Assembly (NCBI GenBank): GCA_027382625.1
Contig: JAJKFJ010023569.1
Span: 1 to 64,000, forward strand
Direction: 5' to 3'
Length of the DNA stretch: 64,000 nucleotides
Source: Tetmemena sp. SeJ-2015
Taxonomy: Eukaryota; Ciliophora; Spirotrichea; Sporadotrichida; Oxytrichidae
Below the pieces are notes generated by a model. It did not search any database and was not told where the DNA came from. It saw only the letters and a list, made by a program, of their open reading frames with translations. Below are positions 1 through 64,000 of this stretch, piece after piece. Position 1 is the stretch's first letter. Each line of letters starts with the position of its first letter. A program made the translations under genes and the position numbers.

Positions 1-790
1 GGCACTCGAATCTTTGTTTAAGCTTTTATTTAAATATGTTTAAACAAATACATATATTCAATTCATTTTAATCAAATTTTATTAAAAGAGCAAGCATCTT
101 ATAATCTTCAATCTGTATTCTAGTCAAAAATAATCAAAATATGATAAATTAGTGAAAAACTTAAAATCTAAAAAAATATTTTTACGTATTACAAAGATTT
201 TTATTTAAAAAGCTTTTATTCAAGTTGACTATTTATTATCCTGTAGTGCTCATGCGGTCCCTAGAACCAACACCATCTCTAACCTAATTAGACTGTTACC
301 TAAATTAAGACATAGTTGATTCTTGAGGATATTTATTATAAAGCAATTAATTTATTTTATTCTACTACTAACTCCACTTATACAAAAAGTTCAATCTTAT
401 TTTAATTTTAGACCATATCTTTTGCAAATATTTTTTATATAATAAAAGATACTCAAATAGATCAACTTAAAAATATTTTAAAAGTAATTTTATAGAATTT
501 TTTCTCAATTTGAGCATTAGAAATGTACAATAAAAATATTTAGGAAAACAATAAAATGTGATCAGAATGAGAATTAATTTTTGCATGATCAAAGATTTTA
601 AATCCATTTATAGATTTACATATCATTTATTTCTTTGTTTTAGGGAATCTATTTAGTAAATGCCTTATCTTTGAATGCAAAATTTAAAATATTAAAATTA
701 AGATCAACGAATAAAATTTCCTTTCAATATCTTCTCAAATAAAAATATAACTACCATGGAATTAGACAATTCTTCTTAAGGTTTCAGCAT
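1..790. other. AT-rich flank with one possible small MDS
   Basis: Mostly AT-rich DNA without a convincing gene. On the minus strand at about 236-312, reading TAA/TAG as Gln gives a short polar stretch beginning MSQFRQQSN and continuing with Gly, Arg and Ser. It could be an isolated MDS of a Gln-rich protein, but nothing nearby confirms it. Confidence 0.3.
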
Positions 791-799
791 CTAATGAAA

Positions 800-1975
800 A
801 GCTAATGACCATCTGACGTTGGGGCATTTATTATTTTGTAATTTTGATTAGCTCCTTCACTTCTTTATTTCTTCAAAGATTATTAATGAGGACTGCTTTG
901 TAGAGGAGATTTCCCAGTTCCAATCTATTGTTTATTTCTCAAGAGGTGATTTGAGAATCTCTTCTCTAAAAGGCCATCTACCCCCTGATCTTTTATTTAA
1001 GTATATTATTTTTCTCATATTTGAATAATTATGTTTTGTGATTAATAAAGAGAAAATAGCATATGGAGAAATTTTTTTATCATTATTAAATAATAATATG
1101 ATTTAATCTTCTTCCTTCTACTTTACCTTTGTAGAATGAGATTTCAAATTACTCAATGAAGGAATTTAGCTATGCTTAGCGTTTAAAGACTCAGCATGTG
1201 GTGATCTTTATTGATTAATTTATTTGACTTCCTCCTTCTATTCTTAGGAAAAAAATTATTGCAAGTCAAGATTAAGATGTCCCTCAGTTTAAATTTAAGG
1301 ATCTGATCTATTTGAAACACCATTCATTATCTTTTGAGATGGCTTTTGCTTTTATGAAATGAGTATTGTTGAATATTTCGATGATCTGTTCGACTGATTA
1401 TGTTTCTCTTATTCAATCTAGTTAGATGCAATAATTTTGAGGTTTTAATTTTAGACATTTTCAATATCTTTTTCTAGATGATCAATTATAGGATTGAGAT
1501 TTCTGCCACTAGACAAAAGGTTTCCTTTATTCTTTTTATCTAAGAGTTTTGAAGAAGCATCGATTTGAGTATCTTAATTTTAGAGCTGATGATTTTACCT
1601 CACATCTTTTTAGATAAAATTATTTCCCAAATGGCATCTAGGATCTCCAATGTTAGACAATTCTTTCAACTTTTTGTTTATATCCTTCTTCTATATAGGA
1701 TGATCTAAATCCCTTTTCTCCTAATGGTTATACAGCTGTTATGATGCCAAATTTTCCTTATTTTGTAGATTAGATTTACTGCCCTCTTGTACTTTAGCTT
1801 CATTTTGAGTAGCATCTATATTTTTTCTTTCCTGATTAATTATAAAGTAGTAAATATGAAATTTGTTAACAATTACAGTTTTAAAGAGCTTGCAGCTAGT
1901 GCCTTAGCTTTTAAGCCTAGTAATTTTGCTTAGGGGTAATTTTGGTTTAAGCGCGGAGAAGTTATTGAATCATTT
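800..1975 (+). CDS. unidentified coding region, several MDSs
   Basis: I do not recognise the product. In the ciliate code the + strand has long open stretches at about 800-1138, 1150-1352 and 1497-1970 with many in-frame TAG/TAA codons and richer base composition than the flanks. Readable pieces include NEDCFVEEISQF, SSLKGHLPPDLLF, SLSFEMAFAF and FPNGIQDLQC. The stretches are in different frames and separated by TGA codons, as expected for MDSs broken by unremoved IESs. The last part is rich in aromatic residues and cysteines. No start could be fixed. A shadow or decayed gene is possible. Confidence 0.35.
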
Positions 1976-2233
1976 CAAATCTCTTCGCTGCAGAAGCATT
2001 TAAAGCAGTCAACTTGCTATCAATTCAATAAATATTTTTATAATTAAAATTTAATCCCTATCTGATATATTGATAAGGGAGAAAGAAAAAGGCACTTATA
2101 AAATTTAAGATAAAACGAATATGACATATGAATGTAATATACTTTAGGTTGCTTAGGAGTGAGAAATATTCCTATCTTTTTTGACTTGTCAAGAATTATA
2201 AGAGACCCATCATTGAAATGAGCTTAAATTTAC

Positions 2234-4015
2234 TCATTAGACATCACAAATAACATGCATTTTTCGTCTTGCATGCATTGACGCACAAATGTTAATTGCT
2301 TATTCTCCTAAGAAAATTACTCTTAGTTTATATTCTCCAGGTACAAAATATAATAATAACTTGCAAATTTAATCTATAAAGTAGTAGGGAAGAATTTTAT
2401 CACTCTATTACTCTTCCATGATTCTGATATGGCTTTTAAACTATTGCAGTAATGCGTATTTCTTTTAAAGCTGTCGAGTTAACCCTTAAATGTTGCTTGC
2501 CGAGTATACTTGACCAATTTCCTTTCTTGCAGAGAAGCCCAAATTTTTAGAATAAGGATAAGGACTTGGCTAATTATTTGGCAAGAAAATATACTGCTCA
2601 TTATTCTATTGAGATTAGCTCTGCATAATGATTGTTGCATCATTAAAAAGTACACCAAAATCCCCATTAGTGAATAAAATCATATCAAGTTTTATGTATA
2701 AGTAATGAACTTATAACCAATTCCATACTTTTAAGAATAGTCAGCCCATCTTTGTACTACAACAAGTTCTTGCATAACTTCGAGTTCTAATATTTTAAGT
2801 TCCAAGTTTTCCTCAAGATATTAAAGCTTAATTTTCTCTTCCTAATTCTTAAAGTCTTTTGAATTAATTTTTGATGGCTAGATTTTCTAGTTTAAAGCTT
2901 TTTTGATTACTATATTCGCTTCCTCTGAAGCTTTCGGAAGTATCCTTTAATGATTTTCAATGTTTTAATGTTACTATTGATTTGAATTGAGTTTCTCAAA
3001 TTGCCTAATGAAGTCTTGACTTGGTGGCTCATTGAGACAATATAGGGGTAGTTCTGGAGGCATGATTATTTAGGACTGAAAGAATGAATGAGAGAGTATT
3101 TAGTCTAGAGATGGGCGCATAGATGGCTCTCTCTGTAGAATGAGTGTAATAACGTCCATGAACTCATAGCTCAGAGGTAGCTAGTTCTGCTTCTTCCTTG
3201 TTGTCTCATTTGGAAACACATAACTTTAGAAACACTAATTCTTATAATAACTGACGCTCTTGATTTTCTTGTATGTATCCTCCACAACTGGAGTCTCAAA
3301 GGGAGGTCTTCCTACGACTAGAGTATACATTATAACACCTAAAGCCCAAACATCTGCAGCAAAAGAGTAGCCACACATCTTCGGCTCAGGCGAATTCATG
3401 TTCTCTTGAGCTGCCATCAAGATTTCTGGATTAAATAAGAAAGTTTAGTTGATAAGAATGGAGCCATGTAATTAGGAGTTCCGCAAATTGAAGACCTAAA
3501 ATCTATCTCTTATTGTAGCTGAACAGCTAATCCAAAATCTCCAATTTTAAGTTGCATCTAATGATCCAAGAATAAGTTACCTAACTTTAAATCTCTATGC
3601 AACACATTTAGCTTTAAAAATGAAAGCATGTTTTACCATTTGATGACTAAAAACATTTAATTTGAATTGTAGGGCTTGCTATGCATGTGTTTGAGGCCTT
3701 CTATTAGCTACTTGGAATAATACCTCACTTCAAATTCTGTGAGCCACCATCTTCTCCTCATCAAATCTGCTAAAGTTTGATTCTCGCACAACTAATTAAA
3801 TCATTTAGCTATTTGACTAAACAACTCAAGTAACATGTAAACATTTGCTTCATCCTCAAAGAAGTGGTGGAATGTAACTATGTGAGGATGGTTGAGTTGT
3901 CGATGTAGCTGAATCTCAGATTGAATCTTCTGTCTCTTTCTTAACTTCTAGAGGGTTTACTTATCAATCACCTTTCCTGCAAGTGTCTGCTTTGTTTCGC
4001 CACTTACAAACTCAT
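2234..4015 (-). CDS. Polo-like protein kinase, 3' block (N-lobe after the Gly loop, C-lobe, polo box)
   Basis: This is most of a Polo-like serine/threonine kinase, a mitosis and centriole regulator. Read downward from 4015 it gives FVSGETKQTLAGKVIDK (ATP-binding Lys), HPHIVTFHHFFEDEANVYM, EFEVRYYSKQLIEG, the catalytic HRDLKLGNLF, KIGDFGLA, CGTPNYMAPE and ADVWALGVIMYTLVVGRPPF. After the kinase domain comes a polo box (VVVQRWADYSQKYGIGYK, then GDFGVLFNDAT, then KKYALLQQFKSHIR). TGA ends the frame at 2234-2236. A second polo box is not clear, so the extreme C-terminus is uncertain. The glycine loop is absent here; it lies about 11 kb away at 15.15 kb and is joined through the 12-base pointer at 4004-4015. 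The 5' neighbour is the meckelin 5' block on the same strand. Confidence 0.9.
2675..3826 (-). other. IESs inside the Polo-like kinase 3' block
   Basis: Four IESs restore the kinase frame when removed with one pointer copy. Pointers are given in gene sense: 3794-3826 (AGTTGT, giving LLELCENQ), 3615-3677 (AAG, giving HMHSKLNVLHRDLK), 3430-3461 (CCA, giving NYMAPEILMAA) and 2675-2709 (TTCA, giving GIGYKFTNGDFG). All are AT-rich and lack GT-AG ends matching the frame. Confidence 0.85.
4004..4015 (-). other. 12-nt scrambled-gene pointer, kinase 3' block edge
   Basis: In gene sense the sequence is ATGAGTTTGTAA. The same 12-mer occurs at 15140-15151. Joining the blocks there reads KGGFAKCYEFV-SGETKQTLAGK in one frame, a standard Polo-like kinase glycine loop followed by the lysine strand. 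Confidence 0.9.
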
Positions 4016-4069
4016 TTCAAACACATTTAACAGAAATGATTAGAACCTTATTAGATAAAGCAATTAATT

Positions 4070-4081
4070 TTAGTTGGGCTA
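4070..4081 (-). other. 12-nt scrambled-gene pointer, meckelin 5' block edge
   Basis: In gene sense the sequence is TAGCCCAACTAA. The same 12-mer is at 15081-15092. The join reads SNSEVAQL-RRFGSTISQSC without a frame break. The 54 bases between this pointer and the kinase pointer (4016-4069) are AT-rich spacer belonging to neither coding frame. Confidence 0.9.
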
Positions 4082-5525
4082 CCTCTGAATTAGAAATTTA
4101 ACAAGCCAAAAGTTGGTCAGAGACGGTCTCAAAACCTTTGAATTGTCCATCCAGAGTGAAGGTCGCTAGCTGATAAGTAAGAGTGCTGAGAATTCCAATC
4201 TCTTGATCCTCGTAGCCAAAACTCACTCTCATTTTTACTCTCTTCTCTTGACTCAAAACTTCGTTTGCATTTCTAGAGTAAACTTTTATATGAGAATTCA
4301 TTTGAGGTCAATAAATTAATTCTTATATTTAGTAAAGCCAAGGGAAACCAACTTTCCAGCCGTTGTCCTCATAAAAGGTATTTGCAAGTGTTGAAGACTG
4401 GGTATTGACGATGTTTTTGAAGAGAGAGCATACAATAGTTCTCTCATCATAGAGTTATTCAAGTTTAATAGAGTTTATACTTTAGCAATCAGCGAATAAA
4501 TATCCTAATACAGGACACAAAGATTGGCTAATACTTAGCATTTTCTTGGGTTTCCATACTCTTGACAACCTACTGCCGCATCATAGTAGAGATAGTTGTA
4601 AGTGTCAGAAATTACTACCGTCACTTGTCCAAGACTACCCCCTCCTGTCTCAACATAGTTGTAGTTTATTGTCCTTGCGTTTTCTAATGGATAATTTGTT
4701 CTCACCTAGGTCACATCAGTATTCAGCAAACACATCGCTCCAGAATAACATTAAAAAATTATTCTAAAGTTTAGTAATGCTTAGAGAAAATTTTAAGAAG
4801 TGGTCCATTAGGCAGTTTAGCAAGCACAAGTCCATGGAGTAGTTGTTGGTGTATATACTTATCCTTCATAAGGGCATACGTCGCAAGTATAGATCGGCCT
4901 ATTGTTTGGGCCTGCATACTGTAGACCTGTATCATTACAAGCAACGCAGGTTTTAGCAGTGAGGAAATTATTAAGATCATCTCTCTCCACGACTCTCTAG
5001 TAGAGTGGGCAGATGCAGTCCTTGTAAGTGCTTGAAAATGTTGCGCTGCCTGAACATCCCAGGCATTGAGACAAATCTCGAGTCGCACCTGTATTCTAAA
5101 AATAAAGACATAGTGGTCGATGTCATCTCTGCACAGGGTACACAAGTTGGGAAAAAGTTATCTAGAGTTGTTTGATCTACATAGTACCCAACGTCACAAA
5201 TACAAGTAATCTAAAATTTATATATAAAGGCTTTGTAATGAAACTATAAATATTTTGGATGCAATTATAGTTTTTAAAATAAATAAGATGTTATATTTAA
5301 GTCTCTAAGAAAGGAGATTAAAGTCTTAAAATGTTTACTATTTGAATTTGGAACCATATTAGTGGGACAATTGCTGCAAGCGAGGGTTGAAGAATCAAAG
5401 TACTAAACAGAGGTGCACTAAGTTGAAGTACTTGAAGTAGTGAGTTGCGCATTAATGCTACTCACCATGAAGAAGAGCAACAAAGTTATCCCTCCTTATA
5501 GAATGATACACTATCTCTTGGTCAT
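4070..5525 (-). CDS. TMEM67: meckelin (TMEM67), 5' block
   Basis: N-terminal ectodomain of meckelin, the Frizzled-like receptor of the ciliary transition zone. The start at 5525 begins MTKRQCII and is followed by a hydrophobic signal peptide (GGITLLLFFMVSSINA). A cysteine-rich region follows: CSNCPTNMVPNS, TCICDVGYYVDQ, FFPTCVPCAEM, RDLSQCLGCSGSA, CICPLYQRVVERDD, TCVACNDTG, then the family signature CQVLANLCVL. Next come NTFYEDNGWKVGFPWLYQ and a beta-rich part ending SNSEVAQL at the 12-base pointer. IESs interrupt it near 4300-4330, 4760-4800 and 5215-5335; I did not fix all their borders. The block stops exactly where the 3' block at 12916-15092 begins in the family alignment, although that block lies upstream on the minus strand. 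The gene is therefore scrambled. Confidence 0.9.
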
Positions 5526-5831
5526 CTATTTCAAAATCATGTAAATATATTTTGAGTTGGAAAAGAGGGCTGATCTAGCTCTAATTTAAATTGCTCCCTT
5601 TTTAATTTGAATTTAAATTATTCCTTTAGAATTTATAATTATACCCATATTAAATTAGAAGTTATAATCTTGGACCTGTGATGTCGTACTAAAGTAGGTG
5701 TGGAGTTGCTCATTAGATTTATTTAGCCAATCTGATTAATTAAATTCCTTTAAATATAATTACACTCATAAGAGATAGTGTGGCTAGATATTTTTAAATA
5801 AATAAGCTTTAAAATTTGAATCAAATTTAAA

Positions 5832-8800
5832 ATGCAAAAAAAAAGGAGAGAGTAGCTTTTACGCTAATCGGGAGTTAGCACTGCTTAACTAAACAGAGAA
5901 TCAAGTGCAGGGAGGATAACCTAAGCTAGAGCCTAATAAATGATTTCACAGCAACACTAGCCTAGCTTTTAATTTGTGTTTCAGCCTTAAATTTCAAATG
6001 GTAAGTTCTCATGATGGAATTTAGAATGAAATCATCAGTCAGAGAGGAATATTATATTTGCGCAATCTCATCAATTTGAAATTCTTTATAGAACAAAGAC
6101 TGTCTAACATAGCTGCGAATGCGGCAGGAGTTAGGACATCATTGATTAACTAAAACTAAGGCGGTTTCAGCAATCAGACTATGAGCAGAAATAGATAAAC
6201 AATGAGTCGAACCATGGGAACTGCTCAACCCTTCGGCACTTTGAATAATTAAGTCCAAGGACAAAGTCGAAATTAACCTCAGAGCAAACTATCTATAGGA
6301 GGTTAAGGAAATTTAATGGCATTTGGATAATTCTTTAATTTTGTTACTTTGTAAAAGATAAAAGTCTAACTATGTGAGCAAGTAGAATAATTTGGGAGAG
6401 GAAGGATCAGCTTACTCTCAGTAATCATAGAAAGATCCAAGATCAGAATATATCTTATTTCATATTAAATGAATGAAGAGCAAAGCAAGAAGCTTGAGTA
6501 GCTTCAGATTCAGATTTCTCAAAGCCTGAAAAATATCTGAGGGAGATCTTCGATTTCTTGAAAAGTGTGACTATTGTCTAGGATGAGAAGAACTTCTTAA
6601 GGAGTCTGAAGACAATAAATGGCCAATAGGCTTAGTTCATCATATATAATATGATCAAGATCTTTGCTCCTAATTATCAGTAAATGCCCAAGTTTGAGGA
6701 ACAATAAATAAACTAAAGTGATGTTATTTTTAACAAGAAATAGTGAACTTGTAAAATTCTCCATTAAAATCACTGTTATAAATTTAATTGTTTAAGCAAA
6801 TGTGCTACCCTGGGACAATAAGAAGTGATGCTATAAAAGCAGTGGGAGCTTAAACTTCTATTTCATTCCTGCTGAGAGCTCTTTACTGGCTGTACTTGGT
6901 GGCTAAAATTTACTTTATTGAAAAGCAACCAATAGCTGCTGAGGCAGAAGATGAGATGGATTATCAATTGCTTAATATCAATAAATTCATCTCTAGTATA
7001 GATTTAATATAACTTAACCCAAGAGGTAATCAAACTATAGAAATACAGTTTAATGTTTATTAAAGAGCAATAAATATATAGCAGAGGACGAAGATGAAGA
7101 CAGAAGGTCAAGTTATGGGATTGTGTAGATTAACGAAGAGGAAGAGAAAACTTCAACTGACCCCCTGCAGATGCTTTTATAGTCACAGGTTGGAGTTAGC
7201 GAAATCAGTTAGAAAAATAGACAAAGAAAACGCAGAAGAGCAACATCCAATGATGATCGCAATCTGCAAGAATATCTTTCAAGAGACAGTGAAATCCAGT
7301 AGCACTAGTAGAATAAAGCAAGCACTAACATTCACTATTAGTTTTACTTACTGTAATTCAATAAGAAGATTTGTCCTCTGATGATGAAGATGCTATTGAC
7401 CCCAGTCAGTAAATTTTCTTAGATCTACTCAAAGATTCCGAGAAGTATTAGAATTTTCAGCATCCCAATCAGCTTAACTTTTAACTCCCGAATCAAGTGA
7501 AAATTAAGCCTTCACCTTTAGTGCAACTGCTGATGCACGAATATCAGGAGTATCTCCATCATCCTCTTGAAGTTGAATTCGACATGATTTTCAATCAAGT
7601 TTGCAATATGATCCACACTAAACTTGAAGAGTAAGGTTAAACTATTGAGCAAAAGAGGTAGATGATCAAGATAACCAGAAATGAAGTTCATTAAAAGGAG
7701 CAGTCACTTCCTAATCTAGCTGCTCTTTAAGAAGAAATTTAAGACTTATTTAGTACATATTTTAAGAGCTAAAGTAGAAATTTTTTTAACTTGAGGAGAG
7801 ATATAGAGGAGACTAAAATTGCTATTCAAGATTCTTAAGTCTAAAAAGGACACAGATTTCAGCAATTAGAAGCACTTAGTATCAAAATAAATGAATAAAA
7901 GGCAAAAGAGCAGATGCATATTTTAAATGATAATTACGGAATTCTATTATATATATCATTATGCTTGCTAGAGAAAAAGAAGAAAACGAGCAGAGAGTGA
8001 GAAACCAGCCGATGAATATATAGCAAGCTGATCTTATAAGCAATGAAAATAGGGCTAATAAATAACGCATAAGAGACATTGAATAGCGTGTCAACATTCT
8101 CAGAGATAGATTTAAAATGACGCAAACTTAGATTGCAACATTTTTCGAGCCTTAATATATAGATTGAAAAAGCTGATCATGAAATTTTGAATAATATTTC
8201 CTGTTAATTAAGTAGGTCGCTCAGCTCATAAATGGCGCGTTGATAGTACTTAAGCTTTAAGATGCGTAAAGAAATGAGTCTGCCTCAGCTGGAGAGTATG
8301 CTCGTGGTATTCACATTTCAATGTTAGGTGATGGCTATCTGGAAAAAGGAGTATAAATGGATACAGATGTTAGGCCAATTGTTGAGGAGTAAAAAGTTTT
8401 ATGGCGAGAGAAAATTGAAAACTTGAATCTTCTCAAAGGATATTTATTCTTCTTCTAATTATAGCATTACATCAAAGGTCAATTGAATGATGAGCTAGTT
8501 TAGACTGAGATTGAAGTCAAAAACTAGTTAGATGAAATGAGGCACATATAGGATTAACTGAAGTTACAAATCTCTTAGAATCAAAATTAGAATTAGTAAA
8601 TCGGTTAATTACAAGTTGTTGATTTATTTCAATTAGAAAAAGAAATTAATAATTTTTATTATTGTTCTCTCAGCAGCTACAGAGAAACTCAAAAAGGATT
8701 GTGATGTCTTAAAAGCCAAATTCAGTCAACAAGAAATCGAAATTGAGCAAATTATCAAACAATCCATATTAAGGCTTTTAAATGATGGTTATAAAATTCC

Positions 8801-9180
8801 TAATACTGATATTGATTGAATGTGATAACTTGAAAATAGAATAGCGAGATGTAGAAGGAGAGCTGGTAAAATTAAATTAGGAGAGTGAGGACTCTGGAGA
8901 GCACTTTAACCATGCTCAAGGGGAAATGAGACGCATTAAGTAGAGCCTTATGGAAAATATCTTGGTATTCAAAGGCACTATTAGATCTAGTATATAAAGC
9001 ATGAAGAGATAAGTTTTGTCTTACTACTCTGAAATCGAGCCAATCTTTCTTGACTAAAATAATTTAGCCCTATAATTTTTAATCATAAATAAAAGTAAAA
9101 ATAATGAAAACGATAGTAGGCAAGGTAATTATTTTTAGGACCTTGAGCAGCAAAGTTTTCAAAATGGTGAGAAGGAATGA
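5832..9180 (+). CDS. NDC80: kinetochore protein NDC80/HEC1
   Basis: NDC80 binds microtubules at the outer kinetochore. A start at 5832 (MQKKRREQ) opens a Gln/Ser-rich tail (6140-6420), then QKDPRSEY, the family KDPRP-like entry to the calponin-homology domain. The CH domain follows: SLREIFDFLKSVTIVQDEK, NFLRSLKTING, NMIKIFAPNYQQMPKFEEQ, IFKQMCYPGTIRSDAIKAVG, SFLLRALYWLYLVAKIY. An unusual acidic insert (AEDEDEDRRSS plus EEEEK, about 7080-7330) leads into the coiled coil: LLMHEYQEYLHHPLEVEFD, QKEQSLPNLAALQEE, NQPMNIQQADLISNENRANK. After the coiled coil, EYARGIHISMLGDGY matches the loop region. It ends at TGA 9178-9180 after LEQQSFQNGEKE. The borders of several IESs at 6005-6110, 7330-7375, 7940-7970 and 8160-8280 are not resolved. 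It lies on the opposite strand to its neighbours and inside the split kinase gene. Confidence 0.87.
6452..7081 (+). other. IESs resolved in NDC80
   Basis: Segments whose removal with one pointer copy restores frame: 6452-6465 (ATAT, 14 bp, giving RSEYQMNEEQ), 6530-6540 (CTGA, 11 bp, giving ISQSLREIFDF), 6734-6795 (TTTAA, 62 bp, giving SDVIFKQMCYP) and 7041-7081 (TATAG, 41 bp, giving NQTIAEDEDED). The 11- and 14-bp cases are very short, and an indel error is an alternative for them. Confidence 0.7.
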
Positions 9181-9239
9181 TCGATTTTAAAAAACAATTT
9201 TAGCTTATTTCTTTCTTTCTATTATGTAATTTTACACTT

Positions 9240-10530
9240 ACAGAGTTTAAAACTGCTTTTGTAAATGAAGATGTCAATTTTAATTAGACAGAGAGATCTC
9301 CTCCAGTCATAATTATTTGCATTAAATTAACTTAATTCATCTGAGTATTGATATATTTTAAGCGTATTTCATCTCCTCTATAAATGGAATCCACCTATTA
9401 TATAAAATATATATTCGTGATTTAGCGTGTTTAGGTCGAATTTGTGTCAAAAATGGCCAGATGGCCTGAACCATTAATCAAAGCACTCCTTTTAGAATAG
9501 TTAAAATTCTAGCCCATCTTTGGAATAAGCCATAAACATTTCTTCTCTATTTCAACCGAAGGAAATGTTAGGACCAGAGAAATTTGGATTTGCGTAAAAA
9601 TACATTTATTTATTATTTAGAGAGGCATCTAGAGCTAATTAGGAGTTGGCATGTAGAATAATCAAAAATCCCTTATTTGGCCATTACTATTAAGTTCAAG
9701 GCAATCTAAACCCTAATGATAAGTAATCCATTTATAACCAAAAATGAAATAACAAGAAAGGAAGAGGAGACTGCAATTTTTACAGTGAAAAATTCTTTGA
9801 AAAGTGGTATTTTAGGGTTTAAATGAAGAAATAATTAAGTATTTTGAGAGAAAACAATTGCTCATTTAATCTATCTCACAAAGACAAATCTAAAAGCATT
9901 GATCATCAAGCAGAAATAGGTAAAGAAATCGTGAAAGAATCTATAAATAAAATATTCGAATATTTTATATATCTCATTCATCTTGAAAATCAATCCTTAT
10001 TCCTAAAAAATGACAATAAAGTTTTAGAAAATATTTACACTGGTTTCAGGATACTTTTAACCTATAGATAGCCTGCTAATTTAAAATAGGAGAATACTTT
10101 ATGAAAAGTCTAAATTAAAGAAGACCAAATTAGAGGACATTCGACATGTAAAGCAACTTCTAGGGAGAAAATGAGACATTGTTTTCTTTAGGTTTCAAAA
10201 TTTATAAAATCGAAACAGAAAAGGCAAATAAATTAGGTTTTTATTCCCTTATTCAGTTTCAGAGTTATATAAATGGAAGGAGCTATTATTATTGCAATAT
10301 TTTTTTAGGTCCCTTCTATCTTCAAACTATTGAATCAGGATAGGAATTTTATAAGTGTGATTTATGTTTACAGACAGTGTCTTGAATATAATTTGGCATT
10401 TTTTTCTCTATTTCCATCGAATTATGGACTAAATTGCCTAATAGAATTCTAAATGTTGATTGAAATTAAATAAAGAAAGTTTCCCATCTAAGTAGACCGC
10501 ATTACCATTACTCTTTGAGGAATTATGAGT
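9240..10530 (+). CDS. possible unidentified coding segments
   Basis: Not recognised. With TAA/TAG as Gln the + strand is open in pieces: about 9245-9345 (EFKTAFVNEDVNFNQTER), 9424-9745 (KEMLGPEKFGFAQKY, REASRANQELACRI) and 10080-10380. Polar, Gln-rich text resembles ciliate coding DNA, but base composition is only slightly richer than the flanks and no family motif is visible. It could be a short gene between NDC80 and the carrier, or decayed sequence. Confidence 0.3.
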
Positions 10531-10607
10531 TAGAGCAAAGAAGCAATAATATTTAGGCATACTATGGATACTTTCTGCTGTGTATATTTTGAGGCTTTAT
10601 CTCTTGT

Positions 10608-12130
10608 TCAAATAGACTCGGAGGCGATGGGAGACTGGTACTCGATTGATGCCCAGGCCTCGTTGTTATTACTGAACATGCCTAAGTTGTCTGCCATCCA
10701 GAGGGCGATTGCGTAAGATATACCGTAGCGTCTCATCCATCTGCCTAAACCAGTCAAATAGTTGAAGTACAACATATCCATATTCTCTAGCATCCACTTG
10801 GCGCACTCACTAAGATTTCTAAAGCTCATCGAATATTAAAATTAAGGGGTGTTTACTGTCTGTAAGAGTTGTTCCATGTGCAATGTCCACCTCTTTCCTT
10901 GGGCCAGATGTCGACCATTTCGCGAGTGAAGTAGAAAGGATATGCGAGGATGGCAGATACTCCCATAGAAATAGCCATATTTCCAAGTTTGATGTAGTCA
11001 TAGGAGAAATCGTTATACGTCCACAGGAAGAAGTACTTGTTCTTAATGAAAGAGTAGAAAGTACAGAAGGATGTCCAGAATACGAACTGACTTGACCAAA
11101 TGGGGAAACCTCCCTTGAAGAGATAAACCAGTCCCTCTTCGAAAGGAATCCTGATTAGGGCGTTCAGAGGAGAAGTATATCCTCGGCGCATCTCAACAGG
11201 CCAGGTTCTGTCAGCGTAATAGGCGCGGCGAGCGTTTTCAAAAGGAATGCTAGTCCAGCAAGTAGGACCGAAGGCCATCATAGAGCAAGTCAAATGCTTG
11301 AATGAGTTCCAGTCAGCAAAGTCTTGAGGAGACCAGGTACCTCCATAAATCCACTGCCAGGCTGCGAGCTTAACTGCAACATCACCTCCTCCTGAAACTA
11401 GGCCGAAAGTCACTCTACATGAAATTAATTATCTACACACTCTTACTTCTTGGCTAACTCGGGCCAGAACTCTGGAAGCCTAAATGTTTCCTTAAGGAAA
11501 ATGTTCCACTCCATGCGAGATTTGGGTCTCTCATAGAATTGACTGAGGATGTTGAAGTTGCTCTGGAAATGGTTGATTGGCTCCATCTAAAAGGTAATCG
11601 GTTATTATTTTTGTACCAAGACAAATTTTCTCGTAATGGAATATCGTAGGCTTAGCTTTTAATGCCTTGAGAGTGATTCTCATTTAGCATATGACGAGTT
11701 AAATTGCATGATTTAGACTTCTCATCCTTTTTTAATAAAATGAAGTCCGAGTTTGTTAAATATGAAGGCTTAAGAGGATTCTTACAAGGAAAACGGCTGT
11801 GGACCAAGCATACATGCCTCTCTTCCAGTTTTGTGATGGAGAGTTATAGACGGGAGCCTTATTAACAAATATATAAATAGAGTAAGATAACCTTCCAAAC
11901 AGGCACTAAAAATTTAGTCTTAGATATGTTTGAAAAATGGTAGATCTTTCAAGAAAAGGGAATTGCTCTTTTTGATGCGACTCTCAATAAGTGAAAGTGC
12001 GAGATCGTGGTTCCTTTTCTTTATCGCGGATTCTTGTATATGAATGAGACTTACTTCTGTAGAAGGAGTCAGTGTATGGCTGATGGATTCTTCTCACATC
12101 ATCGAATTCAAAGTATTTCCAAAATTCAAT
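10608..12130 (-). CDS. mitochondrial-carrier-family (SLC25-like) protein
   Basis: Read from about 12130 down to TGA at 10608-10610: FEFDDVRRIHQPYTDSFYR, SPSQNWKRGMYAWSTAVFL, MEPINHFQSNFNILSQFYER, EFWPELAKKVTFGLVSGG, PFENARRAYYADRTWPVEM, NALIRIPFEEGLVYLFKGGF, AYPFYFTREMVDIWPKE and MLENMDMLYFNYLTGLGRWM. The spaced P-F-x-x-x-R and 'EG-x-x-x-L-F-K/Y-x-G' pieces match degenerate repeats of the SLC25 fold (six membrane helices, inner mitochondrial membrane). The basic/acidic salt-bridge motifs are weak, so transport is doubtful. Ciliate respiratory complexes are known to contain carrier-like subunits, and this could be one (inference). Two introns and two IESs are resolved: 11862-12053 (TAAG) and 10808-10857 (AGT). 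The true start is not seen. Confidence 0.78.
11415..11446 (-). other. 32-nt spliceosomal intron in carrier gene
   Basis: In gene sense it runs GTAAGAGTG to ATGTAG. Splicing joins ELAKK to VTFGLVSGG in frame. The direct-repeat alternative (AGAGTG at both edges) gives the wrong phase, so this is an intron and not an IES. Confidence 0.75.
11587..11785 (-). other. intron in carrier gene
   Basis: In gene sense GTAAGAATCC to CCTTTTAG, joining STAVFL to MEPINHFQ in frame. At 199 nt it is long for this window and may itself contain an IES. Confidence 0.7.
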
Positions 12131-12915
12131 AAGATAAAAACTTTAAAATATTTAATGTGAGTGCAATACCTCTACAAAAGATAGATAGATAGAAGACCAA
12201 TAATAAATTGCGTACTAAGGACTGATTGATTTATAAAAAAAATCATTAAAATTTATTTTTGTGAATTCTCCGAATCGATTTCTTATGTGAAAGTGGCAAA
12301 TAAATTTTTAGGTGAAATTGAAGAAAAGAATTATATCATTTTACTCATTGCTATTTATTCTTGTCTTAAACAATTTAGGATTGTTTATAAAACTCAAATC
12401 TATTTGTTTTAATTAAGCAATAAGACATTTTCTGTTTTTAAGATGATAATAATTATCTATTATAATAACCCCATTTTATTATAAATACAGCAGCACCAAT
12501 TTATTATTTTGAGAGAAATTGCTACCCTTTTAAATAAGATTGAATTTTCCTTAAAAAATAATTTCAAGAATAAAATTATCTTAAAATAAAAGAATGGCTG
12601 TTAGAATTCCTAAATAAACAGTCCAAATTATAAATCTAACTTTTTTTGTATTCAATTATAAATATGAATGTTATCCTTCTAAGTTAGATTAAATTTGATA
12701 TCAAATTATGCAATTAAAAATTTACTAAATAGTTTACAATTAAATTTAAAGTAAAAAGTTTGATAAAAATTTCCTCCAATATTTCTTTCTGTATTTTTCA
12801 TTTACCTTTTAGTAAGTATTCAAATTTAAATATAATCTTTTACTTTCGAAGATAATAGATGAAAATAAATTGAGTTTATTTAAATTACATACCTACTTAT
12901 ATAAATCTTAAAAAG
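12131..12915. other. AT-rich spacer
   Basis: Very AT-rich, with homopolymer runs and no open frame of coding character on either strand. It separates the carrier 5' end from the meckelin 3' end and may hold the carrier promoter or an unseen first MDS. Confidence 0.6.
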
Positions 12916-15092
12916 TCATATTAAGAACCTTTCATCTGCTAAAGTGTGTTTCGCCAGATTTCTACGACCGTAATGAGCTCTCAGGAACATTAAAAAGTTG
13001 TCCACAAGATATTAAAATTTAATAAATATTGAATTTAACAGATAGGCAATTAAGATTCCAAGAATCAATCTAGATTAAAGAGCAGCATTTGATTGAGCGG
13101 CAATGTCAATAAAAGATATGACTAGAACATCAAGCATTAAAAAGTCGAAATCCAGACCCATCATCAAGTATGAAGAGTAGCCCATCCAGGGGTCTTTGAA
13201 CATTATAGGTACGTCTTAGCTTAGCATAGAGGGCATAAGACCTAGCCACCTTGACATGGCTCCTCTATCTCTTATGTATTGTTTGGGCTCTACCCTCACT
13301 TTTTCAATGTAAGTTTGCATTAATCTGTTCATGAAAACTCCGGGCTCTTCTAAGTTTGCAATATTCATTCCAACAGGAACAGCTCGCTCCCTTGTTAGCA
13401 CTTACTGAACAGAGTTGAATCTATTCTACTTTTGATTCATAATATTCAAAATTTCCTGGTTAATCTCCTTCTGATACAAATCTTTGTAGTACACAAGCAT
13501 CTTTCTGGGCATGTAAAGTTCGTATGTTTACAAGTTAGGATATTCCACAGTTAATCCACGCAGTTGAGCTTTACCCGTACGCTCGTATTCGAGAGCTCGG
13601 CGAAGTACTTCCGATGAGACCTCAGCCTAGCCGTATGGAGAGCGCCCGTGGATATAGTAACCGTGAAATTGATTGTCAAACATGAGTACTGAAATGTTGC
13701 TCATAGCGCAAAGATCAGTAAACTCCTCAGTTGCAAGGGGCACTCTGAATTTGATTAAATAGCGAAGTACATATTGAATGATGCCTATTATGTACATAAC
13801 GATAGCTGTGATAAAGAAATTTAAGACATAGTTTTCAGGAGAGTTCACCTTCACCTCTGATTAAATTCAATAAAATCCTAATTTTTATAACTCTGATAGA
13901 TCAGGATCATGAGTAGAAAAATATCTGAAACCTATTCCTTCCATAAAGAAAGCGTAGCAAAGTAAAGTGAACTCCATAGATATGAGCTTCATGTTTTGTA
14001 ACTCATTTAGTTCATTAAGAAGAAATAGCTATCTCCAGGCATTAACTCCAAAGTATGGCCTTTCTTGTTCTTCTTTTGGAATAGCTCTTTGCTTTTGCTT
14101 TTCCCAGTCTACTAAAAACACATCGAATGAGCATTACTCGAATATGATCTTATATCCTATAGTAACTAGCTTTGTAATTAGAACTGCATAGAATAAGCCC
14201 TTGAATGGTAAGTAATTGGAATCTGTATTTCCTGATACTGCAGGCAACAAAACGTATACATTTTCTTGCAACTTGAAGAACACAAACCAATAACCGCTTA
14301 TAATTACTACGAACCAGAATAGAGATAGATATCATCTAAAATGCTTATTTATCATGAATTGATTCAGAATAGTAAGTTTGAGAATACGTCGAGGCAGGTA
14401 ACGATAACTTTTATTTTTGATAGTCTTCACAACTGAATACTTGCATTTGGCATTAACATCATCTGAGAGTTAATTTGGAGACCAGCACCAAATACATAAC
14501 TATACGAGAATAATGACTGCCATCAAAATCATCACTCCGATAAATAGGCCAGTCATAGTCTGCCAGAAGTGTGAAGTATCCATGGCATACTCTGTTGTGA
14601 AAGAAACAGTTGCAAGAGAATTAGAAGCGACTCCAGTTCGAGAACGCTCTCTATAGTTTATAATGAGAAGTGGAGTGAGAATCATCTCATCATTATCTAT
14701 AAAAATCTTGTAAATAACTGATTAATCTGGATCAAGCTTAATACTTAAAGTGATTTCCATAGGATATCTAACTACTGTTGATATAGCTCCATTAATGTAG
14801 CCATTTGTACCTTCGATACCGCTCTTTGTATCAAACAGGAAGAATCTGCGAGTGAGCCTCCACTTGTTTTGATCTGTAACTCCTGCTTCATTCACTTTCT
14901 AGCCGGTAGCGTCTTAGAAATTTCTGATCAATACAGGCACGTCTATCAAATCTCCGTTGTAATCCTAAAGGTAGAGCTCATAAAATAGATTTTCCTGGGG
15001 AGGGTGGTCATAGATAGAGGAAGATATTAGATTCGATAAATCAAATGTGCAGCTCTGTGAGATTGTTGATCCAAAGCGCCTTAGTTGGGCTA
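12916..15092 (-). CDS. TMEM67: meckelin (TMEM67), 3' block
   Basis: C-terminal two thirds of meckelin, starting at the 12-base pointer 15081-15092 and ending FLI-TGA at 12916. Recognisable family segments in order: FYELYLQDYNGDLIDVPVL, KWRLTRRFFLFDTKSG, the first membrane helix (MTGLFIGVMILMAVIILV), FWFVVIISGYWFVFF, DVFLVDWEKQKQ, FFITAIVMYIIGIIQYVLRY, FTDLCAMSNISVLMFDN, HGYYIHGRSPYG, FDFLMLDVLVISFIDIAA and the terminal RNLAKHTLADERFLI motif. IESs occur near 13000-13060, 13870-13900 and 14335. Several membrane segments agree with the Frizzled-like topology. Upstream on the same strand, 47 bases away, is the 5' block of the Polo-like kinase, not the meckelin 5' half. Confidence 0.92.
15081..15092 (-). 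other. 12-nt scrambled-gene pointer, meckelin 3' block edge
   Basis: Second copy of TAGCCCAACTAA (gene sense), partner of 4070-4081. On its 5' side the frame is lost immediately; on its 3' side it continues as RRFGSTISQSC. Confidence 0.9.
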
Positions 15093-15139
15093 ATTAATTC
15101 TCTGTATTAAAAAAATTTGTCTTATTATATATACAATTT

Positions 15140-15151
15140 TTACAAACTCAT
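15140..15151 (-). other. 12-nt scrambled-gene pointer, kinase 5' block edge
   Basis: Second copy of ATGAGTTTGTAA (gene sense), partner of 4004-4015. The glycine-loop text GGFAKCYEFV runs up to it; 15093-15139 is 47 bases of AT-rich spacer before the meckelin pointer. Confidence 0.9.
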
Positions 15152-15750
15152 AGCATTTGGCAAATCCTCCCTATAATACTTAATTTCCTTTTAAAAAAAT
15201 ATTACCTTTCCTAGGAATTTTCCTCTGAAATATACTCTCTCTCCAATCCTCACCTTTTAATTTATGTCTCCTCCAGTCAATTAAATTAATTTAATCTCTT
15301 CTTCCGTAGGTGGGATTATGTAAACTTGATATCATTTTATTTGTCTAATGATACTAATTGCAATAATAGGATTAAGTTTACTTCTCCACAACTTTTTCTA
15401 TTTAATCCTTAAGCAATAACTCGCTATTGTTCTATAAATGCTGTCCTTTATGATCATTTCTTTATCTGCCATTATTTGAATTTGATCTTCCTTATCTTGG
15501 CGAAATCTTTTCGTTTTCTTATCCTCATTTAAAAATGCATTAAAAAGTATAAGTACCTGGCTTAAAATAGAATCTTTTCTCATTTCCATTATTTGATTAG
15601 ATGAATCTTTTCTCTAAATTCTAGGGTGACTAGCGAATCTTATCCTACTATTTTGATTCTTAATTTCTATTTAACATTTAATTCATCTCAGCCTTGGTAC
15701 CTTACTTATTTTGAAAAGCCTATTCATTTTCTTTATTGTAAAAACTTCAT
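15140..15750 (-). CDS. Polo-like protein kinase, 5' block (N-terminus and glycine loop)
   Basis: N-terminal piece of the kinase whose remainder is at 2234-4015. The closest part to the pointer reads PPTEEEIKLIQLTGGDINQ, RIGERVYFRGKFLGK, then GGFAKCYEFV, the family 'RGKxLGKGGFAKCYE' loop. Between GK and GGF a 38-base segment is removed; it can be read either as an IES with pointer AGG or as a GT-AG intron (GTAATA to TTATAG), both giving the same protein. Further upstream are Gln/Lys-rich MDSs (DKEDQIQIMADKEMIIKDS, KQQDKIRQSPQNLEKR). No ATG could be assigned; the start lies beyond about 15750 or in another MDS. Confidence 0.82.
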
Positions 15751-17585
15751 ATCATTAAATATTTTTATTTAAATTGGAATTGACTCCTTGACTGTGATAT
15801 TTATTATGCTAGTATAAATTTTAAGAAGGATGAGGTGGAGAAATATTTTAGGGATGAGTATTTTGCCCTTTCTTCCCATGAAAAATAGAAATAAAGAACA
15901 TTAACTAGATATAAAAAATTAATGAATTTGTTGTTTATTTTAATTCAAAGAAGATAGGAGTTGATTTTTTTTGTAATTCTCTTGATCTGCAAAGTAAACT
16001 AAACTTAAAATATTAAATTGAAAGCTTTGGATTTGATATTAAGACTGAATGACCTTTCTTACTCCCTGATTGGCAAGGCTGAAACCTTGATGTTCCTAAT
16101 TAATTTAGTATTGAATTTTTGCCTCTGCTTTAGGGATTTCTGGTGATGATTAGACTGAGGGCTTGTAATTGCTTGTGCTTCTCATGCGATTTTAAGGCTT
16201 TCGCAACTCCTTTTCATTCATTTCATGATCCAATTAGTTTAACTTTTAAGGGAGAAAGTTATAAAGCCTGTTCTAGTTATGCTAATTTAAATTATAAATA
16301 AATAGCAATCATCGCCATTATGATATCTCTAAGAACTCTCTTTAATCACGCTTTATTGATTTTGAGAAGGAGATAATGGAGATATCTGAAGCAATAAATT
16401 TTACTAATATAATGCTTTTAAATCATTATGTAAAATAAAGCAGATCTTCTTAGTGTTTTTAGTGGAAGAATTTAATTTTGAAGTTAACACAAATATAAGT
16501 TGCAATATTTTAAATTGAAGTTAATCGATTGCTTAATTAAGGACTTGAATCTAATTTAAGCTAATTTAAGCTTCTTTAGTTAATGGTTTCTTGATTGTAA
16601 TTTTAGCTTAACTACTTCTTAGTTATCTCAGGAATCAAAATAAAATACATAAGAATAAAATTACCAAATCTTATTAATTCCTTCCTAGATTTACTACACC
16701 TGCTTTTGAGGGAGCTGGGCTTAACTCTTCAATTTCTATAAATCTTTTAATTATCAAATCTAAAAGAATTCTAATTTCATAGTTGAGATGTGTTTGATTT
16801 GATGATTCCCTATTTGTTTAATTATACTTATAAATCAAATTTTGAATTTACCGCCTCTATCCTTTTCAAGTTATACTTCAAATATACTGAATTTGAAGTC
16901 TAAAAATTCTTAGAGCTTCTTATTGTTTATCTTTGATAAAGGATAATCATTAAATAAATAAACATAAAGCAAGAAGAAATTTATATAATTAGGATAAGAA
17001 GCAAAATAAGCTAAATTAATGATGAAATAGTCCTCTTCTGTATAAACTCTATCTGCAAACTGTAAGCCAAACATTTGTAGTCTAATTTATCTTAACATTA
17101 TACTCCAAATTGTCACTGAATATCATTGAATAAGTATCATTCTTATTCTGATTACTCTTTAAAATCAAATAAGTGTTTTGATAAGATGGTTGTAGAAATA
17201 AGAATCTAATATAAAATTATAGAAAACAAGCTGCTCGAGAAGAATGTTTTCTGGCTTTAAAAGAAAAGTTGGGGATGATAATATTTAAAGATTAATGGTA
17301 AAATTATTTGCGTTTTAATTAATTAAGCCACCCCATTTGTTAATCAAGATCTTTAATAGAGAAATCCAATCAGGCATTAGTAAATTTATTTTTAGTCTAA
17401 TCAATATATTAAACAACCATCTATATTAGAGATATTAAATATTAACCAATCAGATATCTTAATATGTCAAGCTATCAGACTTATCACTAATTAAGACTTT
17501 GAACTTGATCTTATTTCTACAACTATCTTATCAAAACACTTATTTGATTTTATCATAATTATTTTTATAAAGATAGCAGAAATGT
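15751..17585. other. mostly non-coding, possible short coding pieces
   Basis: AT-rich. The + strand has short open stretches at about 16010-16140 (LNDLSYSLIGKAETLM), 16140-16310 and 16670-16800 (LPRFTTPAFEGAGLN) that could be MDSs, possibly of the Gln-rich gene that follows. None can be joined with confidence. Confidence 0.3.
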
Positions 17586-20500
17586 ATCTCTAACTTAGAG
17601 AAGTGGTGTGGGAGTTGCATCTGCAATCACTGGTGGAAATTCGTCTTTTCTGTAAATGCAAACTTAGCGAAACACTGCTACTCTAACTCATAACAAAAGT
17701 GTGTTGCTTAATCTGCCCAAGATAAATCAAGAAAACAAATTATAGTCAAACAGCACTTAAATTTAATAAACAAACAATCTTGCTCATAAATAAAATGTGA
17801 ATGGGGACAAATCTAAGATCTCTAATCACAACCAACTATCTTGAAACTATTCCTCTATCAATTTAAAGGATTCAACTAAGCTTTTATTCAACCAAAAGTT
17901 TGAGTACTTATTTATTAAGCATCTCATTTCTAATGTTAGTGAGATAAAGTAGCAACAACAAAGTGGAGTTTTAATGAAAAAATTGAGATAAAGTATTGAA
18001 AATGAGTATCATTTTAGCAGAATAAATTAAAGTGAAAAAATCTAATCTGTGAAAGGATAATAAGATCCTCCTTCTTAGGGCATTTAATTCATTAGTGAGT
18101 ACAGAAAGAATCACAATTTAAAGCAAAACGGCTTGTCTGAATCTATGGGAACGCTTTAAAAAGCCTTAAAGCTTCCTAAGATTCACAAAAACTTGTAGCA
18201 AAGCTAATTATTCGAATAGTAAAGTTTGATAATGTAAACAAGCAATTAAAGAAGGAAAGGGGGTAGCCTTAGTGCTAGAGAAAGATATCAAAATATTTAC
18301 TAGATTCAATCTACAGAACTCTAAGTTCCATTGACCTCATGATAGCAGAAGCAAGAAAATACTTACGACCCTTCTTCACTCTTATGGAAAAGGGAAAGAA
18401 CTCCAAGTTTACTGAGAGCTATAGGTTTAGTGGAATGTTTGAAGGAAAATACAATGAATAAAGCTGATACAGAGAAAATCAAGTTTGATGTGTAAAAGGA
18501 ACGCCTCAAAAAGTTACTAGTCAAGCAAAAAAGCTAGGCCCAATTAAACCAGGAAAAGATAAAGATAGTGATGTAGTTTAAGGGTCTCTCTAACATTTTA
18601 TTATCCATTATAACATTAAGAGCATACCCTCTCCTTAAAGATTGATGAGAATGACACTACCGGATCTAAATTTGAAGCTTAATAAGTTCATGATAGATTA
18701 AAAAGTAATGCAAGCTGTCTTCCTAATTTAAGGTGGATGGAGGATGTTCAAAGCCAAATAGCTTTATAACTCTTAGAGGAGAAGATTTCTTTCTAGAATA
18801 GTTTATATCTAGAGGAAAATAAAAGGCTATTTAAGGAGGAAAATTAGAAGAGCCTATATGAATTCTTGTGCTCTCAAAATTCAAAGCCTCTTCCGTAGTT
18901 ATAGAATACGTAGGAATATGATACACTACATGAGCCAGAAAGTAAATAAAAGTTTGATGGTCTTTGATGATATGAGAGAGCGAGTTTACAAAGATAAAGT
19001 TAAGCAAATCATCTAAGACTGGCGATAGAAAACTTTCAATTCTCATGCTGAGAAAAAGAAGAATGCTTATAAGGCATTCTTGGTGAAATCATTGCAAGTT
19101 TATCATAAGTTTAAGAAAAATAATTCTAAGAAGTCAGTACCAAGATACATGTAAAATCTTAAAAGGGGGAGCAATCAAAACACTTCGAGCGCTGTAAACA
19201 CTAGCTCAATAACCTAGAAATCTACTTAAGGGAACGCACAGAGTTAGAACACAGCAAACATTTAATCACAACAAAAAAGTCTGTTTAAGTCATAAACAAA
19301 GGATCATTCAGCAACGAAATCAAAGAAGCCTGAACCCATCAAAGTTGCAAATTCAAATACTAAACAAACGGAGATTCCAAGTAAGGCCTAGAAAAATATT
19401 GACATCAGTTAAAAATAGGATTCAGCAACCCCTATAAAAATAGATCATCAATAGTAATCGCCCCCACCTTTACAATAAGACTTAAATTAAACTCTTAAGC
19501 CCCAGAAAGAAGGTCTATAATAGAACAGAAACTTGATTATACCTTATAATATTGTAAAATTTATTTCTCTATTGATAATTGGCAAGTCTGATACCTCCAT
19601 GCTTTCTATAAACTAGCTAAACATTTCTGATATTCAAGATCCTACTCCTAATCCAAAAGCTATTTATAAAGCACTTTCCTCTCCTAAGAGATTTGGATCA
19701 ATCTAATTAGACGATTTAGACTCGACTGAGCATGGGAGACAGATAAATTAGCTTATTCAAAATTCTGAGATGAGAACCAAGTAGATGACTAAGTCTAATA
19801 CCTTGGGCTATAAACACGATTTAGTTTCTAATCAAGTTCTATAACCCATATCTAAAGCTTCATTATAAATTTAATTATAATGATGATTAATCTTCTCACG
19901 ATGAATTCAAGAATGGAAACGAGGAAGAAGAAATTAATGATGGAAATCTAAATGAGAGTCCCATCTACAAAAACCAGAATGAGTCACCTAGTGTTAGATC
20001 TGACCACAGACATTTCAATTTTTTAATGGCTAGCACTTAGCCTCCTATTAAATACTCTAAAGCCTTATTAAACTTTTACCTATTCAAGAGGAAGAGGGAG
20101 AAATGGGTATGACAATGAAAGATTTTAACGTACAGGAACTAATCTCTAATTAGAATGAGGGTATTATAGAGATGCAATTTATTTTGCAAAATGTTCTTTT
20201 ATAATGAATAATTAGAGATTGGAGATTAAATGGAGAAAAAATCTTTCCTTCAGTAAGTCGAGAGCTAAAATAATGCTTCTAAGAGTAAATTTATTCCAAA
20301 GAAAAGCAGCAAGATTAGCAACAGCAAGTCTAATTAGAGTCAAGCCTCTCCTAAAGTTTTGCAAAATATTTCTGAAAAGCAAACCTCTCCAAAGAGTAAT
20401 AACCAAATGCCGGTCAGACCTGAACTCTCTGAAGTTAAGAGATCGCTTGAAAATGCTCAATCTTTCTTTTCAAAAGGAACTTAAAACAAAAATAACCTGA

Positions 20501-22430
20501 CTCACTAGCATATTTAGGAAAATATATATCTTTTGCTTGTCTTTATAAATAGAAAACTCTCTTAATTAAAGCTAGGAGAAGAATTAAAACTCAAATACTA
20601 CCGATGATAAAATTTAGGCCTCTATTTTTGCAGAGAATAAGTCCATCTCTAAATAACCAGCCGATAAACTGGTGAATTGGAATTCTTTGGATAACGAAGA
20701 TAATTTATAAATAGGATTTAAATTATTTTTAATGAAGCTCAAAATGTTAAGAATGGTAACAATTAGGAAGCTCTAAACAAATCACAAACCTAATTTAATG
20801 AGAAAAACTTTGAGTCACCAAAGTCATCTCCACATTTATCTTTGTAAAAGTCATTAAAAGGTTAAATAAATATTATTTACCCAATTATTTTTCATAGACA
20901 TCCCCAAAAATTTCAAAGTTTAATCAAACTTAACCAGGAAAATACTAAAATTTAGAAAGCGAAGAAAGAAATAGTGAGGCTCAATTTTTTTGGGAAAAAA
21001 CAAAATATATTTCTCTAGTTATTTCTGAGATTTAGATTATATAAAAAGCCCCAAAAATTATAAATGGCTTATTTGTCTGGTTTATTATAAATCTTTAAAA
21101 CCTAAAAAATTTATAAGTGAGGCAGAGTAGATAAGATAAGAAGATGGAGATAGTTACGAACAAGATGCGGAGTAGTTTGAGCATGATGAGAATACAGGAT
21201 CATCAATTAAGAAATTAGAAAAAGGATCAGCTTAGTATAGCAATGATAATGACGAGATGGAATATTAATTTATTTAATGACGATTGACTTATTCCTAAAG
21301 CGAGTGGTTAGGCCATGATACCATCTCAAACTACGAGATAAGGCGTGTAATTGAATATCCTGCATAATATAGGCCTCAATGAAAATGAATTCAGCATAAT
21401 CAACAATAGTAAAAAGCGAGAGTTTACAAATTATTACTTTTAGTGTAAGCAAATAATTACCATTCTAACCTTTTTATAATCTAAAAATAATGAAAAATTC
21501 CAATATGCAGATTTTTTGAGTTTAGTCCCAAGAAGCTAAAGATCTCTTAAAAGAAGTAGGAGCCTGAGCAGCAAAGGAAACTCTAAATTGTATCTTCTCC
21601 ATCTGTTAAGAATGAAGAAGGCAAATCTTCTGAGATGCAAAATACAAATCCACAAACAAATGAAGCGGAAATTAACTAAAAACATAGGAAAATTACTAAT
21701 AGTATAAGATCATCGTGAATTAGGTATCATTCTTAATAAATAAATTCTTACATCCACATTGGTTGCTCTCAAATGAAGTCCCAGTCGACCAGGCAGCCCA
21801 AGAAGTGAAGTCAACTCCATGTTTGTTTAAATAATATTTTTTGAATTTAAATTCTCTATTATAATTCTAAGTCGAGGTGGCTGCCACCTTTAATTAAAAG
21901 TGGTCGATTAAATTTTAAGAGATTGGAGCGGCTGGCGATTAATTCTTAATGTGATCAGTGATTGGGTTCAGATAATAATTTGCTGAATCGCTTACTACTA
22001 CATATACTACTAACTACTATACATACAATTCAGCCAAAATATTGAGGTAAGTATCTTGATTTCTTACTACTTACAATTAAAAGATCTATACTATAAGAAG
22101 ATATCGCTTAAAAGTTCCATCAAAAATTAGTTAAAGAAGAATCAAGACAGATATGGAATAGAGGTCACTGAACTAAGTCCTCGTTAATATTAGGAGCTAT
22201 ACGATAGAGAGGAAATATTTAAGGAGGCCAAGGAAGAACTTAATTTTAGAATGTATTGAGGATTACAGAGGTTAGTTTATATTATTTATTTTTATCTAGA
22301 TTTTTGCAGTTAATTAATTTAATGTTAGGATATAAATTATGAAAGCAAGAATTTTAGATATGAAAGTCAATCTAAAAACTACGAATAATTCTTTGAAAAA
22401 ATAGCTTCTACTACGCTAATTTAATTATAA
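17586..22430 (+). CDS. long low-complexity protein with an IQ motif
   Basis: Not recognised beyond one motif. Coding starts near 17586 (TQRSGVGVASAITGGNSSF). At 18855-18960 the text CALKIQSLFRSYRIRRNM fits the IQ calmodulin-binding consensus (IQxxxRxxxxR), followed by a basic helix (MVFDDMRERVYKDKVKQII, AEKKKNAYKAFLVKSLQVYH). The rest is Ser/Gln/Asn/Lys-rich: QQQSPPPLQQ, SSPKRFGSIQLDDLDSTEH, KSSKISNSKSNQSQASPKV. Frames change at many TGA codons because of IESs, so start, end and number of genes are approximate. A cytoskeletal or calmodulin-associated role is only suggested by the IQ motif. Confidence 0.5.
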
Positions 22431-22441
22431 TGTTATTATAA

Positions 22442-25400
22442 ATGAGTCAGTAAAAGCATAAGCAGCAGAAATAATAATCTTAAATAGCTCCTCACCTGGC
22501 AGCTCCTCCCTTTGTCAGTTAAAATTCTCTAACCTCAAAACTGATGCAGTCGTCTTTTCCACCTTACGTGGAGGATTAATTTATTTAGCAGCCAGAGGAA
22601 ATTCAGAAAGACTAAGAATAAATTAATCGTATATCGGCTCCATTTATAAAGATAAACAATAACTCTACTATGCAGAGGATGCGACTTGGAGGTATTGCTG
22701 GAACATAAGAGTAGCTTTAATTGATAAATTGTTCTCAAAAGTACAAAATTTTTTAATATAAAGCTTTTACCCAAATCTACAAACATGGGAGGAGATTCGT
22801 CAGGTAGGGTAAAGTTGCCTAAAAAGAGTACTGTTTTTAATTCTCCAGTTGTGAAAAACGATAATTCGTTTTAGCAATCTCCGTCTCCAAATTCAGGTGC
22901 GAGTCCAAATCAAAATAGATCCCAAGAACGAAAGTCTAAAGCAAATCAAGCCGCATCTCAAAATAAGCAAAGCCTGATGAAAGGGAATGTAACTAATGCC
23001 ATTTATCAACTTCAAAATCAATAAGCTTAGAAGCAGTAAATTCAAAATGGAATTGGTCAAAATATTCCTAACTAAGTAGCCTCGGTAAATGCGAATTAGT
23101 AGTAGTAACCAGGAGGCAAAGGCAAAAACAAGAATGATGTTCGTTAAGTTTATTAAATTACTAATGATCATTAGGGTAATTAGAATGGTCGAAAATAAAA
23201 GCAAGGCGGCAGTAGGATTCCGAATAATAGACAGAGTAACAATTAGCAACTCAACAAGACTAATATAATTCATACCTTTTTCTTTAGTTAGGAAGAATCA
23301 AATTGTTCGTCACTAATAAAGTGAGGTACGAAGATCTATGATGAACTCCTCTCAATTTGATCTAAGCAAAATCGAAGAGACCCCTTTATCTGAAAATACA
23401 ACAGAAATGAAGATCCTAAAAAAGCCGGTGTTTGGCATTCCCTTGATAAATTTTGACTACATTCAAGAGTATGAGGACCATATGGGAAAGCTATTGAAAT
23501 CAACTAGAAAAGGAGGAGGTGTCAAAGGCAATCATTCCCATAGTCATGGAGGCTTCAGCAGTACAACTGGATTTATGTATAACTCTTTCTTCTATTTTTT
23601 GCTCTATTTTTGATTTTAGCACTTTCAAGGAGAGCACTCTATAAATGATGACTTTTTTAATCAGCATCTGATTCACACTGACAGTAATGAGAATATTTTT
23701 ACCGAAAAAAGGGGATCATCGTCAAAGAATCTTCTTACTCTTAACTTTTAATATTTAAAAATAATCCTTGGAGCTTAATAGCCTCTGCAATATTTTCTCC
23801 TTTTGCTTGCGACTTAAAGCAGTTCAATGAGTATGTTTCGAAGAGAATAGAAATCGAAGAGAAGATCGCTAAATACCCTTTTAGAAATTTGATAATGGCC
23901 CCTATAATAGAAAAGAAAAAGGAAGTGTCCAAGAGTTTGTAAAAATAATTATAACTTTGCTTCTATTATAAAAAAGATGCATGCTATTTATTTTGAGTTT
24001 AAACTCTAAGAAATCGAAAACGATGAAGTTGAGAAATATGGGCACAATTAAAAACTTCTAGCGGTCAAATCTGAATGCTGCTCAGCTCAACTAATTATCT
24101 TAAATGAGTTAGATTGAGGCCCAATAAAATTAATAAATTATAAGCTCTATTTAGCGTTCTAAATTTTATGCTAATAGCAGCAGTACTTGAGTTTTAGTTC
24201 TGGAAATGGGCCCTTAGCTTGGGACATAAGCTCACCTTCTGCGGCAGTAAGAACTCCAGGCGGAGCTTAAATGATCGGAGGCTTTAAAGAATTAAGTCCA
24301 TTGCCAAACAGCAATACCCCTAACTTAATTTTAATATAGATCTATGATTTATAATGGGAAGTCAAAAGTTCACAAGAAGAAGGAGCATAAGCAATTCAAT
24401 TCCTGCGATTCAACTTATTCAAGAAAAAATACAGAAAATGATAGAAGAAAAATAGTCACAAATGCTTGTGGGAGGCAGAAATAATATCATCAATGCTTAA
24501 AAAAGTATAAGAGAAAATCAATGCAATTAATTTTTAAGCTGGGAGCTTTAAAAAGTCATTGAGCCCTGGACTTACAAATGGATAGGGAAACTCTATTAAC
24601 CTTTAAACCTCAAGATCTTATAATGCTTAAAATGAGCAAGCCGTTTCTTCTTTTGGACAATTATCAAATATATTAGGAGTTGTTTAATTAATAATTTGGA
24701 GGAACGGGTAATGTATTAGAAGTGCCAACATCCGGATTAGGAAATTTTGAAATAGAACCTTTTCCAGGGGAGCTATCTACTAGAAATATTATGAGAAAAA
24801 GAACTCTGCAGGCCTCATGCACCCAAAGAAGAATTCACTCTCTACAAATGATGTGCAGCAATTTCTTTCCAAAGAGATCCTCTAAATGGTGAGAAGATCA
24901 TAAGTGAATGGAGCTCTAACTCCTGGGCAAGGTGTGAAGTACAATGTAGTTAGTATGATATTTATGATACAACTATTATCAAAATGATATGAATATAAGA
25001 TGAACTAGAATACAATCCATAGTGGAGGTAATATGAGCTCAAATCCCTAGCTCTAAACTTCTTTCTAGTAGTAAGGCCCACTTACAAAGCAAGCCTTAAT
25101 GAACCAAATAAACTTTGCTCTGAAGCAAGAATACCTAGAAAAGCGATAATAGCGACTGATATAGTTGCAAATAAATTAAATCTACTATTAAATTATTGAT
25201 AAGCCAATCCTTAATCTCGCCTTAATTTACAAATAAGTTAAAGGGAAGAATTTCGAATGGTGGAAAGACAATTAAAAATCAAGAAATGCCAAGCTTTCTC
25301 AACATTGTAATTACTATTGAGTGTGAAGATTTTAAATCACCCTTGTTTATTTATTCTAATTCTGCGATAAGGATAGAGATGAAAGGATAGAGGAAAATAT

Positions 25401-26870
25401 TTAAGATACTTTTTCCACATGTGTAAAGGCTCACAGTAAAAAGAGCATGGATGAAATAGATGAATTTAACGATGGAAGCAGGCATCTTACTTCAAAGCGT
25501 CCTTACATATATTTAAATCATTTGAATATTTTTAGTCCAATTGGAAGTTAGTAGATATTTTTCTTCAAAGAATAGGGCTTGAGACAGAGTTCACATAAAA
25601 ATATCAATATGGACGAATAGTTATCATAGAATTTAATAATGTGAATTTTTAATTTCCTATAATGAGAAAAAGACACAATCTAAATTCAAACCTCATATGA
25701 GTCCTCAAATTGTCAAAAATCCTCGATCAAAGAACTTAAGTCTCATTTTTATTTCACTCTCTAAAAAATGATTATTTAATCTCAGAAATTCTGAAGGAGG
25801 GTTTATGAGTAGTTCAACTCCTGCCAAATAAGAAAATATTAGCAAGTTCAGCGAAAGCAAGTCTAATTTTAGGAAGAGTTAGGGAACAGCTAAGCCTGAA
25901 GAGATTGAAGGTGTTGAAGATTTGTTAAACTTAGATAAAACTTTTCTCGAGAGTCAAAGAAACTCAAAACCTAAAAATCTACTAGCCAATGAGTAATCAG
26001 AACTGCCACTTTAAGAAAATGAGAAACCTTTAAGAAGTAGAAATGCTCCTAGTAGGCAATTTTTTTATATTTTTTTCATTATCAAAAACGCGACAGTAGT
26101 GGTATTATTAATGAGAATCTAAAGCTGCCAGTTTTAGTAGGAAGATAGAGTAACTCATCTACCAACTAAATTGATTAAATGCAGACAAGTAAAAAAGCCT
26201 AGAGCATCTATTAAAGCTTCCAATTATATTCTTAGTAACCCTCTCCGAGACAAGGAGAGGAACTTTATTCATATACAAGATATCACAACTCTCAAGCTAG
26301 AGATCCAAAAATGAAAAAGGAAGGATCATAAAATGAAGGTGCATAAAATAATTCTAAATATAGAAACTTAATAGAGGAAACTAAAAGGTTTCTTAATATG
26401 AGTTAGGCTATTGTAATTATAATTGGATTCATTTACATCATTTTTATTGATGATACCACCAAATAGATGAGTCCCTAAAAACAAGGCTAAAACAAATTTG
26501 AATATGAATCATTAATTTTAATTGGTGTATTCTTCAACGACAAAATCTAATCTGAATGTTTCTTACCTAGCTCCTAAATCCTTGATTTCCCCAAATTAGA
26601 GTAAAAATGGTCTCAGCTAAAGCTTTTACGGATCTTTATTACGCACAGATAAGAAGTCCATATTTGCATAAAACGTAGATTCTTCAGAATAAGGACTAAA
26701 ATTAAAATAACAACATGAAGATTATAATTCAGAGCATTAAAGTTATGATCTATCCTATGCTTATAATATTTTTATTTTTGCAAATAGGAGCTTGCTTGAA
26801 GATCTTATCATAGATAGAAGTTAGATCAGAAAGAATTTTAGAAAGGAGAGAGCAAGTATGAATGGCATAT
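22442..26870 (+). CDS. second long Gln/Ser/Asn-rich protein, unidentified
   Basis: Probable start at 22442 (MSQQKHKQQKQQ), continuing SSFPPYVEDQFIQQPEEI, then after an IES MGGDSSGRVKLPKKSTVF at 22784, which could instead be a separate start. Readable conserved-looking parts: SSQFDLSKIEETPLSENTT and VFGIPLINFDYIQEYEDHM at 23340-23510, a His/Gly patch (GNHSHSHGGF), and WSLIASAIFSPFACDLKQF at about 23770. Long stretches of Ser, Asn and Gln follow to about 26870. Many IESs are unresolved. No domain family is recognised; more than one gene may be present. Confidence 0.45.
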
Positions 26871-27160
26871 ATTTAAAAAAGAACAATAATTATTTAAAAT
26901 AATTTAGATTATTTAAAAAATGTCCCAAAAAATAACCTAAATATTTTATTTATACATTACTTGATTATAACTATAAATTCAAGCTTTAAATCTGATAGCA
27001 GCCAAAAATTTTTCATTCTCATTTCAATCTAAAACTCAAAATTTATATTCTAAAAGTTTTTTCTCCTGATATCTTCATTAAATCTCTAAAATTTATGGCT
27101 TTTTAAAACATTTACTGTCTTTTTTTGAAATTTTGTTTTAATTAGACATTTTTATTTCCA

Positions 27161-27543
27161 ATGATTCTATACGATAATCAAGAATCTTAAAATTAAGCTT
27201 CAGATTAATTATAAAAGGTCAATAGATAGCAAAAGGTGCAAGCTAAACTTATAAAAGTTTATTTATTTCATTAAAAGCAGCTTTTGATTTCAAATCAGAT
27301 GAATCCTAAGTTAAAATTGATAATGAACTATCTAGGCTAAAAGCTCTTAGAAACAAAAATTACAAGATTGTTAAGAAGGCAGGATCAAGCTTTAACTAGT
27401 AAGATGCTTTGAGCCAAGTCCTTCATCCATATAACAGATTATATTTTTAAAGAGAAAATTAAAGTGATAATCAAACTACAAATGCATCCATTAACAATGT
27501 AAATGAGTTGCATTGCTTTTCTCCAATAATTTTTACCAATTGA
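27161..27543 (+). CDS. small uncharacterised protein, about 120 aa
   Basis: ATG at 27161 (MILYDNQESQNQASD), TGA at 27541-27543. A 20-bp IES at 27257-27276 with pointer TAAAA joins VQAKLIKA to AFDFKSDESQ in frame. The protein is polar and Gln/Asn-rich, with a Lys/Arg-rich middle (SRLKALRNKNYKIVKK). No family is recognised. Its 3' part overlaps an opposite-strand open frame that looks leucine-rich, so one of the two is probably a shadow. Confidence 0.5.
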
Positions 27544-27755
27544 TTGAAATTTAGATTTTCAACCTTCCTTAAATTAATAAAAAGTCTGAGAGATGATACA
27601 GTAGTGAAGCAATTACAGAAAGATATATCGAGAGCTTTTTCATTATTTATAGGTCTTCCTTTTAAATTCGGATGAGAATTAAATAAGAGGAACAAGTTCT
27701 CTAGTTGATTATTATTCAATAGCTGAGAGTAAGTTTTGGTATTATTGGCAATCAA
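27471..27755 (-). other. leucine-rich open frame, doubtful
   Basis: The minus strand is open without TAA/TAG help and reads LLNNNQLENLFLLFNSHPNL, ALDISFCN and INLRKVENLNFNQL, with leucine spacing reminiscent of LRRs. It overlaps the small + strand gene, has no flanking exons I can join, and may be chance in Asn-rich DNA. Confidence 0.25.
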
Positions 27756-28131
27756 AAATAAAAAGAGGATATTAATCTACTGAGAGATTATAATTAATTT
27801 AAGATCATGGCTAAGCATTTTGTTTTTTCTTCGGTAGCTTATTTAGTAAATTTTCATCAATTTAATATTTAATCTACTCAGTTTTTATATTGATTAATTA
27901 AAAAAGATTTGAGTTGAATTGTGAAGCAGAACTTTATTTAGCCAAGTTTAAATGATTTAAATGCTCATATTTAATAAATTAATTACTAAATCTGATTTTA
28001 TTTAAATGTGAATTGTATTAGTAGTAGTTGTTATTTTAAAGTTTGATTTAGTGAGGTAGTACTTCAATACTAAGCTGCTAGTTTGCTTACTTATTAATAT
28101 ATCTATTTAAATTAATAGCAATTGAGCAATC

Positions 28132-31100
28132 ATGGGACTTTTTAGGTAAGAATCACCCGCCTCCATATCAGCATCTCTCATAATAAAAATATGCATTCAA
28201 ATTTATTACCTCTTTTCATAAGTTTAATGAATTATAAATTTGATTCATGAGTTGAGACATGCTCTTTTCCGTGATTTGATTTGCTAATTTTTAGTAATTA
28301 GCTGTTTATTTGAGGATCTTGAATGATAGTTTAATTCCCTTGTTCTAATTGCATTTTAGATCTCAGCAGGTCGATTTGTATGAGATAGTCATACCAAAGG
28401 ACATCAATTTTATACAATTTATTTATTTATAGTGACAACGATTGGGCTATCATGAATGAGTTAGGAAGAGCCAACTTCCTGCACTTCGTTCATCTAAATG
28501 CGAACGAATAGGGTCACCACCTCAAGTACTTCAACTACTTACGCAGGGCAGAAGATACCATCAAGCTTATTGAGTAAGTATATATAGCACTAAGTATAAG
28601 GAAATCATTCCAAAACATAAGTAACCAAAACTTGCTTCACCATTATGATGCTTTCAAATAAAACAAGCTTCCCTATGATGCTATTTATAAAATAAGTTTT
28701 AAAGCTAAATCAATTAGATATGTTAAAAAATATAGAGATTAAATTCTATAATGATTAAATACTTTGAATAATCAATTAGCCTATTTATATATGATGCAAA
28801 TATCTAACTGGATTTATAGTGACATGGAACTCATCTATCAGAGATTATCTTAATAAAGAAATCTATTATTTAATGAGATACAGGGTCCAAATGAAACAGC
28901 CAGCTAACTTTGATGAGTTCTTGCACAATTAAGTTATAAAAGTTGTAACTTAATATTATCCTACTTATAAATATTGAATGTGGCAGAGTTTGAGCGCTTT
29001 AAGAAGACAGGCTCACAGTAGTTGTTTTCAGAGATAGAGCACGACGTGAAAGAGAAAAGCAAGTTCCTCAAGTCTCAAGTAAAGGCAATCGATGAGATGG
29101 TAACAAGCTATCGCCTTCTCCTCGCAAAAATTAATGTTCTCCAGAATGCAGCCAATCTTTTCAGGGTATCCAGCGATGTCGATAATGGCAATTTATATAT
29201 TCCCTTAATTTAAGACTTTATAAATAAAATTAATGATGAATATCGAAACTGGTAACATGATGGAAGGAGAAACTAAGGATAGACAATTAGGGCAGTCTCT
29301 GCTAGGAGAGACTGTTTTAAGAGTGCAACACTATGGAGGAACCATCAGAAGAGCAGACTAGCTCATGTTCAAGAGACATTAATTACAAATATGGCATTAA
29401 ATTTAAGACTTCTGTTTAGATCGACCAGAGGAAAGGCATATGTGTATTTCTTCGACTTCGCTACCTCCCTTGAGGATAGAATGGTGCATGTCAATGATCA
29501 TAACGAAAAGCTTACCTATATCGTAGTTTTATTAAACAAAAAATCCTTTATGACAAATTATATAAATTTTCGAAGAAGGTCTTTATCTAAATGAGAAAGT
29601 CAGAAGAATCTTTAAGTAATTTAATGAACTAGTAATTTGATCTGTATGAGTGCAGCAGACAATATGTTTGAGCTCAAGAGAGATGAAATTTATCCTGAGC
29701 TTCTTGAATGCCTGAAATAAATAGACCTCATATTGATTATCTCTATAAATACAAGGAAAATACAAAGATGGCAATTAACGAATCTAAGCGCACCCTCAAG
29801 GACTTTATGGTCACAATAAACGAGCTGCAAGGATCTGAGTATTCACTTATCTAAATCTTCAAGTGGTATGCAGTGAAAGAAAAGGCGATCTACACTGAAC
29901 TCAATAAGCTTCGTACTTAAGATAAGGTGCTGGTTGGCTATTTCTGGTGTCCCACACGCTTTAGACAAGATATGGAGAGAAAAGTGTTTGACATCAAGGA
30001 TACTCTAGTAGCAGAAGGTCCCCACATCTAGCAGGTCAAGGATTTTGATTAAGAAGAGTACCAACCTCCTACCTTCATCCAAGTAAATGAGGTCACTTGG
30101 CCATTCTAGGAAATAGTCAACACCTACAGTATTCCTCAATATTAGGAAGTTAATCCTAGCATTTTTGCAGTAGTAACTTTCCCTTTCTTATTCGGAGTTA
30201 TGTTTGGAGATATCATGCACGGAGCCCTTCTGATAGTGTTCTCAACTATTCTCTGCTTTGCCGAGCGTAAACCAGGAACCGCTATGGGAGAACTTGGAAA
30301 ACTCAGGTATACTCTTCTCATGATGGGATTCTTCTCCTTCTACTGTGGATGGATTTATAACGACTTCACTTCAATTCCACTCAAAGTCATTTAAGACTCT
30401 TGCTATAACATCCCTCATGATCCTACTAAGCAACCAGTGACTGTAAAGAATGATTGCACATATCCTTTCGGTGTTGACCCATCTTGGTAAGCTAAATAAT
30501 TTATAAAAGCAGGTTTAATATGATGATTGTAAATTTATCTCGGAAAGAATGAGCTTGCATTCATGAACTCACTTAAAATGAAGATTTCAGTACTTTTGGG
30601 AGTCGGTCAAATGGCTTTAGGAGTTATAATGAAAGGACTCAATGCCATTTACTTCAGAAATTGTTCATTATAATTTAACTTAATTTCTCGCTCATTTTTC
30701 TTCTTCAGAAAAGGTCTAGATTTCGTTTTCGAATTCATTCCTCAAATCGTGCTTCTTTTCAGTATGTTTGGTTTTATGGATCTACTTATCATCCTAAAAT
30801 GGACAACTAACTACGAGGCAATTCCAGGATCAAACCCACCCTCAGTGATTACTTCCATGATCACCATGTTCTTGAATGGAGGAGAGCAACCTACAAATGT
30901 TGAGCAAGAGACAGAACTTATCCCATATCAACCTGCTGTAATGAGACTCTTAGTCAATATTGTTCTACTCTGCGTTCCCATTATGCTATTTGTGAAGCCA
31001 ATCATACTAAACCAAAGAGAGAAGCAAAAGCATTCCAAGCTACACGAAACTGAGGACTATCATAAAGTAGACTCTGACTTCCCCACATCTATTAATTACT

Positions 31101-31695
31101 ACGATAGAGAGACTGTAGTTGGTGAGCCTGTTCATCAGCAGATTGCTAAATCTAAAAAGCATCAAGAACACACCTTCACTGATTTATTCATTCATCAACT
31201 GATTGAAACTATCGAGTTTGTACTAGGAACTGTCTCCAATACTGCCTCTTATCTCAGACTTTGGGCTCTTTCTCTTGCTCATTCACAACTTGCTAAAGTT
31301 TTCTTTGATAACACAATCAAGACCGGTCTCTAATCAAAGTCCTTCCTCACAGTAAGTTTCTCTTTTTCTCAATGCATAATTTTTGTACTTCCTAAGTATC
31401 TAACCTCTATCAATAGTTATTCTTTGGCTACTTTGCCTTCTTGGGCTTCACTATTTCAGTACTTATGATGATGGACCTGATGGAAGCTTTCTTGCACACA
31501 CTTCGTCTACATTGGGTTGAGTTCCAAAACAAGTTCTACAAGGGTGGCGGCTCCAAGTTTGCTCCATTCTCAATTGAAGCAGCACTTTCTCAGGCAGGTG
31601 ATGAGTCCAGAGCCAGAATGGCAGCAATTGCTTCTTCAGTTGGCAGTGATTACAAGAAAGCCATTTTTTATTTTAAGCACGCAAGTTATGAGTGA
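28132..31695 (+). CDS. V-type proton ATPase subunit a (V0 sector)
   Basis: Complete gene, ATG 28132 to TGA 31693-31695. Removing three introns and nine IESs leaves 2652 bases, exactly 884 codons including stop, close to the usual 800-850 residues. The N-terminus reads [20 protein letters not shown] and continues [14 protein letters not shown], a cytosolic coiled-coil arm ([13 protein letters not shown]), [15 protein letters not shown] and [15 protein letters not shown]. The membrane half begins [17 protein letters not shown] and has [12 protein letters not shown] and [20 protein letters not shown]; the Arg of [12 protein letters not shown] corresponds to the essential proton-path arginine of the family. 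The C-terminus has [15 protein letters not shown]. It works in the proton-pumping V0 ring of acidic vacuoles and contractile-vacuole membranes. Confidence 0.96.
28146..28359 (+). other. intron 1 of V-ATPase a
   Basis: GTAAGAATC to GCATTTTAG; splices AG to A within an Arg codon, giving MGLFRSQQV. Confidence 0.85.
28404..30711 (+). other. nine IESs of the V-ATPase a gene
   Basis: Coordinates with pointer: 28404-28437 (GACA), 28930-28979 (AAT), 29193-29241 (AAT), 29377-29408 (AGA), 29531-29570 (TTTT), 29626-29636 (TAAT, 11 bp), 29730-29743 (CTC, 14 bp), 30490-30537 (TA), 30661-30711 (CTTCAGAAA). Each removal keeps the frame; the total coding length comes out divisible by three with no internal TGA. 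Confidence 0.85.
28574..28877 (+). other. intron 2 of V-ATPase a
   Basis: GTAAGTATAT to TTTAATGAG; joins TIKLIE to [11 protein letters not shown] in frame. The candidate direct repeat TGAG at the edges gives the wrong phase, favouring splicing. Confidence 0.75.
31352..31416 (+). other. intron 3 of V-ATPase a
   Basis: Canonical 65-nt intron GTAAGTTTCTC to TATCAATAG, joining KSFLT to [10 protein letters not shown]. Confidence 0.9.
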
Positions 31696-32337
31696 AGCGA
31701 AATACTAGACAAATAATAAGTCCTCTAAGTTGATCAGCACTTATAAAAAATTAGGATATCTTATTTTACTTGACAAACCTTAGAAGATTCATTTAGATTG
31801 TCTAGTGATATTTATTCTTGTTAAGGTTTTCAATAATCGCTAATAATTTTGCCCTTCGAGAATATATCAAGCTTTGATGCCTTTAAAGAAAACGTAATTT
31901 AAACTATTAAACGGTCAAGCTTGTTCACCCATAATCACACTACTCAATATTATTTAATTACTACTCAAAAGCAATTAATGGTAAATAGAAAGCACTTCAA
32001 TTTTATATCTATGACGATATTTTTAATGAAATTTTATCATTATAAACTGTCACTACTTTATCTCTTTAGTTTGTCTAACAACTTATTTATTACTGTTCTA
32101 AATATTATATATGCCATCTGCTATTAAAGCAAATATAATATAATCATAGATTCTTTAGATTCCTCCCTGCCATGATATCAAATTTGATATGATTTCAAAT
32201 ATTTTTCTAGTAAAATAGTGAAATAAAGGACATATGCCCTTTCTCCATATTCTTAAAAAGGCTATATAACAACTTTAAGAGTTATTCAAATTTGAAATTT
32301 TCAAAGTTTGTTTAAAATAATCTAAAATATAAAAGGG
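31696..32337. other. intergenic AT-rich spacer
   Basis: No coding text on either strand; contains the V-ATPase 3' flank and the upstream region of the next gene. Confidence 0.6.
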
Positions 32338-33019
32338 ATGCAACCAGGCCATTAAAACTTGAAAGACTTCGACAAAAGAACTGAGATCGAGTCTAAGAAA
32401 GTTAAGTAGCTCGCCTCAGCTATGGAGAAGGTCAAAAAATCTATGGAGTTAGAGAAAAAAGCCTACTGCATAGAACTTAGGAAGGGAATCGATCTGTACG
32501 CTCAAAATCCTTTCTTGACTGAGAATTTCAAACATATCGTATCCGATTACTCAAATAACTTAAATAGAATAGACTTTTGAGTTTATTCATAATGTTAACT
32601 TGGACAAATTAGGAGCAATTTACGACAGAGCAGGAACTCACATCAGTGATGTCTCCTGCAACGCACTAGGATACCTACCTAAGAAATTAGAGACATACAA
32701 GAAATCTATAAAAGTTAGTGACAAGATGCCAGAGGGTCTTCATAAATTGAAAGACTACGAGTATGAACGCATTCAGTACACTCGCTAAGCGCTTCTACAT
32801 TTCTTAAATGCTCAGATGCTTCTTCAAGCTTCGCAGTTTCAAATGTATGCCGACCTTTACGAGAGGCTGGAATAAGTTAATGATGCGGAGGAGATAGCTA
32901 ATAAATACGAAAACAAAGAATGGGTAGTATCTAATCTCCGCAGCTAGGGCTTCAATTTTAATAAGAAGTAGCAACCTGCAAGTGGTCAGCAATAGTAAAT
33001 GGTGCAATAGCAATAATGA
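32338..33019 (+). CDS. coiled-coil protein, possibly BAR-domain (FAM92/CIBAR-like), 213 aa
   Basis: ATG 32338 (MQPGHQNLKDFDKRTEIESK) to TGA 33017-33019. One 40-bp IES at 32562-32601 (pointer TAACTT) joins SDYSNN to LDKLGAIYDRAGTH; the remaining 642 bases are 214 codons. The protein is helical and charged: KVKQLASAMEKVKKSMELEK, KLKDYEYERIQYTRQALLHF, NAQMLLQASQFQMYADLYER, ending in a Gln-rich tail (QQPASGQQQQ). The last helices resemble the end of FAM92/CIBAR BAR domains, which bend membrane at the ciliary base, but the match is weak and another helical family is possible. Confidence 0.6.
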
Positions 33020-33910
33020 TAGCAGTGAGAGCAATTCATTTGTTTTTAACATTCTATATCATTATTTTCATGGATTTACCTGCAAGTATTTTGAATTTAG
33101 AGTTTTTAAATTTTCAATAAAGAAAAAAATGAATAAGCTCAAAATAATGATAGAGGATTCTTTTATTTATTTAGATAAATTTATTTAATATAATTATTTG
33201 TACTAAAACCATTCTCACTAAATTAACAATATAGCTATGAAAGAAAAGAGTTCAATATTAATTACTTCAATAAATGCTCAGATGGAAAAAATTTATTTTT
33301 TATAAATCGAAATGATCTGCTCTATAATATCTCTAAGGTCAGCATCTCAAAGCATTTTTGAATCTTGCCCCTTCTGCTTTACTTCAAGAATTTTATCGAC
33401 TTTTTCTGAATTAGAGTTTTGGCATTAGCTATTATTTAATACTTTGCATCTTTGAGAAATAAGGCTAAGGAAATTGCTATTGTTGCTTATCCTTGCTTTG
33501 GAAGCTATTAGAAATTGATGATAATATATTAAAGTTTAGTGCAATCATCATATTCTTCTACTTATTCCTAAAATTGGTGTGTGCCTCTTATTGCTAGTCT
33601 TAAAAATTTTCTCCTTCTTTGAAAGTTTATTTTACGATTAGCTATTTTTTGCCATCAAGGATGGTCTTTAGTCTCTCATTAATTGAAATTCAGTTACCTG
33701 TGGAACTTGAGTTAAATTCTCCAAGATTTTATTTGAGAAAATCATCATATTCTTCTTTCTTTTAGTAATTTCTTGTTTGTTATTTGAATTTTATACTTAA
33801 ATTTATTTTTTAAAGTTTATTTTTTATTTTATTTTAATAGAATATCCTTACCACCTAAAGGTTATTTTTAAATATTCGGGAGGAGTTTAATTGTCAGAAT
33901 CATAAAATAA
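33020..33910. other. intergenic AT-rich spacer
   Basis: No supported coding text; it precedes the first G-run inverted-repeat element. Confidence 0.55.
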
Positions 33911-33918
33911 AAAAATAT

Positions 33919-34516
33919 GGGGGGGGGCTTTTCCTCGACAGTAAAATTTTATAATGAATTTAGGTTAGAAAAAGTATGAATATAAGGTAATTTTTGCTGC
34001 TAAATCTGATTCTTTCAGTTATAGAGGTGTATTCGAGCATCTAAGGCTTCAAATTTAAATCCTAATTCACTCAGTTAAAGGTTAACTAGGTCTAAATAAA
34101 ATTTTAGCTAATTTTTTTTTATTATATAAAATGAATTCAATGCATTAAACAACTTTTTATGAATTAAGTTTTGGCATTAGCTATACCATTAATACTTGCT
34201 TTTTAAAAATAAGCTAAGAATTTTATGTGCCCTTCTTTGAAGCATTAAATTGTGGATATATTAAACGTTAGTCGATCATATATTCCACTTATCCCTAATT
34301 GATGTCTCTTATTATATCATAAAAAAATTAGCTTTAAAATTTATTTAGACTAGCTAACTTTAACGAGTGATTAGATTTAAATTTGAAGCCTTGATGCTCG
34401 AATACCCTCTATAACTTGAAAGTAATCAGATTTAGAGCAAAAATTACCTTATATTCATACTTTTTCTTAACCTAAATTCATTATAAAATTTTACTGTCGA
34501 GGAAAAGCCCCCCCCT
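33919..34516. mobile_element. terminal-inverted-repeat element with G-run ends (copy 1, about 597 bp)
   Basis: It begins with nine Gs followed by CTTTTCCTCGACAG and ends with the inverse (CTGTCGAGGAAAAG plus eight Cs). The arms match for roughly 170 bases (left to about 34090, right from about 34350) with small differences. Flanks carry an 8-bp duplication AAAAATAT (33911-33918 and 34517-34524), with one extra T at the right end. No transposase frame is seen inside, so it is non-autonomous. It lies between the BAR-like gene and the first PARP gene. Confidence 0.85.
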
Positions 34517-35944
34517 AAAAATATAATGTGCATTAACATTTTAATATATAAAGTATTGAAAATATTGAAATTTATTATACTTTCTTAATCTAGTTTATAA
34601 TTAAAGTTATTTTACAAATTTGATTTAATTATTTACATACTAAAATTTTCTCTAAATAACACTATTGTGGGAAGAACTCTATAAAATTATAGCACAACCT
34701 AATATCGATGAGAACTTTACGATTAGTAAAGAGCAAAGAATACAATTTACTAGTTCTCATTTTCCTCTTTGTTGTGTGATAATAAATCAATCTTTTCAAA
34801 TAAATATGCAATATTTCATTAAGTTTAAGATTCAATTTTTACTGATTATATTCTTTCTTAAAGAGTTTTATATTTATTTAAATTCCTGATATCGAATGGT
34901 TATATTTTTAAAATTAAATAATTCCAAAATAAATCAAATAAATAAACCCGAAAATTATTCATACTCAATGTTATTGAGATAAGCATCAAATGGTTTTCGT
35001 AAATTCGAAGATTTTTTGCTAAAAATGGCTAATAATTATCAATGATTATTAGTAAGAATTTATAAAGAAACCTTTTAAAAAAAACTAAACTTTATTGAAG
35101 AAATAAAATTTATAATGCTTAAAGTCTCAATTAGTGAGTAAGATAAAGTATTTTTTTAATTTCCTGAACTTTAAAATCTTTTTAATTTTGATTGATTATT
35201 TCCTTAACATCTTTGGCAGTAGTTTTCTTAGTATTTGAAAATATTTCTGGGTATTTTTTTTTAATCACTCCATTTAATCTTATAAAATGAATGCTATTTT
35301 AAAGTATTTGTTCTAATTTAAACTCTTCGATATAATAGAGTTAAGTAATAAAATTTAGTCATGCTTAAGATCGCAATAAATCTTTTTAAAGCATAAAAGT
35401 CGTTTTATTTAAAAAAAATTTGACTTGTGAATAAGTTTTTCTTTGTTAAAATGGCGTTAGAAATAATTTTTCAAAAAAGCATTGGCAAATTCAGAGATTA
35501 TATCGCCAGCTATAAATTTTTAATATGTTTAAACTAAGCATTTTTGAAGTTTTATAGTATTCTCTTCTTCTTAGATTGCATTTTAATAAATCTAAGGCTT
35601 TTAAATATTGATCATTCCTGTTTCTCTAATTTTCATATAATGAAACTCCAAGATCTTAATTTTCATTTAATTTTTTCACATTACTATTGGAAAAGAATAA
35701 AAGCTTGCTTGAATTATAAAAATATGTAATTATTAAAGATAATAAATTCTACATTTAATTTTTGTATTACTATATTTTCTTTATTCTAGTTTAGTAAATA
35801 GAGCTAAGACTTCTATTTTTATTCCTCAAATCAAGATTTAACTATAAGTTAAATAAATTTAGCAGACATAAAACTAAGCATTATTAAGTTAAAGAAAGAA
35901 ATTAACAAAACTTAAAACCGGATTAAGCTCGTGCTTTAATTTGC
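34517..35944. other. AT-rich spacer
   Basis: No gene supported. Open frames here are Phe/Ile/Lys/Asn-rich products of AT-rich DNA with no family motif. Confidence 0.5.
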
Positions 35945-38900
35945 TCAACGAAAAGTAATTAAATAGCCAGGATAGGATTTGGTGTTGTCGTAAATATTTA
36001 TACCTTAATAAAATACTTATTTATAAATAACATAGTGGCCTCCTGCTCAAATCAAATTATTACAAAATAAGAAACTAATGAATTCTGCTCCATTGTTAAA
36101 AGAATCGTAAAGGACACCTGGGCGATTAGGAATAGGTGCTGGCTGCTTGGCACCTTGTCCACCGCCAGATGTTGATGAGAGTCCTACCAAAACTTATACC
36201 ACATTATAATTTAATCTCTGATTTAACTAGACCAAGGAACATTTAGAAAGTTCCCTCAGGCGTTGTCCATCTGTAATTGTTAGAGTAGCAAGAGTTGGTT
36301 AAACTAATTGAATAAGAATAATTTCTTATTTAAATATAAGTTGTCTGCAAAATAAATTCCTTATCCGTTGGCACCATTGCCACTTAATCTCATATCAAAG
36401 CCACTCTCAAAACTGTAAATGTTACTGGGTTAAGTCTGCCTCGTTCCATGGAATAGGTGTCTAATCATTTACAGTCCATCTAAGTTATCAAATTATATTT
36501 TTTTAAATTTTCTTATTTCATCTAGATGAGAAGTCTTTATATTTAATTGAACTGCGAAAGAATCATAGTATCAAAAGCATTAAATATAGATTATAACCTA
36601 ACAAAATATAGTCTTTATTATCAAAAGAAAGGGGGGGGGCCTTTCCTCGTCATCCACTTTTTTTCATGAAAATATGAAAAATCACTCTCTAGCCTAAAAT
36701 TAGCCAAAAAAACCAATTTTTTAGTCTTAATTCAATTTCATAAGGCTTATCATGATCATATGCTTTAATTTGGGAAAATATTTAGAACCTTCAAGAAATA
36801 TTCATATATAAAAAATTAAATTTTAAAGGAATGGAAATATGACTAGAGAATATTAATTCATTATAAAGTTTAAAGATATCTAAAGTAAAATAATTAAAAG
36901 TATTCTAAGCCATCTTATCACAGCTTTCGTGTCCTTTTCATTTTTTTACATCCCCTAATAACATAATCTTATCTAAAAAATATATGAAAGTCATTTTATT
37001 TTATTAAATAGATATTGTTCTTTGATTCCATGATTAAATATGTAATTTAATGTTTTCTAGATTTCTTTTAAAATATTCTAGAATTAAATATCGAAGCCTT
37101 AGCTTTTAAATAGCTTTAAGCATGTTTAACGGAATTTCATCTTATATATACATGATACATGTCTTTAATGGATTGATATTTTTCGAAATTAACAATTATC
37201 TTATATATTGAAAACATATGCTTTTATTTAAGAAAATAAAATCTTTATGCTATAAAGTATCTTTAAAAATAAAATTTTTGTCTGACTGATTCTAAAATCA
37301 AGATCATTTTCTAAATCAAGAATATGATCATGATAAGTCTTTTGAAATTGAATTAAAACTAAAAAATTGTGTTTTTGGCTAATTTTAGGCTAGATAGTGA
37401 TTTTTCATATTTTCATGAAAAAAAGTGGATGACGAGGAAAGGCCCCCCCCCAAAAGAAATTACTAAATTATGTCTAAAAATAATTTCAATCAAAACATTC
37501 AAATATAAAGCCTATATATTTTTAATAAAATATTTAGATTTGTTAGTATTGTAGATCTTCTAAACTTTGATAACTTCGGGCTATTATCCGTTTTAAATTT
37601 AAATCATATATTTGAGAAAAAAATTATTTTAATTTATTTTAAAGTATCTTATTATAAATAGCTTTCTGGTGAGTTTAATTATAAATCTAATTAAATTTGC
37701 ATTCATATTAATTAAAATTTCATAATTTATAATATTTACGCACACATTGCAACAAAAAATAAAAATATAATAAAATTAAGTTTGGTTGATTTACAGGATT
37801 CATCTAGTTGATTAAATTGTTCGCATTATTAGAAGATTTTTATTGTCTTTATGATTTCTGTCATATGAAAATAATTTAATTTGGCTATAATTGATCAAAA
37901 TTATAAAGATAAAACTCTTTTCGTTCATTTACTGATTAAATAAGAATTAAATATATGTCTTTAAATCTAAAATAATATTGTACTTCACTTTTCTTCAAAG
38001 TAAAAATTGAAATTACCTAAATTTCATAAATCATTTCTTCTCCAATATTTTTACAATTTAAAAATAAAGAAATCTTGATTAAATATTAGCTATATTATTC
38101 TGTTAGTTCACAAGTTGATCTAAAGTTTTATATTTTATCTATATTTAATTGCATAATTATAAACTTAAAAATAAAATTATAGTGATACTACTACACTCAG
38201 AATACTGATAAATCTAATATGTTAATTTTTAAAAACATATTCTCTTAAATAAAAAATGAATATAAAAATTTTCCTATAAAATTTTTAAATTAGTTGTATA
38301 ATTGTTAATTAATTTTAACTATTATTTATAAAAATATAGTTTGTGTGATATCATTAAGAGTATCGTTTCTTGCGAAGTATGTTTGCACAAATTTGTATGC
38401 CGCATACTTATATTCCAAGGATGTATTTGGAAGATCCTCTATGTAGGTGAACTCATTTACCATAGTCACTCCTTCTTTCAAACAAACTTAATAAATTACT
38501 AATTTAAAAATACAATTAAAAAATAAGTCCATCTCAATTAAAAGAAGAAAAAAAGAAAAATCCATTAGAAATACTTTAAATGTACTTTAAAAATTCAAGA
38601 TAAGATACAAAAAATTTGAAAATATAGTTTTATAATAAATAATTAAAGTTTTTTATGGCAAAAATAAAAAGAGGAAGGCGAATTAAAATTTGAGATTCTT
38701 TAAAGTAATACCTTAAGATTCAGAGATTTTGGCAAACTTAAAACTGGAAAATACAACGCAATCTATAATGAAATTGCTAAATATGTATTTAAGTGCACGA
38801 ATTTTCATTTTGTATTTGAATATATAATCTTCAGATAACCCATTTCTATCAGTACTATAATAAAAAATTTACTTTGAATATAAAATTAAATGGATAATTT

Positions 38901-41900
38901 TCAATGGTTGGACAAGCTGAAAAGTTAAAATATGTTTTAAGTTTCAAGTGGATTCCACTTTATGTTTATCGTATTGTCTTTGAAAGTATATTTAGTCATA
39001 GTCTCAGTAAAGAGGTTAATTGAGTATGGTAAAGTTCCCGGCTGAATACCAAGCAGCATTTTTTAACCATTCTATTCTTAAAAATTACATTCAAATCTTA
39101 AAAAGATTATAAAAAAATAAGTACATAATTTAAAGATTCGAGCCATGTTGATTATTCTAATTATGTTTCCTTTACTTAAATAAAAAATGCAACTCATTTG
39201 ATTAATGCTTAACTTTAGCGAATAAAGATTCAAGACTGTCTACGAGGCTTTATTCCTCAACCTTTTAAATTTGTGAATTTAAATTGCCAGTTCCTACTTT
39301 TTAGCTGCTCCAAACTCTTTAGTCACGAAGGGTGATTTCAATATCTATGTTGCTAGACTCAGCTATATTTTTTGACGAGGGCTTAATGAATCTGAGAGGA
39401 ACAAATTTGACAGTGATGTTTACTCCTTGCTAATCAAGGATATAAATTTTGGCTTGAACTTCGTCATCTGCATCCTCCATAGGCTCATATTCTCCATCGA
39501 AGTCTTCTTCTTTTTACTCTTCCTAGATATAAATTTCGTTTTCGGGTTGGGAGAAGCGGTGTCGAAACATCACTAAAGAATTGAATTTGACATCTTGTTT
39601 CACAATTTATCCAGATTTGTCCATCAACTCTTAGTCTTTCAAGACAAAATTAATCAAAGTAAATGAAATCAAATTTCAAAAATTATTTTTAGTCAAAGGT
39701 TTTAACTAATAAATAAGTTTAAGTTTTATGCATTTTAAAAATTAGCACAAACTAATCATGCTGGAATAGAATTTCATTTGATTTGATTTAGGAGTTATAA
39801 ATTCATCTGCTTGAATGATTTTTTAGTTTTTAAACAGTGTCTTGAAAATGAAATTAGCTTTTCATTTATTAGATAAGAAATAAATCCTTAATATAGAGTA
39901 ATATATAATAAATATTACTGCAATACTCAAGTTCATAAGAATTAATTGGTATTTTATATTTTTCACCTACTCTGGCATCCTTGTTAACTTAACAGTGTGA
40001 TACAAATTGTAAAGCTAGGCATGCATCTCTCTACCGAAGCATATAATATTGTGAATTTTGATTGACCCAACCTTGGCATCTTCAATTAAATTTTGTCCAT
40101 TAATAATTAATTTAAAAAAAGATCAAAACAAAATATTTAGAAAGTTATTTTTTATTAAAAAAATTAAAAAGAAACTAAGCTAAGAAGGGCATAAATCCTA
40201 CAAAGGTTGAAATTTTATAATTAACAAACAAGTTTTGCTTATTTAATTACAGCTAACACCTTGAAAAGTCCTCCTTCCTGCAATTAAATGGCAATGGCTA
40301 CAATTTAACTTTAACTTACTGATTCATTAATTGGTAAATGCAAAGCAAATTAAACATTCACCACTGCTGATTAGTTTTGGAGAAAATTTGTCTACATCTC
40401 CTGGCTATTACTTAAAATTTATTTACTACCTCTTCCTCTTAATAGTAAATTGTGTGAATAATTGCCTGTCGTAAATAAAAGGCATTCACAATTCTAAAGA
40501 TATCTTTATATCTGACTCATTTACTCTTAAGGGCTTTAACTCAACCATTAGACATTGTGACTCTCAATCCTAAGAATAGTGCATTTTTCACAGAAATTTA
40601 ATTTCGATTTGATAGTCTTAACTTAAGGACTCAACATAAACAAAGTACCCAACAATAACATTTTCAAAGCTTATCCATCGGTTAATAGAAAAATTGGCAC
40701 TCTTTAACTTAATAAAAAAAAATTCCACTCAATAAATTCAAAGAAATTGCTGATATCTCCTCACTTCGCTGCTAAAATACGCCAAGTTTAATTCAAATTA
40801 ATTCTTTAGTTATTCTGTATTTTAAATTTATTTTTGTAAATAAATCTAAAATAAAACTATTTCAATGCTTCTCTGTACAATCTTTTTTTATTTTTTGAAA
40901 ATGAACATTGACTAGCTTTGTTGAATGTCGAAGCCATTTTAGAAAATCTTTTCGCATGACTTCAAAGCCACTTTAACTGGTTTATCATGAAGGTAGTCGA
41001 ATCAAAAATTAAAATTAAATAATCCAAAAACAATATCTTGTTCTTTGAAGTCCACTATCTTAAATTCTTCTAAGTCTTTTATTAAAAATAATAAAGTAAA
41101 TATTCCTTGTACTGATTGCTGCTGTATTACGATTGGTGCTGTTAAAATATAAATTTAAATTAATATGATAGTTGATTTAATGTAATATAATAATTTCACG
41201 AGGTTTTTTTAAAAAATAAATTATTTAGTATATCTATTAACTCTTAAATTAATATATAAATTAATAACCTAAAATATCTATCAATAGAAATGAATATAGT
41301 GTGTTCTTATTTTACAGAATATTATTCATAGTTTAAAAACAATTAAAAATGTAAATTCCTTAATCAAGTTGCTTCCTTTTTATTGCTGAGTTAAGAATTT
41401 ACCAAAAATGAGACCTTACTGAAGCAATTATAATTATTTCCAGTTAATTAAATTAGAATTCTTTGCTATCACAAAATTTAACTATCTTTTAAAAATAAGT
41501 TTTAAAAATTCTTAAATTTACATAAATATTTCTATTTGCTCTCTCAATATTTATATATGTGCTGGTGGAAATATTTAAACTTCATTTGAACAAGGAACTT
41601 CTTTTTTTAAAACTTAACTTATTAGCTATTAAGGTTGCTGTGGATAATTAATAATTGAGATAGGTTAGGCAGAAGGTTGCTGTGCTTACTTTGTAAATAA
41701 TAAATGCATTAAAATAATATATTGCAATAATATATTGTAATACTTTTTTTTAATTATTTAGCTTGGAAGGTTTTATAAGTTTTAATTTTAAATAATATAG
41801 AATGGATTATTAAAATTTATAATATAATTTGAAGAGTGAAAGAGATAAAGTTAATATTTTTAATTTTATTTTAAAAACGAGATTAATGCTCACTTAATAT

Positions 41901-43330
41901 TATTTAAATTAATGAACCATACTTAGGTTATGATTTCTGCCAATCATTTAAATAGTTTAAATCATTTAAATTAAATTAATTTATCATACCATCTCAGAAA
42001 AGGGGAAAGATCCTGCATTATCATTTTTACCGTCTCAAACAAATCATCTCCTCCCATTCCAATAATAATATCTCAAAAAATAATTCATCATTTTAGTCAT
42101 ACTAGCTTAGTAAGAAAAAAGTTTAGCAGTTTGAGATAAATAACAATTTCGACTTAAGTTCTTAAGTAATTCATAATAAAATTTAAATTAATTAAGATTA
42201 TCAAATTTCAGATAAATTAAAAAAGAAAACGCATGAAAATTCAAGGAAAAGATCAGACTATACTTTATTAAAGCTTGTAAAAATCTCATAGTTAAATAAT
42301 TGATACACCACTCGATAGCTTTAAATTTTCATAATGAATACCAATTGAGAAAAAGAAATATTTTCCTTTATTTAATTTAGAATATTATTTAATCAATGCA
42401 TATATGACTGCCACTTAAGAACGTAATTTTCTTAAATATTTCATCATTACTAAGGTCTCTATTACTGTGCACTTAATCAAAAGTGATTAGACATTCTTCA
42501 TATAAGTAATCCCTAATTAGAAGGTCATATTTTGTTTTAAAATTTCAACAATATCATTTAGATTTATGCAAAGGAGTATGCAAATTTATAAGCCTTGCAA
42601 ATAAATCCTAAAATTGAATACATTTTGAAGAAGATTAATCATATCTTGCTGGAATGGAGTGACACACAGATAATTTCAGATGGAGAAGATATTTATTTTC
42701 GATTGTTGATCTAGCATAGTTCAAATGGTGGAGGTTATATAACCCATTTTAACTGCCATAAGTTAAATCCTTCTAACTTTAATATAGTTTTAAAGTTTAA
42801 AAATAAAGTGTTTCTTTTCTCCAAATTTTAAATTCTTTTAAGTATCTATTATCAGACAATCAAAGGAGAAGGTAATAATATAAGCAACCTAAAATTTCAC
42901 GTAAAAAAGGAAAAATACTTTTAAGTCAATTTTTAAAAGGGTTTTATATAATTTGGTAGAATTAAATTTAAATGAAAAAAATTAATAGAAGTTCTATATA
43001 TAATTAGATTATATTTTATTTTAAATTAGCTAAAAATAAATAAATGTGATTCCAGATTGTTGGCAGCCCATAACTAAATCCTTGATAGTGATAAGAATGT
43101 TTTTCTCCTACTAGCTTCTAAATTTGAATTGGAATTTTTGTTGCAACATCTTAGGAAGCATTTCTTTAAACGCCTGTTTCTCTCTTTCATTTTATGATAG
43201 CTGAGGGACTGTCATCTATCGTTAAAGTTATGGTTATAAATAAATAATAATAATATTGAAAAAAGGGAGCTTGCATCTACTATGAGTTCAGAGCTCCTAC
43301 TAAAGCGGCAAAATCTTTTTAAGAGTTCAT
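35945..43330 (-). CDS. PARP-type ADP-ribosyltransferase, tandem copy A
   Basis: Start at 43330 (MNSQKDFAALVGALNSQQMQ), TGA at 35945-35947. Coding blocks in order: 43277-43330; 43055-43225 (NEREKQAFKEMLPKMLQQKF); 41985-42062 (GGDDLFETVKMIMQDLSPFL); 40905-41145 (FDYLHDKPVKVALKSCEKIF); 39970-40085 (HNIICFGREMHAQLYNLY); 39250-39655 (NSLVMFRHRFSQPENEIY, VNITVKFVPLRFIKPSSKN); 38935-39065; 38345-38490 (VNEFTYIEDLPN); a linker at 37550-37600; 35945-36480. The last is the PARP catalytic fold: LFHGTR, FDMRLSGNGANGQGIYFADN, NNYRWTTPEGTFQMFLGLV, NRPGVLYDSFNNGA, GHYVIYDNTKSYPGYLI. The catalytic His and Tyr are present, but the Glu of the usual 'EY(I/V)(V/I)Y' is His, suggesting mono-ADP-ribosylation or loss of activity. 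IESs dominate the 7.4 kb; two fixed ones are 36049-36090 (GAGCA) and 35997-36029 (TATTTA). Confidence 0.85.
36631..37451. mobile_element. terminal-inverted-repeat element with G-run ends (copy 2, 821 bp)
   Basis: Nine Gs then CCTTTCCTCGTCATCCAC at the left, inverse at the right ending in nine Cs. Arms match for well over 130 bases. A perfect 8-bp target duplication AAAAGAAA flanks it (36623-36630, 37452-37459). The first 18 or so bases resemble copy 1, but the interiors differ. It sits in an IES of PARP copy A; the corresponding IES of copy B (46811-47034) lacks it. No transposase frame seen. Confidence 0.9.
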
Positions 43331-44796
43331 GGTTGACTTTCTCTCGGTGTCTATTGATCTAAAATGTCAAAAATATTAAAATTATACAATTCATTTAACG
43401 CAACTAATTTTCTAATCTGAATAATTCTTTTTCTCCACAAAGATCTATATTAGAATTTCTTTAGGATTTTAATTAAAATTCTTTCATATAAAGTGTTTAA
43501 TTGTATTTGTAAGACTTTTTTTTACAATTTAAATGATTTCAATAGATGAAGAACAGATTCATCGATATAATTTAATCTATCATTTAAAAAAAGCGGAATA
43601 ACTTCTTCTAATTCAATGATTTCTTTTTGTATGATAATATTCTTTAAAATCTGTTAGTTCTGCTTCTCTTATTAGATTTTGATTTCTATTTTCATCGACT
43701 CATTTTATAAATTGATATATGAATATGAATTACATGATAAGAAAAATAGTAAAAATGTTTTATCTTTCATGTTTATGGATATTTTTTATCATTATTTTTT
43801 GATGTGAATATTTAATTTCGTTGAAGACTATGCAAATATCTTTTTTCTTAGCATAATTTTCATTTAGCATTTTCATTTTTTGATTCCTAAAATAATTTTG
43901 TGAACTTTTAAATTAAAAGAAAATAAAGCGAGCCCTTATTTTGCTTTAAAGTTTGATTTTTCGAATATGGCAGATTGCTTTTAATTATCTAATACAAACA
44001 TTATTTAAAAAGGAAGTTAATAATCCTTGACAACACGCGGTATGTGAGCTATTGTGTTTAATTTAGTAGTGCAGAGTCTAAGGTGAACCTCCGTGATAAA
44101 AAAAAACTAACCCTGAAATTAAAACTTCCTGAAACTAAGTCAATAAACCCTTTTCCAAGGATAGCAAATGCCCACAAGGAACAATTTTAGTGGTTTAAAA
44201 TTATTAAGGGAATCAAGGAGAAGATATGATATGGAATGCTTTTGAATACTAATTTGAATTGATAGAATTTGAGGCTACACCTAAAAGATTTCTGCTTCAT
44301 TCTATTTGAAGGTGTCACCTAACATCGTTCAGTAGGATTCAAATCTATTTTGTAAGCCTTTTTGCAAGCCAATATTGAGCTAGCTACCTCACATTAAAAG
44401 TGCGAAGAATTAAAAGTTCTTAAATTCAAATGATTTTTTTTCGATTTTCAATTATATTATAAATTTATATCTTTGATGATATATGGAAAAATTAAAGATT
44501 AGTTTTAAATATTCAGAAACATTATTGTAGAAATCAGAATCAAAACCCCATAATATGATAAGAAAGTGAAAATAAGTTGTGTATAATTAATTTCTTTATT
44601 AATACTTATAATCATGCGAGTCAAACGCGAAATTACTCAAAAATAACTACACATCCTATCTCAGTTTCATTTTGACTCTAAGGTATGGATGTAGTCACCC
44701 TTATCAGTAGTAATAGCCAGTTCTCAACATCAACTCCATCGCAAAAATGTTGAGAGTGCCACACTATACTCTCGCATTTGAAAGTTGCTTTGCAGA
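43331..44796. other. spacer upstream of PARP copy A
   Basis: AT-rich, no gene supported. The part 44030-44400 is less AT-rich and holds related short motifs (GGCTACACC, GGTGTCACC, AGCTACCTC) that could be a degenerate structured or repeat-derived piece. I could not fold it into a tRNA. Confidence 0.4.
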
Positions 44797-45663
44797 TGAG
44801 AAAGTTAGGAGTTGCAGCTGTTCCTCATCGCACTTCTAAGTTTCGTGCACATCAATTATTTGATTGATCCTCAAACTCTTCGCCACTAAGCGCACTTCAG
44901 TTTGGAGTAGCGCGCGAAGATCTTCCATAGATAGTTTCCTTATCTCAAGATCTCTCCGTAGACTGTAGCAAACATCTATCGTTGAAATGGCATAACGTAC
45001 AAAACTGTGAATCGAGTGAAGCGCGTTATAGACTTCACTAAGCCATTTTATTATAATAATCTGAAATATATTTACGACTAGCTGCTCAGGTGTGAGAGGG
45101 ATAGCGTGAAGTTTGTATGTGCTGACGAAGCTGTGTTCACACACAACACCTTCATGAAGAAGAGTTGGTACAAGAAGCACGATAACATAGAAGTTTACGA
45201 GTAGAAAGTAAATATAACTACAAGTGCGTTACTTGCAGGAATCAGCGAAGACTCAGGCTTAGAAGCTTATGTCCTTCATCCTCGCTCTATCAAGCGAGAG
45301 CAGTATGTTGCGTTCCTTAAGAAGCTCAGAGAGAAGATCACAGACGGTGAGATCGTTCTACTCGTTGACAACCTCAGCGTACACAAGACAAAGGAAGCGA
45401 AGAAGGCATACGCTGAGTTGAACATCACTCCTGTTTTTAATGTTCCATACTAGCAAGAGTTCAACGGCATTGAGTTTTACTGGAACTTAGTTAAGGGACA
45501 CTATAAGAAGCTGCTGCTCTATCACTTGATGCATGATTAAGCTATCGATACAGAGGATTTAATAGTGAGTAGTTGTAAGAGAGTGGAAGAAGAGAAGACA
45601 AAGTTATGTGCGAGATAAGGTAGAGTGAATATTTAGGAAAAGTATTTAAGCTTAACTTAATGA
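44797..45663 (+). CDS. Tc1/mariner-like transposase (DD34E), probably inactive
   Basis: A DDE-superfamily transposase read with TAA/TAG as Gln. Helix-turn-helix text (HFSLEQRAKIFHRQFPYLKI, TVANIYR) is followed by KFVCADEAVF (first catalytic Asp), GISEDSGLEAYVLHP, EIVLLVDNLSVHKTKE (second Asp) and NVPYQQEFNGIEFYWNLVKG (Glu). Exactly 34 residues separate the second Asp from the Glu, the DD34E spacing of Tc1-type enzymes. The frame ends at TGA 45661-45663. A TGA at 44983-44985 interrupts it inside the DNA-binding domain and no upstream ATG is in frame, so this copy looks broken, or an IES border is missed. TBE-type germline transposons of spirotrichs carry related enzymes. No terminal repeats were found. 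Confidence 0.8.
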
Positions 45664-45874
45664 CTTAAGTCACTTTTGCTTATCTGGGAAGAAGGGATTC
45701 TTAAGAGGTTCCTTTCTCTCTTCTGTTGGGCCAGATGGACCTAGCTTCCTCATCTCGAACCTGCTCCCGCATCTATGTGCATCTCGTCGTCCCTAAGTTT
45801 CTATAGTGATAGACGCTTGCTCACCTCGATGCTTGTATTTTGCTTCCGTGCTCTGAATACCTTTGCTCTCTCCT

Positions 45875-46115
45875 TCATTAAGTAGATGCCAGATTTCTCT
45901 ACACAGTTAAACTCTAAAACTTACTAGAGAAGTAGGGATACTTCTGAAGCTGCTCAAACCATTCGTCGCTGATAACTATTCCTTGCTTCTTTGGGTCGTT
46001 CTCCTCTACTTAGAATCTCTTCCTGTGTGCATCTTCAATGATCTCTTTGAATAGAGAAACCTCCAGATCTCTTTTAGGAAATTTGATAAATTGCTACTTA
46101 TCTTTTAAATCTTTA
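45875..46115 (-). CDS. possible accessory transposon ORF
   Basis: Convergent to the transposase. The minus strand is open with coding-like composition: QQFIKFPKRDLEVSLFKEII, EDAHRKRFQVEENDPKKQG, DEWFEQLQKYPYFSSKFQ, ending at TGA 45875-45877. A further open stretch continues in another frame (KERAKVFRARKQNTSIEVSK) to about 45750. Function unknown. Its richer base composition matches the transposase rather than the surrounding IES DNA, so I place it in the same element. Confidence 0.4.
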
Positions 46116-46247
46116 TTTTAGATTTGTTTTATCACGTATTATTCGATAAAGAGACAATTCATTAATTTATAAGATTATGGAAATTTATAAATATAAATAT
46201 CTCTATAACCAACACAGACTTAAAAGAAATTGTTTATATTGAACATA

Positions 46248-49200
46248 TCATTTATAAGTAATTAAGTATCCGGGATAGGATTTGTTGTTGTCGTAAATAT
46301 ATACTTCTTTTGAATTAAATAATTAATAAATAACATAGTGGCCATTTGCTAAAAAATTATATATCATACATAAAACATAATAATTTAATAGCTCCATTGT
46401 TAAAAGAATCGGTAACGTACGCCTGGACGGTTTGGGATTGGTGCTGGTTACCTGGCCCCATGGCCGCCACCTGATGTTGAAGATAGACCTACCAAAACTC
46501 ACAATATATTTATTCTTTCCATAAAATAATTAATGATTAAAAAACTAGACAAAGGAATATTTGATAATGACCTTCAGCTGTAGTAAATCTATAATTGTTA
46601 GAGTAACAAGAGTTTAAAATATGATTAATAAAAATGAACCACTGTTTCTATATTTATTGTTTATAAGTTGTCTGCAAAATATATTCCTTATCCATTTGCT
46701 CCATTCCCACTTAGTCTCATATCTAAGCCTGTTTCAAAGCTATAAATTTCGCTTGGTTAAACATTTCTCGTTCCATGGAATAAGTGCCTAATCATTTCTA
46801 GTCCATCTAATAAATTAATTTTAAGAATATAGTGATTTTTCTAAGTCAGGGTGCTTGTTTTGAAGTCTTTTGTATTCGCATAAAATCTAAGTTAGCATCA
46901 TGCTATTCAAGTTATAAATAAAAAAACCCTTTTACCTCTTATTAAAAATTTATAATTAAACATTGGATTAAAGCACATTATTACTTTGAATATTAAAATC
47001 TAATTTGCTTTTTTTAATTTGCTGATATTATAGACCTTTTATACTTTAAGAACTTCTGGTAGGGCCTAAACTCCTCCATAGCCATATCTGTTTAAATATA
47101 AATTCTTTTGTTTAAATTACTAAATTCCATATGATTTATATTTAGAAGATCTCAACACATGATTTTCTTTCATATTTTATTTTCTGGAAATTTAAAATAG
47201 ATATGTTTTAAAATGAGAATAAATGCACTTTATTTCTCTTCAATAAAAATAAATAATTCTAAATACTTAAGACCTTCCCATTATATTAATTCAAATTAAT
47301 TAATTGCTAATTTCAAATTTTTATATCGAAAGAATTTGTGCATAGTTAAATTATCCATTTATTTTTAAACTTATTCTCTACAAGAATAATTACAGGAAAG
47401 AAAAGATCATTATGAATTTTTAAAAATATAATAAATTATCTGTTTTGCTGATTGTTATTCAGTTGGTTTATCAAATTGTTATTATAAGAAAATAAAAGCA
47501 CTGATTATTTTTTTCATTTAATTCTAGATTTTATTTTTCACCCCCCTTAAATATATAAAGCGAAAGACACCATTATTTATTATGATTAACATATTGCAGT
47601 TAAAAAACTTCTAAAACAAGCTCCAAATTCATTTAGAAAATCGTCTCTAATAAATGAAATTATTTATAGCTGAGAATTTAATAAAAAAGAGAATTAAATT
47701 AATAATAATTAATAAATTTAAAATTCTAGGCAGTTGAAGTGTGAGATTTTGGGTTAAAATTATTACCATTCGATTAAGCATTAAATTCTAAGCAACTTTG
47801 ATCCTTGCAACTTCTTCGTAGGAAGGCCTGTGATAGAGTTACCTCAGTCACAAGTTTTTGAATTGGTTAATTTCTTGTTCGGAGTCAAAGACATCAATAT
47901 CTCTTCACTGTACCTCCTATCGTAATGGTGGAACAACAAACTCAACTTATAATTTGAAGAGCTATCGAACAAGCCCCATATTGACTAGTTATCTCTTGAT
48001 TTAACGGCCAACATTTTACAACTCCTCATTTATTATTTTAATTTAATACCGATTTTCATTTAAATTTTAACTATAATAAGAATTTTAATGATAAAGTATT
48101 CTAGTTTTTTTAAATTTTGCAATTGTTTAGTATAATTAAATGGCTTATTTTATATAAGATTTAAAATGAAATTTTTCAAACTTATAAAATATTCTAATAT
48201 AAAAATATTCGCAATATTATTGACATTAAGTTTTTTCCCAAGTTAATCTAAAGTTTTTCGAAATAAAATTATAAACATTTGAATAAAAAATATTCATAAT
48301 TATTTAAAGAGGAACTAAGAAATTATTATTTTAACTATAAATGTTCTCTAGAAATTGAAATTATTTTTAAAATTATTTTTTAATTTAACTATTTATTCGG
48401 ATTCCATTTATTCAAAAGTAATAGAAAGAATTCATTCCTTATTTTTAAATATCAAAATATTAAATTATTCTCTTATTTAAATAACTTTTATTTTTATTGA
48501 TTATATACTTCATAATAATAATTGTATAATAAGTTTGTCTAATGTCGTTGATGTCATCGTTCCTCGCTAAGTGAGTTTACAAGAATTTGTAGGCCGCATA
48601 AAAAAATAAAAGCAAAAATTAATCACTAGCATACTTAAACTCCAAGGAGTTCTTGGGAAGATCCTCTACATACGTGAACTCATTCACCATTTTCAGTCCT
48701 TCTTTCAAAACGCAAAATTACGAATTTTTATATTTTGTTTACAAATGATTAAAAAAAATTATTTTTGGTTATTTTTAAATATTGAATGATCTGATATACA
48801 GATAAAAGGCTACTCTCTTTTTATAAAATTACTGTTTGATTTTTTGTAAATTTCCTATAAATGAATATAAAATTATGATATTTTTATTATATTTTCAAAG
48901 ACTTGACGAGTTGGAACGTTTAAAAATATAGCTTTTAAGTTTCTATTGGGTTCCACTTAAGTTTAACCATGTGGTCCTTGAAACTGTATTTAGTCATAGA
49001 GTCTGTAAAGAAATTAATTGAGTAGGGCAGAGTTCCCAGCTAGTTTGCAAGCAGCATTTTTTAACCATTATATTCACAAAAAAATAAATTAAAAACCTAC
49101 TCAGATTGTAATCGAATTTATTGGAAAGAGAAATAAAAGAGAATCTTATTTTAAAATTTATAATTTTATCTGAAATAAGTATTTCAATTTGAATGGATTT

Positions 49201-52200
49201 TAGATAATCATTCTTTGAATACCTTCTTTTTTAATTAGAGAACTATTTCTAATTATATCTAAAATGTCTTATCTTAAAATGTTTATGAATTTGTTAGTGA
49301 TAAATTAAAATGAATTTGATTAAATCAATTACTAAAAATAATTAAAAGTTAGATAATTTTCAAAAAATTAATTTTTGTTTTAAAAAATACTGAATAAATA
49401 ATAAATCTATTTATATGAATTAAAATATTCGATCCAGGTAGTTTAATCTGTATGTGTTTCTTTAACTTAAATAAGAGAGTAATTTAAAAAATTATATTTG
49501 AAACTTAAGTGAATATGGTATCAAGGCTCTCTATAAGGCTTTATTCCTCAACCTTTAAGATTGGAGAGTTAGATTTATCAGTGACTACCTTTTAGCTGCT
49601 CCACACTCTCTTGTCATGGAGAGTGACCTCTAGATCTATGCTATTAGAATTCATTTGACACAATGCCATAAGTGTAAATAATTTTAGACATGGGCTTAAT
49701 GAATCTGAGAGGAACGAATTTAACAGTGATGTTTACCCCAACCTCATCAATGATATAAATTTTAGCTTGAACATCATCATCTGCATCCCCCATCGGTTCA
49801 AATCCTCCATCAAGGCTTTCTCCCTCTTCTTTTTACTCCTCTTCCTCCAAGAAGTAGAGATCATCTTCGTTGTCGTCGTGTGGGGAGAGGCGGTGCCGAA
49901 ACATCACCAAAGAATTGAAATAAATTGCCTGCTCTACTAATTTTTCTTCATTGTCTACAACATTTTAGTTCTCCAGGATAAAATTAATCAATCACATCAT
50001 AAACAAATTTTTCACTATCGATTATATATTTTGTTATAATTTTAAATTTTTTAGCGTTTTTATGACAATAATAAATGTCTATAATTTTAAGCAAATTGAA
50101 ATTCAATGTTGAATTTTTCTTTATTAGACAATAATTTCATCTTTCTTAATCCGATAAGTATTTCTTTTTATAAACTGTATATCTGATAGAGTAAAAGTAA
50201 CTCTTTTTCATTTAGATGAAATGGAAATGAAATAGAATTTTGAGTAAAGCAAAATAGAGAATATTTGAGCAATACTCAGGTTCATATAAAGCCAATATAA
50301 ATTTCATTTTTCTTCATCTATGAGGACTTCTATGTTCTTTTAACCCTTTGATATATGCGGTTTAGCTGTGTGTGCATTTCCCCACCGAAGCATATAATAT
50401 TGTGAAGTAACTTGGATTTTTCTTCCACAGGCTCAGCATTTTATTGCCCAGGTTAACCATTTTTCTTCTTATCAAGTTGCCTTTATACAATTTCATTTTG
50501 CATTTATAAAATTAAGGTAATCAAATATATACACGTAAAAAATCACTAGTAACTCATTCTTAATAAAATTCTTGACTTAAAATGTCCATTCTTTAATAAA
50601 ATGTATATAAAAAAATGTTTAATAATTAAAAGAAAATATCAGATAAATTCAAAGCTTAAGTTCTTATAATCTTATGGGTATAACTATAAAGGTTTAAAAA
50701 TAAGAAACCTCATAATGGTATATTATCTTATTTTTTATTTTGGGCTAGCTCTCTTTGTTTTCCTAAAATGAAAAGCGCCTATTATTGATGGATGTTAAAA
50801 GTTTCCTTGATAATCTTTTCGTAGGACATCAAATCCACCTTAACTGATTTGTTGTGAATGTAGTCGAATTACAAAAATTTCATTAAAATATCATAATCCA
50901 AAAACCACTTCTAATTCCTTTGGCACTTCTATCTTAAGTTCTTCTAATTCTTTAAAAACAGAAGCTATAAATTATAGCATTTCTTTTTGTGGAGGCTGTA
51001 CTTTGTTTAGTGCTGCTCTAAAAAAAATAATTTAATTTTATATGCGTAATAAAATAAATAATGTTTTAAATAAGATTATTTTTTTAAATAAAAAACTAAT
51101 AGCATCGCGATTTTTAATATCTTTTCCTAATTATACTTTATTTTCTACAACTATAGATTTTTTATAAATAGAAATTTTTCGTTTATAGAACATAAAATTA
51201 AATTATCAAAGTGTCTTATTTAGAAAGAGCAATCAGCAATTTAATTTTGTAAATTAATCAGTGATAGTTGGAGTGTGTCCAATTTAAATAATTATTGCAC
51301 CATTCGATTCAGCATAAAATTCTAAGAACTTTTTATCCTTACAACTTTTGTGTGGGAGCGCTCAATCAAGAGTTATAAGCGACATAAGTTTAGATGAAAA
51401 CGAAATGGATGAAGATGAAGGAGAATGCGCTAATCATATCTCGCTACTGAGAGGTGCTGGGAAGATTATTAAAGAGGAAACTCCTTTTAATTTTTGATAA
51501 GCTATCGAACAAACTGCAGATAGGGGGATTAATCTGTGAATTCAACTGGCACTAAGTTAGAACTCTGCATTTATTATTTTAACCAATCATCGATTTTAAT
51601 TAAAATTCCTACTATATCACTACCAAAATTTATTAGTAGCTATCTCGAACCTTCAATAGGATATTCAGAATAAGTTAATTATAGTTAAAATTAAAATGAA
51701 AATCGGTATTAAATTAAAATAATAAATGAGGAGTTGTAAAATGTTGGCCGTTAAATCAAAGAGATAACTAGTCCAATATGGGGCTTGTTCGATAGCTCTT
51801 CAAATTATAAGTTGAGTTTGTTGTTCCACCATTACGATAGGAGGTACCAGTGAAGAGATATTGATGTCTTTGACTCCGAACCAAGAAATTAACCCAATTC
51901 AAAAACTTGTGACTGAGGTAACTCTATGCACAGGCTTCCTACGAAGAAGTTGCAAGGATCATAGTTGCTTAGAATTTAATGCTTAATCGAATGGTAATAA
52001 TTTTAACCCAAAATCTCACACTTCAACTGCCTAGAATTTTAAATTTATTAACTTACTTATTAATTTAATTCTCTTTTTTATTAAATTCTCAGCTATATTG
52101 AAGAAAGAACATCTTATAAATTATATTATTTTTATAAAATTTGATTTTTTAGTTAATTTTCTATGAATTTAAATTTTAATTTATTTTATAAAATTTTTAT

Positions 52201-53548
52201 ATTTGTGCTGCAGGAAATATATGAAAAGATAATTTCTTCATTTTAAACAGGAACTTCATCGTTTTACTATTAAGGACCTTACTTTAAATTATAAATTAAA
52301 ATGTGCAACAATATCTAAAAATTTTGTTGTTGTTGTAATTCGAAAATGAAATAAAATTTATGAAATTAGAGCTATCATTATTTTATTGTAATTAAATTAT
52401 AGTTATAATTTGAAATTTGTATTAGTTTATCCTAAAAGTTTTATAAAATAAATAATTTACTTTGTGTTAGGATGCTGCCATTCATTTAAACAATTTAAAA
52501 TATAATTTCTAATAGCTAATCATACCAATTTAGAAAGGGTGAAAGATCCACCAGTATCATTCTCACCATTTCTAGTGATTCATCTGCTCCCATTCCAAAC
52601 AAAATACAAAAATTTTACTTATTTTAAAAGTTAAATAGCCTTATATTAAAGATAAATTTTGAATATGCTTTTTCTTAATTTCATAGTTGTTAATAAGATT
52701 TATAAACAAAAATAATTCTCTTTTTTACATGCATCAATCTCTGCTTATATTTAAAATTAATTTAAAGACATTTCTAGCTGCATTTTTTCAAAAACATGAA
52801 TTATAACAACAGTAATAGCTATGATTATGCTTTAAGGATAAAATTAAGGGATTTAAATTTAAATTATGATAGTGAAAAGAAAAGATAGTTCTAATTATAA
52901 ATTAGAGAGTTTATTTTCATATTTAATATAAAATTTTAATATAGAATCTACCGAAAATAAAACTAAAAATGAATTAGATATTTTAATAAAACTTTAAAAA
53001 TCTAAGTGTAAACAATTTAATCAATCATTATCTTCCAGTCTTATTTATAAGCTATAAGATAAATATTTAAATAATCAGATAGTTCTTATTAAAGCAAGCA
53101 TAAAATTAAGATAAGTTATTTTCCTAAGTTTTTTTATTATAAATTTATATAAAGAAAAAAATGGGAATTATATAATGTTAGATCAGATTTAACAAACCTT
53201 ATTATAATTGATTCTTATATTCGCCTTGAATATCTTGTAAAAATTAATTTGATATTCCAGATTGATGGCAGCCAACTACTAAATCCTTGAAGGTAAAGAT
53301 TGCGTTTTACTCTTCTTCGTCTCTAGATTTGAATTGGAAATTTTGTTGCAACATTTGAGGAAACATTTCTTTAAACGCCAGCTTCTCTCTTTCATTTTAT
53401 GTTAGTTGAGGGACAGTCACCTCAGCTTTAAAATCTGGTTTAAAAATAAAGTGAAAGAATATAAATATGTAGATTGAGGAGTGTGAGCTGGCATCTACTT
53501 TGAGCGAACGCCTTATAAGAAATCCTTGTAATCATTTTTAGAATCCAT
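46248..53548 (-). CDS. PARP-type ADP-ribosyltransferase, tandem copy B
   Basis: Same gene plan as copy A about 10.3 kb away. Start at 53548 (MDSKNDYKDFLQGVRSKQMP), TGA at 46248-46250 after YPGYLITYK. Blocks: 53490-53548; 53262-53435 (TVPQLTQNEREKLAFKEMF); 52530-52605; 50790-51020 (FDYIHNKSVKVDLMSYEKII); 50315-50440 (LLHNIICFGGEMHTQL); 49525-49985; 48935-49075; 48545-48710 (split by an extra IES at about 48600-48640); linker 47035-47105; 46248-46810 with LFHGTRNVQPSEIYSFETGL, GNGANGQGIYFADN and GHYVIYDNNKSYPG. The catalytic Glu position is His here too. In the PNRPGV-YDSFNNG segment near 46408 one extra base relative to copy A shifts the frame, so copy B may be decaying unless this is a sequencing error. 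Long IESs hold the inverted repeats below. Confidence 0.8.
47666..48076 (+). repeat. 0.4-kb repeat, copy R1
   Basis: Nearly identical, in inverse orientation, to 51680-52097. Within it the + strand is open in the ciliate code for about 110 codons (FFVGRPVIELPQSQVFELVN, NNKLNLQFEELSNKPHID). It lies in the PARP-B IES between the catalytic block and the 48.6-kb block. Confidence 0.85.
51255..51600 (+). repeat. diverged third copy of the 0.4-kb repeat, R3
   Basis: Shares the order of short blocks with R1 (ACCATTCGATT, CAACTT, AAGCTATCGAACAA, GCATTTATTATTTTAA) in the same orientation but is much diverged, with an internal segment of its own (51390-51480). It abuts R2 head to head. Confidence 0.6.
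51680..52097 (-). repeat. 0.4-kb repeat, copy R2 (inverted)
   Basis: Reverse complement of R1 with a handful of single-base indels and substitutions that break the open frame seen in R1. It lies in the PARP-B IES between the 50.8-kb and 52.5-kb coding blocks. Confidence 0.85.
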
Positions 53549-54233
53549 TGTTGGTTTCAAAATCTGTATCAATTAGTCAAGAATATTCTGATAATTATCT
53601 CAACTTATTTTTATAAACTGTGTTATGAGTCTAAATGATTAGTGAAAATAGTAATGTATATATTTATATGAGAGGGAAATATATAATAACAAAAGAGGAT
53701 GCTAAGAATATGCTTTATCATAATCTTTAACATTACTTTCTCCTAATTAAAAGATAGCAAAAGTTTTGATATCCAGTTATTAGAGTAAACAATTTTAAGT
53801 TATTTTATAAAAATATAGGCAACACTTTAAAATTGAGTTACAAACATTGTTTATTTAACCCTCAAATTATAAAGAAGAAATATCACTATTTTCTGCTCTT
53901 AAAGCATTAAATAAAAAAGCAGAAATTTGAACATCAAGCATATAATTATTTGTTAATATGCAAATTTTTTATGAAAAGCTATTCAGCAACTATAAGTATG
54001 ATTGTGGAAGAAAGTTGAAATGTTCAAAATACACAAAAATGCAGAATTACTTGATTTTGTAAATTTAAAAGATTTAAATTCAATATGGCTCTATTTAACT
54101 CCCAGAAAATTATTTGTTATTAGAAATTAACAAACAATTATATCTTTGATTGATATAAATAACTTTGAATTGTTAAAATAAACTGGGATTTAATTTTATT
54201 TTGGCTCAAAGTTTCGCAGACCCTTCATAATTT
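53549..54233. other. divergent intergenic region PARP-B / PIG-A copy 1
   Basis: About 0.7 kb of AT-rich DNA between two genes that start in opposite directions; presumably holds both promoters. No motif recognised. Confidence 0.5.
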
Positions 54234-56686
54234 ATGCGTTCAACCTCTTACCAATAGGTTAGTTAAAGCACTCTTGACTTCAGTACGATGAATCTTCTCA
54301 AATAAACGAAGAACAGAAACTAAAGAAAAACTTCTAAGAACTCTCTCTCCTACTAAATCCAGAGTATAATTTCAGGAATTACATACTTTATATTTTTATC
54401 CCTCAAGACTCTACTCCTAAGCAAGGTTATTTTTAGTCGAATAACTCACAATTATAAACTTTCTTGCAATCTCAATAACTCAATCAGTCTTGATATAAAG
54501 CGTGAACAGTATTTATTTCATTTTATAGATTTAATCATCTATCCCTTGAGAGTCCCCGAAGCTATAACATCTTATTCGTGTGCGATTACTTTTACCCCAA
54601 TCTTGGAGGAGTGGAAATGCATATGTATCAACTAGGCTAATGCTTGATTGAACGAGGGCACAAGGTCGTAGTGCTGACAAATATGTATAATGCAGAGAGG
54701 CAAGGGGTTAGATATATCACTAATGGAATGAAGGTCTACCACCTTCCTCTTCCGCCTTTCGTTATGGCAATAATCTAAATTAGCTTTAAATCGCTGCTCT
54801 TGCATTAATTTAAAGAATAGTTAGAACTCATTCTTCTGCTTATTCATTATAATGGCCATGATTAGGAAGGTCATTCTCAGAGAGCGTATAGATATAGTTC
54901 ATGGGCATCAATCAACGAGTGTGCTTCAGTTAGAATCAATTTTGCATGGACTTACTCTCGGGAAAAAGGTTGTATTCACAGACCACTCTCTCTTTGGTTT
55001 TGGAGATGCACTTAAAAAAATAATTTTAAAGATTAATAAAAAAATAGATGCGGGCTCAATACATATTAACAAGTGTCTTAAGTGGGTGATCATTTAAATT
55101 TGGATTTAATTTAAACAATTGTGCATGTATGATGTCAGATATAGATGCCTGTATTTGTGTTTCACATATTAACAAAGATAACTTAAGTTTAAGAGCCGCT
55201 ATACCACCTTAAAGCATTTACGTCATTCCAAATGCAGTTGACGCCTCCAGATTCAAGCCATTCGTTTAGTGTACAGTTGTTTTTATTTAATCATAGCCTA
55301 ATCCTGGGCTGCGCTACCCAGTTAATAGAATCAATATCGTGGTCGTCTCAAGAATTCTCTATTTAAGTATATTAATGTCGATTTTACAGAATGTTTTATC
55401 GTAAAGGAGTGGACTTGCTGGTAGACATAATCCCTGCAATCATTAAGAAGCATCCGAATGTGTACTTTATTATAGGAGGAGATGGGCCGAAGAAAGCTAT
55501 TCTAGAAGCTATGATGGACAAGTACAATCTCAATATAGTGAATTATTTTTAGTATTATATTATCTGGCTGATAGAATGGAACTTTTAGGGAGGGTGCCTC
55601 ATGAAAAAGTTAGAGAGGTACTTTGCAGAGGCCACATATTTCTAAATACATCTTTAACAGAGGCTTTTTGTATAGCAATCATAGAGGCGGCCAGTTGTGG
55701 TTTGCTCTGCGTTAGTACAAATCAATTACATCATTTTAATCTCTAAATACATAATCAACTTAACTATTGATAATTCTATTGACTTTTTTTTGAATGTGGG
55801 TGGAATCCCAGAGGTTCTCCCACCAGAGATAATTATGTTTTTTCGACATTTAGTATGCAATTTTTGCACATTTAGATGATTTACTTGGCTCCTGCCTCTC
55901 CTCGACCGATGATAGACCAATTAGAAAAGGCGATAGCAAACTATAAAAGGATTCCCTCAAACATGTTCCATGAGAAAGTAAAGCGTCTCTACAATTGGAG
56001 ATCTGTTGCCCGAAAAGTAGAAAGAGTCTACGATGACATAATTTTTCCCTTTTATATAAGGGAGTAATTTAACATTATTCATTAACCAACTCCTACTCTT
56101 CTCGGACGAATGAAATAGAGAATATCTTTGGGGCCTGTTGCAGGTCTATTTGCAGTATTGATAATGATTTTGGACTATTTAGTGCTGCTGCTGTATAAGT
56201 GGATGGATCCTGATGAAACTATAGACGAAGCACTTGACTTTGACTACCGCTCATACACTAAGAATAGGGAAGCATTTGGAAACCACACTTTCGTGGCCGA
56301 TTAAAACTCAAAATTAGGGTAAAAAATGGCAAATCAGAGTGGAACCACAGAAGGCAATACATAATAGGATGGAAATATATACGTATTCTAATAAGGTATT
56401 TAAATAAATTTGCACTTTTAACCTTCCTAATAAAGACTTATCAACAAATACGTCATCTTAGTTTTTAACTGTTAAATACTTGTATTTTATCTAAAGCGAG
56501 CTAAATTCAGGTGGCGAGAATAATGGCTAGCATGAAAACCAGAGTGAGATATCAAACTAGGACTCTCATTCATCAACGAAGCAGCAGACCATCTTTATTT
56601 CACCAGCAAAGAAAAAGAAAATTTCCCTCATTCAATTCGAACAGAATAGTAAATAGGAAACAGAACCCACTACATCATCTCAGTGA
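54234..56686 (+). CDS. PIGA: PIG-A, GPI N-acetylglucosaminyltransferase subunit, copy 1
   Basis: Catalytic subunit that transfers GlcNAc to phosphatidylinositol at the ER, the first step of GPI-anchor synthesis (GT4 family). After a polar N-terminus ([19 protein letters not shown]) it reads [142 protein letters not shown] (the E-x7-E motif), [12 protein letters not shown] and the C-terminal membrane helix [20 protein letters not shown] with [15 protein letters not shown] Ser/Gln-rich tail ends at TGA 56684-56686. The ATG at 54234 and a one-base phase change near 54280 are unresolved. It lies directly before a paralogue on the same strand. Confidence 0.95.
54487..56494 (+). other. IESs of PIG-A copy 1
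   Basis: Each removal with one pointer copy keeps the frame: 54487-54537 (AATCA), 54803-54854 (TG), 55010-55051 (AGATGC), 55091-55133 (TGAT), 55356-55392 (AGAAT), 55531-55565 (ATCT), 55723-55795 (AAT), 55838-55878 (ATG), 56392-56494 (TCTAA). A possible 27-bp IES at 55270-55296 (TAG) is in frame either way and could be retained coding DNA. Confidence 0.87.
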
Positions 56687-57565
56687 ATGATAGTCTGAAC
56701 ATAGCTTCCATTTATTCTCAATAATTTTATAAAATATTTAGGAAGAAGACAAATTTGTACTTGCTAATAGCGAACACAAGATAGATAGAAATATAAAGTT
56801 CATTATAATTTTAAAAGCCAAATTTTATGGTTCAATGATTAATCTATATTTTTGAGCTTGAATGTTTAATATAGATCTAATGGATATAGAGAAAAAACGA
56901 TCTGTGATTATTAAATTGAATGGTACCTCTTAGAGAGAGTAAGAATAAAGTAGATTATCAAACTAATTGTGACTTCTACTTGTTGTTGCTGTGTATTAAG
57001 TTTATTAATTGTTCTATTTAAGTTTAAACTAATTTAAATAGACCACTCTCATTATTATTAAAGCGCCTATTACGATTATATCGAATTATTAAAATGAGGC
57101 TGTTTTTAACCTAGTTTTGAAGTTTAAATGTAAGGAGTATTTAATTGTCGAAGTTTATCAAATTTATTTAGTAAGAGATGATAATTATGATTATTATATC
57201 TGGTTAAATTATAATTAATATTCTTCTAAATAAACTAATAAAGAAAGTTGAAGCACAAGATTTCAAAAGGAATATACTTTTATTTTAAAAATTGAACTAA
57301 AATTTATTTTTTATAAGGGGGAATTAGCTTGATTATAAATCATTAAAATTAAGTTGAGATCATATCTATCATAAATAACAATTTTAAGGCCAGTTAATGA
57401 GACAATGGGTTTACTTTTAATGTATTTAATTTGAATTTCAAGATTACTATATATAATCTCAACTAATAGCTCATCATATTTTCGTTTATCTCGATTAGGC
57501 AATATGTCACAATAAATCTTTAACTTCAATTTTTTATTGGTAATAATTGTATTATATTTAACTCC
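56687..57565. other. spacer between PIG-A copies
   Basis: AT-rich with no supported coding text. It must contain the copy 1 terminator, the copy 2 promoter and probably the first MDS of copy 2, which I could not find. Confidence 0.5.
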
Positions 57566-60384
57566 AATTAGCTAGAAGAGGAAAAGAATGGCTAAGAATT
57601 AACTCTGCGGTCCTCTCAACCTGATGTAAAGAAAAGAAACAGCACTCATTTGTAAATATAATTATTCTCATTTGCAAAGCTCGACTTAGAAAAGAGTTAC
57701 AATCAATGATAGCAGAAATGACCTCAGAGAATAGGGCGCCTCAGAAGAGAATTGGAATAACGATGATGGATTAGAAGAAGTCAAGGCTATGTCTTCTCAA
57801 AAACCCTCTCTTTCAGTCGAAAGGCGTCAGGAATTGTTACATGGAAATCAACAGAGAAATTATTATCAATTTTTACTTTCAAATTTTTATTGAGGGAACT
57901 TTTCTCAGAGGCAACGTTTGAGTCTAATGCAGAAAATATAGAGTCTTCACTGAATAGGAGCAGTAGGACTAGAGCAAATGGAGGAAGTGGTGATGAGAAT
58001 GCACAAACGGCTGACTCTGATGCTTAACAGGCAAAGCTAGAAAAATTGGAATATTCAGATGTGGACACTTTAAAAGTTAAAAAGTTAAGTATTTCCAGCA
58101 AGAAAAAGTCTCAAACCTCAATGGATAATAGTGCATCGAGTGAGGCATCGCTCGAGAAAGTAGTTCCTGAGATAACGTTGCCAGAAAACTTCTTTCGCAA
58201 AAAGCAAAAGTTTTAATTATGAACTATATGAATTCGATGTGATAAATTTGAAATTATGTTTTCTTATAAAGTTCAACATCTTATTGCTGAGTGACTTTTT
58301 TTTCCCAGGCTTAGGTGGAGTTGAAATGCACATGTACTCTTTAGGCTATTGCCTAATGGAGAGAGGGCATAAAGTTTGTGTTTTAACTGGCTGCTATAAA
58401 GGTGAGTTATAAAATCTAGTTTATTGAATATGTTATTGTATTGAGAGAACTGGAGTAAGATACTTGACTGGAGGAATGAAAGTTTACTACATGCCTCTGT
58501 ATGTGCATGCTACTTAATCTTCACTAGTGACTTTCTTGTCTTCCTCTAAGCTAGTGAGAGATATTATTTTGAGGGAAGGAATCGATATCGTGTATCTTAT
58601 TTGTATAAGCATAAAATTGTTTTAATGCTATCGTTCACTGCCATCAAATTTTATTTAAAGTAGGGTTATTTGATTCTATCAGGGAGGATCCTCTATGATG
58701 ATCTAAATGAATCACACTCTTGCGGCTTTAGGTGTAAGATATGTGTTCACAGACCATTCTCTCTTTGAGTTTCACGATTCAGCTTCCATTCATCTCAACA
58801 CTTTAGCTTTTTAGAGTAAGTTAGTAGATTTTTGAAAAACAAGATTCTGAAATGGTGCTTGCAAGAAGTAGATGCAGCTATCGCAGTGTCTCACACAAAT
58901 AAAGAAAATTTAGCACTTAGGGCCAGAATAGAAGTGCTTATATTCTATATGCATTTGTATTGTATATAGAATAGAACCCTCGAGAATATACGTAATTCCA
59001 AATGCCGTTGATAAATTATTTACCTATCTAGTAAATATTTAATCAAAATGAATTTCTTTATCGCAGAAATAAATCAAGAGTAGTGATTGTTTTCGTAATT
59101 ATTTTAGTTTACAACCAAATTTACTCCAGATCCAAGTAAAAAGTCTAAAGATGGAAAAATCAATATAGTTGTAATGTGCAGAATGAATTTCAGAAAGGGA
59201 GTGGACCTGCTAGTAGATATCATTCCTGAAATTATTAGAAAGTACAAGAATGTAAACTTTATAGTGGGTGGAGATGGCCCAAAGCTAGACTTGTTAAAGC
59301 AGCTCAAAGAAAAATACAATCTAGGAGATAGAATGGAGCTACTTGGCAGAGTCGAACATAAGTGATAGTTAAATTATCAATTGACACTTATTTTGATAAA
59401 ATATAAGAATGTTAGAGAAGTTTTCTGCAGAGGAGACATCTTCCTAAACACCTCATGAACTAAAAGATTCAAAAGATGCATATTGTGCAATTATCAATTT
59501 TGACCTCTTTAACAGAGGCATTTTGTATTGCAATTATTGAGGCTGCCTCTTGTGGATTGGTTTGCGTTTCTACAAACGTGGGAGGTATATCTGAACTTTT
59601 ACCTAATAAAATGATGTACCTTGCGCCTATTATCTTATGTATTTTATTAACTGTTTAAATGTATGCCACCTGATTCCTAAAAATTGATCGAGTCCTTGGA
59701 AAATGCAATTGAAGACTACAAGAATAGAGATCCATGGATACTCCACGAGACTGTTAAGAGCTTATATTCTTGGAGAAATGTAGCCTTCAGAGTTGAAAAA
59801 GTTTATGATGATATCTAACTGCATTTAATTTTCGATAGTCTATATCTTGATTAATTTTTAAGCAAGGGAAAGCTAGTTTACTAGGAAGAGTGAAAATTAA
59901 CTCTGGCAATGGCATTATAGCTAGCATTTGTACGATTGGCGCCATGATAGCTGAACTACTTTGGCTGGCAGTAGTTTACCTCTTTTTCCCTGAGAGCAAG
60001 GTAGAAAAGGCATTTGAATTCGATTCTTACTCTTACATCAATTTAATTCCTAATAAATACAATAGCTAAAATTTTACATAAACAAATCGAAGAAGGAGTA
60101 ATTATATGGTGACCATCAATTCTATGTTAGTAAAAATAAACCCTAACCATCAAGAGTTCCACTCAAGTCAAGCATATTTTAAAAGAATGTTGTCTTCAAT
60201 TTTTAAAGCGAACTTTCTCATCAAAATTTACAAGAAAAAACTTTAAAAATAGCCACTAAATAAAACAGCAGCTAACAGCAGATTAATTAGGGAAATAGTA
60301 ATATCACCTCTGAAAAATAAATACCTAGAAATAAGTTAAATCTACAAGAGAGCCAAGGATTTTTATTTTTTCAGATATTTATGA
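57566..60384 (+). CDS. PIGA: PIG-A paralogue, copy 2, with N-terminal extension
   Basis: Same GT4 fold as copy 1: [185 protein letters not shown], then a membrane helix near 59940-59990 ([18 protein letters not shown]). It differs by about 170 Ser/Glu/Lys-rich residues in front of the domain ([34 protein letters not shown]), tied to it in frame across the IES 58213-58273. The reading ends at TGA 60382-60384 if no later IES exists. No start codon is seen. HCH replaces HGH in the acceptor-site motif. Confidence 0.92.
57653..59884 (+). other. IESs of PIG-A copy 2
   Basis: 57653-57674 (CTCATTTG, 22 bp), 57882-57907 (TCA, 26 bp), 58213-58273 (AAAGTT), 58407-58445 (TGAG), 58592-58634 (TATCGT), 58647-58681 (ATCA), 58801-58841 (AACA), 58934-58976 (AGAATAGAA), 59024-59124 (ATTTAC), 59363-59407 (ATAAG), 59455-59507 (ACCTC), 59628-59667 (GCC), and a candidate 8-bp IES 59877-59884 (CTAG). 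The segment starting at 58404 opens with GTGAGT, but splicing there breaks the frame while the TGAG pointer keeps it. Confidence 0.87.
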
Positions 60385-60649
60385 TGAGATTAAGATTTCT
60401 GAAGCTAAAGTAATATAACAGATATAAGCTCTCACCTCTTGTATGATATGGAGTGGAAAGCTATTAAGGACTGCATTTATATGCTCATAAATTTTAGATT
60501 TCAGATAACAATATAAAGATAGGAATTGAATCATCTAATTTTTAATTTTTCACTTAAATAAGTAACAGCTCATAACAAATTTTGCCAGAAATTTCAGTTA
60601 ATTACTTAAGATAGCTGCAAATATAATCCTGCATGCGAATGATACAGAT
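60385..60649. other. convergent 3' spacer
   Basis: AT-rich gap between the 3' ends of PIG-A copy 2 and the Ser-rich gene; no gene seen. Confidence 0.5.
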
Positions 60650-63273
60650 TCAATCAATTTGGCCTCCCATTGCTGTGACTAACTTCCTTGCTCTCTTCTG
60701 CAACTCAATTATCAAGCCTTGCTCATATTTCCTATCATACTCTTATCTCTTTTGTGATAGATCTTATAGAACACGTATTTAGCCATCATAAGCCTGATGA
60801 AGTAGCTGCTAAAGCTTTCTGGTGTTCATCCGTTCAAAGTTATTTAGAGAAGGGCATGTTTCCTTTGGCCTCATGTCATAGCTCTTTCCTTGGGAATCTT
60901 TGAAAATGCCCTGATAAGACTCAATCTCAAAGACCTTGCGCAGGCCATCTCTCTCTTCAGGCTCTCGCTTGAAATCTTTCATCTCAACGCATCTCAGTCC
61001 ATTTTAAAGCAGGCAACCTGTATAGTCAAAGTTAGCTGGGGGCCAAGGAGGTAAGGCATACTAGAAGCGACAGGAAAACTCCTCTATTAAATGCTCCTTC
61101 GAATGGAAGTTAAGTTCACTCGATTGCATAGCAGAGTTTGAGGTAGATTATAGTAATTAATATTGCTTAAAGTAATCTACTAATTATTGGAAACTCATAT
61201 AATTTCCTCCCTAAAAATTAGAACTTATTAAGCCCTGGTATATTTAAATAACCATGTTCATTTACTTCTAAGATAATTGGAACTAATCAGCGATAATTTA
61301 AGGAGGCGCTACATTTATTTGACTTTAATTTGTTTCTCTTTGATCTATTTCATTGACATCATTAGAATTTTATTCTTCATCATCAATACAAATAATTTGT
61401 GATTGCTGAGGCCTCTTAACAACGGTTTTTGAAACAGATTTAATGACACTCAAAGATTTTTTCACGCCTAGAGTTTTCTTTTCTCCATTTCCATTACTTA
61501 TATTAAGAGACTTTTTGATAACTTTAGACTTCTCACTTATCATCCTCTTTTCTTTTTTCTCTCCATTTTCGTGCCCTTCCAATTTTGATTCCTCAAATCC
61601 TGCTGAATCTCTAGCTCTCACCTTCTCCTTTTCCATTCTTTACTTCTCTCTATCTTTCTTCTCCTTTTATCTTTGCTTTTCTCTGAGCCTCCTCTCAGCT
61701 AATTTCCTAAGCTCTGCTTGTTTATCTTCCAGTTTACCTTGCTTTATGGACAGAAGTTTATCTCTCAAGGCTATTAGTTTTTTCTTTTCTAACTCCTTTT
61801 ACTTTTCACTTTTGGAGTCTGCTCTGCCATTTGCTTTCTTAGACTCCTCCTCTGAGAAAGAAGATTCGCTATCCGAGTCTGAACCCGACGAAGAACCAGA
61901 ACTTGATCCGGAGGAGGATGAACCTGAAGAGCTGCTGGATTCTTTCTGGGCTTTCTTTGTAGATGCTCTATTAGCAACTCTTGCAGGTTAATTAGACTTC
62001 ACAGGAGAATTTTTGGACTCTTACTCTTGAACTTGCTAATTAGACGACACTCTCTTATCAGCAATTAAGGTAGAGGATTTAACTGACTCATAAAAATTAT
62101 TAGGAGTTATCATTTGAATATCGGGATCACATAATCTCTATTTAGATAAATTTGATGTACTTCTTGTCTCATAAATTTGATTAAAAGAAGCGTTTTCAAT
62201 TGAGGCCCCTCCCTTTCTTTTCCTCTATAGTTCTCCTATGAAATCTAAACTACTTTTCCTCAAAATTTAAGGGTTTTATTTAACTGGGCTTTGGATGGCC
62301 ATGCCTGCAGAGTTGTTTGCTGTCGAAAGATCATTCAATTAGTTAGTAGGGTCAGTCATGGAACCTTAAATATCTGCTTTTGGTTTTTCTATGACTTTGG
62401 ATGCTGCTGCTGATCACTAAAATAATTCCCATATCAAGTTATTTAACAATAAGCTGAATTAGTTGTGCTAAAATAATTAAATATTTGAGTATACTCACTA
62501 GAAATATTTTTAATATCTTTATAACGATTTCTGAGGGCTTTTAGTGATAGAAATCTTTGATTTTTGCTCTTCATCATTTATTGAAGCAGCAGTCTCTCTT
62601 CTTTCATTAGTTGATAGCTCTCTCATTTTTACATCTCCTTCAGAATCTCTAATTGCACTTGAATTGGCTTCCTTCTTACTATCATTCTTTTAGGGAATGG
62701 ATGCGGTATTAAGTTTAGAAGGTGACTATTTTTTATCACTGCTCTGATGGTTGAGAGAAGATAAGTTGGTATATTGCTTTGAGGGAGTTTGAAGCTAGCG
62801 CTTTTAAGGTTACTAAGTAGTACTATTTGGCTATTAGACTTGCGATTTAATTGCATTCTGAGGGCCATTACTTGCCTGCTTTGATGATAAAACCTTGGTC
62901 TTAGTAGAAAGTGACTGCTGCTGCTCATCCTTCATTTCCTCATCTTCATCATCATCAAGAACTCTTTTAGTCTGTCTGCGTTTGTTTCGCATCACCACCT
63001 ATTACTAAGCTAAGTATTCACATTCCAAGGTTAATCAGCATATTTTTAAGCTATTACAATAAAAATAACTAAAAATTATTCTATTTGTGGAAAATGTATC
63101 AAACTCAATCATACTTAATTTCAGTTAATTTTTTAACAAACAAAACAAGAAATCTTAAATGATAATAACTTCATTTTGTTAGCAAAAACTTAATAAATTT
63201 ATAAAAGCTATTACAGCTCAAAAAATGTTTGACAGACTATGTTCAGTAAACTTACATCTTCATCTGAATCCAT
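60650..63273 (-). CDS. Ser-rich acidic protein with a conserved-looking C-terminal domain, unidentified
   Basis: Start at 63273 (MDSDED), then an intron, then VVMRNKRRQTKRVLDDDEDE, long Ser/Gln/Lys-rich text, an extreme Ser/Gly run at about 61850-61950 (GSSSSGSSSGSSSGSDSDSE), a charged coiled-coil-like part (KKLIALRDKLLSIKQGKLED, RRLREKQRQKEKKDREK) and KKSLSVIKSVSKTVVKRP. In the same frame it passes through Gln-rich linkers into a better-ordered C-terminus, 61130-60650: LPPWPPANFDYTGCLLQNGL, RKVFEIESYQGIF, KETCPSLNNFERM, LQQLLHQAYDGQIRVLQDL, LIIELQKRARKLV, ending MGGQID-TGA. The acidic/basic composition suggests a nuclear, chromatin-linked protein (inference). I do not recognise the C-terminal domain. 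At least one IES lies at 62420-62560. Confidence 0.7.
62999..63255 (-). other. intron after the first codons of the Ser-rich gene
   Basis: In gene sense GTAAGTTTACTG to TAGTAATAG, joining MDSDED to VVMRNKRR in phase. At 257 nt it may include an IES. Confidence 0.65.
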
Positions 63274-63700
63274 TTTGTTTAGTGCGAGCGCTTTTATCCG
63301 CAAAAGTCCTTTTAAAATATTATTACAATTGCTGATTAATCAAATTTAATTTCAGAGAGACAATGGTGGAAATAGTAGTGTTTTATCAATTATTTTTCTC
63401 ATTTACTATTGTTGAAAAGCTTTGAAAGAATATATTTAAATACTTTGTATAGTTAAATAAAAATAATTCAATTTGGTATTTAAAAATTAACAGACAATTT
63501 TTATTTGTTAAAGTAAATATGTTCTAAGTTAAAGAAGTAAAAGCATCTTATAATCATAACTTGCTGATAACGGTGAACTTATTTTTATTAAACTTTTTTT
63601 AATCGAACTTAAAATACAATATTATATGCTTTTATTATCTAGTTAATGACTTTTAATAAACTATAAACTTTCATCTTCAACAACAATCACAGTTTCAAAC
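63274..63700. other. divergent intergenic region
   Basis: AT-rich DNA between two genes transcribed away from each other; no motif recognised. Confidence 0.5.
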
Positions 63701-64000
63701 ATGCAGATGATAAGACAAACCCAAGATGTAGATGGCTTCATTCTACAAAAAAAGCTAAGTTAAGGATCCTTTGGTGAGAATTATGTGGCAATTTTAAAAT
63801 AATTTCTTTTTTTGTAATCAAAGTGAGCAGGTAAGACTTTTCATAACTAAATTCATTTAGCGGAGCGAAGTATGCCTGCAAAGTCATCCGAGACTTTGAT
63901 TTACTCAGTAGTGAGATGAAGGCTTTTATTCTGATTGAGTGCAGCATTATGCGAGACCATAATAAATCTAACCTTCTGCGAATGAAACAATACTCGTTTC
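63701..64000 (+). CDS. protein kinase, N-terminal part (runs off the window)
   Basis: ATG 63701 (MQMIRQTQDVDGF) leads into ILQKKLSQGSFGENYV, a kinase glycine loop (x-G-S-F-G). After an interruption the frame resumes GAKYACKVIRDF, with the ATP-binding Lys in YACKVI, then FILIECSIMRDHN, the alpha-C helix with its Glu. Between them two segments must go: GTG repeats at 63785 and 63824 fit an IES, and GTAAGACTTT to CATTTAG (about 63831-63860) fits a short intron. The result reads NYVSSGAKYACKVI, slightly shorter than usual, so other borders are possible. The family cannot be told from this part, and it is not the missing end of the Polo-like kinase, which has its own loop. Confidence 0.72.

What the first reader, a model, noticed from the sequence alone, without database searches (positions are those of the whole stretch)
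4004..15151. Polo-like kinase gene split by an 11-kb insert carrying whole other genes (nested germline gene)
The kinase glycine loop (GKGGFAKCYEFV) ends at 15140 and its continuation (SGETKQTLAGKVIDK) starts at 4004, both on the minus strand. A 12-base repeat ATGAGTTTGTAA sits exactly at both edges and the join is in frame. The 11 kb between them holds meckelin, a carrier gene and NDC80. Nested germline loci are known in Oxytricha, but a kinase hosting three complete genes as one giant IES is notable.
Basis: partly seen in the sequence, partly recalled or inferred. Interest (0 to 1): 0.93.

Follow-up and report, generated by a model that had tools for sequence, protein, structure and literature searches.

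The report
Three-layer nested germline gene locus
In a ciliate's germline DNA, a cell-cycle kinase gene is split around a second gene that is itself cut in two and stored back half first, with two more genes inside that; such nesting is known, but this is a very clean example.

Summary
The core observation holds. A polo-like kinase (PLK) is split at 15140/4004 by an 11-kb stretch, with an exact 12-bp repeat (pK, ATGAGTTTGTAA) at both edges and an in-frame join. "One giant IES with three complete genes" is wrong in one point: meckelin is not contiguous. Its C-terminal block (M2, 15092-12916) lies just inside the right edge, its N-terminal block (M1, 5525-4070) just inside the left edge, in permuted order. 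A second exact 12-bp repeat (pM, TAGCCCAACTAA; 15081-15092, 4070-4081) joins M1 to M2 in frame. Joined meckelin is one 1,046-aa frame, 68% identical to one Stylonychia lemnae protein. NDC80 (+) lies collinear between the meckelin blocks, with a carrier-like gene (-) that looks collinear by eye. Minus-strand order: K1-pK-47 bp-pM-M2-carrier-NDC80-M1-pM-54 bp-pK-K2. This is a three-layer "Russian doll" germline locus, a kind described in Oxytricha and Tetmemena. The two long-range pointers are 12 bp; 16 short-range pointers inferred in the same genes average 4.25 bp. No somatic DNA of this species was available: the joins rest on frames, repeats and homologous proteins, not on sequenced products.

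The parts
15140..15727 (-). K1: 5' part of the PLK gene up to and including pointer pK; start codon at 15727 placed only by weak likeness of MNRLFKISK to MLQLFKASPK of P0001
   Evidence: the 5' half still holds unresolved interruptions (stops in frame)
15171..15205 (-). 35-nt GT...AG intron (or small IES) between G-K and G-G-F of the glycine loop
15140..15151 (-). pK right copy, ATGAGTTTGTAA
15093..15139 (-). 47-bp AT-rich spacer (13% G+C) between pK and pM
15081..15092 (-). pM right copy, TAGCCCAACTAA
12916..15092 (-). M2: C-terminal block of meckelin up to its stop codon, with five inferred small IESs
10610..12150 (-). carrier-like gene (weak Mito_carr match), interrupted by small IES-like gaps, seen by eye in linear order; ends approximate
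6130..9150 (+). NDC80 gene, collinear (P0133 residues 115-806 at 6504-9150; the N-terminal part 6130-6500 by frame only)
4070..5525 (-). M1: N-terminal block of meckelin, with five inferred small IESs; start codon taken at 5525
4070..4081 (-). pM left copy, TAGCCCAACTAA
4016..4069 (-). 54-bp spacer (22% G+C) between pM and pK
4004..4015 (-). pK left copy, ATGAGTTTGTAA
2107..4015 (-). K2: rest of the PLK gene (kinase domain and polo boxes), with six inferred small IESs; 3' end not resolved

Best explanation
This is a three-layer nested ('Russian doll') micronuclear locus of a spirotrich ciliate. The outer gene is a PLK in two blocks (K1, K2). The middle gene is meckelin in two blocks stored in permuted order (M2 first, M1 last). 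The inner genes are a carrier-like gene and NDC80. During development of a new macronucleus, K1 is joined to K2 over the 12-bp pointer pK and M1 to M2 over the 12-bp pointer pM, while short IESs are cut out of both genes over pointers of 2-7 bp. The pointers lie in the nested order pK-pM...pM-pK, so the two long joins do not depend on each other. If pM is joined first, M1-M2 leaves on the 11-kb segment and the kinase keeps an ordinary gap of 125 bp (one pointer copy included). If pK is joined first, meckelin can still be completed on the released piece. Shown here: the anatomy, frames, repeats and homology. Inferred from what is known of Oxytricha: that the joins happen in this species, that RNAs from the old macronucleus guide them, and that telomeres are then added to separate nanochromosomes.
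For: Kinase: the joined protein matches Pkinase 3-263/263 and POLO_box, human PLK1 without a gap at the join, and best of the 7,986 candidates scored an S. lemnae kinase, 52% over 96%, E 4.8e-167. Meckelin: one S. lemnae protein (P0121) maps with residues 12-376 to 5480-4071 and 371-1036 to 15099-12919, both minus. After the pM join and ten small excisions the frame is open for 1,046 aa and 68% identical to P0121 over 1,036 alignment columns, 16 of them gapped. Around the join, 89 columns against P0121 hold 51 identities and no gap. M1 read straight on without rearrangement meets a stop 17 codons after EVAQL. Pfam Meckelin: joined piece 134-377, 134.6 bits, against 102.3 bits for the M2 piece alone. 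The same genome has a second, collinear meckelin at C3019:48820-45617, which aligns over the join with no gap in 51 columns, 15 identities. Chance of a 12-bp in-frame repeat at a random coding junction: 24 of 300,000 draws. Pointer lengths 12 and 12 bp against a mean of 4.25 bp for 16 short ones fit the Oxytricha averages of 11 (scrambled) and 5 (non-scrambled) bp quoted in PMC6765146 (passage). The S. lemnae PLK, meckelin and NDC80 proteins each come from one contig, of 3,565, 4,718 and 2,547 bp.
Against: No macronuclear DNA of this species was found: DNA searches with 14000-15500 and 1900-4100 hit only the locus and an identical redundant contig, so no somatic junction was seen. The 18 contig lengths seen (15, C1977 and C3719, C3019) are all above 10 kb, so nanochromosomes may have been filtered out and their absence says little. 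The short pointers were chosen by me to keep the frame open, and some may be introns. Read straight on, K1 stays open for 64 codons past the pointer, so the kinase frame alone does not demand the join; the case for it is the homology. P0001 lacks ten residues just before the glycine-loop end. The six-frame POLO_box search of the genome listed 11 matches, none at this locus; the box is broken by a small IES and is found only in the joined protein. The Meckelin family search listed M2 but not M1; M1 alone scores 21.9 bits, under the cut-off of 25. The 5' half of K1 and the 3' end of K2 were not resolved. The carrier-like gene has only sub-threshold matches (15.5 to 20.1 bits, cut-off 22.3).
Confidence: 0.91

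Rival explanations
1. One reading: two layers only, the kinase with one giant IES that holds three independent complete genes.
For: Kinase join and pK confirmed; NDC80 is collinear.
Against: Meckelin is split into two blocks at the two ends of the insert in permuted order, with its own 12-bp repeat and a single open frame only after joining.
Confidence: 0.03
2. Assembly artefact: the meckelin segment was wrongly stitched into the kinase contig.
For: Only one independent contig: C3719 is identical to C1977 over the 26 kb compared, so it is no second witness. No reads could be inspected.
Against: Both edges fall at exact 12-bp repeats of both genes, separated by short AT-rich spacers that belong to neither protein. 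A stitching error would have to produce two reciprocal breakpoints at base precision in two genes.
Confidence: 0.04
3. One or both split genes are germline relics that are never assembled; the somatic copies come from elsewhere.
For: A second meckelin and other POLO_box genes exist in the genome.
Against: Joined frames are open over 1,046 aa (meckelin) and the whole kinase domain, and are closest to particular S. lemnae proteins. The other meckelin is a different paralogue: at the join it has 46 of 52 identities to P0122 but 18 of 49 to P0121 and 15 of 51 to the joined gene. No second copy of these kinase blocks was found at DNA level (K1 tested up to 15500).
Confidence: 0.03
4. Meckelin is joined over the 5-bp repeat GTTTG that overlaps pK, so that one recombination site serves both genes.
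For: GTTTG lies at both edges and gives an open frame (KCVCKNC), as first noted.
Against: It would add a stretch that is absent from S. lemnae meckelin and from the collinear paralogue, both of which run gap-free over the pM join.
Confidence: 0.02

Closest known systems
Russian doll loci of Oxytricha trifallax (Braun et al. 2018, PMC5940158; parts 1-3 of 4 of the text read)
   Same: MDSs of some somatic chromosomes lie entirely between MDSs of another, in layers; outer loci are more often scrambled; joined at pointers.
   Different: Other genes, and by protein identity not a species with proteins in the database. Here the middle gene has a plain permutation (2-1, no inversion) whose two blocks are the outermost items of the insert. 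Depth 2 by their index, against up to 4 there.
Russian doll loci of Oxytricha and Tetmemena compared (eLife 2022, PMC9797194; section 11 read, other passages seen)
   Same: Long pointers that bridge several other loci; a nested gene present in one lineage and absent in the other.
   Different: The section read names no PLK, meckelin or NDC80 locus; conservation in those species could not be tested here.
eccDNA from Oxytricha genome rearrangement (PMC6765146; abstract and passages seen)
   Same: Excised germline DNA can be circular, which is one topological route for a permuted gene.
   Different: Those circles are transposons and germline-limited loci, the latter with imprecise ends near pointers; a circle that carries a permuted gene is only a prediction here.

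Membership tests
Russian doll / nested germline locus | All MDSs of one somatic gene lie between two MDSs of another | tested here: met
   M2 and M1 both between K1 and K2; NDC80 between M2 and M1
Russian doll / nested germline locus | More than one layer (depth index 2 or more) | tested here: met
   kinase > meckelin > NDC80; rests on NDC80 and meckelin being separate chromosomes, as the S. lemnae contigs suggest
Russian doll / nested germline locus | Each gene ends up on its own macronuclear chromosome in this species | not testable with these tools
   no macronuclear DNA of this species; the S. lemnae proteins sit on three separate contigs
Scrambled gene (meckelin) | MDS order in the germline differs from the somatic order | tested here: met
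   order M2...M1 on one strand against the order in the S. lemnae protein
Scrambled gene (meckelin) | Direct repeat (pointer) at the end of one MDS and the start of the next, one copy kept | tested here: met
   TAGCCCAACTAA at 4070-4081 and 15081-15092, in-frame join; that one copy is kept in the somatic DNA is inferred from the frame
Polo-like kinase | Kinase domain plus polo boxes | tested here: met
   Pkinase 230.5 bits, POLO_box 53.6 bits on the joined protein; not listed by the six-frame genome scan
NDC80 | Head domain of the HEC/Ndc80p family followed by a long coiled-coil part | tested here: met
   P0133 (PF03801) collinear at 6504-9150; direct Pfam match of a rough piece only E 0.013, 15.7 bits, under the cut-off of 25.1
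Mitochondrial carrier | Mito_carr repeats above the Pfam cut-off | tested here: not met
   one repeat, 15.5 to 20.1 bits, cut-off 22.3; called carrier-like only

The most novel reading that the evidence does not exclude
The nest arose in one step: an 11-kb DNA circle carrying meckelin, the carrier-like gene and NDC80, perhaps a by-product of genome rearrangement, opened inside meckelin and inserted by a single crossover into a short IES of the kinase. Undoing that insertion at pM would leave the kinase with an ordinary 125-bp IES and would restore meckelin. If so, gene nesting would be a trace of circles returning to the germline.
Probability: 0.15. Interest if true: 0.72.

Novelty: new member of a known kind. 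Interest (0 to 1): 0.38.

Why it matters
It is a compact nested locus with base-exact edges that separates two questions usually mixed in such loci: how far apart two gene pieces can be joined, and whether the order of joins matters. Because the long-range pointers of host and guest sit 47 and 54 bp apart at the two ends, a few PCR products from developing cells would show which join comes first and whether the guest gene passes through a circle. It also gives a test of how nested loci arise.

Tried and rejected
Rejected: GTTTG as the meckelin pointer (my first guess, note), because the pM join runs gap-free against two other meckelins. Rejected: independent confirmation by contig C3719, which is identical to C1977 over all 26 kb compared.

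Led nowhere: Pfam scans of the six frames of 5601-12902 with TGA read through found only the weak carrier match. Scans of 10 kb on each side for an outer, fourth layer found RING-finger families on the left and an IQ motif just under its cut-off on the right, so no fourth layer is shown, though frames broken by IESs could hide one. A test for duplicated sequence beyond the pointers was not significant: 41 of 400 shuffles for the spacer before M2 against the end of M1, and a score of zero for the other three comparisons. Local alignment of five pairs gave, at the strict setting, 51, 921, 84 and 571 of 1000 shuffles for the four spacer-gene pairs and 27 of 1000 for the two spacers against each other. 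So neither the circle-insertion nor the duplication-and-decay origin is supported by the flanks. A crude test on 350-bp flanks was uninformative: 1,039 of 19,562 random segment pairs in this AT-rich window share a 12-mer, 371 of them two or more, and so do 60 of 2,000 simulated pairs; the weight lies on the in-frame position, not on the mere presence of a repeat. In one search draws too close together were skipped but not subtracted from the 300,000. The line printed as 'K1 read straight on' shows the wrong frame; one search gives the right one (open for 64 codons). A telomere search found 67 matches to a C4A4 pattern recalled from memory and did not help to find the kinase or meckelin nanochromosome. 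A paper search by gene names found 0 papers with 4 of 6 terms; searches for nested, Russian doll, permuted or circular ciliate loci (listings) brought up no paper that I recognised as describing this locus. The library holds open-licence papers only. The species was not identified.
Full report
What is there. The window lies in a 309,840-bp contig (C1977:115054-179053) of a 146-Mb assembly of 5,213 contigs. Its genes read TAA and TAG as Gln and are broken by short IES-like gaps, so I take it for germline (micronuclear) DNA of a spirotrich ciliate. The 12-mer ATGAGTTTGTAA (pK) has two exact matches in the window, at 15140-15151 and 4004-4015, both on the minus strand. Joining K1 (up to 15140) to 4003 onward over one copy gives an open frame GKGGFAKCYEFVSGETKQTLAGKVIDK through the kinase glycine loop, after one 35-nt GT...AG interruption at 15205-15171 is taken out.

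The kinase is real. After six further short excisions (27-91 bp over direct repeats of 3-6 bp) the joined protein matches Pkinase over 3-263 of 263 positions (230.5 bits) and POLO_box (53.6 bits). It aligns to human PLK1 at E 1.4e-74 with no gap at the join. Of 7,986 candidates scored, the best is a Stylonychia lemnae kinase, P0001, 52% identical over 96%, from a 3,565-bp contig. tblastn with P0001 places residues 89-598 at 4013-2107 and residues 4-60 weakly (E 0.048) at 15536-15381. Against the reading: P0001 lacks ten residues just before the glycine-loop end; the genome-wide six-frame POLO_box scan (11 matches) did not list this locus; K1 read straight on stays open for 64 codons past the pointer, so the join is demanded by homology and not by a stop. 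The 5' half of K1 and the 3' end of K2 are not resolved.

Meckelin is permuted. Pfam already pointed to it: the piece at 5122-4298 matches profile positions 56-126 (21.9 bits, under the cut-off of 25), while three open frames in 15147-12916 match 188-377, 405-544 and 552-825, all on the minus strand. One S. lemnae meckelin, P0121 (1,036 aa, one 4,718-bp contig; the best of 12 hits among 6,863 candidates), maps with residues 12-376 to 5480-4071 and residues 371-1036 to 15099-12919. The N-terminal half is therefore stored after the C-terminal half. A second exact 12-mer, TAGCCCAACTAA (pM), sits at the end of M1 (4070-4081) and the start of M2 (15081-15092) and nowhere else in the window. Joined over pM, and after ten small excisions (21-117 bp over repeats of 2-7 bp), meckelin is a single open frame of 1,046 aa, 68% identical to P0121 over 1,036 alignment columns. 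Around the join 89 columns against P0121 hold 51 identities and no gap; against P0122, a more distant meckelin, 90 columns hold 30 identities and one gap, away from the join. A second, collinear meckelin of the same genome (C3019:48820-45617) also runs through this place without a gap (51 columns, 15 identities). M1 read straight on meets a stop 17 codons after EVAQL.

Inner genes. NDC80 is on the plus strand: P0133 residues 115-806 lie in order at 6504-9150. Two proteins passed E 0.01 among 7,994 candidates scored (E 1.7e-110 and 3.9e-73); the second is named NDC80 of S. lemnae by UniRef and comes from a 2,547-bp contig. A carrier-like gene lies on the minus strand at about 12.1-10.6 kb. It has only sub-threshold Mito_carr matches, and a search of the genome with 240 residues of it found only this locus and its redundant contig.

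Layout and chance. Minus-strand order: K1-pK-47 bp-pM-M2-carrier-like-NDC80(+)-M1-pM-54 bp-pK-K2. In random pairs of coding positions of this locus, an exact repeat of 12 bp or more at an in-frame register within four codons turned up in 24 of 300,000 draws; here it turned up at both long-range joins. A plain shared 12-mer between 350-bp flanks would not be remarkable (1,039 of 19,562 random pairs). The 16 inferred short-range pointers average 4.25 bp (kinase 6,4,4,6,4,3; meckelin 4,3,4,2,5,4,5,2,7,5), though I chose them to keep the frames open and some of the gaps may be introns. The contrast with 12 and 12 bp fits the Oxytricha averages of 5 bp (non-scrambled) and 11 bp (scrambled) quoted in PMC6765146 (passage) and the statement in PMC9797194 that scrambled pointers are generally longer (passage).

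How it probably works. In Oxytricha, MDSs fuse at pointers and long and small RNAs guide the process (PMC5940158). Because the pointers here are nested (pK-pM...pM-pK), the two long joins are independent. Joining pM first would remove the 11-kb piece with meckelin completed across the pM junction and leave the kinase an ordinary 125-bp IES (113 bp plus one 12-bp pointer). Joining pK first would finish the kinase and leave meckelin to be completed on the released piece. Whether the released piece is a circle is open: circles exist in Oxytricha rearrangement, but those of non-repetitive loci have imprecise ends (PMC6765146), so clean reciprocal recombination is not the expected picture. None of these steps was observed here.

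Relation to what is known. Nested and layered germline loci are described for Oxytricha (PMC5940158): 1,301 of 15,811 somatic contigs have other loci nested in them, 125 at depth 2, 11 at depth 3 and 2 at depth 4. Two such loci are largely conserved in Tetmemena (PMC9797194). This locus is depth 2 by that index and is a new member of the kind. What stands out is the geometry: the permuted guest's blocks are the first and last items of the insert, so host and guest junctions lie 47 and 54 bp apart at the two ends. The paper searches made brought up no description of this locus that I recognised.

Limits. No somatic DNA of this species is in reach. The 18 contig lengths seen here are all above 10 kb, so nanochromosomes may have been filtered out. 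The second contig is identical over the 26 kb compared and is no second witness. The species was not identified. The origin of the nest (one-step circle insertion or stepwise duplication and decay) is not decided: the sequences beyond the pointers carry no significant trace of either.

Noticed in passing
G000 contig C3719 (192,380 bp; L003-L005) against C1977: C3719 begins exactly at window position 1 and is identical to C1977 over all 26 kb compared, so the assembly holds at least one redundant contained contig.
   Followed up: partly
L018 (C3019:41001-51000): A second, divergent and collinear meckelin paralogue, broken by small IES-like gaps; at the join stretch it has 46 of 52 identities to database protein P0122.
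   Followed up: partly
G000 contigs C298, C586, C672, C739, C770, C1030, C1301, C4311, C4966; C2828:3805-4156: Nine contigs of 11-21 kb begin at base 1 with C4A4 telomere repeats, and C2828 holds an internal array; they may be long macronuclear chromosomes or germline ends.
   Followed up: no
right of the window, L007 (window coordinates about 64176-66234 and 70573-71534): Protein-kinase-like stretches, hit by the S. lemnae PLK at low identity (best E 2.6e-10).
   Followed up: no
window 15139-15093: The spacer before M2 holds TTTTTAATACAGAG, close to TTTCTAATTCAGAG at the end of M1 (12 of 14), a possible but non-significant trace of a longer original repeat.
   Followed up: yes
P0121 (S. lemnae meckelin): Its 4,718-bp contig is about 1.6 kb longer than the coding sequence, enough for a second gene; whether the carrier-like gene shares a chromosome with meckelin is open.
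   Followed up: no
window 857-1969, minus: A 370-aa Gln/Lys-rich open frame just beyond K2, not searched on its own; it may be the 3' tail of the kinase gene or another gene.
   Followed up: no
L006 (C1977:105054-115053), minus: A RING-finger gene piece left of the window (zf-RING_2, E 5.1e-11).
   Followed up: no
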